From Actinomycetota bacterium (GTDB taxonomy: Bacteria; Actinomycetota; Geothermincolia; Geothermincolales; RBG-13-55-18), in contig JAQVFR010000001.1 of assembly GCA_028697145.1 (NCBI GenBank), positions 124,001 through 188,000 on the forward strand: a DNA stretch of 64,000 nt, in the 5' to 3' direction. Positions within the stretch are counted from its first letter, which is position 1. Each line of letters opens with the position of its first letter. Shown here piece after piece: positions 1 to 64,000 of the stretch. The notes under the pieces are model-generated. The model was given only the letters and a program-made list of their open reading frames with translations. It made no database searches and was not told where the DNA came from. A program made the position numbers and the translations under genes.

Positions 1-234
1 CTCCGCGATGGCGGGAAAGAGCTGCGCGCTCTCCCTCGCCAGATCGAGGTGGCTCCCCAACTGCTTCGTCTGCAGGGAGATAAAACCGTCGCAGGCCCCG
101 GAGGCGCCGCTGGCGAGGTCCTCCGCCTCCACGATCATGACCTCCGCGCCCTCCTTGCAGAGGTAATACGCGGTGGCGGCACCGATCACTCCCCCGCCTA
201 TGACAACTACCTCGGAACTGAGAACTTCAGCCAT
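1..234 (-). CDS. FAD-dependent amine/amino-acid dehydrogenase, SoxB/HcnC type (5' part only)
   Basis: The first 78 codons lie in the window; the rest continues beyond position 1. The N-terminus has a Rossmann dinucleotide motif (VVVIGGGVIGAATAYYL, residues 9-25) followed by an acidic residue at the end of the second strand and an ASGASG motif, as in the DAO/glycine oxidase/sarcosine oxidase beta fold. The ATG overlaps the stop of the upstream gene by 8 bases, so it is the last visible gene of a four-gene operon. In related complexes (sarcosine oxidase beta, HcnC, D-hydroxyproline dehydrogenase, archaeal dye-linked proline dehydrogenase) this subunit oxidises the amine substrate. The substrate cannot be read from this fragment. 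Confidence 0.8.
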   Translation of the reverse strand, partial: MAEVLSSEVVVIGGGVIGAATAYYLCKEGAEVMIVEAEDLASGASGACDGFISLQTKQLGSHLDLARESAQLFPAIAE

Positions 235-994
235 TTTCTCCCCCTAACCGGCCCAGCTTCACGGGGCGGACGGGAGGCCTGACCTTGAAAACGCCGACTC
301 CCTCCCGGTCCCTGAACGCCGCCGTCGAGAACTCATCCACGAGCATCGCCTGGCAGAACCTCCCCTGGCAATAACCCAACCCTACACGCGAGAACCTCCT
401 CAGGGCCCGCAGTGAATTGAAACCCATCGCCGCGTACTCTCGGGCCTGAGAGCGCGATATCTCCTCGCAACGGCACAGGAGATGGTCTTCTTCCCGCTGG
501 CAGCCGCGTACTTCCAGCGGCTCTCCTATAGACATTACTCGGATTCTCACTCCTCTTACCTTTAGGGCCCATTCCTCCGGGACATCGACGGTCACCAGGA
601 GCGAGTGGTCTCTTTTGTTCATCTTCGCCGTCTTAACCACCTTTCCCTTGCCCAGCGGTGAACCGTCCTCGTCCAGGGCCCAGACCTCATCACCCGCTTT
701 TATCTCCTCTTTCATCTCGTAGGGCAGGGTAAGGCGCGCCCCTCCGTCCCGCGATGAGCGGTCCAGCAGGTATATGGCCATGCCGGGGCATATGGCGACA
801 CAGCGCCCGCAGCCGTTGCAGAGCCCCGGGTCGTAGCGGGGCAGGTCACATACGTTCTTTCCCACCACGATGGCGCCCCTGGCGCAGACAGCCTCGCACG
901 GGTCGCAGGGTATCTCCTCGCGGCAGTCCAAAATCGCCACCGCTCCCCCCTCGGCTCTACGCCATATCTCGTCGATGTCGCCGCTCTCCCCCAT
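227..994 (-). CDS. Ferredoxin-like subunit with 4Fe-4S and BFD-like 2Fe-2S domains
   Basis: A 255-residue electron-transfer subunit. The N-terminal part has eight or more cysteines arranged for two 4Fe-4S clusters (C30, C33, C37 and C59, C62, C65, C69, with further cysteines at 24 and 49). The C-terminal part has the C-x-C and C-x4-C pattern of a BFD-like 2Fe-2S domain (C174, C176, C209, C214). It sits between the NAD/FAD subunit (12-base gap) and the amine dehydrogenase subunit (8-base overlap). In sarcosine oxidase alpha or HcnB the BFD-like domain is usually part of the FAD/NAD subunit; here it is on a separate protein fused to ferredoxin clusters. Its likely job is to pass electrons between the flavin subunits and a soluble carrier. 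Confidence 0.75.
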   Translation of the reverse strand: MGESGDIDEIWRRAEGGAVAILDCREEIPCDPCEAVCARGAIVVGKNVCDLPRYDPGLCNGCGRCVAICPGMAIYLLDRSSRDGGARLTLPYEMKEEIKAGDEVWALDEDGSPLGKGKVVKTAKMNKRDHSLLVTVDVPEEWALKVRGVRIRVMSIGEPLEVRGCQREEDHLLCRCEEISRSQAREYAAMGFNSLRALRRFSRVGLGYCQGRFCQAMLVDEFSTAAFRDREGVGVFKVRPPVRPVKLGRLGGENG

Positions 995-1006
995 GTCCTC
1001 CCCTCC

Positions 1007-2080
1007 TCAGGCGCAGTACAAGCTGCATTTCGCCGCCATCCTGGCCTCTCCGTAAGGGCCTCTCCTCAGGTCCGCCAGGCGGCGGCTCACCGCCGCTCTT
1101 CTCGCCGCCGCCTGGCGCTTTTTCATTGATCCCATTTCCTCGGCGGCGGAGATCCCCGACATCCTCCCCTCCTCCATGGCCACCGATGCCTCCTCCACGC
1201 CTGCCGCGTCTCCCGCCACGTAGACTCCCTGCAGGCCGGCACGCATTTTTTCGTCGTGCCAGGGAAGAAACCCGCCCAGCTCTTCCCGGAAGACCATCCT
1301 GCAGCCGCGCATGGCGGCGAGCTCCGCCATGGGGCTCATCCCCACCGCCATGCACAGGGAGTCCGCCTCGAAGAGCACCGTCCTCCCCCCGCGCAGATCC
1401 TTCACCACGACCGCCTCCAGGCCGTCCCTTCCCCGCGCGGATATGATGCGGTGGCCCGGGTATATGGGTACTCCCTCCCGCCTGACGCGGTCGAGGTGTA
1501 CTTCGTAGCCGCTCACGCCGTGCGACGCCTCGACGATACCCACGACATCGGCGCCGGCCTGTAGCAGCTGATAGCTGACGATGAGCCCGACGTTTCCAGC
1601 GCCGGCTATCAGCACCCTCTTTCCCGGCAGCACACCGTGCACGTTTACAAGGGTCTGGGCGGCGCCAGCGCCCATGATGCCCGGAAGCGTCCACCCCGGA
1701 AAGGCGATGGTCTTCTCCGACGCTCCGGTTGCGATCACGACCGCCTGCGGGCGGACGAGATAAACGCCCCCGGGGCCGTCGACCATCAGCTCGCCTTCAG
1801 GGAAGAAAGCGATCACGCTCGAGCCAAGACGGATATCGACGCCGGCCCGCAGGCATTCAGCGATGAGATCGTCCGCTATCTCGTAACCCCTTTTTCCCGC
1901 GCCGTGACGTCGGGACCCGAAAAAGCGGTGGACCTGCTTGAACAACTGCCCTCCGGCGCGCTCGTTCTCGTCGAGCACGACCACGGGCACTCCCGACCTC
2001 GCCGCCTCCACAGCCGCGCACAGACCGGCGGGGCCCGCGCCCACAACCGCCAGCGCCGTGTGCTCCAGCGGGAGGTTCAC
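1007..2080 (-). CDS. FAD/NAD(P)-binding oxidoreductase subunit, SoxA/HcnB type
   Basis: A 357-residue two-dinucleotide-binding-domain flavoprotein. The first nucleotide site is VVGAGPAGLCAAVEAARSG near residues 12-30 and the second is LIAGAGNVG near residue 155; a C-terminal GDAAGV motif binds the FAD pyrophosphate. It resembles the FAD-binding core of sarcosine oxidase alpha and HcnB but lacks their C-terminal BFD-like domain, which is on the next gene. Its start overlaps the stop of the 2Fe-2S subunit in an ATGA arrangement, so the two are translationally coupled. Expected role: electron exchange between NAD(P) or a carrier and the iron-sulfur subunits of the complex. Confidence 0.8.
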   Translation of the reverse strand: MNLPLEHTALAVVGAGPAGLCAAVEAARSGVPVVVLDENERAGGQLFKQVHRFFGSRRHGAGKRGYEIADDLIAECLRAGVDIRLGSSVIAFFPEGELMVDGPGGVYLVRPQAVVIATGASEKTIAFPGWTLPGIMGAGAAQTLVNVHGVLPGKRVLIAGAGNVGLIVSYQLLQAGADVVGIVEASHGVSGYEVHLDRVRREGVPIYPGHRIISARGRDGLEAVVVKDLRGGRTVLFEADSLCMAVGMSPMAELAAMRGCRMVFREELGGFLPWHDEKMRAGLQGVYVAGDAAGVEEASVAMEEGRMSGISAAEEMGSMKKRQAAARRAAVSRRLADLRRGPYGEARMAAKCSLYCA

Positions 2081-2385
2081 TCGCCTGGCCTCCCCGGGGT
2101 ATCCACCCTCATGCCGTCGCGCACCGCAGTCATACAGGTGCGAACGTTAGGCTCGCCGTCGACGGTCATGGCGCATTCCGTGCAGCGCCCGATCATGCAG
2201 AAAGGCCCGCGCGGCTCGCCCAAGCGCGGGGAGTAGCGGGTGGTCCTGATGCCGTGCGCGTAGAGCGCGGCCGCAATGGGCTCGCCCTCTCGCGCCTTGA
2301 GCGGCACGCCGTCCACGTATATGGTCACGAGCTTCCCGCCCTCCATCTCTCCCAGCACCGCGTGTCGGCCTACCCTGAGATCCAT
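2077..2385 (-). CDS. 2Fe-2S ferredoxin-like subunit (SoxA N-terminal/HcnA type)
   Basis: A 102-residue protein of the (2Fe-2S)-binding type found as HcnA or as the N-terminal domain of sarcosine oxidase alpha. Cluster ligands are C63, C68, C71 and C84. The start is supported by an AGGAGG ribosome site eight bases upstream of the ATG. It is the first gene of the operon, divergent from the gene at 2527; the region between them holds an AT-rich stretch around 2478-2490. Together with the next three genes it forms a dehydrogenase complex that would feed electrons from an amine, imino acid or amino acid into the cell's redox pool. Confidence 0.8.
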   Translation of the reverse strand: MDLRVGRHAVLGEMEGGKLVTIYVDGVPLKAREGEPIAAALYAHGIRTTRYSPRLGEPRGPFCMIGRCTECAMTVDGEPNVRTCMTAVRDGMRVDTPGRPGE

Positions 2386-2526
2386 CGTCCGTGACCTCCT
2401 TCAGTATCCATCCGTCCCGCGTGCCTGCCGTGACGCGCCCATCTCGAGCTGACTTTGTGTGCGCGCCCTTTCTATGGATAATATAATGCATTGCAGCCTG
2501 TGGGATATCAGCGAAGGAGGGACGGC

Positions 2527-3039
2527 TTGCACATCACGGAAGAACAGATGCAGGAACTGCGGCTTGGTGCCCTGACCGCCATAGACGGACTGTGGTTCAT
2601 GGCCGTGGAGGAGAAGTACGGGTTCGATACCGCCCTAGAGCTGGACCTCGAGGTCTGGAAGAACTACGGGAGGGTGCTCCTGAAAAGGATATCCCGCATG
2701 CTTGGCCTGGCGATGGACCCGGAGGAGCCCATCGACCTCGCTACGGTGAACTTGCTCATGGAAACGGTCTGCCATGTAGACGGCACGCAATGCGGGGGGG
2801 AGGTAGGGGATGGCGAGATCGTCTTCCGGGTGCACCGCTGTTCCTGGTGGGACAATCTCAGCCGTTCCGGGCGTGAATCGCACGTGCCCTGCGAGTTCGT
2901 GGACAATACCATCTTTCGCGACTGGCTCGAGTACGTGGACCCCACCTTGAGCTTCGAGATCACGCATTCACTGCCCAGGGGGGACGATCACTGCGAATGG
3001 GTCATCGGGAGGCGCATCACGGAGCAAGGGCGCGAGTGA
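2527..3039 (+). CDS. DUF6125-like protein of unknown function
   Basis: About 170 residues. The N-terminal half is helical and has an IDGLWFMAVEEKYG motif (residues 15-28) and a VWKNYGRVLLKRI stretch, which I associate with DUF6125-type proteins. The C-terminal half is rich in Cys, His and Trp (for example C-x4-C near the middle and RCSWW), suggesting a ligand or metal site, but no function is known to me. I chose the TTG at 2527 because an AAGGAGGG ribosome site ends six bases before it; an upstream in-frame TTG at 2491 has no such site. A TATAAT box lies at 2482-2487. The 3' end overlaps the convergent regulator gene by 23 bases. Confidence 0.65.
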   Translation: MHITEEQMQELRLGALTAIDGLWFMAVEEKYGFDTALELDLEVWKNYGRVLLKRISRMLGLAMDPEEPIDLATVNLLMETVCHVDGTQCGGEVGDGEIVFRVHRCSWWDNLSRSGRESHVPCEFVDNTIFRDWLEYVDPTLSFEITHSLPRGDDHCEWVIGRRITEQGRE

Positions 3040-3946
3040 CGAACTCCACCGCCTCGCGGGTGATCTCCTCCATGTTGTGCTTGAGGGGGTCCTCCATCCA
3101 GTAGTTGGCCAGGCGTACCAGCTGGCCTATTATGGCGTTGGCCGCTATGTCCGGGTGGATCTGCCTGATGGTCCCTTCCTTTACCCCGCGCACGATGGTC
3201 ATCTTGAGGTCCTTGACCGTCCACGCCATGATCTGGGCCAGTTTGCGCTCGTAAGGGGTGTCGGCGAGGACAGATTCCTCCAGGTAGAGGGTATAGATCT
3301 CGCGGTTTTCCACGATCACCTGGAAGGCGACGGGTATGGCGATACGTATTCGCTCCAGCATATCGGGGACGGACGCTATCTCCTCCGATACCCTCGACCT
3401 GAAAACCCGGACCCCTTCCTCGGCCAGGTCCAGGAGCAGGTCCTCCTTGCCGGAATAATGTTCGTAGAACTCACCGGCGGTTATACCGGCCTGCTCGATT
3501 ATGTCCTCCTCCGCGGTGGCGTAGTAACCCTGCTGCGAGAAAAGCCGTGAGCCCGTCTCCATTATGCGTTCGCGCGCGTCCTTCCGGGAGGGCGATTCCT
3601 CCATCCCCTCGGCGACGGCGTCCTCCGACACGAGGTTCGGGCTGCCGCTCATGTCCCTCCATATCTTGATCTTCTTGGACATGATCTCTTTTATCTGCTC
3701 CAGGGGCAGGTGTTTCTGCAGCTGCAGCCTTCTCACGTAGTTGATCATCTGGATGTAGGAGGGATCGTAGTAGGCCATGTTCTTGTGGGTCTTCACGGGG
3801 GGAGGAAGCAGGCCGATGCGCACGTAGTAGTTTATGGCCGAGGTGGATACCCCCGTGGCCCGGGATACCTGGGACACCTTCAGCAGGGATTCGAGCTCGG
3901 GCTGCCTGGCGGCCTTTCTCGTTCTCGGTGGCTTTTTATCAGACAT
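3017..3946 (-). CDS. Double-HTH transcription regulator: MerR domain fused to TetR domain
   Basis: A 309-residue protein. Residues about 22-95 form a MerR-type winged helix (KVSQVSRATGVSTSAINYYV, then wings with GLLPPP and a long linker helix). Residues about 122-309 are a complete TetR-family repressor: the HTH includes YYATAEEDIIEQAG and EFYEHYSGKEDLL, and a helical ligand domain follows. TetR proteins of this size usually control lipid or drug genes, and MerR-TetR fusions are uncommon. A 19-bp inverted repeat abuts the start codon and covers the -10 box, so it probably represses itself. The mRNA looks leaderless. The target genes are not obvious from the neighbourhood. Confidence 0.85.
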   Translation of the reverse strand: MSDKKPPRTRKAARQPELESLLKVSQVSRATGVSTSAINYYVRIGLLPPPVKTHKNMAYYDPSYIQMINYVRRLQLQKHLPLEQIKEIMSKKIKIWRDMSGSPNLVSEDAVAEGMEESPSRKDARERIMETGSRLFSQQGYYATAEEDIIEQAGITAGEFYEHYSGKEDLLLDLAEEGVRVFRSRVSEEIASVPDMLERIRIAIPVAFQVIVENREIYTLYLEESVLADTPYERKLAQIMAWTVKDLKMTIVRGVKEGTIRQIHPDIAANAIIGQLVRLANYWMEDPLKHNMEEITREAVEFVTRALAP

Positions 3947-3966
3947 ATGTTAAGTATAAGTTAACA
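3947..3966 (-). promoter_or_regulatory. Leaderless promoter and inverted-repeat operator of the MerR-TetR gene
   Basis: On the minus strand TATACT (3953-3958) is followed by exactly six bases and then the ATG at 3946, the spacing of a leaderless transcript. An inverted repeat TGTTAA-N7-TTAACA (3948-3966) covers this -10 box, a good position for autorepression by the adjacent regulator. The binding protein is inferred. Confidence 0.55.
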
Positions 3967-4028
3967 CTAAGCGAAGTGGAATAGGCAATAATCCGTCCGC
4001 GTTTCCGGCGACGCGCATCATGCCGCCG

Positions 4029-5330
4029 TTACGACAAGGCGTTTTCGTGGTCGTATATCATGAGTCCCGACGCGAGCTTGGGGTAGAAATAGGAGCTCTT
4101 GTGGGGCATACGCTCTCCGCCCTCGGCGATGTCCCATATCTCATCCATGCGCGTGGGGCGCACGATGAATGCCGCTTCCGCCTCCCCCTCGCTCAGCGCG
4201 GACATCGCGGCGCTCTCCCAGGGGGTGAAATACAGGTCGCCGTTCTCCGCCAGCACGGAGGAGTCGAGGCCCAGGCATTCCTCGAGGACCAGGGAATGGA
4301 GGACGGATATGTCGAGGTTTTTCCATTCCGCGCTCTCCGGCCCCCCCAGGATGCCTTCCGGCTCCACTCCTTCCCGCAGCGACAGCAGCGCGACGCCAGC
4401 CGCAGTGGCCATGACGAAGGCCGGCCGCCGCGAGGACGCGAGCCTGTCCCCGAGCATCCCCGCGCGGGAAGTCGCATCGCCCCGCAAGGCCTCCACGTGG
4501 AAATAGCGCTCGAGGCGCCGGCAAGCTTCCTCCGGCGTCAGCGTCAGCCGGCGCAGGACGCGGTGGACGGGCAGCACGGCGAGCCCCGGGTCCTCGGAAC
4601 GGAATAGCACCACGGAGACGTAGGCTGCGGCATGGGCCTCGCTCGCGGTGGCGTGTTTCTCCCCGCTGTACGCGAGGGCGGTCTCGTAGCGATGATGGCC
4701 GTCCGCTATGATCAGCTTTTTCCCGCGAAGCGACGCCTTCAGCCTTTCCGCGCCGTCTCCTGCCTCCAGCCGCCATACCCGGTGGCGCACCCCCTCGTCG
4801 TCTGTTACCTCCATGAAGCAGGGTTGCGCGGCCGCCTCCTCGAGCAGGGGCAGTACCTCCTCCTCTCGGTCGCGGAAAACGGTGAAGATCTGGCTGAAAT
4901 TAGCGCGGCAGGCCCGCAGCAGGTTCAGCCTCTCGGCCCTGGTCCGCGGGAAGGTCCTCTCGTGGGGGAGTATCTCCCCACTCGAGAAATCCCTGCATCT
5001 CAGCAGGGCCAACATGCCCGTGCGGCTCACTTCCCCGCTCGCGGGCAGGGCATATGTCTGGCGATATACGTAGAAGCACTGCGCGCCGTCGCAGGCGAGA
5101 ACGCCTCCCTTTTTCCAGGCACGGAAGAGGGTGGCCGCATTGTTCCAGAAGTCGGCGTCGCCGCCCGGCTGCGGCAGTATCAACCTCGCTATGTTGTAGG
5201 GGGACCGGGACAGCAGCACGTTCCTTTTCTTTTCGTCTATTACATCGTAGGGAGGGGCTATCGCCCTCGCCAGGTCCTCGACAACCTGCGGATTATAAAA
5301 AGTGCCCCTGAAGGGCCTTATGTCAGCCAA
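4029..5330 (-). CDS. DUF1015 family protein
   Basis: About 433 residues, the usual size of DUF1015 proteins. The N-terminus matches the family (ADIRPFRGTFYNPQVVEDLARAIAPPYDVID) and further family features are a GEILPHERTFPRTRAERL segment and an IADGHHRYETALAY motif. The family includes an ADP-dependent serine kinase in archaea and SbnI-like proteins, but most members have no assigned role. I prefer the TTG at 5328-5330, preceded by GGGAG at seven bases, because family members begin right before the DIRPFRG motif; the frame is open further upstream to 5435. It is monocistronic, divergent from the MerR gene at 5774. Confidence 0.8.
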   Translation of the reverse strand: MADIRPFRGTFYNPQVVEDLARAIAPPYDVIDEKKRNVLLSRSPYNIARLILPQPGGDADFWNNAATLFRAWKKGGVLACDGAQCFYVYRQTYALPASGEVSRTGMLALLRCRDFSSGEILPHERTFPRTRAERLNLLRACRANFSQIFTVFRDREEEVLPLLEEAAAQPCFMEVTDDEGVRHRVWRLEAGDGAERLKASLRGKKLIIADGHHRYETALAYSGEKHATASEAHAAAYVSVVLFRSEDPGLAVLPVHRVLRRLTLTPEEACRRLERYFHVEALRGDATSRAGMLGDRLASSRRPAFVMATAAGVALLSLREGVEPEGILGGPESAEWKNLDISVLHSLVLEECLGLDSSVLAENGDLYFTPWESAAMSALSEGEAEAAFIVRPTRMDEIWDIAEGGERMPHKSSYFYPKLASGLMIYDHENALS

Positions 5331-5773
5331 CTCATTTCTCCCATTTATTACCAAACCCATGGGGCTTATCAAGGCGCTACCTGAAATATTATATCCCCTG
5401 CCAAACCCCTTGTATATCCGCTCCACGCTATACACCCCGCTTTCCCTGCGCGTTCACTCCCGGCGCGCCCCGACGCTTTGCGCTATGCGAGCGCTGATGG
5501 CATCGTCTCCATCGCCGCGTTTGTTTACCCTTTCGGCGGCGGCGGTGGACATACCTCTATCGCGGCCGAAATATGGCAAGAAAACACCGGGCGTGCCGGA
5601 TTTCGCGGCCCCGCAGCGCTTTTTCTCCCGCGGGAAGAAAAAAAGTCCCGCGATTTACTGGTTTGCTATTGAATCTTCACAGTCGGATGTATTAAATATA
5701 ATCTTACCGATCTAAGAGGACTACTCGCATCCTTCGGTGATTAAAGCATCCTTACCGGCCCGGGGAGGGCGAT
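5331..5773. other. Intergenic region between divergent genes
   Basis: No convincing gene is visible. It holds the upstream region of the DUF1015 gene (including possible N-terminal extension codons up to 5435), an AT/GC inverted repeat around CTCCCGCGGGAAG near 5625-5645, and the putative promoter of the MerR gene at its right end. Confidence 0.5.
5669..5702 (+). promoter_or_regulatory. Putative promoter of the MerR-family gene
   Basis: TTGAAT (5669-5674), 18 bases, TAAATA (5693-5698), overlapping a TATAAT (5697-5702). The region is AT-rich compared with its surroundings and lies about 70 bases upstream of the start codon. Confidence 0.4.
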
Positions 5774-6226
5774 ATGACATTCAACGCGGAACAAGCCGTT
5801 TGCATTTCCGGTTGTTCCCTGCGCCAGTTGCGCTACTGGAGGGATACCCGTCTCGTACAGCCAGCCTGTTTCGAGAGAGATGAGGACGGCAAGCTCGACG
5901 AACGCTACGATTTCGCCAACCTCGTCGAGTTGAGGACCATCATGGGCATGCTGCAGAAGGGCGTCAGCCTGCAAAAGATACGCAAGACCCTTATCTACCT
6001 GCGCGAGCACACCGATTATTCGCGACCTCTGGCGCAATGCAAGCTCGTGACTGATGGTTCCACCATCTTCGAGATATGCGAGAGCGAGGCGAGCATCCTG
6101 GACACCCTCAGGCGCGGGCAGGTGGCGCTGTGCATCGCGCTGGACGGCATCTGCGACGACCTCTCGGCCCGCCTGGTGGAGATAAGCCAGGACCGCGAGA
6201 TCTTCGTGGAGCGGCTCATGGCCTGA
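5774..6226 (+). CDS. MerR-family transcription regulator
   Basis: A 150-residue protein. The N-terminal winged helix has the MerR pattern: a helix-turn-helix with CSLRQLRYWRDTRLVQP (about residues 14-30), a wing with a charged loop, and a second helical pair LVELRTIMGMLQKGVSLQKIRK. The C-terminal half is a short unassigned domain (residues about 85-150) with no clear effector motif. The start is supported by GGGAGGG before the ATG. The radical SAM gene follows 131 bases downstream on the same strand and may be its target; this is inferred only from position. Confidence 0.8.
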   Translation: MTFNAEQAVCISGCSLRQLRYWRDTRLVQPACFERDEDGKLDERYDFANLVELRTIMGMLQKGVSLQKIRKTLIYLREHTDYSRPLAQCKLVTDGSTIFEICESEASILDTLRRGQVALCIALDGICDDLSARLVEISQDREIFVERLMA

Positions 6227-6357
6227 AACCGGCCGCCGAGACCCCGCGATCCGAGTGCTACCGGGTTCCGCGCGCTGTGCTTGCCGGATTGCCTTGCTGA
6301 CTGTTCAGCAGGCGTTTATCATTGACTACATGGTAAAGGCTCTACCGAGGCAGTACG

Positions 6358-8073
6358 ATGATATTCGCTAAACCGGACATCGCCCTTCTGCATCCTCCGA
6401 GCATATACGACTTCAGGCGCATGACCATCGTGCCCAGCCCCATAAGCGATCTCGTGCCCTCCACCCCGGTCTTCGAGATGTATCCCATCGGCTTCACCTA
6501 CCTCGGGGAGTACCTGGAGCGCAATGGCATCAACACCCGTGTGATCAACCTCGCCCAGCGCATGCTGGAGAGCGGCAAGTTCAATGTGCCCAGGTTCCTG
6601 TCCCGCATCGAGCCGGCCGCTTTCGGCATCGACCTCCACTGGCTCACCCACGCCCAGGGCGCCCTGGAGGTGGCCCGCGTGGTCAAGGAGGTCCATCCCC
6701 GTGTCCCTGTGATCATGGGGGGCTATTCCGCCACCTTTTTCCACCGCGAACTCATGGACTATCCCCAGGTGGACTACGTCCTGCGCGGAGATTCGACGGA
6801 GGAACCGCTGCGTATGCTCGTCGAGGCCATCATGCAGGGCGGCGCGATGGAGGACATTCCCAACCTGACCTGGCGGGACCGCAACGGCGGCGTGGTGGAG
6901 AACCCCCTCACCTACTGCCCGGCCAGCCTCGATTACCTCGGAAACAACTACAAGTACATGATCCGCTCCGCCCTGAAGTACGGCGACTGGAAAAGCCTGC
7001 GGGCTTTCTGGAACTGGTGGAGTTATCCCATAACCATGGTCCTCACCTGCCGGGGCTGCTCGCATGATTGCGCCTTTTGCGGCGGTTCCAGCAGCGCGCT
7101 CTCCCATTTCTGCGGGAGGGCAAAGCCCGCTTTCCGGGCCCCCGAGAAGATCGCCTATGATGTCGAGCTGCTCTCCAAATTCACGACCGCGCCCATCTTC
7201 ATCCTCGGCGACCTCCTGCAGGGCGGAAAGGATTATGCGCTGGAAACCCTGGAGTTCATAAGCCACATAGCCCCCAGGAACCATATCGTGATGGAGCTCT
7301 TCGCTCCCGCACCCAGGGAATACTTCGATCGTGTCGCCTCCAGCCTCGAGCACTTCGACTTCCAGTTCTCGCCCGAGACCCACGACGAGGCCATCAGGGA
7401 GAGCATCGGCAAGCCATACGGCAACGATGAGATGGAGCGCAGCATAGCCTGGTCTCTCGACGCGGGCTGCGAAAAATTCGATATCTTCTTCATGATCGGG
7501 CTGCCGGGACAGACGCGTGACTCCGTCATGGAGAGCGTGGAATACTGCGGCATGCTCCTGCGCAAATACGGGCCGCGCCTTAATCCGTCCATAGGTCCCC
7601 TGGCCCCCTTCATCGACCCCGCGTGCTGCTTTTACCGCGACCCTGACGGGTACGGCTACAGCCTTGTCCATCACACCCTGGACGATCACGCGCGCGCGTC
7701 GCTCTCTCCCCACTGGCGCGACCTGCTCGGATACGAGACGTCCTTGATGACCCGACAGGACATCGTCGACGTGACCTACGAGGCCATGCTGGCGCTCAAC
7801 GCCATCAAGGAGAGCAACGGGCTCATATCCCCTGGCCATGCCGCCATGAACGAACGCCGTATCCATGACTCCATCTCCCTGCTCAAGATGGTCGACGACG
7901 TCCTGGAGATCTCAAACCCGGGCCTGCAGGCGAACGAACTCGAAAAACTGCACGGCGAAGCGGTGAAGCTGTCCGGCCAGCTCTACCTGCCCAAGGAGGA
8001 ATTGATGTGGCCTGTCACGGGAAGCCGCTTCCGGCGCCTCAACGTCCTGCGCATCCTCCTGGACTGGGTCTAA
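6358..8073 (+). CDS. B12-binding-domain radical SAM enzyme
   Basis: A 571-residue protein. The N-terminal third looks like a cobalamin-binding Rossmann domain (PIGFTYLGEYLERNGINTRVINLA, then VPVIMGGYSATFFHRELM). The radical SAM cluster motif is C234-x3-C238-x2-C241 in CSHDCAFCGG, with another cysteine at 231. Downstream are a SAM-barrel segment (FQFSPETHDEAIRESIGKPY) and an IGLPGQTRDSV motif typical of this superfamily. The C-terminal ~100 residues are family specific. It resembles the group annotated as B12-binding/radical SAM proteins of unknown substrate (TIGR04190-like). No partner enzyme is nearby, so the reaction is unknown. Confidence 0.85.
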   Translation: MIFAKPDIALLHPPSIYDFRRMTIVPSPISDLVPSTPVFEMYPIGFTYLGEYLERNGINTRVINLAQRMLESGKFNVPRFLSRIEPAAFGIDLHWLTHAQGALEVARVVKEVHPRVPVIMGGYSATFFHRELMDYPQVDYVLRGDSTEEPLRMLVEAIMQGGAMEDIPNLTWRDRNGGVVENPLTYCPASLDYLGNNYKYMIRSALKYGDWKSLRAFWNWWSYPITMVLTCRGCSHDCAFCGGSSSALSHFCGRAKPAFRAPEKIAYDVELLSKFTTAPIFILGDLLQGGKDYALETLEFISHIAPRNHIVMELFAPAPREYFDRVASSLEHFDFQFSPETHDEAIRESIGKPYGNDEMERSIAWSLDAGCEKFDIFFMIGLPGQTRDSVMESVEYCGMLLRKYGPRLNPSIGPLAPFIDPACCFYRDPDGYGYSLVHHTLDDHARASLSPHWRDLLGYETSLMTRQDIVDVTYEAMLALNAIKESNGLISPGHAAMNERRIHDSISLLKMVDDVLEISNPGLQANELEKLHGEAVKLSGQLYLPKEELMWPVTGSRFRRLNVLRILLDWV

Positions 8074-8115
8074 ACCCTCGAATCCCTGTCCGCGCACGCC
8101 CGCTCTCTCCATAAT

Positions 8116-8332
8116 CCGCCGACAGGGCCCGGTTTTGCGTCCGAGCCGGAGGCGAGGAATGTCAAGACCAAGACCTCGCCCACCCCACAAGGCCAGCGAC
8201 GCGAAGCGCTGTGGGCCGGGATTTATCCTTGCCCCATGCTCCCATTACATCGAGACCAAACGTATCGATTTATTGCCACCTCTGCCGTATGGATCCTGGT
8301 ACCCTCCGGGGAAACGCAGGGAAGAGTGGCCT
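8116..8332. repeat. Dispersed intergenic repeat, copy 1
   Basis: About 217 bases resembling a second segment at 57517-57730. Shared blocks include CCGCCGACAGG, GGCGAGGAATG, CCAGCGACGCGAAGCGC and GGATTTATCCT in the same order and spacing. It lies between the convergent radical SAM and FmdB genes. No coding potential is supported. Confidence 0.75.
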
Positions 8333-8442
8333 GCGCACCCGCTGAAGTGACCGGCCTCCGCTTCTCGGGCGGGATGGATTGCGCTGGTTGTATGCGTACG
8401 GGATACCACGAGGTATGGTAAATGTCGTGAAGGCTCGGCCGG

Positions 8443-8706
8443 CTAGGGGGTGAAGTCCTCGTCCATGATCTGCTCCGCCTTCTCGCGCAACTGCTTGAAG
8501 TCGCGCTTGGCTCGGCTGCTTTCGGGGAGCAGCTTATCGGTGGCGTTGAACCCCCATCCCTCGTACTTGACCGCTATGCGCGCGCTGAAGACACGTTTCG
8601 CCGGAGCGCCGCATTTCTCGCAGTCCGCCACTTTCTCGGCGTCCATGGGCTGCATGAGGTCGAAGGAATGTCCGCACTTCTTGCACTTGTATTCGTATAT
8701 GGGCAA
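8443..8706 (-). CDS. FmdB-type zinc-ribbon protein
   Basis: An 87-residue protein that begins PIYEYKCKKCGHSF, the hallmark of the FmdB/regulatory zinc-ribbon family. The ribbon uses C8, C11, C29 and C32. A charged C-terminal helix with DFKQLREKAEQIMDED follows. I chose the TTG at 8704-8706 because GGAGG is eight bases upstream and the family starts M-P-x-Y-E-Y; the open frame extends to 8766. Members of this family are thought to be nucleic-acid or regulatory proteins, but the role is not established. Confidence 0.85.
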   Translation of the reverse strand: MPIYEYKCKKCGHSFDLMQPMDAEKVADCEKCGAPAKRVFSARIAVKYEGWGFNATDKLLPESSRAKRDFKQLREKAEQIMDEDFTP

Positions 8707-8783
8707 CTCGTTCACCTCCAGGTAGATATTATAACAACAGCCGGCCTCCTGCGGGTGGAATAACATTCCCCGCGCAAATCATT

Positions 8784-8795
8784 TAGAATACGGTC
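8784..8795 (+). promoter_or_regulatory. -10 box of a leaderless ABC-transporter operon
   Basis: TAGAAT (8784-8789) is followed by six bases and the ATG at 8796. No ribosome-binding site precedes the ATG, so the transcript probably starts at the start codon. Confidence 0.55.
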
Positions 8796-9675
<880 letters not shown>

Positions 9676-9698
<23 letters not shown>

Positions 9699-10491
9699 GC
9701 TGCTGACATACCAGCTGAAGGCCAGGAGAAGAAGCTCGCTCTACTTCTCCCTGGGGCTCTTCCTCTGGGGGCTCCTCATCACCGCGCTCTACCCCGCCGT
9801 ATCGGAAGTCGAGGCCTTCTCCGACTACTGGGGTCAGTTCCCGGAAAACCTCAAGAACCTCTTCGGCGGGCACGAGATCAATATCCTCAAGCCGGAGGGG
9901 TTCATCACCCTGGAATACTACCAGATGTTCCTGCCCATCATCCTCGCCGCCTTCGCCTTCGGCTTCGCGGCCTTCTGCGTTGTCAAGGCCAGGGAGAACG
10001 GGTCCCTGGAGATCTTGCTCACCCATCCCATGGAGAGGTGGAAATACTCCCTGACCTCATTCTTTGCCATAAGCATCGGGCTGGCCGCCCTCACCATACT
10101 GGCGGTGGGAACGGTTATGCTGGTCTCCCTTGTCTTCGGCGTTGACCTGTCCTATACCGGGCAGCTGAGATTCATGCTCCTCGTCTTCCTCCTGGTGCTC
10201 AGCCTGGGAAGCATCAGTCTCTTCGCTTCCTGCGTGGCGAGGAAGAGCGGCCAGGTCTATGCCGTGGGCATAACCGTGCTGGCCGTGGCCTACCTGGTGA
10301 ACTTCCTCTCGAGCACGTGGTCTTTCTTCCGGTACATAGATTATGCGCTGCCCTACCACTATTACGACCCTTACGGCATCATGACCACGGCCGGGTTCCC
10401 CTGGTCGAGCCTCTTTTATTACCTGGCGACATCCATCGCATTCGCGGTGCTTTCCGTGATAGCCTTACAGAGGAAGGACATAACCGTATAA
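9676..10491 (+). CDS. ABC-2 type transporter permease
   Basis: About 271 residues with six predicted membrane segments ([87 protein letters not shown] and a last one near the C-terminus) and an N-terminal amphipathic stretch. This is the ABC-2 permease architecture. The start overlaps the ATPase stop; ATG at 9676 or 9685 (beginning IDPELL) are both possible, and the frame is open further upstream inside the ATPase gene. It pairs with the preceding ATPase. An [18 protein letters not shown] loop is typical of ABC-2 permeases. Confidence 0.85.
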
Positions 10492-10528
10492 ACCACGGTT
10501 CAAATCAGACACGGAGGGAGGAGAAGAG

Positions 10529-11317
10529 ATGGAATACGAGACACTGCTCATCGAGAAGAAGGACGGGGTCGCCGTCCTGACCCTAAACCGGCCCGAAACG
10601 CACAACGCCATGAACCAGACCATGTTCATGGAGCTGGATGCGGCGGCCAAAGAACTGCAGAACGACCCCGAGGTGCGGGCCGTGGTCATGACCGGTGCCG
10701 GGAAATCGTTTTCCAGCGGGCTCGACCTGGGGAGTTTCGTGGGCCTGGGGCAGCTCACCGCGCTGCAGATCCACACGTTTCTCAAGGGCGTCCAGGGCAC
10801 TTACCTGGCCTACGAGATGATGGACAAGCCGGTGATAGCGGCCGTCAACGGCCTGGCATTCGGGGGGGCGACGGAGATCATGCTCGCCTGCGACATCCGC
10901 ATCGCCTCCGATGACTCCAAGTTCAACCTCATGGAGATCAAGTTCGGCATCATCCCCGACCTGGGCGCCTGCAAGCGCCTGGCCAGGCTGGTAGGCAACG
11001 GGCGCGCTAAGGAGTTCATACTCACCGGAGACACCATCGATGCCGACGAGGCCTACCGCATCGGCATGGTCGAGCACGTCTATCCCAAGGAGCAGGTGCT
11101 GCCGGAGGCTATAAAGCTGGCCCAGCGTCTCGCCGATGGACCCATCCTCGGCATCGCCATGGCCAAGCAGGTCATAGGCAGGTGCTGGGACTCCGATCCC
11201 GAGACGGCGCTTGAGTTCGAGGCCATAGCCCAGACCCTGTGCCTGGTCTCCGAGGACCACCAGGAAGCCATCAAGGCGCTCGCCGAGAACAGAAAACCCC
11301 AGTTCAAGGGCCGCTAG
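10529..11317 (+). CDS. Enoyl-CoA hydratase/isomerase (crotonase family)
   Basis: A 262-residue crotonase. The two oxyanion-hole segments are [10 protein letters not shown] (58-67) and [13 protein letters not shown] (110-122). The two catalytic glutamates of hydratases are present as E116 and E136 (numbering of this protein), so hydration of trans-2-enoyl-CoA is likely. The start follows a strong GGAGGGAGGAGAAG ribosome site. It may be cotranscribed with the ABC genes (37-base gap), though the functional link is unclear. The stop codon overlaps that of the convergent TPR gene. It could take part in fatty-acid oxidation feeding the polyhydroxyalkanoate genes elsewhere in the window. Confidence 0.88.
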
Positions 11318-12513
11318 CCTTTCAGCTCCTGCATCTCGCGGCGGGCCAGGGTGCCGGCCTCGCCGTCGGGGTCAAGCTGGGTGGCTTTGGCCAGGGCGAA
11401 CTCCGCCTCGGCCTCCTTGCCCTGGTGGAGCAGGCTCGCTCCCAGGATATAATACGCCCACGGGTCGCCCGGGCAGAGCTCTATGTAGCGGCGCATCGAG
11501 CCCTCGGCCTCCTCGTATTTCTCCGCCCTCGCCTGCAGCCTGCCCAGCGAGAACCAGGCGAGCGGATAATCCTCCCTGATCGACAGCACCCCGTGGTAAT
11601 ACTCCTCCGCCCTGTCGGGCATCTCCCGCATGGCATAAGCCGCCGCGAGGTTGCACATGGTCTCGACGTGGCTCGGGCTGATCGCGAGAGCCATCTCCCA
11701 TACCCTGACGGCTTCCTCCCACATGCCCATGTTCATGGTCGCCACGCCCAGGAGGTTGAGGATATCCGGCTCCATCCCTCCCTGCTTGAAGCGCGCCTCG
11801 GCCCGCAGCAGCAACCTCATGGCCTCGCCGTACCTCGCCTCCCCCAGCAGCAGCTGCGCGGCGTTGGTATAGGCCATGGCGAAGCCGGGGTCCGCCGCGA
11901 TGGCCTTGAGGTAAAGACGCAGCTTGGTCTCTTTCTCCACGGCGATGCGCAGGGCATATACGAAATAGCCGACGGCGCGGTCGGAATGTGAGAGGCCCTC
12001 CCCTATCCTCTCCATGTGCATCATGTCCAGGTCGAGCCCCAGGAGGTCCGCCATGGTCACGAGCACCTCTTCCACCAGGTCCTCCAGCGCCGCGATATCC
12101 ACCTCGAGTGTCCCACTTCTCGTATCACCGCGCAGGGCGTCGAACCTTAGCCTTTTCTCGTGCGCTCCCCCATCATCTTCCGCCATGACCTTCAGGGCCA
12201 ACTCCAGCCCGCTTATGAGGGATTGCTCCCCCGGGCGGAACCTGAGGTCTCCCCACAGGGATACGCCGGCTCCAGCGCGCCGCGACGCCTCTCTCACCTC
12301 ATCCTCGCCAAGGATTCCCGTCAGGGACAGGATCTCGCCGCCGCGCACCGGCGTCGTGAGGTCGATCACCTGAAAACCGGCCGCCCTCTCCAGTCCGTTC
12401 ATGATATATAGCGCCAGCATGTTCTCGAACATGGCGGGGACCCTGCCCACAGCGTCGGTCGCGAACTGGAACAGGGCTACCCGCATGTTCACCTTTCCCG
12501 TCTCCGCCGTCAT
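11314..12513 (-). CDS. TPR-repeat protein with N-terminal unassigned domain
   Basis: About 399 residues. The N-terminal ~190 residues are not recognised; they contain [15 protein letters not shown] and [14 protein letters not shown] and may bind nucleotide or protein. Residues about 200-395 hold five or six tetratricopeptide repeats (for example [77 protein letters not shown]). I chose the ATG at 12513, preceded by GGGGTGGAAGG; the frame is open to 12636. It is probably a scaffold for protein complexes. It overlaps the enoyl-CoA hydratase stop by three bases. Confidence 0.75.
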
Positions 12514-12861
12514 CCGGACCTTCCACCCCTCTTCATCGCGCCATGCTCCGCCTGGCTCGCCGCGCTTCACTCCGTCATACCGGCGATATGCATCCGCTTT
12601 GCCGCCTTCATGCCGGATTATCGCTCGAGTCGCCACCGGACGCCTTTCTCAACATTGTAACAAACATGCGATTCCCCAGGCCCTGGCTGCCTGCGGCAAC
12701 GATGCCCCCCTCGAAGGGCACGGTGATAGCGCCAGGTGGCTTGCCGCCGCCACGGTCCCGCGTGACCTTCCTCTTCCGCCGTTGCGCCACACTCCCCGCA
12801 CGATTATTCTATAAGACAGGCATGTCACGGTAGATAGTACGGCCGCGTGGAGGTGTTGAAT

Positions 12862-13062
12862 ATGCAGCAGAATGTCGGAACCCTGGACAAGATAGGAAGG
12901 GCCGCCCTCTCCATGGCCTTGTTCGCTGTCGCCTGCAAGCGGCAGGACAAGCTCGGTGTCCTGGCCGCCTACAGCGCGGGGATGCTCATTTCCTCCGCTT
13001 CCTCGGGTTACTGCCCACTGTACAAGGTCTTCAAGGTCAACACGGTGGGAAAACCCTTCTGA
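12862..13062 (+). CDS. Small DUF2892/YgaP-like membrane protein
   Basis: A 66-residue protein starting MQQNVGTLDKIGRAAL, the typical opening of the DUF2892 (YgaP transmembrane domain-like) family, with a conserved GYCPLY motif near the end. Two short hydrophobic segments (residues about 14-28 and 34-52) fit two membrane helices. The ATG at 12862 has GGAGG eight bases upstream; a GTG at 12847 is in frame but has no such site. It lies between a divergent TPR gene and the end of the rRNA operon, followed by a bidirectional terminator. Confidence 0.85.
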   Translation: MQQNVGTLDKIGRAALSMALFAVACKRQDKLGVLAAYSAGMLISSASSGYCPLYKVFKVNTVGKPF

Positions 13063-13116
13063 TCGCGGGCTTCGAGCGGAGACTGGCCCCTGGTGTGTCG
13101 CTTCGGTCCGGGAATT

Positions 13117-13144
13117 GAAAAGGGCCGCTCGCGCGGCCCTTTTC
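13117..13144. terminator. Bidirectional terminator between the small membrane gene and the rRNA operon
   Basis: A perfect 12-bp inverted repeat GAAAAGGGCCGC / GCGGCCCTTTTC with a four-base TCGC loop. The A/T ends give a T-rich tail on both strands, so it can end the rRNA operon (minus) and the DUF2892 gene (plus). Confidence 0.85.
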
Positions 13145-13151
13145 GAATAGT

Positions 13152-13271
13152 GTTCCGGCAGCGACCTACTCTCCCACACGGTCCCCCGAGCAGTACCATC
13201 GGCGCTGGAGGGCTTAACTTCTGTGTTCGGAATGGAAACAGGTGAACACCTCCGCCATGGCCACCGAGAAC
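13152..13271 (-). rRNA. 5S ribosomal RNA
   Basis: About 120 bases with the conserved CCGAACACAGAAGTTAAG loop and GCGCCGATGGTA segment; the ends GTTC and GAAC pair. It is the last gene of the rRNA operon, about 65 bases after the 23S gene and just before the terminator. End positions are good to a few bases. Confidence 0.92.
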
Positions 13272-13306
13272 ATTTGTATTCGGTTGTCAATCATGCAGCT
13301 CTTCCT

Positions 13307-13327
13307 CGTACCTTCAAAACTGCACAG
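13307..13327 (-). other. 23S processing stem, 3' arm
   Basis: This 21-base segment is complementary, with one mismatch, to 17483-17503 just before the 23S gene. Together they would form the long helix cut by RNase III during 23S maturation. Confidence 0.75.
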
Positions 13328-13473
13328 CAATCTCCGAGGTTTAAGACCAAGCCCTCGACCTATTAGTACCGGTCAGCTGCACACGTTACCGTGCTTCCAC
13401 TTCCGGCCTATCAACCTTGTGTTCTACAAGGGGTCTTACCCGGTTACCCGGTGGGAGAACTGATCTCAGGGTC

Positions 13474-13506
<33 letters not shown>

Positions 13507-13622
13507 GATCCGAACGTGGCCAACCAGCCGTGCTCCTGGCGGAACAACTGGCACACCAGAGGTCCGTTCACCCCGGTCCTCTCGTACTAGGGGCAACTCC
13601 CTTCAATTCTCCTACGCCTGCA

Positions 13623-13655
<33 letters not shown>

Positions 13656-13671
13656 AAACCCAGCTCGCGTA

Positions 13672-13708
<37 letters not shown>

Positions 13709-13712
13709 ACTC

Positions 13713-13767
<55 letters not shown>

Positions 13768-13768
13768 G

Positions 13769-13823
<55 letters not shown>

Positions 13824-13959
13824 CGGCTCTCCCACATGAATGCCGCCGGATCACTAGGCCCTGCTTTCGCACCTGCTCGACTTGTGAGTCTCGCAGTCAA
13901 GCTCCCTTCTGCCCTTACACTCTACAGCTGATTGCCGACCAGCTTGAGGGAACCTTTGG

Positions 13960-14011
<52 letters not shown>

Positions 14012-14160
14012 ACACTGTCCCGCAACCGGATAACGGTTGTCGGTTAGAGCCCCAGCACATCAAGAGTGGTATCCCAAGGATGGCTCCACGAGGACTGGCG
14101 TCCTCGCTTCAAAGCCTCCCACCTATCCTGCACATGATGAACCAAAGCCCAATATCAGGC

Positions 14161-14194
<34 letters not shown>

Positions 14195-14264
14195 TGCAGG
14201 TAGCCCGCATCTTCACGGGCATTGCAATTTCGCCGAGTCCCTCGTTGAGACAGCGCCCAAGTCG

Positions 14265-14319
<55 letters not shown>

Positions 14320-15166
14320 CTCTGTTTGTTACTCCCAACCTCAGGGGGTTGGTGGCCAGGTCATTTCTGCCTGGCTCTCCATGTCGCCATGGAGGTCGGA
14401 CTATATCATCACTCAGCGCTTTTCAGCGTATTCATCCAACTCGGCATTCGCGTTCGACTGTTCACCTGCGCTGAGCGCCTGGCGTATAGTCTCTGAGGAT
14501 TCTAGACCTAGGATTCTAGACCTCGAATCTGTCAAGGATCTCCTTGTCACCATACTTCCGCTTCCCGCCACCGTTCATCTCCTTCCTTATCTTCAGGATT
14601 TCTTCAATCCCTTCCTTCTGGAGATGTCGGCCATCAGCTATTATCGAGGCGATTTGCTTGAATTTGCTGTAATCCCTCTTCTTTTTAGCTGATCTGAACC
14701 GGAACTTGTCGAAGAATGGAACCACATTATTCCGTATGGCATTGAAGTTATTCACCTCGAAATACCATATCCCATCATCTCTCTGTCTCATGGTTCCACA
14801 GTCCATATACCTCTTGAACTGCGTCAATATCTCCTTCTCGTTCTGAGAAATATTGAAACATAGAGAGACTTTCCAGGGTTGGATGTAGTCCTTGCGCGGC
14901 CGAAACACGACGTGGAAGCTTCCCTCCCCATCCGCGAATCCGGCCAAGTACCACCCTACTTCGGGTGGTATTTTCTTAACGTCAAGCACTAGTGTTGTCC
15001 ATTCTTTCTGGAGATCCTCGCTTAGGTCCAGCCTTTCCTGCTGATTGTCCGCACCCGCCGCATTGTCACCTATCATCATGAGGATATCATCCCGATATGA
15101 CAGGTAGCGCGGGATACTCGGATGTTCCAGCATATAGCCAGGTTTGGTAACGGCCCATGAAGATAG
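14320..15166 (-). mobile_element. Group I intron at 23S position 1923, carrying a homing endonuclease gene
   Basis: An 847-base insert after U1923 (E. coli numbering), the same site as the I-CeuI intron of Chlamydomonas. The 5' exon end AACGGU pairs with an internal guide GCCGUU about 12 bases into the intron, with the usual U-G wobble at the splice site; the intron ends in G before CCUAAGG. Core elements are visible: P/Q region with CAATCAGCAGG (about 15035-15051, minus strand), R element CTCAGAGACTATACGCC (14481-14502 region) and S element GATATAGTCC (14398-14410 region), whose GACTATA/TATAGTC pair forms P7. The endonuclease gene sits between Q and R, in the P5/P6 region. Confidence 0.9.
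14516..15133 (-). CDS. LAGLIDADG homing endonuclease within the 23S intron
   Basis: The C-terminal ~165 residues are a single-motif LAGLIDADG protein: the motif is WYLAGFADGEGSF, followed by a beta-sheet region (KVSLCFNISQNEKEILTQF) and a typical NNFNAIRNNVVPFFDKF segment. A single motif implies that it acts as a homodimer, as I-CeuI does at the same rRNA site. The true start is unresolved: the frame is open back through the intron core, and possible starts are the ATG at 15133, later ATGs, or a GTG just before LDVKKIPPEVGW. The C-terminus ends shortly before the R element. No frameshift or stop is seen, so it may be active. Confidence 0.85.
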   Translation of the reverse strand: MLEHPSIPRYLSYRDDILMMIGDNAAGADNQQERLDLSEDLQKEWTTLVLDVKKIPPEVGWYLAGFADGEGSFHVVFRPRKDYIQPWKVSLCFNISQNEKEILTQFKRYMDCGTMRQRDDGIWYFEVNNFNAIRNNVVPFFDKFRFRSAKKKRDYSKFKQIASIIADGRHLQKEGIEEILKIRKEMNGGGKRKYGDKEILDRFEV

Positions 15167-15178
15167 ACCGTTATAGTT

Positions 15179-15427
15179 CACCTATTCCCCATGTCGCCAT
15201 GCGGGGTGGACCATATCTTCTCCCTGGTCTTGGTGGACCAGGGGCCCGGCGTATGGCCTCTGAGGATTCCCGGACTTGTGGTCCGGGCCTTTCCTGCTGA
15301 TTGTCCGCACTCCGTGGATTGTCACTGCCTCCCTGGGGTGGAGGCGAGTACCAGGAGATACTCGGAGTTTCCAGCATATAGCCGGGTTTTTCCTATCCGG
15401 TCACCCGGATAGGGCCGCAACTCGTTT
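15179..15427 (-). ncRNA. ORF-less group I intron at 23S position 1911
   Basis: A 249-base insert after U1911. The 5' exon end GGCCGU pairs with an internal guide GCGGCC ten bases into the intron, with a U-G wobble at the junction, and the intron ends in G before AACUAU. The core matches the neighbouring intron: CAATCAGCAGGAAAGG (15288-15310 region), CCTCAGAGGCCATACGCC (15248-15269 region) and GATATGGTCC (15208-15220 region), forming P7 with one compensated base-pair change relative to the other intron. P6 is closed by a CCCGGAC/GTCCGGG hairpin where the other intron has its endonuclease gene. Confidence 0.9.
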
Positions 15428-15646
15428 ACGGCCGCCGTTCACCGGGGCTTAGGTTCAGAGCTTCGCGTGCCGGCCGAAACCGGCCGCTAACCCTTCCCCT
15501 TAACCTTCCGGCACCGGGCAGGCGTCAGCCCCTATACGTCGTCTTACGACTTTGCAGAGACCTGTGTTTTTAGTAAACAGTCGCTTGGGCCTGTTCACTG
15601 CGACCCCCTCACGCTTAGGGAGCGGATCCCATCACGCTAACGGGGT

Positions 15647-15680
<34 letters not shown>

Positions 15681-16847
15681 GAGTTCCTTAACGAGGGTTA
15701 TCTCGATCGCCTTAGTATTCTCTACTCGCCCACCTGTGTCGGTTTGGGGTACGGGCACCAGACAGCTCCCTAGGGGCTTTTCTCGGCGGCATGGATTCAG
15801 CGACTTCCCCTATAAGCGGGTCGGCATCGCGCCTCAGGCTTGTGTGCCGCCAAGCATTTGACTCGGCAGCGCCCTGCACGCTTACCCGCGGTCGACCAGC
15901 GCCGCGGTTCGCTTATCCTTCCGCGTCCCCCCATCAGTCAAACACTGACTGGTGGTACCGGAATATAAACCGGTTATCCATCGACTACGCCTCTCGGCCT
16001 CGCCTTAGGTCCCGACTAACCCTGGGTGGATTAACCTTCCCCAGGAACCCTTGGGCATTCGGCGGACGGGTTTCTCACCCGTCTTTCGCTACTCATACCG
16101 GCATTCTCTCTTCCCTGCGGTCCATCGATAAATCCCTTACGGGAAACCCTTCCGGGTCGACTTCACCCCCCAGGGAATGCTCCCCTACCCATCATGCCCG
16201 AAGGCACAATGCCGCAGCTTCGGTATCGGGCTTGAGCCCCGCTACATTATCGGCGCGAAACCACTTGACCAGTGAGCTATTACGCACTCTTTCAATGGTG
16301 GCTGCTTCTAAGCCAACATCCTGGTTGTCTGGGCAATTTCACATCCTTTCCCACTTAGCCCGAATTAGGGACCTTAGCTGGCGGTCTGGGCTGTTTCCCT
16401 TTTGACCATGGAGCTTATCCCCCACAGTCTGACTCCCGGGTTCTGGAGCCATGGCATTCGGAGTTTGACTGGGTTTGGTAACCGGTGAAGGCCCCTAGTC
16501 CAATCAGTGCTCTACCACCAAGGCTGAACACCCGAGGCTAACCCAAAAGCTATTTCGGGGAGAACCAGCTATCTCCGAGTTTGATTGGCCTTTCACCCCT
16601 ACCCACAGGTCATCCCCTCCGTTTTTAACCGAAGTGGGTTCGGTCCTTCACGAGGTCTTACCCTCGCTTCAACCTGCCCATGGGTAGATCACTCGGCTTC
16701 GGGTTTACGGCACGCAACTAAGTCGCCCTGTTAAGACTCGCTTTCGCTTCGGCTCCGGGTATACCCCTTAACCTCGCTGCGTACCGGTAACTCGCCGGCT
16801 CGTTCTACAAAAAGCACGCCATCACGGCTCGAGGCCGCTCTGACAGT

Positions 16848-16882
<35 letters not shown>

Positions 16883-16888
16883 CCTCCC

Positions 16889-16936
<48 letters not shown>

Positions 16937-17184
16937 CAGGGAGTATTTAGCCTTGCGGGGTGGTGCCCGCGGATTCCGACGGGATTTCCCCGGTCCCGCC
17001 GTACTCAGGATACCCTCCGGGAGATCCATTCCTTTCGCCTACGGGGCTGTTACCCTCTGTGGCGGATCTTTCCAGGATCCCTCGACTAGAAATGGATTTT
17101 GTAACTCCCCGGTGCCTCCGCAACGACACCTGGAAGGTCCTTCAACCCCTGACGGACAACGCCTGCGGGCTATCACATCCGCCA

Positions 17185-17228
<44 letters not shown>

Positions 17229-17482
17229 CGGTTGCTTTCTTTTCCTCGGGGTACTTAGATGTTTCAGTTCCCCCGCTTGCCTCCTCACGCCCTATGTGTT
17301 CAGGCGTGGGTACCGGCGCATTACCACCGGTAGGTTCCCCCATTCGGAGATCTCCGGATCAAAGCCTGTTAGGCGGCTCCCCGAAGCTTATCGCAGCCTG
17401 CCACGTCCTTCATCGGCTCCTGGCACCTAGGCATCCACCGTATGCTCTTAGTAGCTTGGTATTTAAACAACCTCTTCGATCA

Positions 17483-17503
17483 CTGTGCAGTTTTCAAGGT
17501 ACG
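17483..17503 (-). other. 23S processing stem, 5' arm
   Basis: This segment is complementary to 13307-13327 with one mismatch and lies about 20 bases before the 23S 5' end. It is the upstream strand of the presumed RNase III processing helix. Confidence 0.75.
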
Positions 17504-17615
17504 ATTCCGAGCTAAGAGCGCACCTAACCGGTGCGCCCAAAGAGACATCCTATAATAATTATAAGCCCGCGGTCAAGTGCAATTACACGACTTTTTCAGG
17601 CTTTTTGGGTCTTTG

Positions 17616-18137
17616 CTAGGCCTCCTGCATCTTCATGTACCCGCCTACGAGGGGTATCGCGGAGAAGATTATCGCCACTATCCAGGCGGCCCAGTTCATC
17701 GTCGACACGTCCCATCCACCAGGCCTGATAAGGATGCCGAGGATCACGCACAACAGCCCCGCCGCAGATGCTCCCAGGTATATCAGCCCTGCCGGCAGGT
17801 TGAGTTCGATGAAGTTGCCGAATTTGTTCGCAACCATGAACGCCGCGAAAAGGAACAGGAGGAAGAAGATAACCCACGGCAGCCATTGCCAATTACCCCT
17901 GTAGGTCACCTTGACGTCGAAGAAGATATCGCCCGCCCACTTGGCCTTGTACCAGCTGACTAGGGCCATGATCCAGGCAAGCAGTGATCCGACCAGTACT
18001 ACCAGGTCGGGTATGGGCAGCTTGGAGGTGTCCAGCTGCGCTCTCGGCGGACCTGCGGGAGCCTGTGGCGGCTGTCCCGGGGGCGGCGGGGGCGGTTGCA
18101 TTCCTCCCGGAGGAGGCCCTGGTGGTTGCTGTACCAT
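17616..18137 (-). CDS. Membrane protein with proline-rich N-terminus, encoded in the 16S-23S spacer
   Basis: A 173-residue protein of unknown family. Residues 1-33 are rich in Pro, Gly and Gln; residues about 43-62, 84-104, 115-137 and 148-166 are hydrophobic and fit four membrane helices. Between helices 1 and 2 is a Trp/Tyr-rich loop (WYKAKWAGD, TYRGNWQW). The ATG at 18137 has AAGGAG eight bases upstream; the frame is open to 18170. The gene lies on the rRNA strand inside the transcribed spacer, where a tRNA gene is normally found. It may be transcribed with the rRNA or from a weak local promoter near 18262-18295 (TTGCTA-N16-TAAATA). Its function is unknown. Confidence 0.8.
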   Translation of the reverse strand: MVQQPPGPPPGGMQPPPPPPGQPPQAPAGPPRAQLDTSKLPIPDLVVLVGSLLAWIMALVSWYKAKWAGDIFFDVKVTYRGNWQWLPWVIFFLLFLFAAFMVANKFGNFIELNLPAGLIYLGASAAGLLCVILGILIRPGGWDVSTMNWAAWIVAIIFSAIPLVGGYMKMQEA

Positions 18138-20057
<1,920 letters not shown>

Positions 20058-20178
20058 AAATGCAGTCCTTGCGGACTTACATGCTTTTGAAGTGTGTATC
20101 CAGGCTCCATACCGGTTGTGATCCACCTTGCGGTGAACCGGAACGGAATTGATTGGAGCTCAATTTCTCTCTCTGTTA

Positions 20179-20197
20179 CGCTGTTTAGTTTTCAAGG
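20179..20197 (-). other. 16S processing stem, 5' arm
   Basis: The upstream partner of 18437-18455, in the leader between the promoters and 16S. Confidence 0.75.
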
Positions 20198-20231
20198 AAC
20201 GCGCTTCAAGCACCGAATTCAACAATGCTAC

Positions 20232-20260
20232 AAAGTAGCACTAGCGTCCAGGTCTGTCAA
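20232..20260 (-). promoter_or_regulatory. rRNA promoter P2 (proximal)
   Basis: On the minus strand TTGACA (20255-20260), 17 bases, TACTTT (20232-20237). It lies about 175 bases before the 16S gene. A GAGGCGG/CCGCCTC hairpin sits just upstream at about 20262-20287. Confidence 0.7.
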
Positions 20261-20390
20261 CGAGGCGGCATGAAAAAAACCGCCTCTCCAGCGGCATCCG
20301 ATTCAAGACTCCGACAAGATCGCCAAGTATCCGGAATACCGCCTCCTTTTATCAATCGGGATAAATCCCGGCGGCTCTGCCGCGCACTTT

Positions 20391-20419
20391 ATAATAACAC
20401 CTGAAAAAGGCCATGTCAA
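20391..20419 (-). promoter_or_regulatory. rRNA promoter P1 (distal)
   Basis: On the minus strand TTGACA (20414-20419), 17 bases, TATTAT (20391-20396). It starts only about 20 bases after the tyrS stop codon and lies 159 bases upstream of P2, giving tandem promoters as in other rRNA operons. Confidence 0.75.
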
Positions 20420-20438
20420 ACAGCATCTTTTAAAGTCC

Positions 20439-21674
20439 CTACGTCTTTATCCTGCGGAAATAGCGCTTCCCTTTCTGGACCACGATCCCGTCGAGCTCCT
20501 CCGGCGAGAGCTCGGCGCCCTCGTCACGCGCCGCCACGGAGCCCACCTTGATGCCCCCCTGGGAGATAAGGCGCCTCCCCTCGCTGGTGGACGTGGCCAG
20601 GCCTGCCAGGACCAGGAGCTTCGGTAGCCATATCCTCCCGTCCACGAATTCGTCGTGAGCGATGCGCACCTCGGGGATGTCCTCGGGCTGCTCCCTCTCC
20701 ACGTGGACGCGGTCGAAGGCCTCCTCCGCGGCTCGCGCGGCGTCTTCCCCCCAGTAGAGGCCGACCACCTCGGACGCCAGCCGCCTCTTGGCCTTTGCCG
20801 GATGCAGCAATCCTGCCTTCAGCTCCTCCAGGAGGGCTTCCAACTCGGCCAGCTCGAGTGCGGTGGTGAGGCGGAAATAATCCGGCATGAGCCCGTCGGC
20901 CATTGACATGAGTTTGCCGAACATCTCCTCTGGCGGATCGGTGAGGCCCACGTAGTTGCCCAGGCTCTTGGACATCTTCTTCTCCCCGTCCAGCCCCACG
21001 AGGATGGGCAGGGTGAGCACGCTCTGCGGCTCCTGGCCCATGGCCCTCTGCAGCTCCCTGCCCGCCAGGAGGTTGAAGATCTGGTCGGTGCCACCGATCT
21101 CGACGTCCGCCTCCAGGGCTATGGAGTCGTAGGCCTGCATCACCGGGTAGAGGAACTCGTGCAGCCCGATGGAGACGTTTTCCGCGTAACGTTTCGAGAA
21201 GTCGTCCCGCTCCAGCAGGCGCGCCACGGTGAAATAGGCGGTCAGGCGCAGGAGCTGCTCGAAGTTGAGGGGGGCGAGCCAGCGGCTGTTGTAGTCCAGC
21301 ACGGTCTTCTCTCTGTCAAGGATGCGGAAGGCCTGCTCGGCGTAGGTCTCCGCGTTCGCCATCACCTCCTCGGGCGTGAGCTGAGGCCTGGTCACGTCCC
21401 GCGCCGACGGATCTCCCACCAGGGCGGTGAAGTCGCCGATGAGCAGGATGGAGGTGTGGCCGAGGTCCTGGAACTGCCTGAGCTTGCGCAGGGGCACGGC
21501 GTGGCCCAGGTGCAGGTCGGGCCGGGTCGGGTCCACCCCCAGCTTGACCCTGAGGGGCCGGTCCTCGCCTACGGCCCTTTCCACCTTGGCCTTCAGGTCC
21601 CCCTCGGGCAGGCACTCCGCCGTCCCGGAGAGGATCACCCTCATCTGGTATTCCAGGTCCTTCACCAGCGCCAT
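20439..21674 (-). CDS. tyrS: Tyrosyl-tRNA synthetase
   Basis: A 411-residue class I synthetase that charges tRNA-Tyr. The HIGH-type motif is HLGH (55-58) after GVDPTRPD, the KMSKS motif is present as KKMSKSLGNYVG, and the tyrosine-binding region has GGTDQIFNLLAGR. The C-terminal ~65 residues form an S4-like RNA-binding domain (LLVLAGLATSTSEGRRLISQGGIKV). It matches the longer TyrZ-like subgroup in that the N-terminus starts with helices before the catalytic core. The ATG at 21672-21674 follows GAGGAGGTCGCGC; the open frame upstream is a shadow of the signal peptidase gene. It lies directly upstream of the rRNA promoters on the same strand. Confidence 0.95.
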   Translation of the reverse strand: MALVKDLEYQMRVILSGTAECLPEGDLKAKVERAVGEDRPLRVKLGVDPTRPDLHLGHAVPLRKLRQFQDLGHTSILLIGDFTALVGDPSARDVTRPQLTPEEVMANAETYAEQAFRILDREKTVLDYNSRWLAPLNFEQLLRLTAYFTVARLLERDDFSKRYAENVSIGLHEFLYPVMQAYDSIALEADVEIGGTDQIFNLLAGRELQRAMGQEPQSVLTLPILVGLDGEKKMSKSLGNYVGLTDPPEEMFGKLMSMADGLMPDYFRLTTALELAELEALLEELKAGLLHPAKAKRRLASEVVGLYWGEDAARAAEEAFDRVHVEREQPEDIPEVRIAHDEFVDGRIWLPKLLVLAGLATSTSEGRRLISQGGIKVGSVAARDEGAELSPEELDGIVVQKGKRYFRRIKT

Positions 21675-21699
21675 GCGCGACCTCCTCCGCGTCGAGAAA

Positions 21700-21728
21700 A
21701 GGATACAGCAAGCACGCGCTGGTGGCAA
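21700..21728 (-). promoter_or_regulatory. Putative tyrS promoter
   Basis: On the minus strand TTGCCA (21723-21728), 17 bases, TATCCT (21700-21705), about 25 bases before the tyrS start. No T-box leader sequence was found. Confidence 0.45.
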
Positions 21729-21853
21729 AGCTCGGGTGCTAATTGACCGTATGTCGGAACAGGCTTGGAAGGGCTGGTAACGATGTCGTACATATCGGGG
21801 ACCTGCGGCCATCGAGCGGGGCTCCCGCGTCGCGCCTCCGCTCTTGCCGCAGT

Positions 21854-22459
21854 CTATTTCTTGAGCCTGATCTCCCGCAGGGCCTTCCACATGTCTCTCG
21901 CGAAGAACAGCAGGAGGACGGCCGCGGGGATGCACAGAAAGATGAGGAAAGCGGGCCTGGTGCGCATGAAGCTGGAGAAAAAGCCGAGGTAGGGAAGGTG
22001 ATATATGACCCTGCTCGCGTGGTCGCCGCTTATCGAGAACCTGTCGGGATCGGGGTCCTCGTTGGCGTCCCCCTTGGTCTGAAAATATCTCGTCCCCTCC
22101 TCCTCCGAGATGTCTATCACCCGGTGGGTCACCGTCACGTCCGCCGGGTTGTTGAAGACGATGATGTCCCCGGTCTCTATGTCCTCCACGGCGACGTCTC
22201 TGCAGATGATCATGCCCCCCGTCTTCAGGGCAGGCTCCATGGAGCCCGAGGTGACCGCGTAGGCCTGCAGCCCGAACCTCGGGGCGAGCATGAGGAATGC
22301 CGCCACGAGGAGTACGAGCACCAGGATGACGGTGGCGATCCACCCCAGGGCCTTCAGCGCTTTGCCGCCGGTGGTCCTGGTCTTCCCTTTGTCCAGCATG
22401 CCTCGTGCCCCGGCCAGCGGGTCGCCGCTCCCTTCCACCGCGCCCATCTTCACTTGCAT
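21854..22459 (-). CDS. Signal peptidase I, SipW (ER) type
   Basis: A 201-residue membrane protease that removes signal peptides. After an N-terminal helix (about residues 39-58) comes the catalytic serine S73 in TSGSMEP; the usual bacterial lysine is replaced by histidine H112 in VTHRV, followed by KGDANEDPD with D131. The Ser-His arrangement is the hallmark of the ER/SipW subtype. A second helix lies at about 168-187. The ATG follows GGGAG six bases upstream. Immediately upstream are two secreted proteins with SipW-type signal peptides, its probable substrates, as in the Bacillus tapA-sipW-tasA locus. Confidence 0.9.
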   Translation of the reverse strand: MQVKMGAVEGSGDPLAGARGMLDKGKTRTTGGKALKALGWIATVILVLVLLVAAFLMLAPRFGLQAYAVTSGSMEPALKTGGMIICRDVAVEDIETGDIIVFNNPADVTVTHRVIDISEEEGTRYFQTKGDANEDPDPDRFSISGDHASRVIYHLPYLGFFSSFMRTRPAFLIFLCIPAAVLLLFFARDMWKALREIRLKK

Positions 22460-22505
22460 CGCCAGCTCCCTTCACCACCCCTTGTGCTCCGAAACGAAGG
22501 GGAGT

Positions 22506-22536
22506 CCGGGCCCGGGCGGCAGCCGTCCGGGCCCGG
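22506..22536. other. GC-rich hairpin between the TasA-like and SipW genes
   Basis: Arms of 14 bp (10 perfect CCGGGCCCGG pairs, one G-T, three more pairs) around a three-base loop. On the minus strand no T-tract follows, so it is more likely an RNA-stability or attenuation element separating highly expressed substrate from protease than a simple terminator; on the plus strand it is followed by TTTTG. Confidence 0.6.
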
Positions 22537-22550
22537 TTTTGTCTGCGTCA

Positions 22551-23135
22551 TCAGTCGTTGAACTGCTCCAGCACGATCTTCATCGCTATCTCGACGGAAT
22601 CGGTCATCGCCAGGCTGTCAGCGGCGGACTCTGACCACTTGTAGACCTCCACGATGAATTCGACGTCCCACAGCGCACCGAGCTTCTCGTTGATCTCAAT
22701 GCTTGCCGGAAGGTCCTTCACGTATCCGTCATAGAGCTGCTTCACGAACGGCCACCAGTCGCTCGAGGCCGTGATCTTGACCCTGAGAACGTCGCCCAGC
22801 TCGCCATCATTCGGCGTGACGTCTCCCGCCTCCGCCTCCGGCTCCGCGATGCAGTTCTCGTACTCGGTGACGGTGATCCCCTCGATGTCGAGGTAACCGT
22901 CCACGCACCCGCAGTTGTGGAGGCAATAGGAGACCAGCTTGGTGTCTCCCGGCTTCAGGCACTTGAACTCGTTCACTACCTCCACGCCGTTCTGGCCGTT
23001 GACGATGAGGTCCAGCTTGCCGGCCTCCAGCCTGGTGAGGGCCGCCTCGGTGTCCACGAACTGGGCGTTTACGCCCAGCCCCACCATCGTCGACACCAGG
23101 GCGATAGCCACGCCCAGGAATAGTATCTTTCTCAC
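22551..23135 (-). CDS. TasA/camelysin-like secreted protein with SipW-type signal peptide
   Basis: A 194-residue protein. Residues 1-24 are a signal peptide (MRKILFLGVAIALVSTMVG core) and the start of the mature part has QFVDTEA, the F-x-D-T-E motif that follows the cleavage site in TasA, CalY and other SipW substrates. The remainder is acidic, with a jelly-roll-like pattern of short strands (AGKLDLIVNG, VDGYLDIEGITVTEYEN) and four to six cysteines (C59, C71, C75, C77, C94 region). The GTG start has AAGGAGG six bases upstream. TasA proteins form fibres in the extracellular matrix; a fibre role here is inferred from the motif and the neighbouring SipW gene. Confidence 0.8.
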   Translation of the reverse strand: MRKILFLGVAIALVSTMVGLGVNAQFVDTEAALTRLEAGKLDLIVNGQNGVEVVNEFKCLKPGDTKLVSYCLHNCGCVDGYLDIEGITVTEYENCIAEPEAEAGDVTPNDGELGDVLRVKITASSDWWPFVKQLYDGYVKDLPASIEINEKLGALWDVEFIVEVYKWSESAADSLAMTDSVEIAMKIVLEQFND

Positions 23136-23480
23136 CGTATCCTCCTTTCAAGGATCCGATATTCTATATCCCCCTTTGATGAATATCGGGGTTTCTTAAA
23201 CGACCTCGCACGACGCCGCACAGCCTTTTTCAGGTTCCGAATATCCTCACCTCCTCCTCACGTACTCGGCGCCTGTGCGGGAGGTCATATATGAGGCCCG
23301 CCCGCGATCACGCCCCGCCTCGCCCCGCACCCTCATCCCGAGGCACGGAAATCCTCCGTCCCCCGGGGGCACGGCGCGCGGACCCTTGATTCGAAGCAGG
23401 GCGTGCGAAAGGCCTGACCGGGCTCGATGCGCTGCGGATAAATCCGCCGTTTCACCATTGCTCGCGCGCCCCGCTCGACT
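23136..23480 (-). other. Intergenic region between the two SipW-substrate genes
   Basis: No gene is supported. It contains one copy of a 25-base repeat (23408-23432), an AT-rich stretch with ATATTCATC...ATATAGAATATC at about 23160-23195 that may hold the promoter of the TasA-like gene, and otherwise GC-rich unassigned sequence. Confidence 0.5.
23408..23432. repeat. 25-base direct repeat, copy downstream of the large secreted protein
   Basis: Identical over 25 bases to 25032-25056, in the same orientation; core GGCCTGACCGGGCTCGATG. The two copies flank the gene at 23481-24938. Confidence 0.75.
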
Positions 23481-24938
23481 TCATCCCCCCTTTTCGGTCA
23501 CGTGGAAATATCCAGCGAAGTAGATCAGCCTGCCTTGATAGTCGATTATCTCCAGCCTGTATCTGCCCTCCGGAATGCCGTACAGGTTGAAGGTGCATTC
23601 CAAACGCGAGGGCTGGGGGAAGTCGCATTCCAGGGAGTATGCCTGCACGCTATCCGTTTTCAACCGGGCCTGCAGCATCCCTTCGAAGGTACCTCCGCGC
23701 ACCAGGACCTTTACCGCTCTGCCGCGATCACCCGATGAAGGGCTGATGGAGAAACCCTCTTCCGGCTGCTCATCGGATGGCGCCGGGGGTTCCTGCGCGG
23801 GAACGTCCCCCTGCGGCGTTGAGGGCTGCTGGGGCGTCTTGCCCGCGGGAGGCGCGGTCGGTCCCACTGTGCTCGCGCAGACCTTGAGACATGCTCCGAG
23901 CAGCACCTTCGCTCCAGAAGGATGCGCCGCCACGAGGTCGTAGGTACCTGCCGGGGCAGCCCGTAGATCGAACCTGCAGAGGACGGTGGCGCCATCCACC
24001 CTGACCATCCTCGTCGCTTTGCTCTCGAAGCTCCCCTTCTTCAGCGTGAACTCGATCTCGTCGGGGATGTTCCTGCAGAATATCCTCAAGTCCACGGGCC
24101 CGCCCGTCTGGATTGTGGAAGGTTCGACGGCGGCCAGCTCCAGGGGAAGGCGCCTATCGCCGGGGACGATGGCCCTTTCCACGATGAGGTTCCAGCCGTC
24201 CGTGCCCGTTATCAGCATGTCGTGCTCGACATCCGGCGTCCCGTTCATGTCGAACCTCAGGACCGACCCGCCGGTCAACTCTCCATGCACGACTGCTCCC
24301 GGGGCCAGCAGCCTGGCCGTGGCCATGCTGCCGGGGAGGTCTCCTCTTATGGTTATGGTGATAACGTTGGGGTCGTTGATGTCTGCGCTCTTCTCGAGGA
24401 CCAGGCCGTTGCCATCCAGTCCGCCCTCCCACAAGACCGCAGGCGGATAGTCGCACGGGCTCTTCATCAGAAATCCCCGCTCCAGCACGGCCTTTCGTCC
24501 ATCCGCGACGAGGTGCACGTCATACCAGCCCGCCTGCGCTCCGCTGAGATCGAAGTACGAGTACAGATAATCCGGGGCAAACGCCTTGATCTTCAGGGCC
24601 TCGATCACCACTCCGTCCCTGTACAGCCTCAACGCGCAATCCCCTGCGAATCCGCTGCCGCTGACGCCGACGACCCATCCGCGAACACCGCAGACGCCCC
24701 AATCCGGCTCCAGGCATGAGATCACGGGTCCCCCCGGCTCGCCCATAGCGCACTTTACAATTATCGTTTCGCTGTCCGTCCAGTGGGCAGTGGTGGGCAT
24801 TATTCCCGCCACGCAGTTGACCACGAGGAGGAAGAGCAGGGCTGTCAGCAGAAAAACGTTTTCCTTGCGCATATGCCAGGGCGATTTCACATCCCTCCAA
24901 GGAGCGGTCGTCATCCTCTCTTTCCCGATGGTCTTCAT
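23481..24938 (-). CDS. Large secreted protein with SipW-type signal and immunoglobulin-like segments
   Basis: About 485 residues. Residues 27-50 are a hydrophobic signal segment and are followed by AHWTDSET (51-58), the same type of F/W-T-D-x-E motif as in SipW substrates. The mature part has repeated IPT/Ig-like segments, each with a GxxGxxV or Px-xxGPVDLRI pattern (for example residues about 75-140, 290-345 and 405-480), separated by a Pro/Gln/Thr-rich linker near residue 370-405 (TPQQPSTPQGD). The ATG at 24938 has GGGGAGG six bases upstream; the frame is open to 24986. Probably a surface or matrix protein processed by the downstream SipW. Confidence 0.75.
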   Translation of the reverse strand: MKTIGKERMTTAPWRDVKSPWHMRKENVFLLTALLFLLVVNCVAGIMPTTAHWTDSETIIVKCAMGEPGGPVISCLEPDWGVCGVRGWVVGVSGSGFAGDCALRLYRDGVVIEALKIKAFAPDYLYSYFDLSGAQAGWYDVHLVADGRKAVLERGFLMKSPCDYPPAVLWEGGLDGNGLVLEKSADINDPNVITITIRGDLPGSMATARLLAPGAVVHGELTGGSVLRFDMNGTPDVEHDMLITGTDGWNLIVERAIVPGDRRLPLELAAVEPSTIQTGGPVDLRIFCRNIPDEIEFTLKKGSFESKATRMVRVDGATVLCRFDLRAAPAGTYDLVAAHPSGAKVLLGACLKVCASTVGPTAPPAGKTPQQPSTPQGDVPAQEPPAPSDEQPEEGFSISPSSGDRGRAVKVLVRGGTFEGMLQARLKTDSVQAYSLECDFPQPSRLECTFNLYGIPEGRYRLEIIDYQGRLIYFAGYFHVTEKGG

Positions 24939-25031
24939 CTGCATCCTCCCCTCCCCTCTCCTTAACCAGCTCCCATTTATTACCATTTGAGGAACCCTGG
25001 CCCTTTGGCTATAATGACAATAGGGTGCACA

Positions 25032-25056
25032 AAAGGCCTGACCGGGCTCGATGCGC
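25032..25056. repeat. 25-base direct repeat, copy upstream of the large secreted protein
   Basis: Second copy of the repeat at 23408-23432, same orientation and identical over 25 bases. It lies in the 5' region of the gene, about 95 bases before its start codon. Confidence 0.75.
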
Positions 25057-25141
25057 GCCTTAGGGGGTAGTGGCAGCTACCCCCGCTTGATGTCCAGCTG
25101 GCTTCCAGGTAATATCCCTATACTTTGACCTCCCCGCAGTG

Positions 25142-25175
25142 AAATATAAAGGCCCGACCTGTTACAGATCGGGCC
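25142..25175 (-). terminator. Minus-strand terminator hairpin with no gene ending at it
   Basis: GGCCCGAT-CTG / CAG-GTCGGGCC stem of 11 bp with one G-T pair and a TAA loop, followed on the minus strand by TTTATATTT. It lies upstream of the secreted-protein gene, so it may stop an upstream leader or act as an attenuator. Confidence 0.65.
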
Positions 25176-25603
25176 GGTTTCACCATTCGCTCCACCCAGC
25201 CACGGTGACCACTCGGAAGGCTGGGCTTCACAGCTTCCCCATGGTATTTTTCGCTCCCAAAGGACCTTCTGTGCCCTCTATGCGATAAATCCCTATAGGC
25301 TCTTTGTGAAAAAAGCGATTATCTTTGCTGACCATATAATTTTACCATTTTATTCATAACAATCAAGCCCTTATGGCAAGCAAGGCGACCCGTTGGGTCA
25401 GCCGCACTATCCGGTCGGCCGGCAATGAGGACGCCGCGATCCCGCCCGCGGACATAAAGGAGAGGGCCGCGCGGCGGCGAAGAGAGTTTCGGGTTAAGGG
25501 AACAAGGCGGCCTTCCGAGTTGGTCTAAAAAAGAGTTAGAATTGAGGCAGACGATGAGTCTGGCGCCGATGTGGGTACGATGCTGCGATTTCCGAGGTGA
25601 CCG

Positions 25604-28036
25604 ATGCGCGTTTTCCTGCGTATAGTGCTTACCATGCTGCTCTGCGCGGCGTTCCTGGCCGGCGGGTTCTTCCTGTGGTTCTACACCGGCATGGGCCTCC
25701 CCCGCCTCGAGGACCTCGGGAAACACCAGATGGACCAGACCTCCAAGATCATCGCCGCCGACGGCTCGGTCATAACGGAGCTGCATGGCGAGCAGAACCG
25801 CGAGAACGTCGGCCTGGACGAGGTGTGCGCCAATCTTCAGAACGCGGTCATCGCCATCGAGGACGAGCGCTTCTACCAGCACGGCGGCGTGGACTGGACG
25901 GCCATCGCCAGGGCCTTCTGGACCAACGTGGTGCAGGGCAAGGTGGTGCAGGGAGCGTCCACCATCACCCAGCAATACGTGGACATCGCCCTCGCGGGCA
26001 GGGAGAGGACCTACTGGCGGAAGCTGCAGGAGGCCAGCCTGGCCAACCAGCTGGAGCGGCACTACTCCAAGGAAAAGATCCTGGAGATGTACCTGAACGA
26101 GGTCTATTTCGGCCAGGGATGCTACGGGGCGAAGACGGCGTCCCAGACGTTCTTCGGCAAGCTGCCATCCGAGCTGGAGCTGGAGGAGGCCGCGCTTCTG
26201 GCCGCTGTGATCAGGATCCCCAATTATTACTCGCCTTACCTCAACATCGAGGCCGCGAGAGGCCGGCGCAACGTCGTCCTGGACAAGATGCACGAACTGG
26301 GGTATATCAACTCCTCCCAGCTCGCGGAGGCGAAGAGCAGGGACGTGGTGGTGCAGCCCATACCCGAGGGGGCCCCGAGCCCAACCGCCCCCTATTTCGT
26401 CGAGTACGTCAAGAAATATCTCTACAACGTCTTCGCTTCCGATGCGGAGATGCGCGCCAGATTCGGCGACCTCTCCCCCGACGACATCATCTTCCGCGGC
26501 GGCCTGCGCGTCTACACCACCCTCGACCTCCGCCTTCAACAGTACGCCGAGGAGGCCATAGCCAGCACGCTCGACCGGGAGGGTGACCCCAGCGCGGCCA
26601 TCTGCGCCGTCGACCCACGCAGCGGGGAGATAAAAGCCATGGTCGGCGGGACGGACTACAGCGAATTGCAGTACAACATCGCCGCGCAGGGTGGCCGGCA
26701 GCCGGGGTCTTCGTTCAAGCCCTTCGTGCTGACCACCGCCATCAGCAACGGAATCTCCCCTTACAAGACCTACGATTCGTCCCCCGCCACCCTGGTATTC
26801 CCCGACGGGACGAAATGGAAGGTTGGCAACGCGGAGGGCTCCAGCTACGGCACCATAAACGTCTATACCGCCACCGTGCGCTCGGTCAACGTGGTCTACG
26901 CGCGCATTATCATGGACGTTGGGCCCCAGAGGGTCGCCCAGATGGCCCAGTCCATGGGCATCAAGTCGGAGATACCGGCCTACCCCTCCATAGCGCTGGG
27001 GACCGCGGAGGTCAATCCCCTGGAGATGGCCAGCGCCTTCGGCACGCTAGCGAACAATGGAACATACGTGCCGCCCATCTGCGTTACCAAGGTCACCGAC
27101 GCGGAGGGCAACATCATCTTCGAGAACAATCCCAAGGGTAAGCGCGTGGTGCGCGAGGACGTGGCGGCGGTGGTGAACTCCATCCTGCAGGATGCGGTGC
27201 GGTACGGAACGGGCCGCGCCGCCCGTATCGACCGCCCGCAGGCCGGAAAGACCGGCACCACCGACGATTACGCCGACGCCTGGTTCTGCGGCTATACTCC
27301 GGACCTCTCGGCGGCCGTGTGGGTGGGTCACAGCGAGGGCAGGATACCCATGCGCAGCGTCCACGGCATCACCGTCTACGGCGGGACCTTCCCGGCCCAG
27401 ATCTGGAGAAGATTCATGGAGAAGGCGCTTGAAGACGTGCCGCCCTCCGACTTCCCCAAGGCTGAATTCGGGTCCGAGGAGGAGGAGTCGGAGTGGGTGT
27501 CGGTGACCGTCTGTACCGACAGCGGCATGAAGGCCACGCCCTTCTGCCCCCACACCGAGACCAGGTCCTTCCGGCGGGGAGAGGAGCCAACGGACCCGTG
27601 CTCTCTACACAACACGCAGATAGAGAGGGTCAACGTCCCCGGGGTCACGGGGATGAGCGAGGGAGACGCCATGGCCGCCATCCACGAGGCCGGCCTCAAC
27701 CCGGCCGTAAATTACGCATATTCGAGCACGGTGGCGCGGGGCATCGTCGTCAACCAGTCGCCCCTCGCGGGCACCTCGGTCAACGCGGGATCGTCCGTCT
27801 CCATCACCGTCAGCCAGGGGACGGCACCGCAGTCAAACGTGCCCGGCGTGGTGGGGATGAGCGAGACCTCCGCCAAGGAGACGCTGTCCGCGGCAGGGTT
27901 CACCTACAAGGTGGTTTATACCCCATCCGACTCCTCGCAGGTCGGCATGGTGATAAGCCAGTTCCCCGGGGCGGGGGCCTCGGCCGGACCGGGCTCGCAG
28001 GTCATCATCACCGTAGGTAAGGCGGAGGGCTGGTGA
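25604..28036 (+). CDS. Class A penicillin-binding protein with two PASTA domains
   Basis: An 810-residue bifunctional cell-wall synthase. An N-terminal membrane anchor (residues 5-29) precedes the GT51 glycosyltransferase with its EDERF motif (catalytic E86) and QGASTITQQ. The transpeptidase has S369-S-F-K372, S427-V-N429 and K549-T-G551. Two PASTA domains follow (about 676-738 and 746-806), which sense muropeptides. It polymerises and crosslinks peptidoglycan on the outer face of the membrane. This composition, with C-terminal PASTA domains, is common in Actinobacteria and Firmicutes. The 3' end nearly touches the convergent TPR gene (13-base gap). Confidence 0.95.
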   Translation: MRVFLRIVLTMLLCAAFLAGGFFLWFYTGMGLPRLEDLGKHQMDQTSKIIAADGSVITELHGEQNRENVGLDEVCANLQNAVIAIEDERFYQHGGVDWTAIARAFWTNVVQGKVVQGASTITQQYVDIALAGRERTYWRKLQEASLANQLERHYSKEKILEMYLNEVYFGQGCYGAKTASQTFFGKLPSELELEEAALLAAVIRIPNYYSPYLNIEAARGRRNVVLDKMHELGYINSSQLAEAKSRDVVVQPIPEGAPSPTAPYFVEYVKKYLYNVFASDAEMRARFGDLSPDDIIFRGGLRVYTTLDLRLQQYAEEAIASTLDREGDPSAAICAVDPRSGEIKAMVGGTDYSELQYNIAAQGGRQPGSSFKPFVLTTAISNGISPYKTYDSSPATLVFPDGTKWKVGNAEGSSYGTINVYTATVRSVNVVYARIIMDVGPQRVAQMAQSMGIKSEIPAYPSIALGTAEVNPLEMASAFGTLANNGTYVPPICVTKVTDAEGNIIFENNPKGKRVVREDVAAVVNSILQDAVRYGTGRAARIDRPQAGKTGTTDDYADAWFCGYTPDLSAAVWVGHSEGRIPMRSVHGITVYGGTFPAQIWRRFMEKALEDVPPSDFPKAEFGSEEEESEWVSVTVCTDSGMKATPFCPHTETRSFRRGEEPTDPCSLHNTQIERVNVPGVTGMSEGDAMAAIHEAGLNPAVNYAYSSTVARGIVVNQSPLAGTSVNAGSSVSITVSQGTAPQSNVPGVVGMSETSAKETLSAAGFTYKVVYTPSDSSQVGMVISQFPGAGASAGPGSQVIITVGKAEGW

Positions 28037-28049
28037 CGCCGCGGCGCCC

Positions 28050-29165
28050 TTATTCGAAGAGTTCGCGGAAGGACTCGCTGCAGCGCAGTTTCTCCAGGCA
28101 GATATCCCGCATCGCGTCTTCCTTCAGCGCGGGATCCAGCTCCAATGCTTTCTTGAGGTAAGCGATGCATGGCTGCCTGTCACCGCGCAGGGCGCTGAGG
28201 CAGGCGAGATTGTAGTAGGGCCATGAGTATTCGGCGTCGACCTCGATGGCACGGCTGAAGAACTCCTCCGCCTCGTCAAGCATCCCACGCTCCATGAGGG
28301 CCGCGCCCTTGTTGCTCAGGGCGTACTTGTTCTCCGGATTGATGGCAAGGCATTTGTCCAGGTATTCGAGCTCCGTCTCCACGTCCCCCATGCAGCCCAG
28401 GGCGTAACCCTTTTCCAGGTATGCGAGGTCGTTTTCGGGGTCGAGCTTGATGACGCGGTCGAAGTAGGCCGCCGCCTTCTCGTATTCGCAGTTGTCCAGG
28501 TGGATCGAGCCCAGGCTGACCAGCGCCTCCAGGTTGTCCAGGTCGAGCATGAGGATCTCTCCGTATATCTCCACGGCCCTGGCATCGTCCATCATGTCCT
28601 CATAGACCCCCGCCAGCTCGAAGAGGACATCGGTGAGCTTGTCCCTCTCGCCCTTGTACAGGCTGACCGCGGTCTCGAGGTTCCTTATGGCCTCGCCATA
28701 ACGGCCTTTGGCCACCAGCAACCTGGCCTTGTTGTAATAAGGGTATCCGAAGTTGGGCTCCATTTGCGTGGCGCGCTCGTAGATGGCCATGGCCATGTCC
28801 TCGTCCCCCAGCTCGTGGTAGGCTATGCCCAGTTCGTTCAGGAGGTCGATGTTGTCCGGGTCCCTCTCCAGCGCTTTCTCGTAGCATGCGATGGCAGCCT
28901 TGAAGTCGCCCCTTTCCATCATCACCAGGGCTATACCGTCGTAAGAGCGCGAGTCGTCCGGGTTGAGGACCATTACCCGCTCGAAGCGAAGCAGGGCCTC
29001 TCCCAGCTCACCCTTCTCGTAGAGGGCTATCCCCAACTGGTACTGGCCCTCGATATCGTCGGGATAATCGTCCAGGAAACGGCGAAAACGCTCGATGGCT
29101 TCGTCAATGCGGTTCTCGGCGAGCAGGCGTTCTCCCTGCTCGAGCAGCTGGTAACCTTCGCTCAT
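28050..29165 (-). CDS. TPR-repeat protein
   Basis: About 371 residues made almost entirely of tetratricopeptide repeats, nine or ten in number, each with the W/Y-A/G-alanine pattern (for example AIERFRRFLDDYPDDIEGQY, AIACYEKALERDPDNIDLLN, AAAYFDRVIKLDPENDLAYL, EEFFSRAIEVDAEYSWPYYN). No signal peptide or membrane segment. The ATG at 29165 has GGAGGGCGGG just upstream; the frame is open to 29195. TPR proteins of this kind are protein-interaction scaffolds; the partner is unknown. The gene is convergent with the PBP gene. Confidence 0.8.
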   Translation of the reverse strand: MSEGYQLLEQGERLLAENRIDEAIERFRRFLDDYPDDIEGQYQLGIALYEKGELGEALLRFERVMVLNPDDSRSYDGIALVMMERGDFKAAIACYEKALERDPDNIDLLNELGIAYHELGDEDMAMAIYERATQMEPNFGYPYYNKARLLVAKGRYGEAIRNLETAVSLYKGERDKLTDVLFELAGVYEDMMDDARAVEIYGEILMLDLDNLEALVSLGSIHLDNCEYEKAAAYFDRVIKLDPENDLAYLEKGYALGCMGDVETELEYLDKCLAINPENKYALSNKGAALMERGMLDEAEEFFSRAIEVDAEYSWPYYNLACLSALRGDRQPCIAYLKKALELDPALKEDAMRDICLEKLRCSESFRELFE

Positions 29166-29290
29166 CCCGCCCTCCGCTTCGCTACTTGCCTGCATGCCTT
29201 TCCACCGGGGTACACAGTTTCAATCTACCTGTAATCGATTCCGCCCTCTTTTTCAAGCAAGACTTGCATTCACCAGGGCAGCTTCCCCGC

Positions 29291-30271
29291 TCAGCTCTTT
29301 CCGCGTGCGGTCTTCTTGCGGGCCCGCGACACCCTCACCAGCCCGGATACGGGCGTGATGCGCAAACCCTTCTCCTCGAGACGGTCCAGGATGAGGTTCA
29401 TTCCCAGGGAGTCGGACACTATGTGTCCGGCGATGATCACGTTTATCTTCTGCTTTTCCGCTTCATCCTTGTGTTTCTCGGAGTAGTGCATGGCCACTAT
29501 GGTCCCCACTCCGGCGTCCGCCAGTTTCTCCAGCACCTCCTGGGGGCCCTCGGTACCGCCCGTCATGTCCACCATGATCTTGCCCGCGCGGTTTTCATTT
29601 CCGCCCACGATGGCCACGGGCCCCGCCTGGATGCGGGCAGCGGCCTGGTATTCGGGTATCTCCAGCAGCAGGTCGATGACCTCTCCCACCGTGCGCGGTT
29701 TCTTGCGGCCGAGATAGTCGTTGAGGTAGGAGTACACCTGGTTGTCCGCGACGGTATGCATGCTCATGAACGGGATGTCGAGGAGCCGGGCGACGTCCAG
29801 GGCGCGCTCCACGTTGCGGGGAAGAAACGCGCGGTATATCTCCTGCATGCGCTTGCCGATGAGGGCTTCGCCGACGTTAATGGGCACGCCGTGGCGGTAC
29901 CACTCGTCCGCCTGCAGAGCCATGACCTTGTCGAGGTTTATCAGTCCCTGTCCCTCGGGATGATGGCTGATGATGAGGTCCACCGCCTCGCCCTTCTCGC
30001 GCAGGCGGTCGGCGAGGAGGACCTCCGGGGCCTCCATGTCCACGCCGACAAGCGCCGACCTCACCTCGGTCTTGGGGTCACCCACCAGGATGCGTGAGTC
30101 CGGGAAGGGGTTGTCGAGGCTGTCCATGTCGAAGTATTGCTTCTCCTTATCCGTCAGCTTCTCGTACTTCTCCCGGTTCCGCTGCAGCAGGCGCTTGATC
30201 TCCGCCTTGCCGCGCGGGTCCTTTTCTATGCCCATCTGCACGGCCAATTTCATAATCTCCTCGAGCTTCAA
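29291..30271 (-). CDS. NIF3-like (DUF34) metal-binding protein
   Basis: A 326-residue protein of the NIF3/YbgI-like superfamily. Metal ligands appear as ISHHPEGQG (H103, H104) and a C-terminal AGHIVSDSLG motif, with a central GTEGPQEVLEKLADAGVGTIVAMH segment. An unusual N-terminal ~55 residues with a helical, charged character (EIKRLLQRNREKYEKLTDKE) are not part of the usual NIF3 core. The family binds a dinuclear metal centre and has been proposed to act on nucleotides or folate-like compounds, without a settled reaction. It is the middle gene of a minus-strand run with the RemA-like gene upstream. Confidence 0.8.
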   Translation of the reverse strand: MKLEEIMKLAVQMGIEKDPRGKAEIKRLLQRNREKYEKLTDKEKQYFDMDSLDNPFPDSRILVGDPKTEVRSALVGVDMEAPEVLLADRLREKGEAVDLIISHHPEGQGLINLDKVMALQADEWYRHGVPINVGEALIGKRMQEIYRAFLPRNVERALDVARLLDIPFMSMHTVADNQVYSYLNDYLGRKKPRTVGEVIDLLLEIPEYQAAARIQAGPVAIVGGNENRAGKIMVDMTGGTEGPQEVLEKLADAGVGTIVAMHYSEKHKDEAEKQKINVIIAGHIVSDSLGMNLILDRLEEKGLRITPVSGLVRVSRARKKTARGKS

Positions 30272-30327
30272 CTCATACCTCCTTGCTCGAAACGGCTGTT
30301 CCCCGACGTGGCTCGCGTCCGTGAGGC

Positions 30328-30726
30328 TCAGGAAGCGAAAAGCGATCCCTGATCGAACTCATCCCCCTCCTCCTCGCGGGAGAGCACGCGCCTCACCCGC
30401 AGGATGAGGTCGTCCATGTCCAGCCCCGTCTCCTCCCGGATGCTGCGGCGCAGAATCGGACCCACCCTCTCCATCTCGTGCAGCACTCTCTCCAGCATGC
30501 CCACTGCCTGAGAGGCCTCGTACTCCTCCTGGGAGATGGCCAGGTCCTTGATGAGCGCTTCCTCCGAACGCGAGGCCACCACCGGTTCCTCGCGGCCCTC
30601 CACGTAGACATAGGTGCGTCGCGCGGGCCCACGGTCATCTCCAATGGGTTCCAGCCCGATTATCTTGTCGGAGCGGTAATACTTACCATATCCCAGGGGT
30701 ACGATCTCGTTACGCCTTATCTCCAT
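30328..30726 (-). CDS. Small protein with RemA/DUF370-like N-terminus
   Basis: A 132-residue protein. Residues 8-60 (VPLGYGKYYRSDKIIGLEPI, then an RTYVYVEGREEPVVASRS segment) resemble the small DUF370/RemA fold, whose Bacillus member binds DNA and activates matrix genes including the tapA-sipW-tasA operon. The similarity is weak and judged by eye. The C-terminal half is helical and charged (MLERVLHEMERVGPILRRSIREE). The ATG at 30726 follows GGGAGGG; the frame is open to 30786. It lies 56 bases before the NIF3-like gene and about 6 kb from the SipW/TasA-like locus. Confidence 0.5.
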   Translation of the reverse strand: MEIRRNEIVPLGYGKYYRSDKIIGLEPIGDDRGPARRTYVYVEGREEPVVASRSEEALIKDLAISQEEYEASQAVGMLERVLHEMERVGPILRRSIREETGLDMDDLILRVRRVLSREEEGDEFDQGSLFAS

Positions 30727-30858
30727 GCCAACCCTCCCCCATCTTCCCGGTCCTTTTTCAGCGCCTTCCCGCCGACCCCGGCCCACCAGCCTCCATCCCC
30801 CTTAAACCGGCGTCGACCATATTATATGAGCTTTTGCCGCCCCCGGGGTAGCGCCTTG

Positions 30859-32604
30859 TCATCCACGCCTGCGCCCCTCCCACAGCCACGCCATCAGCTG
30901 CTCGGTGTCCATGGCGTTGAGCACGTCACCCTTCTCCAGCCATCCCCTCCTCGCCGTGGCTACCCCGTAGAGCATGAATTCCAGGTGCTCGGGGCGGTGA
31001 GCGTCGGTACCCAGCGCGATCCTTACCCCCGCCTCTCTCGCCTCTGCGAGGTGCTCCGCCGCCAGGTCAAGGCGGTCCGGAAAGGCGTTGAGCTCCAGGG
31101 CGGTCCCGGTCTCACGCGCCTCCCTCATCACCGCTCGCAGGTCCACGTCATAGGGGGGCCGCTGACCGATCAACCTCCCCGTGGGATGGGCTATCACCTT
31201 GACGTGGGGGCTGCGCATGGCTCTCACTATGCGCCGGGTGATGCGCTCGCGGTCCTGCTTGAAGCCCCCGTGCACGGAGGCGACGACCACGTCCAGAAGG
31301 GAGAGCAGCGCGTCGTCGTAATCCAGGCCGCCCTCGTTGTCTATGTTCAACTCCGTCCCCGCCAGGAGGGTGACGGGTGAGTCCCCCGCCTCGTTCAGGG
31401 CCCGTATCGCCTCTACCTGCTTCTCCAGCCTGTCGCGGTCCAGGCCTCCCGCTACCTTGAGGCTTGCGGCATGGTCGGTTATCGCCAGGTAGCGGTATCC
31501 CAGCTCCTCGGCCGCCTTCCTCATCTCCTCCAGGCTGGCGATGCCGTCGCTGTATTCCGTATGCGCGTGCAGGTCTCCCAGGATGTCGCCACGCTCGACA
31601 AGCAGGGGCAGCGTGCCGGAGATGGCCGCCTCCACCTCCCCGCGGTTCTCCCTGAGTTCCGGAGGCGGCATTGCCATTCCCAGTATCCCGTACACCCCCT
31701 CCTCCGTCTCTCCCGCCAGGCGGCGGTCGCCTGCGACCCTGAACACGCCGTACTCGTTTATCTTCATGCCCTTTTTCTTGGCGATCTCCCGCAGGCGCAC
31801 GTTGTGCGACTGGGAGCCCGTGAAGTATTGCAGCGCCGCCCCGAATTCGCCGGGCAGGACTACCCGCAGGTCGACCTGGGGACCGGAGCGGGTGACGATG
31901 GAGCTCTTGGTCTCCCCACGAAGCAGGACCTTCTCCACGTTGGGCAGGGAGCAGAAGGCATCCATCACCTCGGTGGAGTCATCGGCCATGACCAGGATGT
32001 CTATATCCCCGATGGTCTCCTTCATGCGGCGCAGGCTGCCCGCCGGGGTGACGGTCAGGCCGGGGATCCTCTCCAGCATCATGTCCCCTATCTCCTCCTG
32101 CATGCGGCAGGCCTGGTGCAGGAGGAGCCTTCCCGCTACTGTCTGCATGTGGTCGATGCCCTCGAGGATGTTTGATTCCGCCTTGGGCCCGAGGCCGGGA
32201 AGCCCGGCGAGCAAGTGCTCCTCGGCCGCCTGGCGAAGCTCGTCGATGGTCCGCACGCCCAGCTCGTCATATACGAGTTTGGCCCTCTTCGGGCCGAGGT
32301 TGGGCACCTGCAGCAGGGTTATGAGTTCAACGGGCACCTCCCCCTTGATCTCCTCCAGCTTGGAGATGATCCCTCTTTGCTTGAACTCGAGTATCTTTTT
32401 GGCTATGCCCTCACCTATGCCGGAGTACTTGCGCAGCTCCTTTACCTCGTCCAGTGCGAGGAGTTCCTCGCCGTGCGATCTCACCACCTCAGCGGCGCGA
32501 TGATAGGCATTGACCTTGAACCGCACCTCTCCCTTGATCTCCGACAGCTCTGCGAGTTCCTCGAAGGCCGCGGCCAGTTCCTCTGCGTCGCCCAATACGG
32601 CCAC
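30859..32604 (-). CDS. polX: DNA polymerase X with PHP domain
   Basis: A 581-residue protein: an N-terminal helix-hairpin-helix region (KYSGIGEGIAKKI; LPGLGPKAESN), a family X nucleotidyltransferase core with the metal-binding DIDILV motif, and a C-terminal PHP phosphoesterase domain (about residues 345-580, motifs GDLHAHTEYSDG, ITDHAASLKV, GTDAHR). In bacteria PolX fills short gaps during base-excision repair, and the PHP domain supplies 3' phosphodiesterase/exonuclease activity. The start is a GTG at 32604 with GGGAAG close upstream; a TTG nine bases further is an alternative. Its 5' region runs into the tandem repeat at 32748-33036. Confidence 0.93.
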   Translation of the reverse strand: MAVLGDAEELAAAFEELAELSEIKGEVRFKVNAYHRAAEVVRSHGEELLALDEVKELRKYSGIGEGIAKKILEFKQRGIISKLEEIKGEVPVELITLLQVPNLGPKRAKLVYDELGVRTIDELRQAAEEHLLAGLPGLGPKAESNILEGIDHMQTVAGRLLLHQACRMQEEIGDMMLERIPGLTVTPAGSLRRMKETIGDIDILVMADDSTEVMDAFCSLPNVEKVLLRGETKSSIVTRSGPQVDLRVVLPGEFGAALQYFTGSQSHNVRLREIAKKKGMKINEYGVFRVAGDRRLAGETEEGVYGILGMAMPPPELRENRGEVEAAISGTLPLLVERGDILGDLHAHTEYSDGIASLEEMRKAAEELGYRYLAITDHAASLKVAGGLDRDRLEKQVEAIRALNEAGDSPVTLLAGTELNIDNEGGLDYDDALLSLLDVVVASVHGGFKQDRERITRRIVRAMRSPHVKVIAHPTGRLIGQRPPYDVDLRAVMREARETGTALELNAFPDRLDLAAEHLAEAREAGVRIALGTDAHRPEHLEFMLYGVATARRGWLEKGDVLNAMDTEQLMAWLWEGRRRG

Positions 32605-32747
32605 CTTCCCGATCCTCTTCGTGCTTCACCCTGTCATTAGTATATCCATTAACCCATGATGCTTACCCGCATTGTGCCCTGGATCGTAGCGAAGCGTGTT
32701 GAACGCGGCGCGAGGGCCGTCACCCCCGGGCCCGGGCCTGACCTGGA

Positions 32748-33036
32748 CCCGTCTGCGCTGCCACCAGCCCGGGAACTACCGGGTCGGTCGCAGCGAGGCC
32801 TTGCGAGCGAGACCGTTACCCGGAGGCCCCGGGCGGGAAGAAAACCCGTCTGCGCTGCCACGTGCCCGGGGAACTACCGGGTCGGTCGCAGCGAGGCCTT
32901 GCGAGCGAGACCGTTACCCGGAGGCCCCGGGCGGGAAGAAAACCCGTCTGCGCTGCCACCAGCCCGGGGAACTACCGGGTCGGTCGCAGCGAGGCCTTGC
33001 GAGCGAGACCGTTACCCGGAGGCCCCGGGCGGGAAG
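32748..33036. repeat. Threefold tandem repeat of 97/98 bp
   Basis: Units start at 32748, 32845 and 32943 with CCCGTCTGCGCTGCCAC; the second and third differ from the first by one inserted G and a two-base change. Each unit contains a stem-loop built from CCGGGTCGGTC and GACCGTTACCCGG, and longer pairing of CCCCGGGC with GCCCGGGG across units. It lies between polX and argH. The period is not a multiple of three, so it does not encode a repeated peptide. Confidence 0.9.
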
Positions 33037-33062
33037 AGATGCGGCCTGGGCAGGCGCATGGG

Positions 33063-34442
33063 TCATGGCGTCTGCTTCTCCAGCCAGGCGCGCGCCTCGC
33101 GCAGCGCCTGCTCCACCCTGGCGGGGGCGGTCCCTCCCGGCAGGTCACGCGCGTTCACGCATGCCTCGAGGGTGAGATGATCGTAGACGTCCTCGCCGAT
33201 GAGGGGCTCAAAGGACCTGAGATCCTCCAGGCTGAGTTGCCCGAGGCCGACGCCCTCGTCCATGCACTTGCGCACCAGCCTTCCCACCGTCTCGTGGGCT
33301 CGCAGGAAAGGGACGCCCTTGCGCACCAGGTAATCGGCGAGGTCGGTGGCGTTCGTGAACGCCGCCGCCGCCGCCTCACGCATGCGCCCGGTATCAAAGG
33401 ACGCCGACTCCAGGGCGCGGGAGGTCACCTCGAGCATTGAGAGGGTCTGGTCCGTGGCGTCGAAGAGGCCCTCCTTGTCCTCCTGAAGGTCGCGGTTGTA
33501 GGTGAGGGGTAGGCCCTTGAGCATGGTCATCACCGCCACCAGGTGCCCGACCATCCTGCCCGTCTTCCCCCGCACCAGTTCCGCCACGTCGGGGTTGGCC
33601 TTCTGGGGCATGATGGACGATCCCGTGGCGTATGCCTCGTCCAGCGACAAGAAGGAAAATGGCGGGGTCGACCACAGGATGACCTCCTCCGCCAGCCGGC
33701 TGAGATGCACCGCGGCCATGGCGCAGACGTAGAGATAATCGGCCACGAAATCTCGGTCGGAAACCGCGTCCATGGAGTTGGCGCTCGCGCTCCCGAAACC
33801 GAGTTCGTCCGCGATCATATCCCGGTCCAGCGCGTAGGTCACCCCGGCCAGGGCACCGCTTCCCAGGGGACAGCAATCGATACGGCGCCGCGCCTCCTCC
33901 ATCCTCCGCGCGTCCCTCTTTAACATCTCGAAGTAGGCCATCAGGTGGTGGGACAACAGCACCGGCTGCGCCGGTTGAAGGTGCGTGAATCCGGGCATGA
34001 TGGCGCCGAGGTTCTCCTCGGCCTTCACCAGGACGACCCGCATCAGCTCCAGCAGGCGCAGGCAGATGCGCGCCGATGAGTCCATGAGGTACAGGCGCAT
34101 GTCCGCGGCCACCTGGTCGTTACGGCTGCGTCCCGCCCGCAGCTTGGCCCCGGCGTCACCGATCCTCTCCACCAGTGACCGCTCCACCGCGCTGTGTATA
34201 TCCTCGTCGCCTGAGAAACGAAAGCTGCCCTCCTCCATCTCCCCCCTCACGTCGCGCAAGGCGGTCACGATGTCCTCTCTCTCCCGTTCCGAGAGCACAC
34301 CGCACCCCTCCAGGGCGAGGGCGTGCGCCTCGCTGACCGCGAGGTCGTACAGGGCAAGGCGCCGGTCGAAGGAAAGGGACGAGCTGAAGGTGTGCACCAG
34401 CCCCTCGGTCTCTTTCTCGAACCTGCCTCCCCAGAGCTTCAT
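33063..34442 (-). CDS. argH: Argininosuccinate lyase
   Basis: A 459-residue enzyme that splits argininosuccinate into arginine and fumarate, the last step of arginine synthesis. The N-terminus (KLWGGRF) and the fumarase/lyase signature GSSIMPQKANPD are present; other family blocks are TVGRLVR and RSRNDQVAADMRLYL. Length is normal for the family. It is the final gene of the operon, 25 bases after argG, with a GAGTAGGAAG ribosome site. A tandem repeat lies downstream. Confidence 0.96.
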   Translation of the reverse strand: MKLWGGRFEKETEGLVHTFSSSLSFDRRLALYDLAVSEAHALALEGCGVLSEREREDIVTALRDVRGEMEEGSFRFSGDEDIHSAVERSLVERIGDAGAKLRAGRSRNDQVAADMRLYLMDSSARICLRLLELMRVVLVKAEENLGAIMPGFTHLQPAQPVLLSHHLMAYFEMLKRDARRMEEARRRIDCCPLGSGALAGVTYALDRDMIADELGFGSASANSMDAVSDRDFVADYLYVCAMAAVHLSRLAEEVILWSTPPFSFLSLDEAYATGSSIMPQKANPDVAELVRGKTGRMVGHLVAVMTMLKGLPLTYNRDLQEDKEGLFDATDQTLSMLEVTSRALESASFDTGRMREAAAAAFTNATDLADYLVRKGVPFLRAHETVGRLVRKCMDEGVGLGQLSLEDLRSFEPLIGEDVYDHLTLEACVNARDLPGGTAPARVEQALREARAWLEKQTP

Positions 34443-34467
34443 CTTCCTACTCGCTTTCCCGGGTTGT

Positions 34468-35667
34468 TCATTCCCCGCCGCCCTGCTTTATCCCCCACAC
34501 CTTGAGGGGCAGCCCCCAAAGCTCTATAAAACCCTCGCTGGAGCGGTGGCTGAACTCGTCGGCGCGGTCGTAGGTGGCCAGGGAATAGTCATACAGCGAA
34601 TACTCCGACTGCCTCCCCACCACGGTGCAATTGCCCTTGTACAGCTTCACCCTCACCTGGCCGCTCACCTTCTCCTGCGTGGAGGTCATGGCCGCCACCA
34701 GCGCGGTGCGCAGCGGATCGTACCACAGTCCGTAATAGACCAGTTCGGCGAACTTCGCCTCCATGAGCGGCTTGAAGTGCATGGTCTCCCTGGTGAGGGT
34801 GAGTGACTCCAGGGCGCGGTGGGCCTCGATGAGGATGGTGGCGGCGGGTGCCTCGTATATCTCCCGCGATTTTATTCCGACCAGGCGGTTCTCGACCATG
34901 TCGATGCGGCCCACGCCGTGTTCGCCGCCCAGCTCGTTGACCTTCGCGATGAGCTCGACCAGCCCCATCTCCTCTCCGTCCAGGGCGTTCGGACGCCCGG
35001 CTTCAAAGGATATCTCGAGGTAAAGCGGCTCGTCCGGGCTGGACGAAGGGTCCACCGTCCACTCGTAGGCATCGTCGCGCGGCTCCACCATGGGGTCCTC
35101 CAGGACTCCCGCCTCGCAGCTCCTGCCCCACAGGTTCTCGTCCACGGAATATGGGCTCTCCACCGTAACCGGCACCGGGATGCCGTGCTCCTGCGCGAAG
35201 GCCATCTCGTCCTCTCGCGACATGTTCCATTCTCGCAGGGGTGCGATGATCCTCAATTCCGGCCCCAGGGCCATGGTGGTGAGGTCGAAGCGGACCTGGT
35301 CGTTGCCCTTGCCGGTGCAGCCGTGGGCCACGGCTGCGGCGCCCCGCCTCACGGCCTCCTCCACCATCGCCGCCGCTATGAGAGGGCGGGCAAGGGAGGT
35401 GGCCAGCGGATACTTGCCCTCGTAGAGGGCATTCGCCTGCAGGGCGGGCAGGACGAAGTCCTCCGCGAAGCGTTCCCTGAGATCCAGCGTTACCGCGTCC
35501 ACCGCTCCCACCTGCAGGGCTTTGACGCGGATGGCTTCCATGTCCCCCGGTTGTCCCAAGTCCGCCGCCAGCGCCACGACCTGCATGTCGTACCTGTCCT
35601 CGAGCCACTTGATGGCCACCGAGGTGTCCAGTCCTCCGCTGTAAGCCAGGATGACCGTTTCTTTCAT
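34468..35667 (-). CDS. argG: Argininosuccinate synthase
   Basis: A 399-residue ATP-dependent ligase joining citrulline and aspartate. The PP-loop SGGLDTS (10-16) opens the protein and the family block TGKGNDQVRFDL lies near the first third; VENRLVGIKSREIYE is also conserved. The ATG at 35667 follows AGGAGCGGAAAC; the longer frame to 35724 is not conserved in the family. It follows argR after 66 bases in the arginine operon. Confidence 0.96.
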   Translation of the reverse strand: MKETVILAYSGGLDTSVAIKWLEDRYDMQVVALAADLGQPGDMEAIRVKALQVGAVDAVTLDLRERFAEDFVLPALQANALYEGKYPLATSLARPLIAAAMVEEAVRRGAAAVAHGCTGKGNDQVRFDLTTMALGPELRIIAPLREWNMSREDEMAFAQEHGIPVPVTVESPYSVDENLWGRSCEAGVLEDPMVEPRDDAYEWTVDPSSSPDEPLYLEISFEAGRPNALDGEEMGLVELIAKVNELGGEHGVGRIDMVENRLVGIKSREIYEAPAATILIEAHRALESLTLTRETMHFKPLMEAKFAELVYYGLWYDPLRTALVAAMTSTQEKVSGQVRVKLYKGNCTVVGRQSEYSLYDYSLATYDRADEFSHRSSEGFIELWGLPLKVWGIKQGGGE

Positions 35668-35733
35668 GTTTCCGCTCCTGTTCCTCTTTCCCACGCCCAT
35701 CGGGCGCGTTCGTGTTACCTCCACGTTCCGCGC

Positions 35734-36189
35734 TCACCCGGCCATTCCGCCGAGGCGCTCAGCCAGGTCCTTCGCGCCGAAATCCTCCCTCACCACCGCC
35801 AGGATGGTGTCGTCGCCCGCCACCGTCCCCGCGACCTCCTCCAGCCTTGCGCGGTCGAGGATGGCGGCCATTGCCTGCGCGTTTCCCGGCGCCGTGCGCA
35901 AGATGACCACGTTGCCGCTGGCCTCGATGGCGATGACGAAATCCCTCATCCCGCGGCGCAGCTCGTCCCCGCCGCGGGGGCTGTTGTCCTCGCCGGGAAA
36001 ACCATAGACCAGCCCTCCATTCCTCCCGCGCATACGCACCGCGCCCATCTCCCGCAGGTCCCGGGATAGCGTCGACTGGTCGGCCTCGATCCCCCGCGCC
36101 GTGAGCATCTCCACGAGCTCTCTCTGGTTCGACGGCGGATCGCTCTCCAGCAACTCCCTTATGATATCCCTTCTCCTGCGCTTATCCAC
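35734..36189 (-). CDS. argR: Arginine repressor
   Basis: A 151-residue regulator. The N-terminal winged helix includes NQRELVEMLTARGIEADQSTLSRDLREM, and the C-terminal arginine-binding and hexamer domain has the GTVAGDDTILAVV motif. With arginine bound it would repress the operon by binding the palindrome at 41660-41701. The GTG at 36189 has GGGGGACTGGC upstream; the frame is open to 36246. It lies 16 bases after argF. Encoding the repressor within the operon gives it autocontrol. Confidence 0.95.
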   Translation of the reverse strand: MDKRRRRDIIRELLESDPPSNQRELVEMLTARGIEADQSTLSRDLREMGAVRMRGRNGGLVYGFPGEDNSPRGGDELRRGMRDFVIAIEASGNVVILRTAPGNAQAMAAILDRARLEEVAGTVAGDDTILAVVREDFGAKDLAERLGGMAG

Positions 36190-36205
36190 GCCAGTCCCCC
36201 CAGGT

Positions 36206-37132
36206 TCATCTCCCGGCCAGCAGGTCCAGCAGGGCCGCCTGCGCATGCATCCTGTTCTCGGCCTGGTCCCATACCACCGAGTGCGGCCCGTCCATCACCT
36301 CGTCGCTGATCTCCTCGCCGCGGTGGGCGGGGAGGCAATGCATGACGATGTACCCGGGATCGGCTGCGGCCAGAAGTCCCGCGTCCAGGCGGAAAGGCTC
36401 CAGGGCGCTTTTCTTGGCGCCGTCCTCTTTCTGCCCCATGGAAGTCCATACGTCGGTGTAGACGATGTCGCATCCGCTTACCGCCTCCACCGGATCGTTT
36501 ACCACCCTTATGGGTCCCCCTCCCGCCAGGCTGCGGGCGCGCTCCATTATAGCGGCGTCCGGCTCGTATCCCGCGGGACATCCCGCCGTGAAAGCCATGC
36601 CCGCAAGCGCGCAGCCGAGGGCCAGGGAGTTGGCTACGTTGTTGCCGTCGCCCAAATACGCGAGGCGCAGTCCCCGCAGCTCTCCCTTGTGCTCCCGCAC
36701 CGTCATGAGGTCTGCGATTATCTGGCAGGGGTGTTCCAGGTCGGTCAGGGCGTTGATCACGGGCACCTCGGCCGCCCGCGCCAGCTCCTCCACTTCCGCA
36801 TGGGCGAAGGTGCGCAAGGTAATGGCACCTGCATAGCGCGACAGCACCCTGCCCGTGTCCCCCACGGTCTCGCCCCTGCCCAGCTGCAGCTCGGACGCGT
36901 TCAATGCCAGGGGATGTCCTCCCAGATGATATACCGCCGCCTCGAAGGACACCCTGGTGCGCGTAGATGGTTTCTGGAAGACGAGGGCGACGACCTTCCC
37001 CTCGAGGCTGCGCCGCACCCCTCCCTTCCTCAGTGACGCCTTGAAATCGTCGGCGACATCCAGCACCGCGGACATCTCGTCGGCGTCGAGGTCGGCCACG
37101 CTGATGAAATCCCTTCCCTTCAATTTCGCCAT
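36206..37132 (-). CDS. argF: Ornithine carbamoyltransferase
   Basis: A 308-residue transcarbamylase producing citrulline from ornithine and carbamoyl phosphate. The carbamoyl-phosphate site STRTR is at residues 56-60, the ornithine loop is near VVMHCLPAHRGEEISDEV, and the domain block YLGDGNNVANSL is present. The ATG is two bases after the argD stop, with GGAGGTG upstream. The family includes anabolic and catabolic types; the operon shows that this one is biosynthetic. Confidence 0.95.
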   Translation of the reverse strand: MAKLKGRDFISVADLDADEMSAVLDVADDFKASLRKGGVRRSLEGKVVALVFQKPSTRTRVSFEAAVYHLGGHPLALNASELQLGRGETVGDTGRVLSRYAGAITLRTFAHAEVEELARAAEVPVINALTDLEHPCQIIADLMTVREHKGELRGLRLAYLGDGNNVANSLALGCALAGMAFTAGCPAGYEPDAAIMERARSLAGGGPIRVVNDPVEAVSGCDIVYTDVWTSMGQKEDGAKKSALEPFRLDAGLLAAADPGYIVMHCLPAHRGEEISDEVMDGPHSVVWDQAENRMHAQAALLDLLAGR

Positions 37133-37134
37133 CT

Positions 37135-38361
37135 CTACACCTCCCCCGATGTCCCCTGGCGGGGTCCCCCGGGCAGCAGCTCTTCAAGGACCTCCACCAA
37201 TCCGTCTACCTCGTGGGTGGATATCGACAGCGGGGGGAGGAAACGCAGGATCTCGCCGCCGATGTTGTTCACCACGTACCCACGCTCCAGGCACGCCAGC
37301 ACCACCTCGCGGGCCGCGCTGCGTTTCAACTCGATGGCCAGCATCAGCCCCTTGCCTCTTACCTCCCTTATCTCGCCCGTGCTCCCCTCCAGGTCCCGCA
37401 GGCGACGCTCGAAATGGGAACCGACTCTGGCCGCGTTATCAACCAGTTGCTCCTCCTGCAGCACCATCATCAACGCCAGCGCCGCCGCGCACACCACGGG
37501 ATTTCCCCCGAAGGTGCTGCCGTGGTCCCCGGGGGCGAACCCCCCGGCGGCCTCCTCGGTCGCCAGCACCGCGCCTATGGGCAGGCCGCCCGCGAGGCCC
37601 TTGGCCACCGTCATCACGTCAGGCGTTATGCCGTATTGCTCGTGGGCGAACAGGGTGCCGGTGCGCCCCATGCCGGTCTGCACCTCGTCCAGGATGAACA
37701 GCGCGCCCTTCCTGTTGCATATCTCGCGCGCTCCCCGGAGGTAGGGCTCATCGGCCACGTATACTCCACCCTCTCCCTGCACCGGCTCCAGGAGCACGGC
37801 GCATGTTGCCTCGTCCACCGCCTCCTCCAGAGCCTCCAGGTCGTTGAAGGGCACGTGGTCGAAGCCCTGGGGCAGGGGCAGGAAAGGCCCGGCCTTGGCC
37901 GGCTGTCCCGTCGCGGCCAGCGAGCCGTAGGTGCGGCCGTGAAACGACTTGAGGGCGGATACCACCTTGTATCTCTCCTCCCCCCTGACCTCGCGCATGA
38001 ACTTGCGCGCCAGCTTGATGGCCGCCTCGTTGGCCTCGGTGCCGCTGTTGCAGAAAAAGACCTTGTCCGCGAAAGTGCAGCCCGCCAGCCTCTCGGCCAG
38101 CTCGCCCTGGGGCTGCGTGAAATAAAGGTTGGAGACGTGGATCAGTTGCGAGACCTGGCGCGCCACTGCCGCAATGATCTCCGCGTGGCAATGCCCGGCC
38201 ACGCACGCTCCGAGGCCGGAGACGAAGTCCACGTATTCCCTGCCGCCGTCGTCCCACAGGCGCGTGCCGTGTCCGTGCGTGAACAGGACCGGCAGGCGGC
38301 TGTAGTTTTCCATGAGGAATTCTCTTTCCTGGCCTCTGGCCTTCTCCAGGTCGTATTCCAT
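37135..38361 (-). CDS. argD: Acetylornithine aminotransferase
   Basis: A 408-residue PLP enzyme of the class III aminotransferase group. PLP site features are FCNSGTEANEAAIKLARK, the aspartate in FILDEVQTGMGRTG and the lysine in TVAKGLAGGLPIGA; it makes N-acetylornithine from acetylglutamate semialdehyde. The ATG at 38361 has GGAGG six bases upstream. It follows argB after 55 bases. It could also act on succinyldiaminopimelate, as some ArgD enzymes do. Confidence 0.95.
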   Translation of the reverse strand: MEYDLEKARGQEREFLMENYSRLPVLFTHGHGTRLWDDGGREYVDFVSGLGACVAGHCHAEIIAAVARQVSQLIHVSNLYFTQPQGELAERLAGCTFADKVFFCNSGTEANEAAIKLARKFMREVRGEERYKVVSALKSFHGRTYGSLAATGQPAKAGPFLPLPQGFDHVPFNDLEALEEAVDEATCAVLLEPVQGEGGVYVADEPYLRGAREICNRKGALFILDEVQTGMGRTGTLFAHEQYGITPDVMTVAKGLAGGLPIGAVLATEEAAGGFAPGDHGSTFGGNPVVCAAALALMMVLQEEQLVDNAARVGSHFERRLRDLEGSTGEIREVRGKGLMLAIELKRSAAREVVLACLERGYVVNNIGGEILRFLPPLSISTHEVDGLVEVLEELLPGGPRQGTSGEV

Positions 38362-38416
38362 TATCGTCCTCCAATGTCTGAGCCACGTGATCCTGGCTGC
38401 GGTGACGCCGCCGGGG

Positions 38417-39286
38417 TCACGCCCGCACCATGGTGCCGACGCCGGCGTCGGTGTACAACTCCAGAAGCAGGGCGTGGTCGACGGTGCCGTTGATAATGTG
38501 CGTCCTCCTCACCCCGGCCTTAAGGGCGTCTATGCAGCTCTGCAGCTTCGGCAGCATGCCGCTGCTCAGTCCGCCGTCCGCGATCAGGTCCTCCGCCTCC
38601 TTCAATCCCAGTTCGGGGATGAGGCTGGACTCGTCCCCCAGCTCCCGGTATATGCCGTCCACGTCGGTGAGGTATATCAGTTTGTCGGCCTGGAGGGACG
38701 CCGCCAGCGAGCCCGCCACCAGGTCCGCGTTGATGTTGTAGCTCTGCCCGGCACTATCCACCCCGGTGCTCGCCACCACGGGGATGAACTCGTCCCTGAT
38801 GAGGTTGTTGAGTATCCCCGGGTTGACCGCCTCGACCTCACCCACGAAACCCAGGTCGACCTCCTCGCCGCCGGCGGAACGGGTCCTCTTGCGGGCCCTC
38901 AGCAGGTTGCCGTCCTCGCCCGACAGCCCGACCGCCAGGGTTCCGTGTCCGTTGATGAGCGTGACGATCTCCTTGTTCACCTTCCCCACCAGCACCATCT
39001 TGGCCACCTCCATGGCGGCGGCATCGGTCACGCGGTGCCCGTCGACGAAGCGCACCTCGAGGGAGAGGCGCTCCATGTAATGCGTGACCTGCGGACCTCC
39101 GCCGTGAACGATCACCGGGTTCATGCCCACGTAACGCATGAGCACGATGTCGGATGCGAACCTCTCCTTGAGCTGTTCGTTCTCCATGGCGTTCCCGCCG
39201 AACTTCACCACCACCGTCCTGCCGTAGTATTCCTTGATGTAGGGGAGGGCCTCCATGAGGACCCTCGCCTTCTCGTGCGCCTTCTC
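38417..39286 (-). CDS. argB: Acetylglutamate kinase
   Basis: A 289-residue amino-acid kinase with the opening KFGGNAM nucleotide site, the VHGGGPQV substrate site and the SLAASLQADKLIYLTDV block. It phosphorylates N-acetylglutamate, usually the feedback-controlled step. I used the ATG at 39286, preceded by GGAAAGG, because the family starts just before KARVLMEALPYI; the open frame reaches 39412, right after the argJ stop. An extra N-terminal helix is typical of arginine-inhibited hexameric kinases, but it is not certain whether the upstream codons are translated. Confidence 0.94.
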   Translation of the reverse strand, partial: EKAHEKARVLMEALPYIKEYYGRTVVVKFGGNAMENEQLKERFASDIVLMRYVGMNPVIVHGGGPQVTHYMERLSLEVRFVDGHRVTDAAAMEVAKMVLVGKVNKEIVTLINGHGTLAVGLSGEDGNLLRARKRTRSAGGEEVDLGFVGEVEAVNPGILNNLIRDEFIPVVASTGVDSAGQSYNINADLVAGSLAASLQADKLIYLTDVDGIYRELGDESSLIPELGLKEAEDLIADGGLSSGMLPKLQSCIDALKAGVRRTHIINGTVDHALLLELYTDAGVGTMVRA

Positions 39287-39412
39287 CATGTCACGGTTAT
39301 CCTTTCCCATTTCCCGGCGGAACCGCGCATCGAAAGCATACGTGCCGCCGCCCTCTGGGTCGTCGGCGCTTTCGCTCCGCATTCTCTCTAAGCGTAGATC
39401 TGCGAATCCCAC

Positions 39413-40594
39413 CTACGTACTGTACTCGGCGTTTATCTTCACGTAATCGTAAGTGAGGTCGCAGGTCCAGACCTCGGCGCTCGCCTCTCCCCGTCCCAGC
39501 CGGACCTCTATGAGGACCTCGCGTCCCGCCACCGCCTTCTCCAGTTCCAGGCCTTCCGCGGGCACGGGAGCGCCCGCCTCGGCCACCTTCAGCCCCCCGA
39601 TGCGCACGCTCACCCCCGCTGGATCGGCATCCTTCACCGCCTGCCCGAGGGCCTGCAGAACACGGCCCCAGTTGGGGTCGCCGCCGAAAAGGGCCGTCTT
39701 CACCAGCGGGGATTCCGCGACCATGGTGGCTGCCCTGACCGCCTCTTCCTCCGTCGCCGCGTCCCTTGCGAGCACGATGATAAAGCGGGTGGCCCCCTCT
39801 CCGTCGGCCACGATGGCGCGCGCCAGCTCCGAACATAACAGGCGGAGCGGCTCCGCGATCTCCTCTCCGCTCGCTTTTATCTCCGACGCGCCGCTGGCCA
39901 TGGCCAGCACCATGTCGTTGGTGCTGGTGCAGCCGTCGATGGTTATGCGGTTGAAGGTCACGGCGACGGCGGAGCGCAGAGCCGCGGCCAGCTCCCCCGG
40001 CTCCACCGCCGCATCGGTGGTGATGAAAGCGAGCATGGTGGCCATGTCCGGCTTGATCATTCCCGATCCCTTGGCTATCCCGCCTACCGTGAAACCCCCA
40101 CCCTCGAACGCCGCTTCCTTCGCGCGGGTGTCGGTGGTCATGATAGCCCGTGCCGCCTCGGCGGAACCTCCGGGATGCAGCCGCAACGCGGCCTCCGCAA
40201 TGCCTGCCGCCACCTTGTCCATGTCCAGGTAGCGCCCGATTATCCCGGTAGAGGCCACGGCGATGTCCCCGGCGTCTATGCCCGTTGCTCGCGCGGCGAG
40301 TTCCGCCATGGCGCGCGCGTCGCGCATGCCCCGCTCTCCCGTCCACGCGTTGGCATTGCCGGCGTTCACCACCACGGCCTGCAGGCGTCCGTCCCGCGCC
40401 AGGTGCTCCGACGTCACCAGGATGGGAGCGGCCTTGAAGGCATTGGTGGTGAACGCGGCCGCCGCCGGGCATCTCTCGTGCGCCACGAGGACGCACACGT
40501 CGGGTTCGCCGCCGGCTTTGAGGCCGCAGGCGGCGGCCGCGGCCGTGAAGCCCCGCGCGGCGCATACTCCTCCTTCTACCTTTCTATGCTCCAT
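39413..40594 (-). CDS. argJ: Bifunctional ornithine acetyltransferase/N-acetylglutamate synthase
   Basis: A 393-residue self-cleaving enzyme. The precursor is cut between A185 and T186 in the MIKPDMATMLAF motif, which makes the catalytic threonine. It recycles the acetyl group between acetylornithine and glutamate; bifunctional forms also use acetyl-CoA, which would explain why no argA or argE gene is seen in the operon. The ATG is nine bases after the argC stop. Whether it is mono- or bifunctional cannot be told by sequence alone. Confidence 0.95.
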   Translation of the reverse strand: MEHRKVEGGVCAARGFTAAAAACGLKAGGEPDVCVLVAHERCPAAAAFTTNAFKAAPILVTSEHLARDGRLQAVVVNAGNANAWTGERGMRDARAMAELAARATGIDAGDIAVASTGIIGRYLDMDKVAAGIAEAALRLHPGGSAEAARAIMTTDTRAKEAAFEGGGFTVGGIAKGSGMIKPDMATMLAFITTDAAVEPGELAAALRSAVAVTFNRITIDGCTSTNDMVLAMASGASEIKASGEEIAEPLRLLCSELARAIVADGEGATRFIIVLARDAATEEEAVRAATMVAESPLVKTALFGGDPNWGRVLQALGQAVKDADPAGVSVRIGGLKVAEAGAPVPAEGLELEKAVAGREVLIEVRLGRGEASAEVWTCDLTYDYVKINAEYST

Positions 40595-40603
40595 ATCCGC
40601 TCC

Positions 40604-41641
40604 TCATGGGAATACCCCCAGGGCCTGAAGCCCGGTGTCCTCTCTCCATCCCTGCATTATGTTCATGCACTGTACCGCCTGCCCAGATGCTCCCTTCACC
40701 AGGTTGTCTATCGCGGAGACCACGGTCATGACGCCCCTGTCCCCGTCGAGGTGCCAGCCTATATGGCAGTAGTTGCTGCCACAAACCGCCTTGGTCTCCG
40801 GGAAGGCGTCGCTGCCCAGCGGCACCACGAAGGCGGACCCGGCGTAAAAGGCGCCGAAGACCTCCCCCGCCTCGCGCGCCGTGACCGTCCCGTCCGTCCT
40901 CAGGTAACATGTGGCGAGGATGCCCCGACTCATGGGGGCCAGGTGCGGGGTGAAAGTCAGCCCCACGCCGCTTCCCGCCAGCTTCGACAGGACCTCCTCC
41001 ATCTCGGGCGTGTGGCGGTGTTTTCCAACGTTATAGGGCTTCATGCTCCCATCCGCCTGGGAGAAATGAGCGGAGAGGGAGAGGGACCGGCCGGCCCCGG
41101 AAACGCCGGATTTCGCGTCGATGATGGCGCCGTCCACGCCGGGCCAGCCCGCCTTCGCCAGCGGGGCCAGGGCCAGGATAGCCGCGGTCGGGTAGCACCC
41201 CGGCACCGCCACCAGTCCGGCCCGGGATATGGAGTCGCCGTTGATCTCCGGCAGGCCGTAGGCCGCCTCGGAGAGAAGGTGGGCCGAGGTATGCTCTATT
41301 CCATACCACGTTCTGTATAATGCGACATCGTCGAGACGGTAATCGGCGGAGAGGTCGATCACCCTCGCCCCCCCTTCCAGCAACGACGGCACGACCCGCA
41401 TGGCCTCGCCGTGGGGTAAGGCCGCGAAGATGATGTCAGACCGCGCCAGGGCCGCCTCCGCGTCGAACGCCTGGAACTCCATCCCGGCATAGCCGTGCAG
41501 GTGCGGGTACAGAGAGGTGACCTTCTCCCCCGCGTACTTGTGGGCGCTCGCGTAGGAGACTTCGACCTCGGGATGACCGTGAAGTATGCGCATGAGTTCA
41601 GCCCCCGTATATCCGGAAGCACCGATTATAGCGGCTTTCAT
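40604..41641 (-). CDS. argC: N-acetyl-gamma-glutamyl-phosphate reductase
   Basis: A 345-residue NADPH-dependent reductase, first gene of the operon. The Rossmann motif GASGYTGAEL (7-16) is at the N-terminus and the catalytic cysteine is C149 in VPGCYPTA. It yields N-acetylglutamate semialdehyde. A GGAG ribosome site precedes the ATG. The promoter, with an overlapping ArgR-type palindrome, is directly upstream. Confidence 0.96.
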   Translation of the reverse strand: MKAAIIGASGYTGAELMRILHGHPEVEVSYASAHKYAGEKVTSLYPHLHGYAGMEFQAFDAEAALARSDIIFAALPHGEAMRVVPSLLEGGARVIDLSADYRLDDVALYRTWYGIEHTSAHLLSEAAYGLPEINGDSISRAGLVAVPGCYPTAAILALAPLAKAGWPGVDGAIIDAKSGVSGAGRSLSLSAHFSQADGSMKPYNVGKHRHTPEMEEVLSKLAGSGVGLTFTPHLAPMSRGILATCYLRTDGTVTAREAGEVFGAFYAGSAFVVPLGSDAFPETKAVCGSNYCHIGWHLDGDRGVMTVVSAIDNLVKGASGQAVQCMNIMQGWREDTGLQALGVFP

Positions 41642-41659
41642 CTACTTCTCCTCACAATC

Positions 41660-41707
41660 TTACTGCAATAATATGCATATTAATGCATATTATTGCAGTA
41701 ATGTCAA
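41660..41707 (-). promoter_or_regulatory. Arginine operon promoter with 42-bp ArgR-type operator palindrome
   Basis: A perfect inverted repeat of 19-bp arms and a four-base spacer spans 41660-41701. It contains TGCAT and ATGCA half-sites like those of ARG boxes. On the minus strand TTGACA (41702-41707) abuts it, and 17 bases further ATTAAT (41679-41684) lies at the centre of the palindrome, so the operator overlaps the -10. ArgR, encoded in the same operon, is the probable ligand-dependent repressor. Confidence 0.8.
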
Positions 41708-41737
41708 TGGGTTTCCCGCAGCGTGGCGACCCGCCCG

Positions 41738-42757
41738 TCAGGCGCTCCGCCCGATGCGGAGACGCGGCGGGGTCTTCCCCGCGACCAGCGAGGACAGGCC
41801 CGAAACCGCTATCTGCGCGGCGAACTCCTCCTCCATCTCCCCCGTCTTGATGGCCATATCCACCTCGACCAGCAATGATAAGGCCTTGCGAAGCGTATCT
41901 TCATCGAGTCTGGACGCCTGCGGCCTGAGCTTTTTGCCCACCATCCATGCCTGGTTTCCGGGCAGCTTCAAATAGTCCACGATATCCGCCTCCCGGCGGC
42001 CCTCCTCGCGCAGGGCGCGGTAGAGGAGTAGCTGCCTGAAGCGCCTGGCCAGGGCGTTGAGAATATAGGTGTACCTCTCGCCCTGCTGCTGCAGTCGGCC
42101 CAGCAGTTTCAGCGCCTGGTCTGCGTCGCCCAGCGCCACGCGGTCCACCAGCTCGAAGATGGACCTCTCGGCGGACGGCGAGACCAGGGACACGACCTCA
42201 TCGAGCTCCACCGCCTCCTCGCCCTCGTGATAGAGGCTCACCTTCTCCACCGCCCGCTCAATGGCCATGAGGTCCTCGCCCAGGGCCTCCTGCAGGTAGG
42301 CGATGGCCTTTCCCGACACCTTCAGCCCCCTCTCCTTGAAGCGGCCGCGTATCCAACCCGGGACCTGGTCCCGGCGCTTGTTTACCTCCCGTACCCTTCC
42401 CCCTTTTTCCACCACCTTGACCAGCGACGAGTTGGACTTGAGATCAACCGCCGCGAGGATGAGCGCGGAGGTATCGGAGGGATTTTCAAGGTAGCGGGCC
42501 AGTTTCTTCACCTCGGCGGCGCCGAGGTTCTGGGCTTCCTTGACGATGACGTACCGCCTGTCCGAGCCGAAGGGGAGCGTCTCCGCCGCCTGCAGGGCGT
42601 CCTCGATGGGCCCGGTCCCGGCCTCGAAGACGTCAAGGTTGAAATCGGCCTCCCCCGCGTCGGCGATCCTGGACTGCACCTTTTTCAGCTCGTCCTCGAC
42701 CAGGAGACGGTGATTGCCGTATATCAACAGCACCGCGCCGGCGGTGGGCGGGCTCAT
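41738..42757 (-). CDS. holA: DNA polymerase III delta subunit
   Basis: A 339-residue clamp-loader subunit. Its N-terminal AAA+-like fold begins LLIYGNHRLLVEDELKKV, and the C-terminal collar domain includes ILNALARRFRQLLLYRAL. The delta subunit opens the beta sliding clamp. The ATG has GGAGGG nearby. It follows comEC after 48 bases in the comEA-comEC-holA order, common in many bacteria. The arginine operon promoter lies directly downstream. Confidence 0.92.
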   Translation of the reverse strand: MSPPTAGAVLLIYGNHRLLVEDELKKVQSRIADAGEADFNLDVFEAGTGPIEDALQAAETLPFGSDRRYVIVKEAQNLGAAEVKKLARYLENPSDTSALILAAVDLKSNSSLVKVVEKGGRVREVNKRRDQVPGWIRGRFKERGLKVSGKAIAYLQEALGEDLMAIERAVEKVSLYHEGEEAVELDEVVSLVSPSAERSIFELVDRVALGDADQALKLLGRLQQQGERYTYILNALARRFRQLLLYRALREEGRREADIVDYLKLPGNQAWMVGKKLRPQASRLDEDTLRKALSLLVEVDMAIKTGEMEEEFAAQIAVSGLSSLVAGKTPPRLRIGRSA

Positions 42758-42805
42758 AATGATCCCTCCTGACTCATGACTCCTGAAAAAAGAAGCTGCC
42801 GGCCT

Positions 42806-45076
42806 CTACCGTCTCTCGCACTCGACCCGGTATCCGCCCTGCACCATACGGATTACTATATCACCGTGCCGGTCGGTTCGATAGACGGCGCAGCCAATGC
42901 GCCGCAGGTCCCCGATGGTCTCGCTCGACGGGTGGCCGTAGGGGTTTTCCGCGCCCACGCTGATGACCGCGATGGCGGGATCCACGCGCGAAAAGAACTC
43001 CTCGCTTTCCGCGCAGAACCCGCCGTGATGGGGAACTTTGAGGATATCGCATCTCAGGTCGTCCGCATTCTCCAGCAGCATCCTCTCTCCCTCCTCTCCG
43101 ACATCTCCCGCCAGGAGCATCGAGAACCCCGGGGCGTCGGCGCGCAGCACCAGCGAGTACTCGTTCACCGAAGCGCCCTCGGGTATCTCCCGCGGTGGCG
43201 AGCAGGCCTTCAGCGTCATCTCCCCCAGGGCAATGGAATCACCGGCCCGCATAGTGCGCACGTCCACCCCCATCTCCTCCGCCAGTGACAGGAGCATCCC
43301 GGCCTTCCCGGCGTTCCCGGTGGCGGGATGGACCAGCATCCCCACCTCGCAATCGTCCAGCGCGCCCTCCAGGCCCCCGATATGGTCGGCATCGGGATGG
43401 CTCACCACCACGGCGTCGATGAAGCGCACTCCGCGCGAGCGCAGATCTGTTGTAAGCACCCTTTCCTCCAACCCCCCGTCCACCAGCACGGTGGTACCCG
43501 AGGAGAGTTGCAGCAGCACCGCGTCTCCCTGTCCCACGTCTATAAAGGTTATGCGTGCCCCGGTATCCGCTCCCAGCGATCCGGATTTCAGGTCCAGCCC
43601 GGAGAAGAGGGCTGCGGCGAGGAGCAGGGCCAGGACCACGCGTCCCGCTCTCCTCCACCTCCCCTTGCCCATCAGGGCGAGGACGAGGACGGGATAATAG
43701 GCCGCGAGCCACAGCGGCGACAGGGGAAATATGCGCAGCGTGGCCCATCCCTGTGACGCCAGGGTCCTGGCCACGGTGAGGATGCCGCGGGACAGGAAGG
43801 CCGCGGCCCGCATAAAGGCTCCGGCTAGGGGCAGTCCCGCCGTCCCGAACAGGGAAGAGAGCATGGACAGGCCCATAACCGCCGGCACCAGGGGCAGGAC
43901 CAGGAGGTTGCTGAGGGGAGCGAGCAGGGAGACCTCCCCGAAATGGTGGAGGATGATGGGTCCCACCGCGAGTTGCGCGGCTGCGGTCACCGCCAGCAGG
44001 TCGAGCGCCTTTGACCTGCCAGCTCCCATGAGGGCGCGCACGGGCCGGTGCAACAGGGCTATGCCCATGGCTGCCGCGAAACACAGCTGGAAACTCACTC
44101 CGGCGGCCGCGCCGGGATCATTCCAGACGAGGATGATGACGGCGGCTCCGGTGGCGGGAAGGAGGTCGAAATCCCTGCCCAGCAGATAGGCCGCCGCCGC
44201 CAGGAGGGCCACCACCGTGGCCCTGGTCACGGGGACGGAGAGCCCGACGGCAAGGGCGTAAGTGATGAGTATGGGCGCCTGCGCCGCCAGGACGAGGCGG
44301 GGTGGCAGGCGGGCCCTGCGCCCCAGCCACACCACGAAGCCCGCGAGTATGGCAAGGTGAAGCCCGGAGGCGGCACAGAGATGGATGAGGCCGGTGACCC
44401 GGAAGTCCTTGAGGTCGCGCGCGCGCAACAGGCGGTAATCGCCCAGCGCCATCCCCTGGATGAGGGCGGCCGACGCCTCATCCGGCAAGGCCTCCGTCTG
44501 CTCGCGCATCACGCGGCGATAGCCCAGTGCCGCCCTGATCAGGGGGTTGGACGTATGGGACAGCACCTCCACCTCCTCCGCCACCACGCTGCCCCCTATG
44601 CCACCCCTTTCTTCTGCGAAGATGAACAGCGGACCCCTGACGCGCAGCCTGTCGCCCCATTGCAGCGCTCCCGAGTCGTCATCCCGCGCGCGCAGCAGGT
44701 AACGGTCCCCAGGCATTGCCGCCTCTCCGCCACAGACCACGGTAACCTCGAAGATATCGAGCACGTCGCCACGGTCACCGCGACAGCCGACGCACACCTC
44801 CCCCTCCAACCACACCTCGCCCGCCGGGCCTCCCCTTCCGCTCCAGTCCGCGGCGCGGGCGTGTCCCAGGTAGAAGCCGGCGCACAGGAAGAGCAGGCAG
44901 GCAAAGGACCAGCCGGCCCTCCAGCCCAGCCTGCGCGCGTACGGCGCGAGCAGGCACGCAGCAGCTCCGGGCGCGAAGACCCACAGCGGCGAAATGCCGG
45001 CCTTCCCCGCCATGCCACCCAGGGCCGCCGCGCAGGCACATGCGAGGAGGCGTGCGCGTATCAGCGATCCTCTCAC
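42806..45076 (-). CDS. comEC: DNA-uptake channel ComEC
   Basis: A 756-residue protein of the ComEC/Rec2 family, the membrane channel for single-stranded DNA in natural transformation. The N-terminal region has hydrophobic helices and an OB-fold-like segment (GDRYLLRARDDDS, residues ~125-150), the central competence domain includes IQGMALGDYRLL and LIHLCAASGLHLAIL, and the C-terminal metallo-beta-lactamase-like domain has FIDVGQGDAVLL and SHPDADHIGG. The start is GTG at 45076. It is 18 bases after comEA. Confidence 0.95.
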   Translation of the reverse strand: MRGSLIRARLLACACAAALGGMAGKAGISPLWVFAPGAAACLLAPYARRLGWRAGWSFACLLFLCAGFYLGHARAADWSGRGGPAGEVWLEGEVCVGCRGDRGDVLDIFEVTVVCGGEAAMPGDRYLLRARDDDSGALQWGDRLRVRGPLFIFAEERGGIGGSVVAEEVEVLSHTSNPLIRAALGYRRVMREQTEALPDEASAALIQGMALGDYRLLRARDLKDFRVTGLIHLCAASGLHLAILAGFVVWLGRRARLPPRLVLAAQAPILITYALAVGLSVPVTRATVVALLAAAAYLLGRDFDLLPATGAAVIILVWNDPGAAAGVSFQLCFAAAMGIALLHRPVRALMGAGRSKALDLLAVTAAAQLAVGPIILHHFGEVSLLAPLSNLLVLPLVPAVMGLSMLSSLFGTAGLPLAGAFMRAAAFLSRGILTVARTLASQGWATLRIFPLSPLWLAAYYPVLVLALMGKGRWRRAGRVVLALLLAAALFSGLDLKSGSLGADTGARITFIDVGQGDAVLLQLSSGTTVLVDGGLEERVLTTDLRSRGVRFIDAVVVSHPDADHIGGLEGALDDCEVGMLVHPATGNAGKAGMLLSLAEEMGVDVRTMRAGDSIALGEMTLKACSPPREIPEGASVNEYSLVLRADAPGFSMLLAGDVGEEGERMLLENADDLRCDILKVPHHGGFCAESEEFFSRVDPAIAVISVGAENPYGHPSSETIGDLRRIGCAVYRTDRHGDIVIRMVQGGYRVECERR

Positions 45077-45094
45077 CGCTTCACGTATCCCCCG

Positions 45095-45700
45095 TCATAC
45101 CTCCACCAGGTCGCGGATCTCCTCGAACTTCTTCTCCCCTATGCCCGAAACCCGTTTCAACTCATCCACGCTGCTGAAACCGCCCTTTTTCTCGCGATAG
45201 GCGATTATGCGGTCCGCGAGCGTCGGCCCGATGCCGGGTAGTCCCTCCAGGCTCCTGCGATCGGCGGTGTTGAGGTTGATCTTTCTCCCCACCTCCCCCG
45301 TGCCGCCCGTCGCCTGCTCTCCTTGTTCTCCCTGCAGGGGCACCTCGACCTTCTGCCCGTCCTGGACCGGCTGAGCGAGGTTCAGCCTCTCCAGGTCCGC
45401 CTCGGGCAGGGGCCCTCCCGCCGCCTCGACGGCGTCGATCACCCGGTCTCCCGGCGCGAGCAGGACCACCCCGGGGTGGGCGACCGCTCCGGACACGTGG
45501 ACGGTGAACTCCCGCGGCTCCTCCTGCGCGCTATCGGTCGCGTCTTCGGCCGCCAGGAAATCCGGGGCAGGGCGGGGCTCCGGCCGCAGGAGAAGATACC
45601 CCCCAGCGGCAAGCGCCACCGCCATCACGGCGAGGAGGGCGAGCTGCCAGCGCGGAAGGCTGAACAGCCTGTCCAGGAAATCAAAGAATCGTTCCAGCAT
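45095..45700 (-). CDS. comEA: Competence DNA receptor ComEA
   Basis: A 201-residue protein. A membrane anchor (about 19-38) is followed by a SLBB-type domain (VHVSGAVAHPGVVLLAPGDRVIDAVEAAGG) and a C-terminal pair of helix-hairpin-helix motifs (LNTADRRSLEGLPGIGPTLADRIIAYR; LKRVSGIGEKKFEEI) that bind double-stranded DNA. It hands DNA to ComEC, the next gene. Presence of both genes suggests potential for DNA uptake, though pilus genes are outside the window. Confidence 0.95.
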   Translation of the reverse strand: MLERFFDFLDRLFSLPRWQLALLAVMAVALAAGGYLLLRPEPRPAPDFLAAEDATDSAQEEPREFTVHVSGAVAHPGVVLLAPGDRVIDAVEAAGGPLPEADLERLNLAQPVQDGQKVEVPLQGEQGEQATGGTGEVGRKINLNTADRRSLEGLPGIGPTLADRIIAYREKKGGFSSVDELKRVSGIGEKKFEEIRDLVEV

Positions 45701-45788
45701 CTCCCCTGGTCTCCAACCGAGGCGGCGCGGCCGGCGCCTGCGTGGATATGCGTACTGGAGGCGGTCCTCGTGGGGATCGTCCGCTCGC

Positions 45789-48266
45789 TCAGCGGACGAC
45801 TATGTTCACGAGCTTGCCCGGAACCGTGACGACCTTGACGATGTCCTTGCCCTGGAGGAGATCGCCGATGCGGGTCGAGGCCATCGCCACCCTCTCCATC
45901 TCATCGCGGGAGATGCCGGCGTCGACCTCGATGCGCTCCCTGACCTTGCCGTTTATCTGCACCACCATGGTGATGCGTTCCGCGCTGGCCAGGTCGGGAT
46001 CATATTCGGGCCAGGGCTGGGAATGGACGCTGTACTCCCCTCCCAGCTCCTCCCAGAGCTCCTCGGCGATGAAGGGGGCGAAGGGGGCCAGCATCAGGAC
46101 CAGGCTGCGCATGGCCTCGTGCCCCTCGAAGGTGTTGAAGGCGTCTGGCGCCTCCTCGATGGCCCTGTACAGCCCGTTGGTGAATTCCATGATGGCGGCT
46201 ATGGCCGTGTTGAAGGCGAATCGCTCGATGTCTCCGGTCACCTTCATGATAGTCGCATGGGTGAGGAAGGAAAGCCGCCTCGGGACCTCGGAGTCCTCGG
46301 GGACCGGTTGGGTCTTGAAGGTGAGGATGCCCAGGTACCTGTCCACGAGGCGCCATACGCGGTTGAGAAAGCGGTGGGCGCCGTCTATGCCCGACTCGCT
46401 CCATTCCTTGTCCGCCTCGGGCGGGCCTAGAAAGAGGATGAACAGGCGCAGCGTATCCGCCCCGTAGAGCTCGAAGAACTGGTCGGGGGTTATGATGTTG
46501 CCCTTGGACTTGCTCATCTTGGCCCCTCCCATGACCACCATGCCCTGGCAGAGCAGGTTGGTGAAGGGCTCGTCGAAGCCCACCAGCCCCAGGTCCTTCA
46601 GCACCTTGGTGAAGAAGCGCGAGTAGAGCAGGTGCATGATGGCGTGCTCGATGCCCCCGATGTACTGGTCCACCGGAAGCCAGTAGCGTACCGCGTCGGC
46701 GTCGAAGGGCCGCGTGTCGTCCCGCGGGCTGGCGTAGCGGATATAGTACCAGGAGGAATCGACGAAGGTGTCCATGGTGTCGGTCTCCCGCACCGCCGCG
46801 CCGCCGCAAGAGGGACAGGTGGTGTTGCGGAACTCATGCGAGCGCTCGAGCGGCGAGGGGCCCTCGAAGATGAACTGCACGTCCTCGGGGAGGAGCACCG
46901 GCAGGTCGGCGTCGGGCACCGGCACCGTTCCGCACTCGTCGCAGTAGACGATGGGAATGGGAACCCCCCAGTAGCGCTGGCGCGAGATGAGCCAGTCTCG
47001 CAGGCGGTAGTTTACCGTTCTCCTTCCCCAACCCCTCTCCTCCAGGTAATCGGGGACCAGCTCCAGCTTGCCCTTCTCGCTGTCGCTTCCGTCGAAATAG
47101 TCGGAATTGACCATGGTGCCGGGGTCCACGTAGGCCTCGGTCATGGTCTGCGGGTCCAGCGCCTCCCCCGGCGGCTGTATGACCACCCTTATGGGCAGGC
47201 CGTATTTGCGGGCGAACTCGAAGTCCCGCTGGTCGTGGGCGGGTACGGCCATGACCGCCCCGGTGCCGTACTCCATGAGCACGAAGTTGGCGGCCCAGAT
47301 CGGGACCTCCTCCCCGTTAACCGGATTTACCGCGTAGGCGCCGGTGAAGACGCCGTCCTTCTCCGTCTCCATGGCCGTGCGCTCGATGTCGGAGACGCCG
47401 CGCAGCCGCTCGCGGAAGGCCTCGAGGTCCTTCTCGTACGGCGTGCCGCGGGTCAGCTCGTCGGCCAGGGGATGCTCCGGAGCGAGCAGGAAGAAGGTCA
47501 CCCCCCACAGGGTGTCCGGCCGCGTGGTGAAGATGGGCATCTCCCTTCCCGCCCCGCCCAGGCGGAAGACCACCTCGCATCCCTCGCTGCGCCCTATCCA
47601 GTTGCGCTGCATGGTGAGGACGCCCTCCGGCCACCCGGAGAGCTGATCCATGTCCGCCAGCAGCCTCTCGGCGTAAGCGGTGATGCGGAAGAACCACTGG
47701 CTCAACATCTTCTGGATCACCAGGGTATCGCAGCGTTCGCAGCGGCCGTTTATTACCTGCTCGTTGGCGAGGACGGTGCGGCAGGACGGGCACCAGTTAG
47801 CCCTAGCCTCGTCCTTGTACGCCAGACCTGTTTCAAAGAACCTGAGGAAGAGCCACTGCGTCCAGCGGTAGTAATCCGGGGAGTTGGTGGCCAGCTCGCG
47901 TCCCCAGTCGTAGGAATAGCCCAGGCGCTGCAGGCCCTCCTTGAGCAGGGCGATGTTCCCGTGGGTGTACTCGGCGGGATGCACACCCGAGCGGATGGCG
48001 GCGTTTTCCGCCGGCAGCCCGAAGCCGTCCCATCCCATGGGGTGAAGCACGTTCACGCCCCTGCGGCGCAGGTAGCGCGCGAGCACGTCGCCGAGGTTAT
48101 AGTTGGCCACGTGGCCTATGTGGGCCGGGCCGGAAGGGTAAGGAAACATTACCAGCACGTATTTCTTTTCCCGCCCCGGGTCCTCGCTTGTCGCGTAGAG
48201 GCCGGTCTCCTCCCAGCGGCGTCTCCACTTCTCCTCGATGCTCTTGAAGTCGTATTTCTCTCCCAT
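45789..48266 (-). CDS. leuS: Leucyl-tRNA synthetase
   Basis: An 825-residue class Ia synthetase. The HIGH motif is in [16 protein letters not shown] near residue 45 and the KMSKS motif in AKMSKSKGN near residue 580; the CP1 editing domain contains the [18 protein letters not shown] block with the editing aspartate. Zinc-ribbon segments (CPSC...CERC and CPSC) are present. Length is typical. It precedes comEA on the same strand; the promoter is at 48420-48448. No T-box leader sequence was found. Confidence 0.96.
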
Positions 48267-48419
48267 TGTCTTCCTGTAATCTCGGGCGCTAAAGTGATCG
48301 GCGATAACGGTGTACCGCTCTTCGGCCTTCTGCCGCGCTACAGTAAAGGTAAATTATGCTTGCTTGCGGCGCAAGTCGGATGCCGTGCCGCCGGGTCCCC
48401 GGCTCCAGCGACCGTGAGG

Positions 48420-48448
48420 ATTATATTATAGTTATATAACTTTAGCAA
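48420..48448 (-). promoter_or_regulatory. leuS promoter
   Basis: On the minus strand TTGCTA (48443-48448), 17 bases, TATAAT (48420-48425). A second overlapping TATAAT lies at 48425-48430, and a perfect 12-bp palindrome AGTTATATAACT sits in the spacer. The leader of about 145 bases contains two hairpins (GCCGGG/CCCGGC and CTTGCG/CGCAAG). Confidence 0.65.
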
Positions 48449-48519
48449 GTTGAATCCTGGCAATCGTCCCCACTCTCCCGCCGCGGGCTTTCCGCTCTCT
48501 CCCGGCCACCGTGAGGCGG

Positions 48520-49503
48520 TCATGACGCCGGCTCGGCCTCGCCCCGGCGCCGTTCCACCTCCACCAACTCGCGCGGGGCCAAGGGTTTCTTGCCCTTACC
48601 GTAAACGCCCAGGAGTCGCGCCGCTTCGGCGATCTCCCTGCGATTCGGGGAGGCGCCGCGGGGATAGGCGCGGAGCAGCGCCGTGGGTCCGGGAGCGTCC
48701 CTCTCCCTCAGAAGCCTGTCCGACGGCAGCGCAAGCTCCACGAGGCGCATGTTCTCCTCGTGACGGCGCCCGAGGACGATAAGGGTGCTTCCCGACCAGA
48801 AGATACGCCCCGCTCTGACCGCCTCCACATCCGAGCCGTCGAAGGCGGGGACCCTCGACATCAGCTCCTTCAGGCGCCCGCTGAAGGAGGCATCGGTCAG
48901 CAGGCACCCCCCCGCCGGGCTCTGGTATTCCCCTATGCCCCATTCCTCCGCGAGGTCCATCTGGCGTCGCCGCGATCGCCCTGACAGGTCGAGTAAGCAC
49001 TCCCGGTCCACCCATCCCTCCTTCTCCGGCCTGGTCTCAGGCAGAAGCCTGGCGGAAAGAGGGCGCAGGAGAAGCTCCCCGGCGCCGGAGGCCCCCGCCA
49101 CCAGGTCCAGGGCCTGGCGGTTCTGGCTCTTTGGCCGCTCCCCCAACACCTCGCCCGTGGCTATGAAATCCGCCTCGAGTCCATCCATCAGTTCCGCCGC
49201 AACGCGGACCATGAGGGCATGGCAGTCTATACATGGGTTCATGTTCTTGCCGTATCCATAGCGGGGTCTCCTGACGACCTCGAGGTGCCTGGACGTTATA
49301 TCCACCACCTCCAGCTCGATGCCCATCCTCGCCGCCGCCTCCTCGGCCGCGGCGCTCCCGAAGAACGGCGACGTGAAGGTCATGCCGGTCACCTCCAGCC
49401 CACACCGCCGCAGCAATTCCACCGCCAGCACGGAATCGAGCCCACCGGAGAAGAGCACCAGGGCTCTGCGCTTTGCGCACGATCCTTTTCCGTTCTCAGC
49501 CAT
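48520..49503 (-). CDS. PP-loop ATP pyrophosphatase, tRNA-thiolation type
   Basis: A 327-residue protein. The PP-loop is SGGLDS (19-24); a CIDCH motif near residue 91-95 and GGCLLTD near the middle are typical of ThiI/MnmA-like sulfur-transfer enzymes. The C-terminal ~110 residues are like the NFACT-R/DUF814 RNA-binding domain (FWSGSTLIVLGRRHEENMRLVEL). Such fusions are annotated as tRNA 2- or 4-thiouridine synthesis proteins; the modified position is not known. The ATG has GAGGAAGG upstream. It is a single gene between leuS and an MFS gene. Confidence 0.8.
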   Translation of the reverse strand: MAENGKGSCAKRRALVLFSGGLDSVLAVELLRRCGLEVTGMTFTSPFFGSAAAEEAAARMGIELEVVDITSRHLEVVRRPRYGYGKNMNPCIDCHALMVRVAAELMDGLEADFIATGEVLGERPKSQNRQALDLVAGASGAGELLLRPLSARLLPETRPEKEGWVDRECLLDLSGRSRRRQMDLAEEWGIGEYQSPAGGCLLTDASFSGRLKELMSRVPAFDGSDVEAVRAGRIFWSGSTLIVLGRRHEENMRLVELALPSDRLLRERDAPGPTALLRAYPRGASPNRREIAEAARLLGVYGKGKKPLAPRELVEVERRRGEAEPAS

Positions 49504-49605
49504 ACCGCCTTCCTCGCCGTCATTCCTTTGACATAGCTAAGTATACCCTCAGAAATGTCCGCCCGAGGTTTTCGCGACCAGGGCGAGCACAGGACGTAAG
49601 GGGCG

Positions 49606-50757
49606 CTAAAGGCTTTCGTATACCTTCCAGGCCAGGAAGACCAGGGGGACCGAGAGGATGATCATGGTGGTGGGGAGGCCGTGCCTGGAGGCCAGAAAAC
49701 CTCCCGCGGCCGGACCTAGCAGATACCCGATAGCCCAGGCCATGTTGAACAGGCCAAAGGCCGTGCCGTAGGCTTCGCCCTTTTCTCCGCCGCCTATCCT
49801 GTCGGCGATGAGCGGGAGGGTGGGGGTCTCGAAGAAAGCTATGGCTATGCCGTACGCGGCGAAGAGCACGGCGATCAGGGCCAGGTTTCCCGCGAAGACC
49901 AGTATGGGCGCGGCAAGCGCCGTGGCGAGCAGACCGCCGGCCATCAATCCTTTCCTGCCGAAACGGTCCGCCAGGCTTCCCACCACCGGGCTGGAGAGGG
50001 AATACGCCAGCACGGTCAGGGCGAAAAGGAGGCCGATACCGCTGCTGCCCAAGCCCAGGTTCTCCTCGAGATACACAGGGAAGAGGGGCTCAAGCACGCC
50101 CAGACTGACCGTGCCCATCATCACGATAATCAGGGTGAGCGCAATGCCCGGGCGGGTCAATACCGCGCGCGCCATCCCCCTGTATCCCCCCATGTTCCCC
50201 CGCGGGGCAAGCCTCTTGAGTTCCCGGCTGAACAGGGCGAAAAGACCTGCTCCCGCGCATATCGCCGCTACGAGGAGGAAGGGGGCCTTGTACCCGATAT
50301 GATCGTAGAGTATCCCGCCCAACGCGGGCCCGGCTATGGACCCCGCACCCATTGCGCCCATCACCACGCCCATCCCCTGCCCTCTCTCTCCCGCGGGATA
50401 AACGTCCGCTATAATGGCGAGCCCCACCGACCAGTTTGCCGCGGCGGTGACCCCGTCGAGGAAGCGGGAGAGAAAGAGCGAGGTATAGGTGGTGGAATAG
50501 GCGTAGAGGACGAAGGCGCCCGCCATGGCCAGCATGCCGAAGACCAGAAAAGGGCGGCGTCCGAGGCGGTCCGAGATGAGGCCGAACGGCAGGGCCGCTA
50601 CGATGTTTCCCAGGGCATAAGAGGCGAAGAGCATTCCCAGGGCCAGTTCGTTGACGCCGAGATCCCTGGCGTAGACGGGCATCACCGGGACCACCACGCC
50701 GTACCCGAGGCTGTCCACAAAGATGACCACGCACACCAGGACGAGGAGCTTCTTCAT
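49606..50757 (-). CDS. MFS transporter
   Basis: About 383 residues with twelve predicted helices. The loop 2-3 signature is present as GLISDRLGRRPFLV, with a related sequence in the second half (SLADRFGRKGLMAGG). Similarity is to drug/sugar proton-antiporter MFS proteins (DHA1 type); the substrate is unknown. The ATG at 50757 has GGGAAAGG six to seven bases upstream; the frame is open to 50841. It is divergent from the gene at 50929. Confidence 0.85.
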   Translation of the reverse strand: MKKLLVLVCVVIFVDSLGYGVVVPVMPVYARDLGVNELALGMLFASYALGNIVAALPFGLISDRLGRRPFLVFGMLAMAGAFVLYAYSTTYTSLFLSRFLDGVTAAANWSVGLAIIADVYPAGERGQGMGVVMGAMGAGSIAGPALGGILYDHIGYKAPFLLVAAICAGAGLFALFSRELKRLAPRGNMGGYRGMARAVLTRPGIALTLIIVMMGTVSLGVLEPLFPVYLEENLGLGSSGIGLLFALTVLAYSLSSPVVGSLADRFGRKGLMAGGLLATALAAPILVFAGNLALIAVLFAAYGIAIAFFETPTLPLIADRIGGGEKGEAYGTAFGLFNMAWAIGYLLGPAAGGFLASRHGLPTTMIILSVPLVFLAWKVYESL

Positions 50758-50916
50758 CGCCATCCTTTCCCACCTGGCCGTAAACGGCCGCGAGAAAGCC
50801 GCTTTGCTATTATTGCACGAAGGCCTGGTGGTATCCTCCACGGCTTTGGCCTCGTTTTCCCGCAGCCCCTGGAAGCCGGCATAATCGACGCGTCCCGGAC
50901 TTCGCCGCCCCGGGTG

Positions 50917-50928
50917 TAGAATAACGGT
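50917..50928 (+). promoter_or_regulatory. -10 box of a leaderless gene
   Basis: TAGAAT (50917-50922) followed by six bases and the ATG at 50929. No Shine-Dalgarno sequence is present. Confidence 0.55.
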
Positions 50929-51495
50929 ATGGAAGACGAGCTTCGCCCCACGGATTTCGTAGACTATCAGGTCGTTTTCTCCGGGGCCCTTATCCTGGTC
51001 GGCAAGGGTCTGGCTGTATCGGAAGCCCTGGAATCATGCCTGAGAGAGAGCTATCCGCTCACCTACAGGGAAATGGTTGTCGAGGCCAGGTCCATGCTCG
51101 CCCGCCTCAAGCGCGAACGGGAGTGGGGTTCCCTGCGGGCGCTGAGGGAACTCGCGGACAGGCCCGGCCTTGCCGACATGATGCGCAGGGAGAGGACCGA
51201 CGCGGAAGGCTACCAGGGCAGCCCCGGGGGCAAGCACCCCGAGGCCATCGCCGATTATCCCCGCATCTTCGCCCTCGCCCAGCGCAAGCGCAAATCGGGG
51301 TTCTCCCTCGACGACTCCCTGGAGATGGCGGTGCGCGAGCTGTATCCCCAGACCTACCGCAAGGTGCTCGAGGCCGCCCGCTTCTACGTAAGCCTGGCGG
51401 CGCGCAAGCGAGGCGAGCACGAGATGCGCGCCCTGCGGGAACTCGCGGAGGATCCGTTTCTCTTCTCCCGGCTCGAGGACTCGCTGCCGGAATGA
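50929..51495 (+). CDS. Protein with an internal duplication, function unknown
   Basis: A 188-residue soluble, highly charged protein. Residues about 11-80 and 107-178 are related copies: each has a D-Y-x-x-x-F start, a G-x-S-x-x-x-S/A-L-E segment, an E-S/L-YP-TYR motif (SYPLTYREMVVEAR and LYPQTYRKVLEAAR) and the sequence RALRELA. The spacer between the copies contains the Gly/Pro-rich EGYQGSPGGKHPEA. I do not recognise the family. The gene appears leaderless, and the zinc-ribbon gene converges on it 25 bases away. Confidence 0.75.
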   Translation: MEDELRPTDFVDYQVVFSGALILVGKGLAVSEALESCLRESYPLTYREMVVEARSMLARLKREREWGSLRALRELADRPGLADMMRRERTDAEGYQGSPGGKHPEAIADYPRIFALAQRKRKSGFSLDDSLEMAVRELYPQTYRKVLEAARFYVSLAARKRGEHEMRALRELAEDPFLFSRLEDSLPE

Positions 51496-51520
51496 TGCTC
51501 GCGCATCCCGGCGTCCTCCT

Positions 51521-52084
51521 TCACGATGATACCGCCGCGACGATGATCAGCAGGAGAACGGCACCGTAGAGGATGATGTTGGATACGCCCACGATTATCC
51601 CGGCCAGCGCTATACCGTCTCCCTCGAGCTCACCACCGGCCTTGCGGATGCGCTCCCTCGACATGTATCCCATCACTATGGCGGCCACGGCCGCCAGGAT
51701 GGGGACCAGGGCGTAACTGGCCAGGGCGCAAGCCAGTGAAGCTATGGCGAGGTTGTCGGTCCTTCGCTGCGCATATGCCAGGGGAGAATACGCGTAAGCC
51801 GGGCAGCTGGGGGGAGCGGCCCGGTAATACGAGCCCGCCGCCGTCTCCGTACTGCTTCCGTCCGTCGTCGAGGGGGGGCGCGCAGCCGGGGACGTCCCTG
51901 TTTCGGGGACCTGGCTTGACCGCAGCGACTCGCCAAACCCCTCGAGGGTCGCCGCGCCCCGCAGGCCCGGAGCGGGTTCGGCCGACAGGTCGGCACCGCA
52001 GGAATTGCAGTAAAGGGCCGCGGCGGGCATAATCTTGCCGCAACGGAGGCAGGCCCTGTAACCGCTGGCATCATCCGTTTCCAA
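51521..52084 (-). CDS. Zinc-ribbon membrane protein with DUF4190-like C-terminus
   Basis: A 187-residue protein. A zinc ribbon uses C12, C15, C26 and C29. A low-complexity Ser/Thr/Pro/Ala linker (about 35-105) leads to two hydrophobic helices (IASLACALASYALVPILAAVAAIVMGY and GIALAGIIVGVSNIILYGAVLLLIIVA) with the G-x-x-x-S-R-E loop between them, as in DUF4190 proteins. Function unknown. It ends convergent to the duplicated-domain gene and is divergent from the nucleosidase gene. Confidence 0.8.
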   Translation of the reverse strand: METDDASGYRACLRCGKIMPAAALYCNSCGADLSAEPAPGLRGAATLEGFGESLRSSQVPETGTSPAARPPSTTDGSSTETAAGSYYRAAPPSCPAYAYSPLAYAQRRTDNLAIASLACALASYALVPILAAVAAIVMGYMSRERIRKAGGELEGDGIALAGIIVGVSNIILYGAVLLLIIVAAVSS

Positions 52085-52152
52085 GCAAACGGCTCCTTCC
52101 CTGCTCGAGGAACGCTCGCGGGTGGCGCTGCGCTTTCCCGCCGTCCTGCTCG

Positions 52153-52180
52153 TTGATACTATATTCCAGGTACCTAATAT
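52153..52180 (+). promoter_or_regulatory. Promoter of the nucleosidase gene
   Basis: TTGATA (52153-52158), 16 bases, TAATAT (52175-52180), overlapping TATATT at 52178-52183. The start codon is only 16 bases downstream and lacks a clear Shine-Dalgarno, so the leader is very short. Confidence 0.55.
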
Positions 52181-52196
52181 ATTTTACCTGCATGAG

Positions 52197-53045
52197 ATGG
52201 ACGGCGGAACCGCGGAAGGGAAGGAGACCCGGGTGATCGGTTTGCTGTGCGCGACTCCGATGGAGCTGGCGATCATACCCCCGCTCCTCTCCGCCGCCGC
52301 CGACGCCGCATCCCCGGCGGGAACGAGGCTGGTGACGGGAAAGGCGGGCGGGCTGGACGTCCTGGCACTCTCGGCGGGGGTGGGCAAGGTGCCCGCCGCG
52401 GCGGCGGCCCGCTTTCTTCTCGATCGCTATCCCCTCGAGGCCTTGGTGATATATGGCATTGCCGGCGCCCTCTCCCCGCACGCAAAGCTGGGTGACCTCA
52501 TCATTGCCAGCGAACTCCTGCCTGGAGACGTAGGTATCGCCCATTCGGGGGGTTTCAGCACCACCGGACCTGGCCTTTGCGAGGATAAGCGCCTCGTCTT
52601 CTGCCCCTCTTTTTCCGCGTCCGAGGACCTGCTTGAGAGCGCCCGCAGGGCGGCCGAGGGCGCGCACCTCGCCTACCGGCTCGGCAGGGTGCTCACGTGT
52701 GACCAGGTCGTCGTGGAGCCGGAGCTGCGCGCCCACCTCGGTGAGGTCTTCGACGCCGTGGCGGTGGAGATGGAGGGAGCGGCCGCAGCGCAGGTGGCGG
52801 CCGGCGAGGGACTGCCCTTCGCCGCCGTGCGCGCCATAAGCGACGAATCGTCCCATGATTTCGTGGGCCTGGAGGACCTCCTCGAGTACAGGGGGCACCC
52901 GCGCCGTAACATATGGCAGAGGCGCTTCCGGCTCGCGGTAAGCGACGCCGGCACCATCGCCAGGGTGAGGGAACTGGCCAGGGGAAGGGACCTGGCACTT
53001 GCTTCCCTGGAGGCGTTCATGCGCTCGTTTCTCGCGCAGCGTTGA
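52197..53045 (+). CDS. MTA/SAH nucleosidase-type purine nucleosidase
   Basis: About 282 residues of the nucleoside phosphorylase/5'-methylthioadenosine nucleosidase fold. Family features are IGLLCATPMELA at the start, IYGIAGALSPHAKLGDLIIAS, the substrate motif VEMEGAAAAQVA and the catalytic aspartate in VRAISDESS. It would cleave an N-glycosidic bond of a purine nucleoside such as methylthioadenosine, adenosylhomocysteine or a futalosine. It is longer than Pfs (about 232) at the C-terminus. The start at 52197 lacks a Shine-Dalgarno; the frame is open from 52122. Confidence 0.82.
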   Translation: MDGGTAEGKETRVIGLLCATPMELAIIPPLLSAAADAASPAGTRLVTGKAGGLDVLALSAGVGKVPAAAAARFLLDRYPLEALVIYGIAGALSPHAKLGDLIIASELLPGDVGIAHSGGFSTTGPGLCEDKRLVFCPSFSASEDLLESARRAAEGAHLAYRLGRVLTCDQVVVEPELRAHLGEVFDAVAVEMEGAAAAQVAAGEGLPFAAVRAISDESSHDFVGLEDLLEYRGHPRRNIWQRRFRLAVSDAGTIARVRELARGRDLALASLEAFMRSFLAQR

Positions 53046-53094
53046 GCGCCGGCGCAAGCCTCGTCCCGCCATCATGCCCGCGGCCGGGAGCTGA

Positions 53095-53106
53095 TATAAT
53101 GGGGGC
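53095..53106 (+). promoter_or_regulatory. -10 box of a leaderless gene
   Basis: TATAAT (53095-53100) followed by six bases and the ATG at 53107. Confidence 0.6.
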
Positions 53107-53538
53107 ATGAGCGAGAACGCCAGACCCGAAGTCGACTGGGGGCGCCGCATCCTGGGCGGGCTGCTCGGCCTCACCGGTCTGGGGACGGCCACCTTCTGGG
53201 TCCTTTTCTTCTCCGGCAAGATGAATGCCACCGAGACCGAACAGGACGAGGCCTTCGAGCGCGCTTTTCCCCTCGCGGACGCCTGGATGAGCGCCCTGAG
53301 CATGCTGGCGGCATGGCACCTGTGGCGGGGCGAGCGCGAGGGCTTATTCCTGGGGACGGCGGCGGGCAGCTCCCTCGTCTTCCTCGCCCTGCTGGACATC
53401 CTCTATTCCCTGGAAAACCGCAAGTACTGGCCGCTGGACAGCGACAGGGCAACCATGCTCTTCATCAACCTCTGGACCCTGGGACTGGGAGCAGCAGCCA
53501 TCGCCCGCCTTTGGAAGGACTACATAGCCGAGGACTGA
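53107..53538 (+). CDS. Small membrane protein, unknown function
   Basis: A 143-residue protein with four hydrophobic segments (about residues 15-36, 53-70, 78-100 and 114-134) and short charged loops; the first loop is acidic (NATETEQDEAFERAF). I do not recognise the family. It begins 61 bases after the nucleosidase stop but has its own -10 box at leaderless spacing. It converges on phaC. Confidence 0.7.
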   Translation: MSENARPEVDWGRRILGGLLGLTGLGTATFWVLFFSGKMNATETEQDEAFERAFPLADAWMSALSMLAAWHLWRGEREGLFLGTAAGSSLVFLALLDILYSLENRKYWPLDSDRATMLFINLWTLGLGAAAIARLWKDYIAED

Positions 53539-53593
53539 TATCCGGCGCCGGGCGGGCAGGCTCCCTCTTCCATATATGGCCTCCGCGCGCGGC

Positions 53594-54862
53594 CTATTTC
53601 TTCCTGGCGGCCTTCTTCGCGGGCTTTGCGGCCGCCTTCGCTTTCCCCGCGGGCTTTTTCCCGGCACCGGAGCCCGCCGCCTTTTTCGCGGCCGGCTTTG
53701 CCGCCTTCGGGGCGGCCTTCATCTTCTCCCCCTGCGCATCCGCCAGACTCCTGGCGGGCATGCCGCACACCTGGTTGCCGTCCCTGCCCTCGGGGCAGCG
53801 CTCGATGAGGAACTGCGATACGGCGGGCGCCAGCTCCTTCTGCGAACGGGAACTGACATAGATGCCGATATGGCCGCCCGGAAAGCTGTACAGCGTCTTG
53901 TCCTCGCTCCCCACCAGGTCGTTGATGGGGATGGAGGAAGCGGGAGGCACCAGGTGATCTTCGGTGGCGTAGATATTGAGCAGGGGCATGGTGATCCTCT
54001 TCAGGTCCACGCGCCTGTCCCCTATCGTCAGCTCCCCTTTCACCAGCTTGTTCTCCTGGTAGAGATCCTTGAGGAACTTGCGGTAGGCCTCGCCCGCCTG
54101 CGCCGGGCTGTCGAAGATCCACTTTTCCATGCGCACGAAGTTCGCCACCGTGGCCGGGTCGTCCAGGTTGTCCATGAGACCGACGTACTTGTCCACCATG
54201 AGCTGGAAGGGCTTGAGCATGAGGAACCCCACGTTCATGAACTCGCCCGGGATGATGCCCATGGTGTCCACCATGTTGTCGATGTCCATGTACTGGCTCC
54301 ACACGTTGAGCAGGCCGTCCGTGGTATGGAAGTCCACCGGCGTCACCATGGTGATGAGGTTGCGTATCTTCTCCGGGTAGAGGGCGGAGTAGATAAGGGT
54401 GAAGGTCCCGCCCTGGCACACTCCCAGCAGGTTGATCTTTTCGCACCCGCTCCGCTCCCGCACGAAATCGACACAGTCGTTGAGATAGACGTCGGTGTAG
54501 TCCTCCATGGTCACGTAGAGGTCGCCGTGGTCCGGGTACCCCCAATCGATGATGTAGATATCCAGTCCCTGCCCCAGCAGGTTGCGGATGAGGCTGCGGT
54601 CGGACTGCAGGTCCATCATGTACTGCCGGTTGACCAGGGCGTAGCAGATGAGGATAGGGGTTGGGCAGGTCAGGGCTTCGCCCGGAAGGTAATGATAGAG
54701 TCTCATCTTGTCCTCTTCGAACACCAGTTCCTTCGGCGTGGGCTCCACCTCCACATCGGAGATGGTGCTGAGGATCTCGGCTCCCTTGACCAGTTTGCGG
54801 TTTATGTCCTCCAGCTCCTGTACGAAGAAATTCGGGTCCATGAACTCCCTCAACATCTTCAT
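53594..54862 (-). CDS. phaC: Class III polyhydroxyalkanoate synthase PhaC with histone-H1-like tail
   Basis: A 422-residue protein. The catalytic core (about 1-365) has the lipase-like box G-V-C-Q-G-G with nucleophile C149, and D302 and H331 (TEDHLVP; GGHIGIY), exactly the positions known in the class III enzyme of Allochromatium vinosum. It polymerises (R)-3-hydroxyacyl-CoA on the granule surface together with PhaE. Residues 380-422 are an Ala/Lys/Pro-rich tail (KAAPKAAKPAAKKAAG...), like histone H1 or the C-terminus of phasin PhaF, and are not part of normal PhaC. The start overlaps the phaE stop in an ATGA arrangement. Confidence 0.95.
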   Translation of the reverse strand: MKMLREFMDPNFFVQELEDINRKLVKGAEILSTISDVEVEPTPKELVFEEDKMRLYHYLPGEALTCPTPILICYALVNRQYMMDLQSDRSLIRNLLGQGLDIYIIDWGYPDHGDLYVTMEDYTDVYLNDCVDFVRERSGCEKINLLGVCQGGTFTLIYSALYPEKIRNLITMVTPVDFHTTDGLLNVWSQYMDIDNMVDTMGIIPGEFMNVGFLMLKPFQLMVDKYVGLMDNLDDPATVANFVRMEKWIFDSPAQAGEAYRKFLKDLYQENKLVKGELTIGDRRVDLKRITMPLLNIYATEDHLVPPASSIPINDLVGSEDKTLYSFPGGHIGIYVSSRSQKELAPAVSQFLIERCPEGRDGNQVCGMPARSLADAQGEKMKAAPKAAKPAAKKAAGSGAGKKPAGKAKAAAKPAKKAARKK

Positions 54863-55974
54863 CCCTCCCCCGTTGCTCCCCTGAGCTCCTTCAGCTCCTT
54901 CTTGAGCGTCCTCACCTCACGCTTCAGCTTGTCCACGATCTTGTAGAGGTGATCCATCTCCGAGCGGTTGGGGAACGGGAGCTCCTTGGTGGCCTCCTCC
55001 ACATAGGCCTGGAAATCGCGCCGGAACTGCATGCCCTTGTCCACCAGCTGACCCTGCAGCTTCGAGAACTCCTCGGTGCGGAAGAGCTCTATATACAGCT
55101 CCTCGCTGGTCTCCCACCACATGCGGTAGAGGTCGCGGAAGGACATGGGCTGCGCCTTTCCCTCCACCTGCATCGCCGCCAGCTTCTCCTGCAGTTTCTG
55201 AAAGGACCTGGTGCCCGCGGCCTGTAGCTGCGCGTAGAACTCCGAGAGCATGATGTTGAACTCGGCGAGGGAATCGACGGTGTACCTGAGCTTCTCCGCC
55301 GCCTCGCGATAATAACCCATCGCCGGCGCGCGCAGCAGGCGGCCGAAGCTCTCCTCGTAGGCCTTCCTCCATCCCTCGTAGACCCCCACCGCAGCCTCGG
55401 GAGAGAGCTTCTCCATCTTCATCCCCTGGTCCGCCATGCGACGCCCGTACTCGTACCACGGCGCCCACAGGCGCATGAGCAGCCCGGAGGCCAGGAGGGG
55501 GATCTCGCCGTCATAGAGCTCCGCGATCCACTGCAGCTGGCTGGGGAGGGCGGGCGCGAACACCTTCTGCACGATCTCCCGGTACTGTTCCGACCATTTC
55601 TCGAGCACCTTGCTCACGGCCTCGAAGTCGTATTCCCCGCCCTCTCCGGCCGCCTTGCGATAGGCCTCGAACATCTCGAGCCACATGGCGTAGAGCTGCG
55701 AGTATACGTCCGCGGTCTGGAACATCCTCATGAAGGCCTCGGGGCCGATGCCCTCGGCGGGGACCGAGAACTTACCCATCATCTCCTGGACGTACTCCGC
55801 CCACCTGCGGTAGAAATCCATGGCGTCCGGCACCGATCTTTCCACGCCTTCCCCGCCCTGACCCCATCCTCCGGCCACGCGCGTCCAGGCATCCATCCAC
55901 CCCTTGAACATGTCCGCCTGGGTCTCTTGCCATCTCTTCCACATGTCCGGCCAAGTGTCCGTTTTCTCTGGCAT
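54859..55974 (-). CDS. phaE: PHA synthase subunit PhaE
   Basis: A 371-residue protein rich in Trp, Tyr and Met with long amphipathic helices (for example SLAEFNIMLSEFYAQLQAAGTRSFQKL). The C-terminal coiled coil ends LDKLKREVRTLKKELKELRG, typical of class III PhaE, which binds PhaC and is needed for activity. The ATG at 55974 follows GGAAGGGG; the frame is open to 56148. It ends four bases into phaC, which implies translational coupling and equal amounts. It lies directly after the phasin-like gene. Confidence 0.85.
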   Translation of the reverse strand: MPEKTDTWPDMWKRWQETQADMFKGWMDAWTRVAGGWGQGGEGVERSVPDAMDFYRRWAEYVQEMMGKFSVPAEGIGPEAFMRMFQTADVYSQLYAMWLEMFEAYRKAAGEGGEYDFEAVSKVLEKWSEQYREIVQKVFAPALPSQLQWIAELYDGEIPLLASGLLMRLWAPWYEYGRRMADQGMKMEKLSPEAAVGVYEGWRKAYEESFGRLLRAPAMGYYREAAEKLRYTVDSLAEFNIMLSEFYAQLQAAGTRSFQKLQEKLAAMQVEGKAQPMSFRDLYRMWWETSEELYIELFRTEEFSKLQGQLVDKGMQFRRDFQAYVEEATKELPFPNRSEMDHLYKIVDKLKREVRTLKKELKELRGATGEG

Positions 55975-55991
55975 GGGTCGTCCCCTTCCGT

Positions 55992-56252
55992 CTACTCCTG
56001 GCCCAGCAGGTCCTCCATCTTGCGGAGTCCCTCCTCCAGGTTGCGGCGGAACTCCTCGCGGCCCTTGCGCATGTTGTCCAGCCAGTCCGCAAGCACTTTC
56101 TCGCCTTCCTTCTGGAGTTCTCCGCCCTGGTCCAGCAGCGTCTTCCACATCTTCTCCATCTGCTCCTGGACGGAGTTCATGGTGTCGAAGGTCATGAGCA
56201 TGCCTGAACGCATGCCCTCCACCGCCATTTTCTGCATAGATTTCTGGTCCAC
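55992..56252 (-). CDS. Phasin-like small granule protein
   Basis: An 86-residue all-helical protein rich in Met, Glu, Lys and Gln, with heptad-like patterning (SVQEQMEKMWKTLLDQGGELQKEGEKVLADWLDNMRKG). No membrane segment or cysteine. The GTG start follows GAGGGGGT. It is the first gene of the phasin-phaE-phaC operon, 17 bases before phaE. Phasins coat polyhydroxyalkanoate granules; assignment rests on composition and position, as phasins are not well conserved. Confidence 0.6.
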   Translation of the reverse strand: MDQKSMQKMAVEGMRSGMLMTFDTMNSVQEQMEKMWKTLLDQGGELQKEGEKVLADWLDNMRKGREEFRRNLEEGLRKMEDLLGQE

Positions 56253-56424
56253 CTTAACTACCCCCTCTCATCTCTCCGAGGCCTTTCAACCTCTATGATT
56301 CCTTTTTAATACCACAGGTAAACATTTGCCATGAGCCGGGTCAGGGGGCCCGTAGCGCTTCCGCTCAACCCTCCCCGCGAGCGTTGACTTCCCATGAAAG
56401 GCGCCTCCCCTTCCCGCGCGGTGT

Positions 56425-56430
56425 TATAAT
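56425..56430 (+). promoter_or_regulatory. -10 box of the HTH-ferredoxin gene
   Basis: TATAAT about 48 bases before the start codon at 56478, which has its own GGAGGG ribosome site. No good -35 hexamer is visible. Confidence 0.4.
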
Positions 56431-56477
56431 CTCCATACACCCCACCGGCATCGGATGGCACAAACAGGAGGGATAGG

Positions 56478-57479
56478 ATGAACGAGGAAGACCTCTACGA
56501 AAAGTTGTCGGAGCGCATTCTCACCAAAGGAAGCAAGTTTATACCGGACCTCTTCCGCATGGTCGCCGACGAGGACGAGGCCCGCATCATGCTGGCCACT
56601 CCCGGAACGGCCGAGGAGCTGGCCGAGAGGCTCGGTTACACAGTCGAGGATATGGAGGAGAAGCTCGACGTGCTCTACCGCAAGGGCCTTGTGTTCAAAT
56701 CCGATAAACCGCAGGGCACGCTATACCGCATGGGCCGCGACATCACCCAGTTCCACGACGCCACCATCCTCTGGGACGGGGTGACCCGGGAGTACCTCGA
56801 CCTCTGGAAGCGTCAGACCAGAGAGGAACTCCCCGACTATATCAACATGGTGAGCATGGTGGTCCCCAAGCCCTTCACCCGGGTGGTCCCGGTGGACCAG
56901 CCGGTGGAGGCGAGGCAGAGCATCCTCGCTTACGAGGACGTCGAGCAGATGGTCCGTGACGCGGGCAGGCTGGCCGTGGCCAAGTGCACCTGCCGCATGG
57001 TGGACGGGGCCTGCGGAAAGCCCCTCGAGGTATGCCTTCAGCTCGGCAAGGGCGCGGATTACGCCATCGACCGCGGCAGCGGCCGCGAGGTCAGCGCGGA
57101 GGAGGCCATGGAGATCATCCGCATGGCCGAGGAAGCGGGCCTTATCCACGTGGCCATGAACAAGGCTTACGGCAGCCATATCATCTGCAACTGCTGCGAG
57201 GACTGCTGCGTAGCCTTCGGGCTGCCCATCTCCGCTTCCGCCATCGTCGACCCCAGCCGTTTCCTGGCGGTAGTGGACGGGGATTCCTGCAGCGGCTGCG
57301 GGACCTGCGTCGACCGTTGCTTCTTCGAGGCCATCGCCATGGAGGAGCGCGACGGCGAGGAGTTGTCCGTCATCGCGGCGGAGAAATGCATGGGCTGCGG
57401 GCTCTGCCAGGTCGCCTGCCCCGAGGATGCCATCTCCATGAAGGTGGTGCGCGAGGAGGACTTCATCCCCAACTTCTGA
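56478..57479 (+). CDS. Ferredoxin-domain protein with N-terminal winged helix
   Basis: A 333-residue protein. The N-terminal ~85 residues fit a winged helix (GTAEELAERLGYTVEDMEEKLDVLYRKGLVF). The middle has clustered cysteines (KCTCRMVDGACGKPLEVC and IICNCCEDCC), and the C-terminus has two 4Fe-4S motifs of ferredoxin type (C-x2-C-x2-C-x3-C in CSGCGTCVDRC and CMGCGLCQVACP). Such proteins are widespread in anaerobes and annotated as 4Fe-4S binding proteins. The role is unknown: an electron carrier or a redox-sensing regulator. A GGAGGG ribosome site precedes the ATG. It is divergent from the phasin operon. Confidence 0.75.
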   Translation: MNEEDLYEKLSERILTKGSKFIPDLFRMVADEDEARIMLATPGTAEELAERLGYTVEDMEEKLDVLYRKGLVFKSDKPQGTLYRMGRDITQFHDATILWDGVTREYLDLWKRQTREELPDYINMVSMVVPKPFTRVVPVDQPVEARQSILAYEDVEQMVRDAGRLAVAKCTCRMVDGACGKPLEVCLQLGKGADYAIDRGSGREVSAEEAMEIIRMAEEAGLIHVAMNKAYGSHIICNCCEDCCVAFGLPISASAIVDPSRFLAVVDGDSCSGCGTCVDRCFFEAIAMEERDGEELSVIAAEKCMGCGLCQVACPEDAISMKVVREEDFIPNF

Positions 57480-57516
57480 CCAACGCTGGTCTTCACACCC
57501 CGGTCCTCTCCTCGAC

Positions 57517-57730
57517 CCGCCGACAGGACTCGGCTTTGCATCCGAGCCCCCGGCGAGGAATGCCAAGACCGAGTCCTCAGCCACGCATCGAGACCAGCGA
57601 CGCGAAGCGCCGTGTGCCAGGATTTATCCTGGCACCACCTCCCATTACCTTCCGCCCAGCGTATCGATAGATAGCCGCCCCTGCCGTTTGGGACCACTCC
57701 CTTTCCAGGGCAACGAAGGGAAGAGCATGA
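57517..57730. repeat. Dispersed intergenic repeat, copy 2
   Basis: About 214 bases related to 8116-8332, with the same order of conserved blocks. It lies between the convergent ferredoxin and hydratase genes, directly before their shared terminator. Confidence 0.75.
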
Positions 57731-57794
57731 CAAGGCTTGACGCCAATCGCCATTACCTCTCGCCCAGCGCCCCGACGAACCGCCGCGTTTCATA

Positions 57795-57830
57795 AAAAAG
57801 AGGGCGGGGGTGTCCCCGCCCTCTTTTTTC
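57795..57830. terminator. Bidirectional terminator between ferredoxin and hydratase genes
   Basis: A perfect 16-bp stem AAAAAAGAGGGCGGGG / CCCCGCCCTCTTTTTT with a four-base loop. Six T residues on either strand end transcripts from both sides. Confidence 0.95.
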
Positions 57831-57836
57831 ATAACC

Positions 57837-58685
57837 TTATACGTTCAGCCACACCGCGGCATTGGTGATGCAGTACTCCTCCGGGCGCTCCTTGGTGGTG
57901 CAGCGGAAGAGGATCTTGTCGTCAGCCTCCTGCCACATCTGGGTGACGATGGTGTCACCGGGCCATGTCGGGCGGCTGAAGCGCACCTTGATGGCCTTGA
58001 ACTTGGAGGTGTCGTTGCCGCAGTACTCGCGCAGCACCGCCCGCCCTGCATGGCCGAAGGTGCACAGGCCGTGCATGATGGGCCGGTCGAACCCCGCCAT
58101 GGCCGCGAAGTTGGGGTCGACGTGCAGGGGATTGTAGTCCCCCGAGAGGCGGTAGATCATGGACTGGATGGTGAGGGTCTTCATCTCCACCACCTTGTCC
58201 GGGTCGCGGTCGGGGGGCTCGTTACCCGGATCCGGGCCACGCTCCCCGCCGAAACCTCCCTCGCCGCGGATGAAGCTGGAGAAGGTGTTATAGAAGACCA
58301 CCTCTCCCGACTCGTCCACCGTATCGGCGTCCAGGTCGATGACGGCGCCCTTGGTCTTGTCCCACACCGCCGCGATCTTCGGCTTGGTGGTGAGCTTGCC
58401 GCTGGTGGGGATGGGCTTGCGTATCTCCAGGTACTGCTCGCCGTGCACGAGCATCACCAGGTTGATGTCCACTCCCTCCACCGCCACCAGGCCCATGAGG
58501 GCCGGGAAGGGCGGGATGACCCCGAAGGTGGGTATCGCTTCCAGGCCGTTCTCGTACACGAACTTGAGTTCGTCAGCCTCGTAGCCGGCTCCGATCCCCA
58601 GGTTGTAGAGCATAACGTCCCGGGTGGTGAACTCGTGATCCAGCTGCGGGAGCTCCTTCCCCACGACTGACAGATCGATCGGCAT
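57837..58685 (-). CDS. MaoC-family (R)-specific enoyl-CoA hydratase
   Basis: A 282-residue double hot-dog protein like the hydratase-2 part of multifunctional enzyme type 2. The catalytic motif is GDYNPLHVDPNFA with D183, N185 and H188, followed by FDRPIMHGLCTFG. It interconverts trans-2-enoyl-CoA and (R)-3-hydroxyacyl-CoA. The upstream gene encodes the matching dehydrogenase, 36 bases apart, so together they equal MFE-2 split in two. The product could be used by the PHA synthase encoded 3 kb away. A GGGG ribosome site is near the ATG. Confidence 0.88.
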   Translation of the reverse strand: MPIDLSVVGKELPQLDHEFTTRDVMLYNLGIGAGYEADELKFVYENGLEAIPTFGVIPPFPALMGLVAVEGVDINLVMLVHGEQYLEIRKPIPTSGKLTTKPKIAAVWDKTKGAVIDLDADTVDESGEVVFYNTFSSFIRGEGGFGGERGPDPGNEPPDRDPDKVVEMKTLTIQSMIYRLSGDYNPLHVDPNFAAMAGFDRPIMHGLCTFGHAGRAVLREYCGNDTSKFKAIKVRFSRPTWPGDTIVTQMWQEADDKILFRCTTKERPEEYCITNAAVWLNV

Positions 58686-58721
58686 CTTATCATCCCCTTT
58701 TCTACTCGATGGGAACCTTCT

Positions 58722-59633
58722 CTAGCCCTGGCTCATCTTGCCCAGGATCAGGCCGGCGTGCTCGGTGGCGCTCCCGATGGCTACGGCCCCCTCCAGGCTG
58801 GTGATCTTGTCGATGTTCTCGTCGATCATCTCCAGGGTGATAGGCTGCTTGACGTCGAAATACACCCCAGGCCCCTCCATAAAGGCGGTGCGGCTGAAAT
58901 AGCCTCCGCCGGCCGTGAAGGTGTACCCGGAGACGGTGCAGTTCTCGGAGCATGCCCAGGCCACGACGGGAGCGACGAACTGGGGCTTGAGGACATCCAG
59001 CAGGTCGGCGGGGAATACGGTGGCGGTCATGCGGGTCCCGGCGACGGGGACGATGGCGTTGGCCATGATGTTGTACTTTGCCCCCTCCTGCTTGAGGACG
59101 TGCATGAGGCCGACGATGCCCATCTTGGCCGCGGCATAGTTGGCCTGCCCGAAGTTGCCGTACACGCCAGCGCCGGATGACGCCGAGATGATGCGGCCGT
59201 AGTTGTTCTCGCGCATGTGGGGAAAGGCCGCCTTGGAGCAGAAAAAGGTGCCGTTGAGATGGACGGCGAGAACCTTCTCGTAGTCCTCCATCTCCATCTT
59301 GATGAAGCTCTTGTCGCGCAGTATTCCGGCGTTGTTGATGAGGATGTCGATCTTGCCCCAGGTGTCGATGGCCGTCTTGATGATGTTAGAGGCCCCCTCC
59401 CAGTCGGCGACGCTGTCGAAGTTGGGGACAGCTTCTCCTCCGGCGTCCTTGATCTCCTGGCATACCTGCTCCGCGGCGGTGTGTCCGGACCCGGTACCGT
59501 CGAAGGCGCCGCCCAGGTCATTGATCACGACCTTGGCCCCGCGGCTGGCAAGGAGCAAGGCGTATTCCCTACCCAGGCCGCCGCCGGCCCCGGTCACTAC
59601 TGCGACGCGGTCATCGAATCTTACCTCTGCCAT
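58722..59633 (-). CDS. SDR-family (R)-3-hydroxyacyl-CoA dehydrogenase, MFE-2 type
   Basis: A 303-residue short-chain dehydrogenase. The cofactor motif is TGAGGGLG (14-21), NNAG is at 100-103, and the catalytic residues are S152 or S153, Y166 and K170. The DLGGAFDGTGSG segment after the second strand is characteristic of the (3R)-hydroxyacyl-CoA dehydrogenase part of MFE-2, and the C-terminal extension is also family-like. NAD is the probable cofactor from the D39. The ATG at 59633 has GGAGAGGG upstream; the frame is open to 59744. It forms an operon with the hydratase gene. Confidence 0.88.
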   Translation of the reverse strand: MAEVRFDDRVAVVTGAGGGLGREYALLLASRGAKVVINDLGGAFDGTGSGHTAAEQVCQEIKDAGGEAVPNFDSVADWEGASNIIKTAIDTWGKIDILINNAGILRDKSFIKMEMEDYEKVLAVHLNGTFFCSKAAFPHMRENNYGRIISASSGAGVYGNFGQANYAAAKMGIVGLMHVLKQEGAKYNIMANAIVPVAGTRMTATVFPADLLDVLKPQFVAPVVAWACSENCTVSGYTFTAGGGYFSRTAFMEGPGVYFDVKQPITLEMIDENIDKITSLEGAVAIGSATEHAGLILGKMSQG

Positions 59634-59872
59634 AAACCCTCTCCTTTCCTTCCTCGGGGGAGTGCCCCCCATGGTCTCACGTGCCTCGTTCGCAGGCGAT
59701 ACGTCCGCGATATTAGGTCGTATCCTCCCCGCCGGACCTTCCATCTGGCGATGCGGGCCGCGTGAGCGGCCTATACATTATATACCCGATCCCGCTGTCG
59801 TTACAGAAGGGTGACATCGGGACCCAGGTCCTGACACGCCCCGAGCCCCATGCCGTCCTCGAGCTCGATCAG

Positions 59873-59898
59873 CTTTTCGATATTATCATATCGAAAAG
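59873..59898. promoter_or_regulatory. 26-bp palindrome, putative operator
   Basis: Perfect inverted repeat CTTTTCGATAT-TATC-ATATCGAAAAG. It is AT-rich in a GC-rich setting and lies between divergent genes, a typical position for a dimeric regulator such as a TetR protein. No T-tract suggests a terminator. Confidence 0.5.
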
Positions 59899-59966
59899 GC
59901 GTTATCATTCCGGCGGCGCCCACGCTCGTCACCGCGCGGCGCGGCTGACCCGCCACGCCCGACCGC

Positions 59967-59994
59967 TTGCCGCCCGGCTTGCTTGCTTTATAAT
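59967..59994 (+). promoter_or_regulatory. Promoter of the PrcB-like lipoprotein gene
   Basis: TTGCCG (59967-59972), 16 bases, TATAAT (59989-59994), about 95 bases before the start codon at 60089. Confidence 0.5.
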
Positions 59995-60088
59995 GGACTG
60001 GTGGGGCGGTTCAGGCCGCTAAGTCCATCAATACCGCGAGGTGATCTGGTTGCGTGGCGTTTCGAAGCGATACGGGAGGCGCGCTTCA

Positions 60089-60634
60089 GTGAAGGCGATG
60101 GCCGTCTGCCTGACCTTCTCCCTCGTGTTTCTGTCCGGCTGCGGCGGGTCTCCTCCCCCCGCGGACGACGCTGGGGGCGGCCCCAGGATCATCCCCCTCG
60201 AGACCCTTGCCGAGGGGGCCAGCAGCGATTACGGCCGCATCGACGAGATGCCCGTCCCTGAAGACGCTCCCCCGGAATGCCTGGCAATAGACGACGAGGA
60301 AGAATTCCAGCGCCTTATCTCCCTGGCCTACTTTCCCGAACCCATACCCGAGGTGGATTTCGAAAGCAATATCGTCATGGCCGTGATGCAGGGCCCCAAG
60401 AACACGGCCGGGTACTCCATCTCCATCACGCGGGCTTTTCAGGTGGGCGGCGAGGTCACGGTCGAGATAAACGCTGTCGAACCCGAGCCCGGTTCCATGA
60501 CCGCCCAGGTGCTCACCAGCCCATATCACCTGGTCCTGGCGGAGCGTGCCTCGTTCGAACCCCGCGGCGAACTCACCTTTATCTTCGTGCACCAGCACGG
60601 CGACACCGTCTCGCAGCTCTTCGCCGAGGTATGA
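60089..60634 (+). CDS. Lipoprotein with PrcB-like C-terminal domain
   Basis: About 181 residues. The signal peptide ends in a lipobox LSGC with the lipidated cysteine at residue 18. The mature N-terminus is Pro/Gly/Asp-rich, and residues about 90-181 resemble the PrcB C-terminal domain (GPKNTAGYSISITRA, VEPEPGSM, PYHLVL). PrcB-like proteins are small secreted proteins first seen with spirochaete proteases. The GTG at 60089 has GGGAGG nine bases upstream; the GTG at 60041 would lengthen the signal peptide and has no good ribosome site. Confidence 0.75.
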   Translation: MKAMAVCLTFSLVFLSGCGGSPPPADDAGGGPRIIPLETLAEGASSDYGRIDEMPVPEDAPPECLAIDDEEEFQRLISLAYFPEPIPEVDFESNIVMAVMQGPKNTAGYSISITRAFQVGGEVTVEINAVEPEPGSMTAQVLTSPYHLVLAERASFEPRGELTFIFVHQHGDTVSQLFAEV

Positions 60635-60778
60635 TGCCATGGGAGGGACGGGGAAAGGCGAGACCGGCTCCTCCACAGCACAGACGCCCGTCCCTCCGCG
60701 GGCTATGGGCGGGCCTCGTGCCGCAACAACACACAAGCCCCCGTGCGCCTCGAGCGCCGCTGTAACCGCAGGTAAAAC

Positions 60779-62278
60779 ATGTCCCGGCACAGGATAGTGG
60801 TTATAGGCTCGGGGCCAGGCGGTTCCGCCATCGCCGCGCTCATGGCCCATGCCGGGCACGACGTCACCCTCGTGGAGAGGAACGCTTTTCCGGGCGGAAA
60901 GTGCTCGTCCCTGCCGCGGGACGGGTTCGTCGTGGACACGGGCGTGCACATGTTCGGGCGTGGACCCGTCGGCCCTTTCGGGACGATAAGCCGCATCCTC
61001 GGCGAGGGGCCGACCTGGTTGGCTTCTACGCCTTCCTTCACCCTCAGCCTGCCGGGCGGCAGGCTCGAGATGGCCTCGTCCATCCTGCATCCCATCTCCA
61101 TCCTCAACTTCATGAAAGGCCATGCGAGGGGCTGGCAGAGGATGGGCTGGACCTCGACCGCGTCCAGGGCCCTCGGCGCACTGGGGCCGCGCGGCCTTTT
61201 CTCCCTGGCCCGCCGCTTCAACCATCCGCGCTACCCCCTCTATGCCGAGCTCCAGGACGTGAGCGTGCGCGATTTCATGACCACGCTCTCCGGCTCGGAA
61301 GACTTCCTGCGCACCTTCCATGCCCAGGCCATGCTGACCATGGTCCTGCCATGGCACCGCGCCAGCATGGGGGAGTTCGCATACATCCTCGCCAGCACCA
61401 TGCAGGCCTCGCGGCTCTGCTACCCGTGCGGTGGTTCCGGCGCCGTTCCAGCCTCCTTCCTGCGCGCCCTCCGCAGGAAACGCGGCATCATACGCCTCGA
61501 CTGCGAGGTCTCGAGGATCGAGACCAAAGAGGGCCGGGTGCGCGGAGTCACCAGCTCGAAAGGGGAGTTTCTGCCCGCGGACGTGGTCATCTCCAGCGCC
61601 GGCCTGCGCCGCACCGTCGAGTTGGCGGGGCGCGACGCTTTCCCGCGGGACTACCTGGAAGTGGCGGACGGGCTTCGCGATTCCGAGGCCTTCGTCGCCG
61701 TGAAGTTCTTTCTCGAGCGCAAGGTGTCCTCCATGCGCACGCCCTGCCTCCTGCACATGCCCGGACTGTCTCCCCATGCCATGTTCGACTACCTCGAGGA
61801 CGGCGGGGTGCCCTCCGACCTCTTCCTCTTCGTCACCGCTCCCGGCAACTGGGACCCTTCCCTGGTGCCGCCGGGAGGAGACTGCCTCATCGTGGGCGTC
61901 CCTGCGCCCAGCAGCCTCGGTCGCCAGGACCAGGCGCGCTCCCTGCTCGATCTGGCGCAGGAACTTGCACGCGGGATATTCCCCGAGATAGACAAGGCCG
62001 CGACCGCCGTGGAGATGGTCCTCACCGGGGATATCTCGCGCCTGAGCGGGCGGGCGGGAGGCGATTGTATCGGAGCCGCGCAGGAGGTGGGACAGAGCGG
62101 CAGCCGCCGCCCTACGCCGGCCACCCCCATCGGCGGGCTCTTCCTGGTGGGCGCGGACGCCGGGGGTCGGGGTATCGGCACCGAGATGGCCGCCGACAGC
62201 GCCCTGCGCCTCTACTTCCGTTTAAAGGACGGCTTCCTGCGCCCGCGAGGGGCCGGGGACCCCTGCGACCGCGGCTGA
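60779..62278 (+). CDS. FAD-dependent oxidoreductase, CrtI/phytoene-desaturase superfamily
   Basis: A 499-residue flavoprotein. The N-terminal FAD motif is VVIGSGPGGSAIAALMAHAGHDVTLVERN (6-34) followed by GGKCSS, and the C-terminus ends with the family FAD contact FLVGADAGGRGIGTEMAADSAL. This is the architecture of carotenoid desaturases/isomerases and related NAD(P)/FAD oxidoreductases. No carotenoid genes are near, so a different substrate is likely. Translation start at the ATG after GCAGG. It follows the lipoprotein gene on the same strand after 144 bases. Confidence 0.85.
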   Translation: MSRHRIVVIGSGPGGSAIAALMAHAGHDVTLVERNAFPGGKCSSLPRDGFVVDTGVHMFGRGPVGPFGTISRILGEGPTWLASTPSFTLSLPGGRLEMASSILHPISILNFMKGHARGWQRMGWTSTASRALGALGPRGLFSLARRFNHPRYPLYAELQDVSVRDFMTTLSGSEDFLRTFHAQAMLTMVLPWHRASMGEFAYILASTMQASRLCYPCGGSGAVPASFLRALRRKRGIIRLDCEVSRIETKEGRVRGVTSSKGEFLPADVVISSAGLRRTVELAGRDAFPRDYLEVADGLRDSEAFVAVKFFLERKVSSMRTPCLLHMPGLSPHAMFDYLEDGGVPSDLFLFVTAPGNWDPSLVPPGGDCLIVGVPAPSSLGRQDQARSLLDLAQELARGIFPEIDKAATAVEMVLTGDISRLSGRAGGDCIGAAQEVGQSGSRRPTPATPIGGLFLVGADAGGRGIGTEMAADSALRLYFRLKDGFLRPRGAGDPCDRG

Positions 62279-62410
62279 TATTCGCGCGCGGAGATGTCTG
62301 GCGTTTTCCCGCACCGCGCGACAAAACATCCTCTCCCGGGATTATAATCAGTCCATGAGTTGATGCGTATCGATCCGTTTGGCTTTTCGCCGGTGACAAG
62401 GAGGTAAGCG

Positions 62411-63373
62411 ATGTTATGCCCCGAATGCGGTCAGGAAAATCAGGATAACGCCGCTTTCTGCAGGTTCTGCGGGTCTTCCCTGCAGGCAGCGGCAGACACG
62501 CAACAGGCGCAGGGCCCGACCCAGGCGCCAGCGGCCGCCGCTGCTGCCCCGGCCGCCCCCCCACCGCAAGCGGCGGCGCCAGGCGGCCCGTCCACGCCCT
62601 TCTCGGAGGAGCTTGCCCCCACCAGTCTGGCCGCGTTGGTGAAGGAATCGCTGGAGGTGGAGAGCCCCAACGCCTTCAACCTGCAGAACAAGAAACTGCT
62701 GCGCGTGAACATGGCCGCCTCGGGAGGGTCGGTCCTGGCCAAGGCGGGCTCCATGATCGCCTACCAGGGACAGATCAGCTTCTCCCGCCAGGGCAGCGGC
62801 GGAGCGGCGAAGTGGGTGAAGAAAGCGGTATCGGGGGAGGCGTTCACCCTCATGCTGTGCCAGGGGACGGGAGACCTCTTCCTGGCCGATGCCTCCAACG
62901 ACATCGTGCTCATCTACCTCAACAATGAGGCCATAACCGTGGAGGCGTTGAACCTGCTGGCCTTCAGCCCGAGCATCTCCTGGGACATCAAGATGATCAA
63001 GGGCGCCGCGGGCATGATGAGCGGTGGCCTGTGGACGGTGGAGTTAACGGGAACGGGATACCTCGCCCTCATCTCCAAGGGCGAGCCCATGACCATGAAA
63101 GTGACGCCCGAACAGCCCACCTTCACCGATCCCAACGCCACCATAGCCTGGTCCCAGTCGCTCAATCCCACCATCCACATGGACGCCAACCTGGGCAGCC
63201 TCAAGGGGCTGCTCGGATCCAGGCACGGTGAGCTCTTCCAACTCGCCTTCCAGGGTGACGGCTTTGTGGTGGTGCAACCCAGCGAGGTGGCTCCGTCGAC
63301 AAGCCTCCAGGATCCCCGGGGAGGCGGCAGCGGTACCGCCGGGGGAATCCTGGGCGGAATCCTGGGGCAATAG
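62411..63373 (+). CDS. Zinc-ribbon AIM24-family protein
   Basis: A 320-residue protein. The N-terminal zinc ribbon uses C3, C6, C17 and C20; an Ala/Pro/Gln-rich linker follows (residues about 25-65), then an AIM24-type beta-rich domain (about 78-300: NKKLLRVNMAASGGSVLAKAGSMIAYQGQI, ELTGTGYLALISKGEPMTMKV, GLLGSRHGELFQLAFQGDGFVVVQPSE). The C-terminus is Gly-rich. AIM24 proteins are of unknown function in bacteria. The ATG has AAGGAGG six bases upstream; a TATAAT box lies at 62343-62348. Confidence 0.82.
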   Translation: MLCPECGQENQDNAAFCRFCGSSLQAAADTQQAQGPTQAPAAAAAAPAAPPPQAAAPGGPSTPFSEELAPTSLAALVKESLEVESPNAFNLQNKKLLRVNMAASGGSVLAKAGSMIAYQGQISFSRQGSGGAAKWVKKAVSGEAFTLMLCQGTGDLFLADASNDIVLIYLNNEAITVEALNLLAFSPSISWDIKMIKGAAGMMSGGLWTVELTGTGYLALISKGEPMTMKVTPEQPTFTDPNATIAWSQSLNPTIHMDANLGSLKGLLGSRHGELFQLAFQGDGFVVVQPSEVAPSTSLQDPRGGGSGTAGGILGGILGQ

Positions 63374-63515
63374 CGCTCGGGCGCTCCGCGCTGGGAGCGG
63401 GCACCGGGCTAGCCCGGGTAAGCTCCCCTGAAAGCGAGGCCCTTGTTCCCATGAGCCCTGGAACATAGAATCGGTAAGAGCGTGAGGCTGTCGCGTTGAT
63501 CGGTGGGGGATGCGT

Positions 63516-64000
63516 ATGGGACTTTTCGACCGCCCTCTGGGTGAGATCTACGAATACATGGAGGACAGACACCGCAGCGGTGCCGCCAGGGAACTGCCCT
63601 TCACCCCGGTGATCCCGCTCGCCGAATCGAGCCAGGTGATATTGAGCGAGGACACCGGCCTGGAACTGGGAAATCCTGGCATGGCCTCCCGCTCGCTGCT
63701 GCTCTGGGACACGGGAGACAGGGTAATCGACGGCCGCATCACCCTGGTGGGCCCGGATTTCACCGCGGCGCCCTCCCCCAGTCTCCCCTTCGCGCAGGTG
63801 GTCATGGTCGGGGGGGACTTCAGCGACGAATACGACTGCTACCGCGACCTGCGCGACGCCACCTACAACGTCCGCCTGCGCGGCTTCATGAGCCGCGTAT
63901 TTCCCGGCAGGCAGTCCATCTGGTGCCGCGTGAGCAAGAATGCCCTGGCCGGGGGCTTCAGTGCCCAGGTCCTGGGCAGTTCCCTCATCCAGGCCCTGAA
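63516..64000 (+). CDS. Acetyl-CoA synthase beta-subunit-like protein (5' part)
   Basis: An open frame continuing past the right edge; 161 codons are visible. Segments such as LELGNPGMASRSLLLW, DGRITLVGPDF and WCRVSKNALAGGFSAQVLGSSL line up with the domain of AcsB/CdhC that contains FELGGP, VIGPDL and WVRISKDAVAKGF, as I remember them. The N-terminus is much shorter than that of full AcsB, so this is probably a truncated or single-domain homolog, not a complete synthase. A GGTGGGGG ribosome site fits the ATG at 63516 better than the ATG at 63510. No metal-site cysteines are visible in the part shown. Confidence 0.5.
   Translation, partial: MGLFDRPLGEIYEYMEDRHRSGAARELPFTPVIPLAESSQVILSEDTGLELGNPGMASRSLLLWDTGDRVIDGRITLVGPDFTAAPSPSLPFAQVVMVGGDFSDEYDCYRDLRDATYNVRLRGFMSRVFPGRQSIWCRVSKNALAGGFSAQVLGSSLIQAL

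Follow-up and report, generated by a model that had tools for sequence, protein, structure and literature searches.

A protein gene under purifying selection in the 16S-23S rRNA spacer of Candidatus Geothermincolia

Few transcription units are as conserved as ribosomal RNA operons, which are adapted to the production of structural RNA, and the stretch between the 16S and the 23S rRNA gene is normally without a protein gene. Protein genes in rRNA spacers are already known from CPR bacteria, where they occupy 16S-23S or 23S-5S spacers and often encode homing endonucleases (Lui et al. 2021, PMC8172020, Fig. 3C). In bacteria with unlinked rRNA genes, for which a spacer of more than 1500 bp is the threshold (PMC7761764, citing Brewer et al. 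2020), other genes stand between the 16S and 23S rRNA genes and the transcription of the two may be uncoupled. Here we describe a 16S-23S spacer in the window (the whole 64,000-nt stretch of DNA analysed, part of a 220,504-nt contig in a 2.98-Mb assembly that is 97.6% complete) from the class Ca. Geothermincolia of the Actinomycetota (the class of the window being deduced from sister records; NCBI puts Ca. Solincola in Ca. Geothermincolia). As in the CPR operons, a protein gene on the rRNA strand separates the 16S from the 23S rRNA gene while the operon is otherwise intact; however, gene content varies among the CPR genomes, whereas here one membrane-protein family is kept class-wide and one order has a conserved promoter-like element before the 23S rRNA gene. 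As with unlinked rRNA genes, a gene intervenes and the transcription of 16S and 23S may be uncoupled, but the spacer of 1049 nt is under the threshold and both the processing stalks and the 16S-23S-5S order are intact. Like ordinary Actinomycetota spacers, it lies on the rRNA strand between the 16S and 23S rRNA genes and holds no tRNA; in contrast to the 810-1689 nt of the complete spacers in the class, the 53 other Actinomycetota spacers surveyed (genomes whose 16S end fitted the search pattern, among the matches listed) had lengths of 99-525 nt (median 277), and no gene was recognisable in them. No homologue of the spacer gene was reported in these 53 spacers, nearly all of which are too short for such a gene. 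While protein genes in rRNA spacers are thus known, a membrane-protein gene kept throughout a class is new, and a literature search for a conserved gene of this kind in the 16S-23S spacer, with subscription papers mostly outside its reach, found no report.

The original prediction had described the spacer as free of tRNA and as holding a same-strand protein gene with its own ribosome site. Rfam placed the 16S (18511..20057), 23S (13343..17461) and 5S (13153..13268) rRNA genes on the minus strand, the 16S and the 23S each as the sole copy in the assembly, and the absence of a tRNA was borne out by ARAGORN, which found none in the window. The gene (17616..18137, minus strand) is an open frame encoding 173 amino acids, and the predicted ribosome-binding site, AAAGGAG (18144..18150, minus strand), is conserved in all order-level relatives. 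A longer frame of 184 amino acids with an ATG at 18170 was rejected: the order-level relatives all begin with MVQQ(P/A)PG behind the same ribosome site, which makes 18137 the likely start. Eleven order-level relatives carry homologues with 47-66% identity. In four close pairs dN/dS was 0.07-0.11 with substitutions mainly at third codon positions, and close pairs were 81-90% identical in the coding region vs 56-64% in the stretch from the 16S rRNA gene to the gene. The dN/dS values and the homologues rule out a chance open reading frame and confirm that the gene is real and under purifying selection.

With the window protein as query, 18 of 59 relatives gave a match, and nearly all strong matches were placed by Rfam between the 16S and 23S rRNA genes. 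A profile search of the class (genome sizes 1.7-3.9 Mb) gave matches in 22 of 31 genomes; in the window genome the spacer gene was the sole match. The 3' flank of the 16S rRNA gene was readable in 17 class genomes (G000, G003-G008, G010-G013, G017, G018 and G020-G023), the 16S rRNA gene being absent or truncated before its 3' end in the remainder, and the gene or a relative was present on the rRNA strand in all 17. Looking for the gene in the spacers of relatives, as had been proposed along with the prediction, found it or a relative in every readable case, and adjacent rRNA genes with the gene absent or broken were seen in none of the class genomes whose spacer could be read. Sixteen of the spacers are complete on both sides (the G008 contig stops behind the gene), and only two exceed 1500 nt (G010, 1689 nt; G020, 1678 nt). 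About 90-125 nt separate the 16S rRNA gene from the start of the first spacer gene in families f4 and f6. The G008 assembly, which is 62% complete, has extra 16S-like matches on contigs C127 (full length), C104 and C230, possibly contamination or further copies.

Reading the minus strand of the window in the direction of transcription, two rRNA promoter candidates were recognised upstream of the 16S rRNA gene, P1 (TTGACA-N17-TATTAT, 20391..20419) and P2 (TTGACA-N17-TACTTT, 20232..20260), and a G+C-rich inverted repeat followed by a T run behind the 5S rRNA gene (13118..13143) is the likely operon terminator. The 5' strand of the 16S processing stalk (CCTTGAAAACTAAACAGCG, 20179..20197) pairs with a 3' strand upstream of the spacer gene (CGCTGTTTAGTTTTGAAGG, 18437..18455), the leader-trailer duplex having -41.1 kcal/mol vs a shuffle mean of -12.5; for the 23S stalk (5' strand CGTACCTTGAAAACTGCACAG, 17483..17503; 3' strand 13307..13327) the duplex had -41.7 kcal/mol vs -11.5. 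These two stalks of RNase III type bracket the spacer gene in the window, and the motifs of the 16S trailer and 23S leader are conserved class-wide and flank a spacer gene also in two genomes outside the class (G251 and G410). No terminator-like site was found in the window either between the 16S rRNA gene and the gene or between the gene and the 23S rRNA gene. With moderate confidence, we propose that the gene is an ancestral, vertically kept membrane-protein gene that is co-transcribed within a single rRNA operon and excised as an mRNA. The rRNA promoters would drive transcription across 16S, spacer gene, 23S and 5S, and cuts at the two stalks would free the rRNA precursors and leave between them an mRNA of about 0.9 kb with a single cistron, a product expected from the general RNase III processing of rRNA. 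Because the mRNA would derive from the rRNA transcript, the dose of the gene would follow ribosome synthesis. Its presence in 17 of 17 class spacers, the low dN/dS, the framing stalks, the lack of a terminator-like site in the window spacer, the position close behind the 16S rRNA gene in f4 and f6, and a promoter-like element before the 23S rRNA gene in all readable Geothermincolales all argue for co-transcription.

This promoter-like element (TTGACC-N18-TAGGAT, 17547..17576, minus strand) lies between the gene and the 23S rRNA gene. In the window alone it was the single promoter-like match of a scan, about what chance would give (1 match vs 0.9 expected); it gains its weight from the comparison across Geothermincolales (families f1 and f3 as used here), where TTGAY-N17-19-TAnnnT, mostly as TTGACC...TAGGAT, occurred in 11 of 11 readable members and in about 1.3% of shuffles. 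It was found in none of six other coding spacers and in none of the 53 survey spacers. In 11 of 11 members a hairpin (17516..17538 in the window, minus strand) formed just 3' of the point where a transcript from this putative promoter would start, and at one position paired changes were noted by eye (C-G, U-G and U-A in G000, G005 and G012, respectively); because MAFFT alignments were out of register, the stems were assessed from the fold of each individual sequence. Close pairs share 86-93% identity over the pre-23S segment, which matches the conservation of the coding region. Under co-transcription, this putative extra promoter in Geothermincolales would boost 23S-5S transcription and probably offset polymerases that are lost across the coding insert or stopped at a hairpin after the 16S rRNA gene.

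The same signals fit, in Geothermincolales, a serious rival to co-transcription, namely an operon split into three units by a terminator after the 16S rRNA gene, a promoter of the gene's own and a 23S-5S promoter, which would untie the protein from ribosome synthesis; we regard this as possible but doubtful. In 8 of 12 f1/f3 spacers the 16S stalk is followed by a hairpin and T run that could end transcription (beyond shuffles in six, not clearly so in G011 and G008), and an extended -10 (TGNTATA[AG]T) upstream of the gene was present in 4 of 11 members (shuffle mean 0.06); both features favour an independently transcribed gene. By the same criteria, however, the terminator is absent in the window, G007, G003 and G017, the extended -10 is missing in seven members including the window, and families f4-f6 hold spacer genes with neither a post-16S terminator nor a 23S promoter. 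Moreover, the antitermination of rRNA transcription can override terminators. The division signals suggest that in Geothermincolales the spacer gene could also be its own unit, and the operon may be partly divided in some members; across the class, co-transcription is the simplest reading of the sequences.

A more far-reaching version of co-transcription, which we put forward only tentatively, is that the locus is a standing unit for the co-expression of ribosomes and a membrane protein, in which the mRNA would arise as a by-product of rRNA maturation and a dedicated 23S promoter would balance the subunits. On this view, other families of actinobacteria took up the same protein family at the same site between the 16S and 23S rRNA genes, a recruitment that would suggest a functional tie between the protein and ribosome production. 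Outside the class, a distant relative lies in the spacer in families f27 (G251) and f76 (G410), and in G409 (f27) a relative frame without a start codon is directly upstream of the 23S rRNA gene, with no 16S rRNA gene in reach. Many more relatives occupy non-spacer sites across the phylum. They share the four-helix domain by profile, often with zinc-ribbon or proline-rich tails, and lie elsewhere in the chromosome without linkage to rRNA genes, which indicates that such linkage is not required by the domain family as such. Their neighbours, read by eye, were varied and had no shared theme; among them were genes read as 3-dehydroquinate, folD-like, purA-like and response-regulator genes, and in two families relatives (L037, G018:C16; L039, G030:C23) stand beside apparent 3-dehydroquinate synthase and dehydratase genes.

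In a quick gene tree with weakly supported deep branches, a single group of the A-type spacer genes of the class (the kind found in the window) was not rejected (p-AU 0.072), but one that also included f27 and f76 was (p-AU 0.007). These results make repeated capture likely and leave the number of captures uncertain; the gene was thus likely, but not certainly, captured more than once, f27 and f76 apparently separately. Alternatively, the family could be selfish or freely transferring, inserting beside rRNA genes in the manner of homing endonucleases and finding a safe harbour in the spacer. We consider this unlikely: the occurrence in spacers of the class, f27 and f76, the rejected single origin and a copy number of one to three would fit it, but the protein has no endonuclease, integrase or transposase domain, the gene is in every readable class spacer under strong purifying selection, and one origin within the class was not rejected. 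An artefact, either a misassembly or a chance frame over a non-coding spacer, can be dismissed, since, even though rRNA genes are frequent break and chimera sites in metagenome assemblies and several class genomes end inside the 16S rRNA gene, 17 independent genomes share this layout, in some cases within contigs of about 194-305 kb, and the selected frame keeps its start and ribosome site.

The class spacers contain one to three genes each, of three related four-helix kinds. The proline-rich start of type A is limited to f1/f3. Type B, which adjoins the 16S rRNA gene and has the motif SPGW[VL]Y, was found in G017, G018, G020, G022 and G023, and the third kind in G020, whose spacer (L030, 901-2580; 1678 nt) carries three four-helix genes in tandem. 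The spacer of G010 has two type A genes. Type B genes also occur outside the spacer, with no rRNA gene within 1.5 kb: G001 (L034, C92), which belongs to the same genus as the window genome, has one and G028 has two. The family can also stand last in the operon: in G029 (L031, C322, 678-1124) the gene immediately 3' of the 5S rRNA gene is a relative of the spacer gene.

The proline-rich N-terminus and four helices read from the window sequence stood up to sequence comparison and to an AlphaFold2 prediction with ten sequences, which gave helices at residues 42-71, 86-107, 116-136 and 149-172 (helix cores mostly pLDDT 80-95; model mean 71.9) and a disordered proline-rich N-terminus. A fold search against the PDB had no match under E 0.001; the top rows included claudin-, TARP- and synaptogyrin-like tetraspan proteins at a non-significant E of 0.065-0.2, and the comparison with claudin/TARP/MARVEL-like folds reached a best E of 0.065 with TM-scores of about 0.4-0.5. 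Searches of the spacer proteins against Pfam, NCBIfam and PDB sequences gave nothing above cut-off, including no LAGLIDADG, HNH, GIY-YIG or other nuclease domain in Pfam and NCBIfam. Two candidate domains were rejected, DUF4231 (PF14015; 13.2 bits vs a gathering cut-off of 24.7) and DUF5336 (PF17270; below the gathering cut-off, best E 0.013, in 2 of 16 members). Our guess, from the position of the gene, is that the protein would most likely be an envelope component that the cell requires in amounts scaling with growth.

A strongly selected protein gene kept throughout a class, with a conserved promoter-like element next to it, shows that there is room for an mRNA gene in an rRNA operon. It offers a natural case for studying the balance of 16S to 23S, antitermination, processing by RNase III and growth-linked control in an operon where translation may start inside the pre-rRNA. 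In practice, filters on spacer length and amplicon schemes based on 16S-23S will give a wrong picture of these lineages, and spacer genes of this kind may be dropped during annotation as false open reading frames.

The 23S locus of the window is about 1.2 kb over the Rfam model length owing to an intron. A group I intron (RF00028) lies at 15187-15437 on the minus strand within the 23S rRNA gene, and a LAGLIDADG open reading frame of 221 amino acids (14516-15181, minus strand; Pfam E 1.3e-18), separate from the spacer gene, is in the 23S intron. The 23S locus of G251 (L138, 828-4338, minus strand) is 3.5 kb long, about 0.6 kb over the model, suggesting an insert there as well. Elsewhere in the window, a c-di-GMP-II-GAG riboswitch was found at 25164-25247 on the minus strand (52.4 bits).
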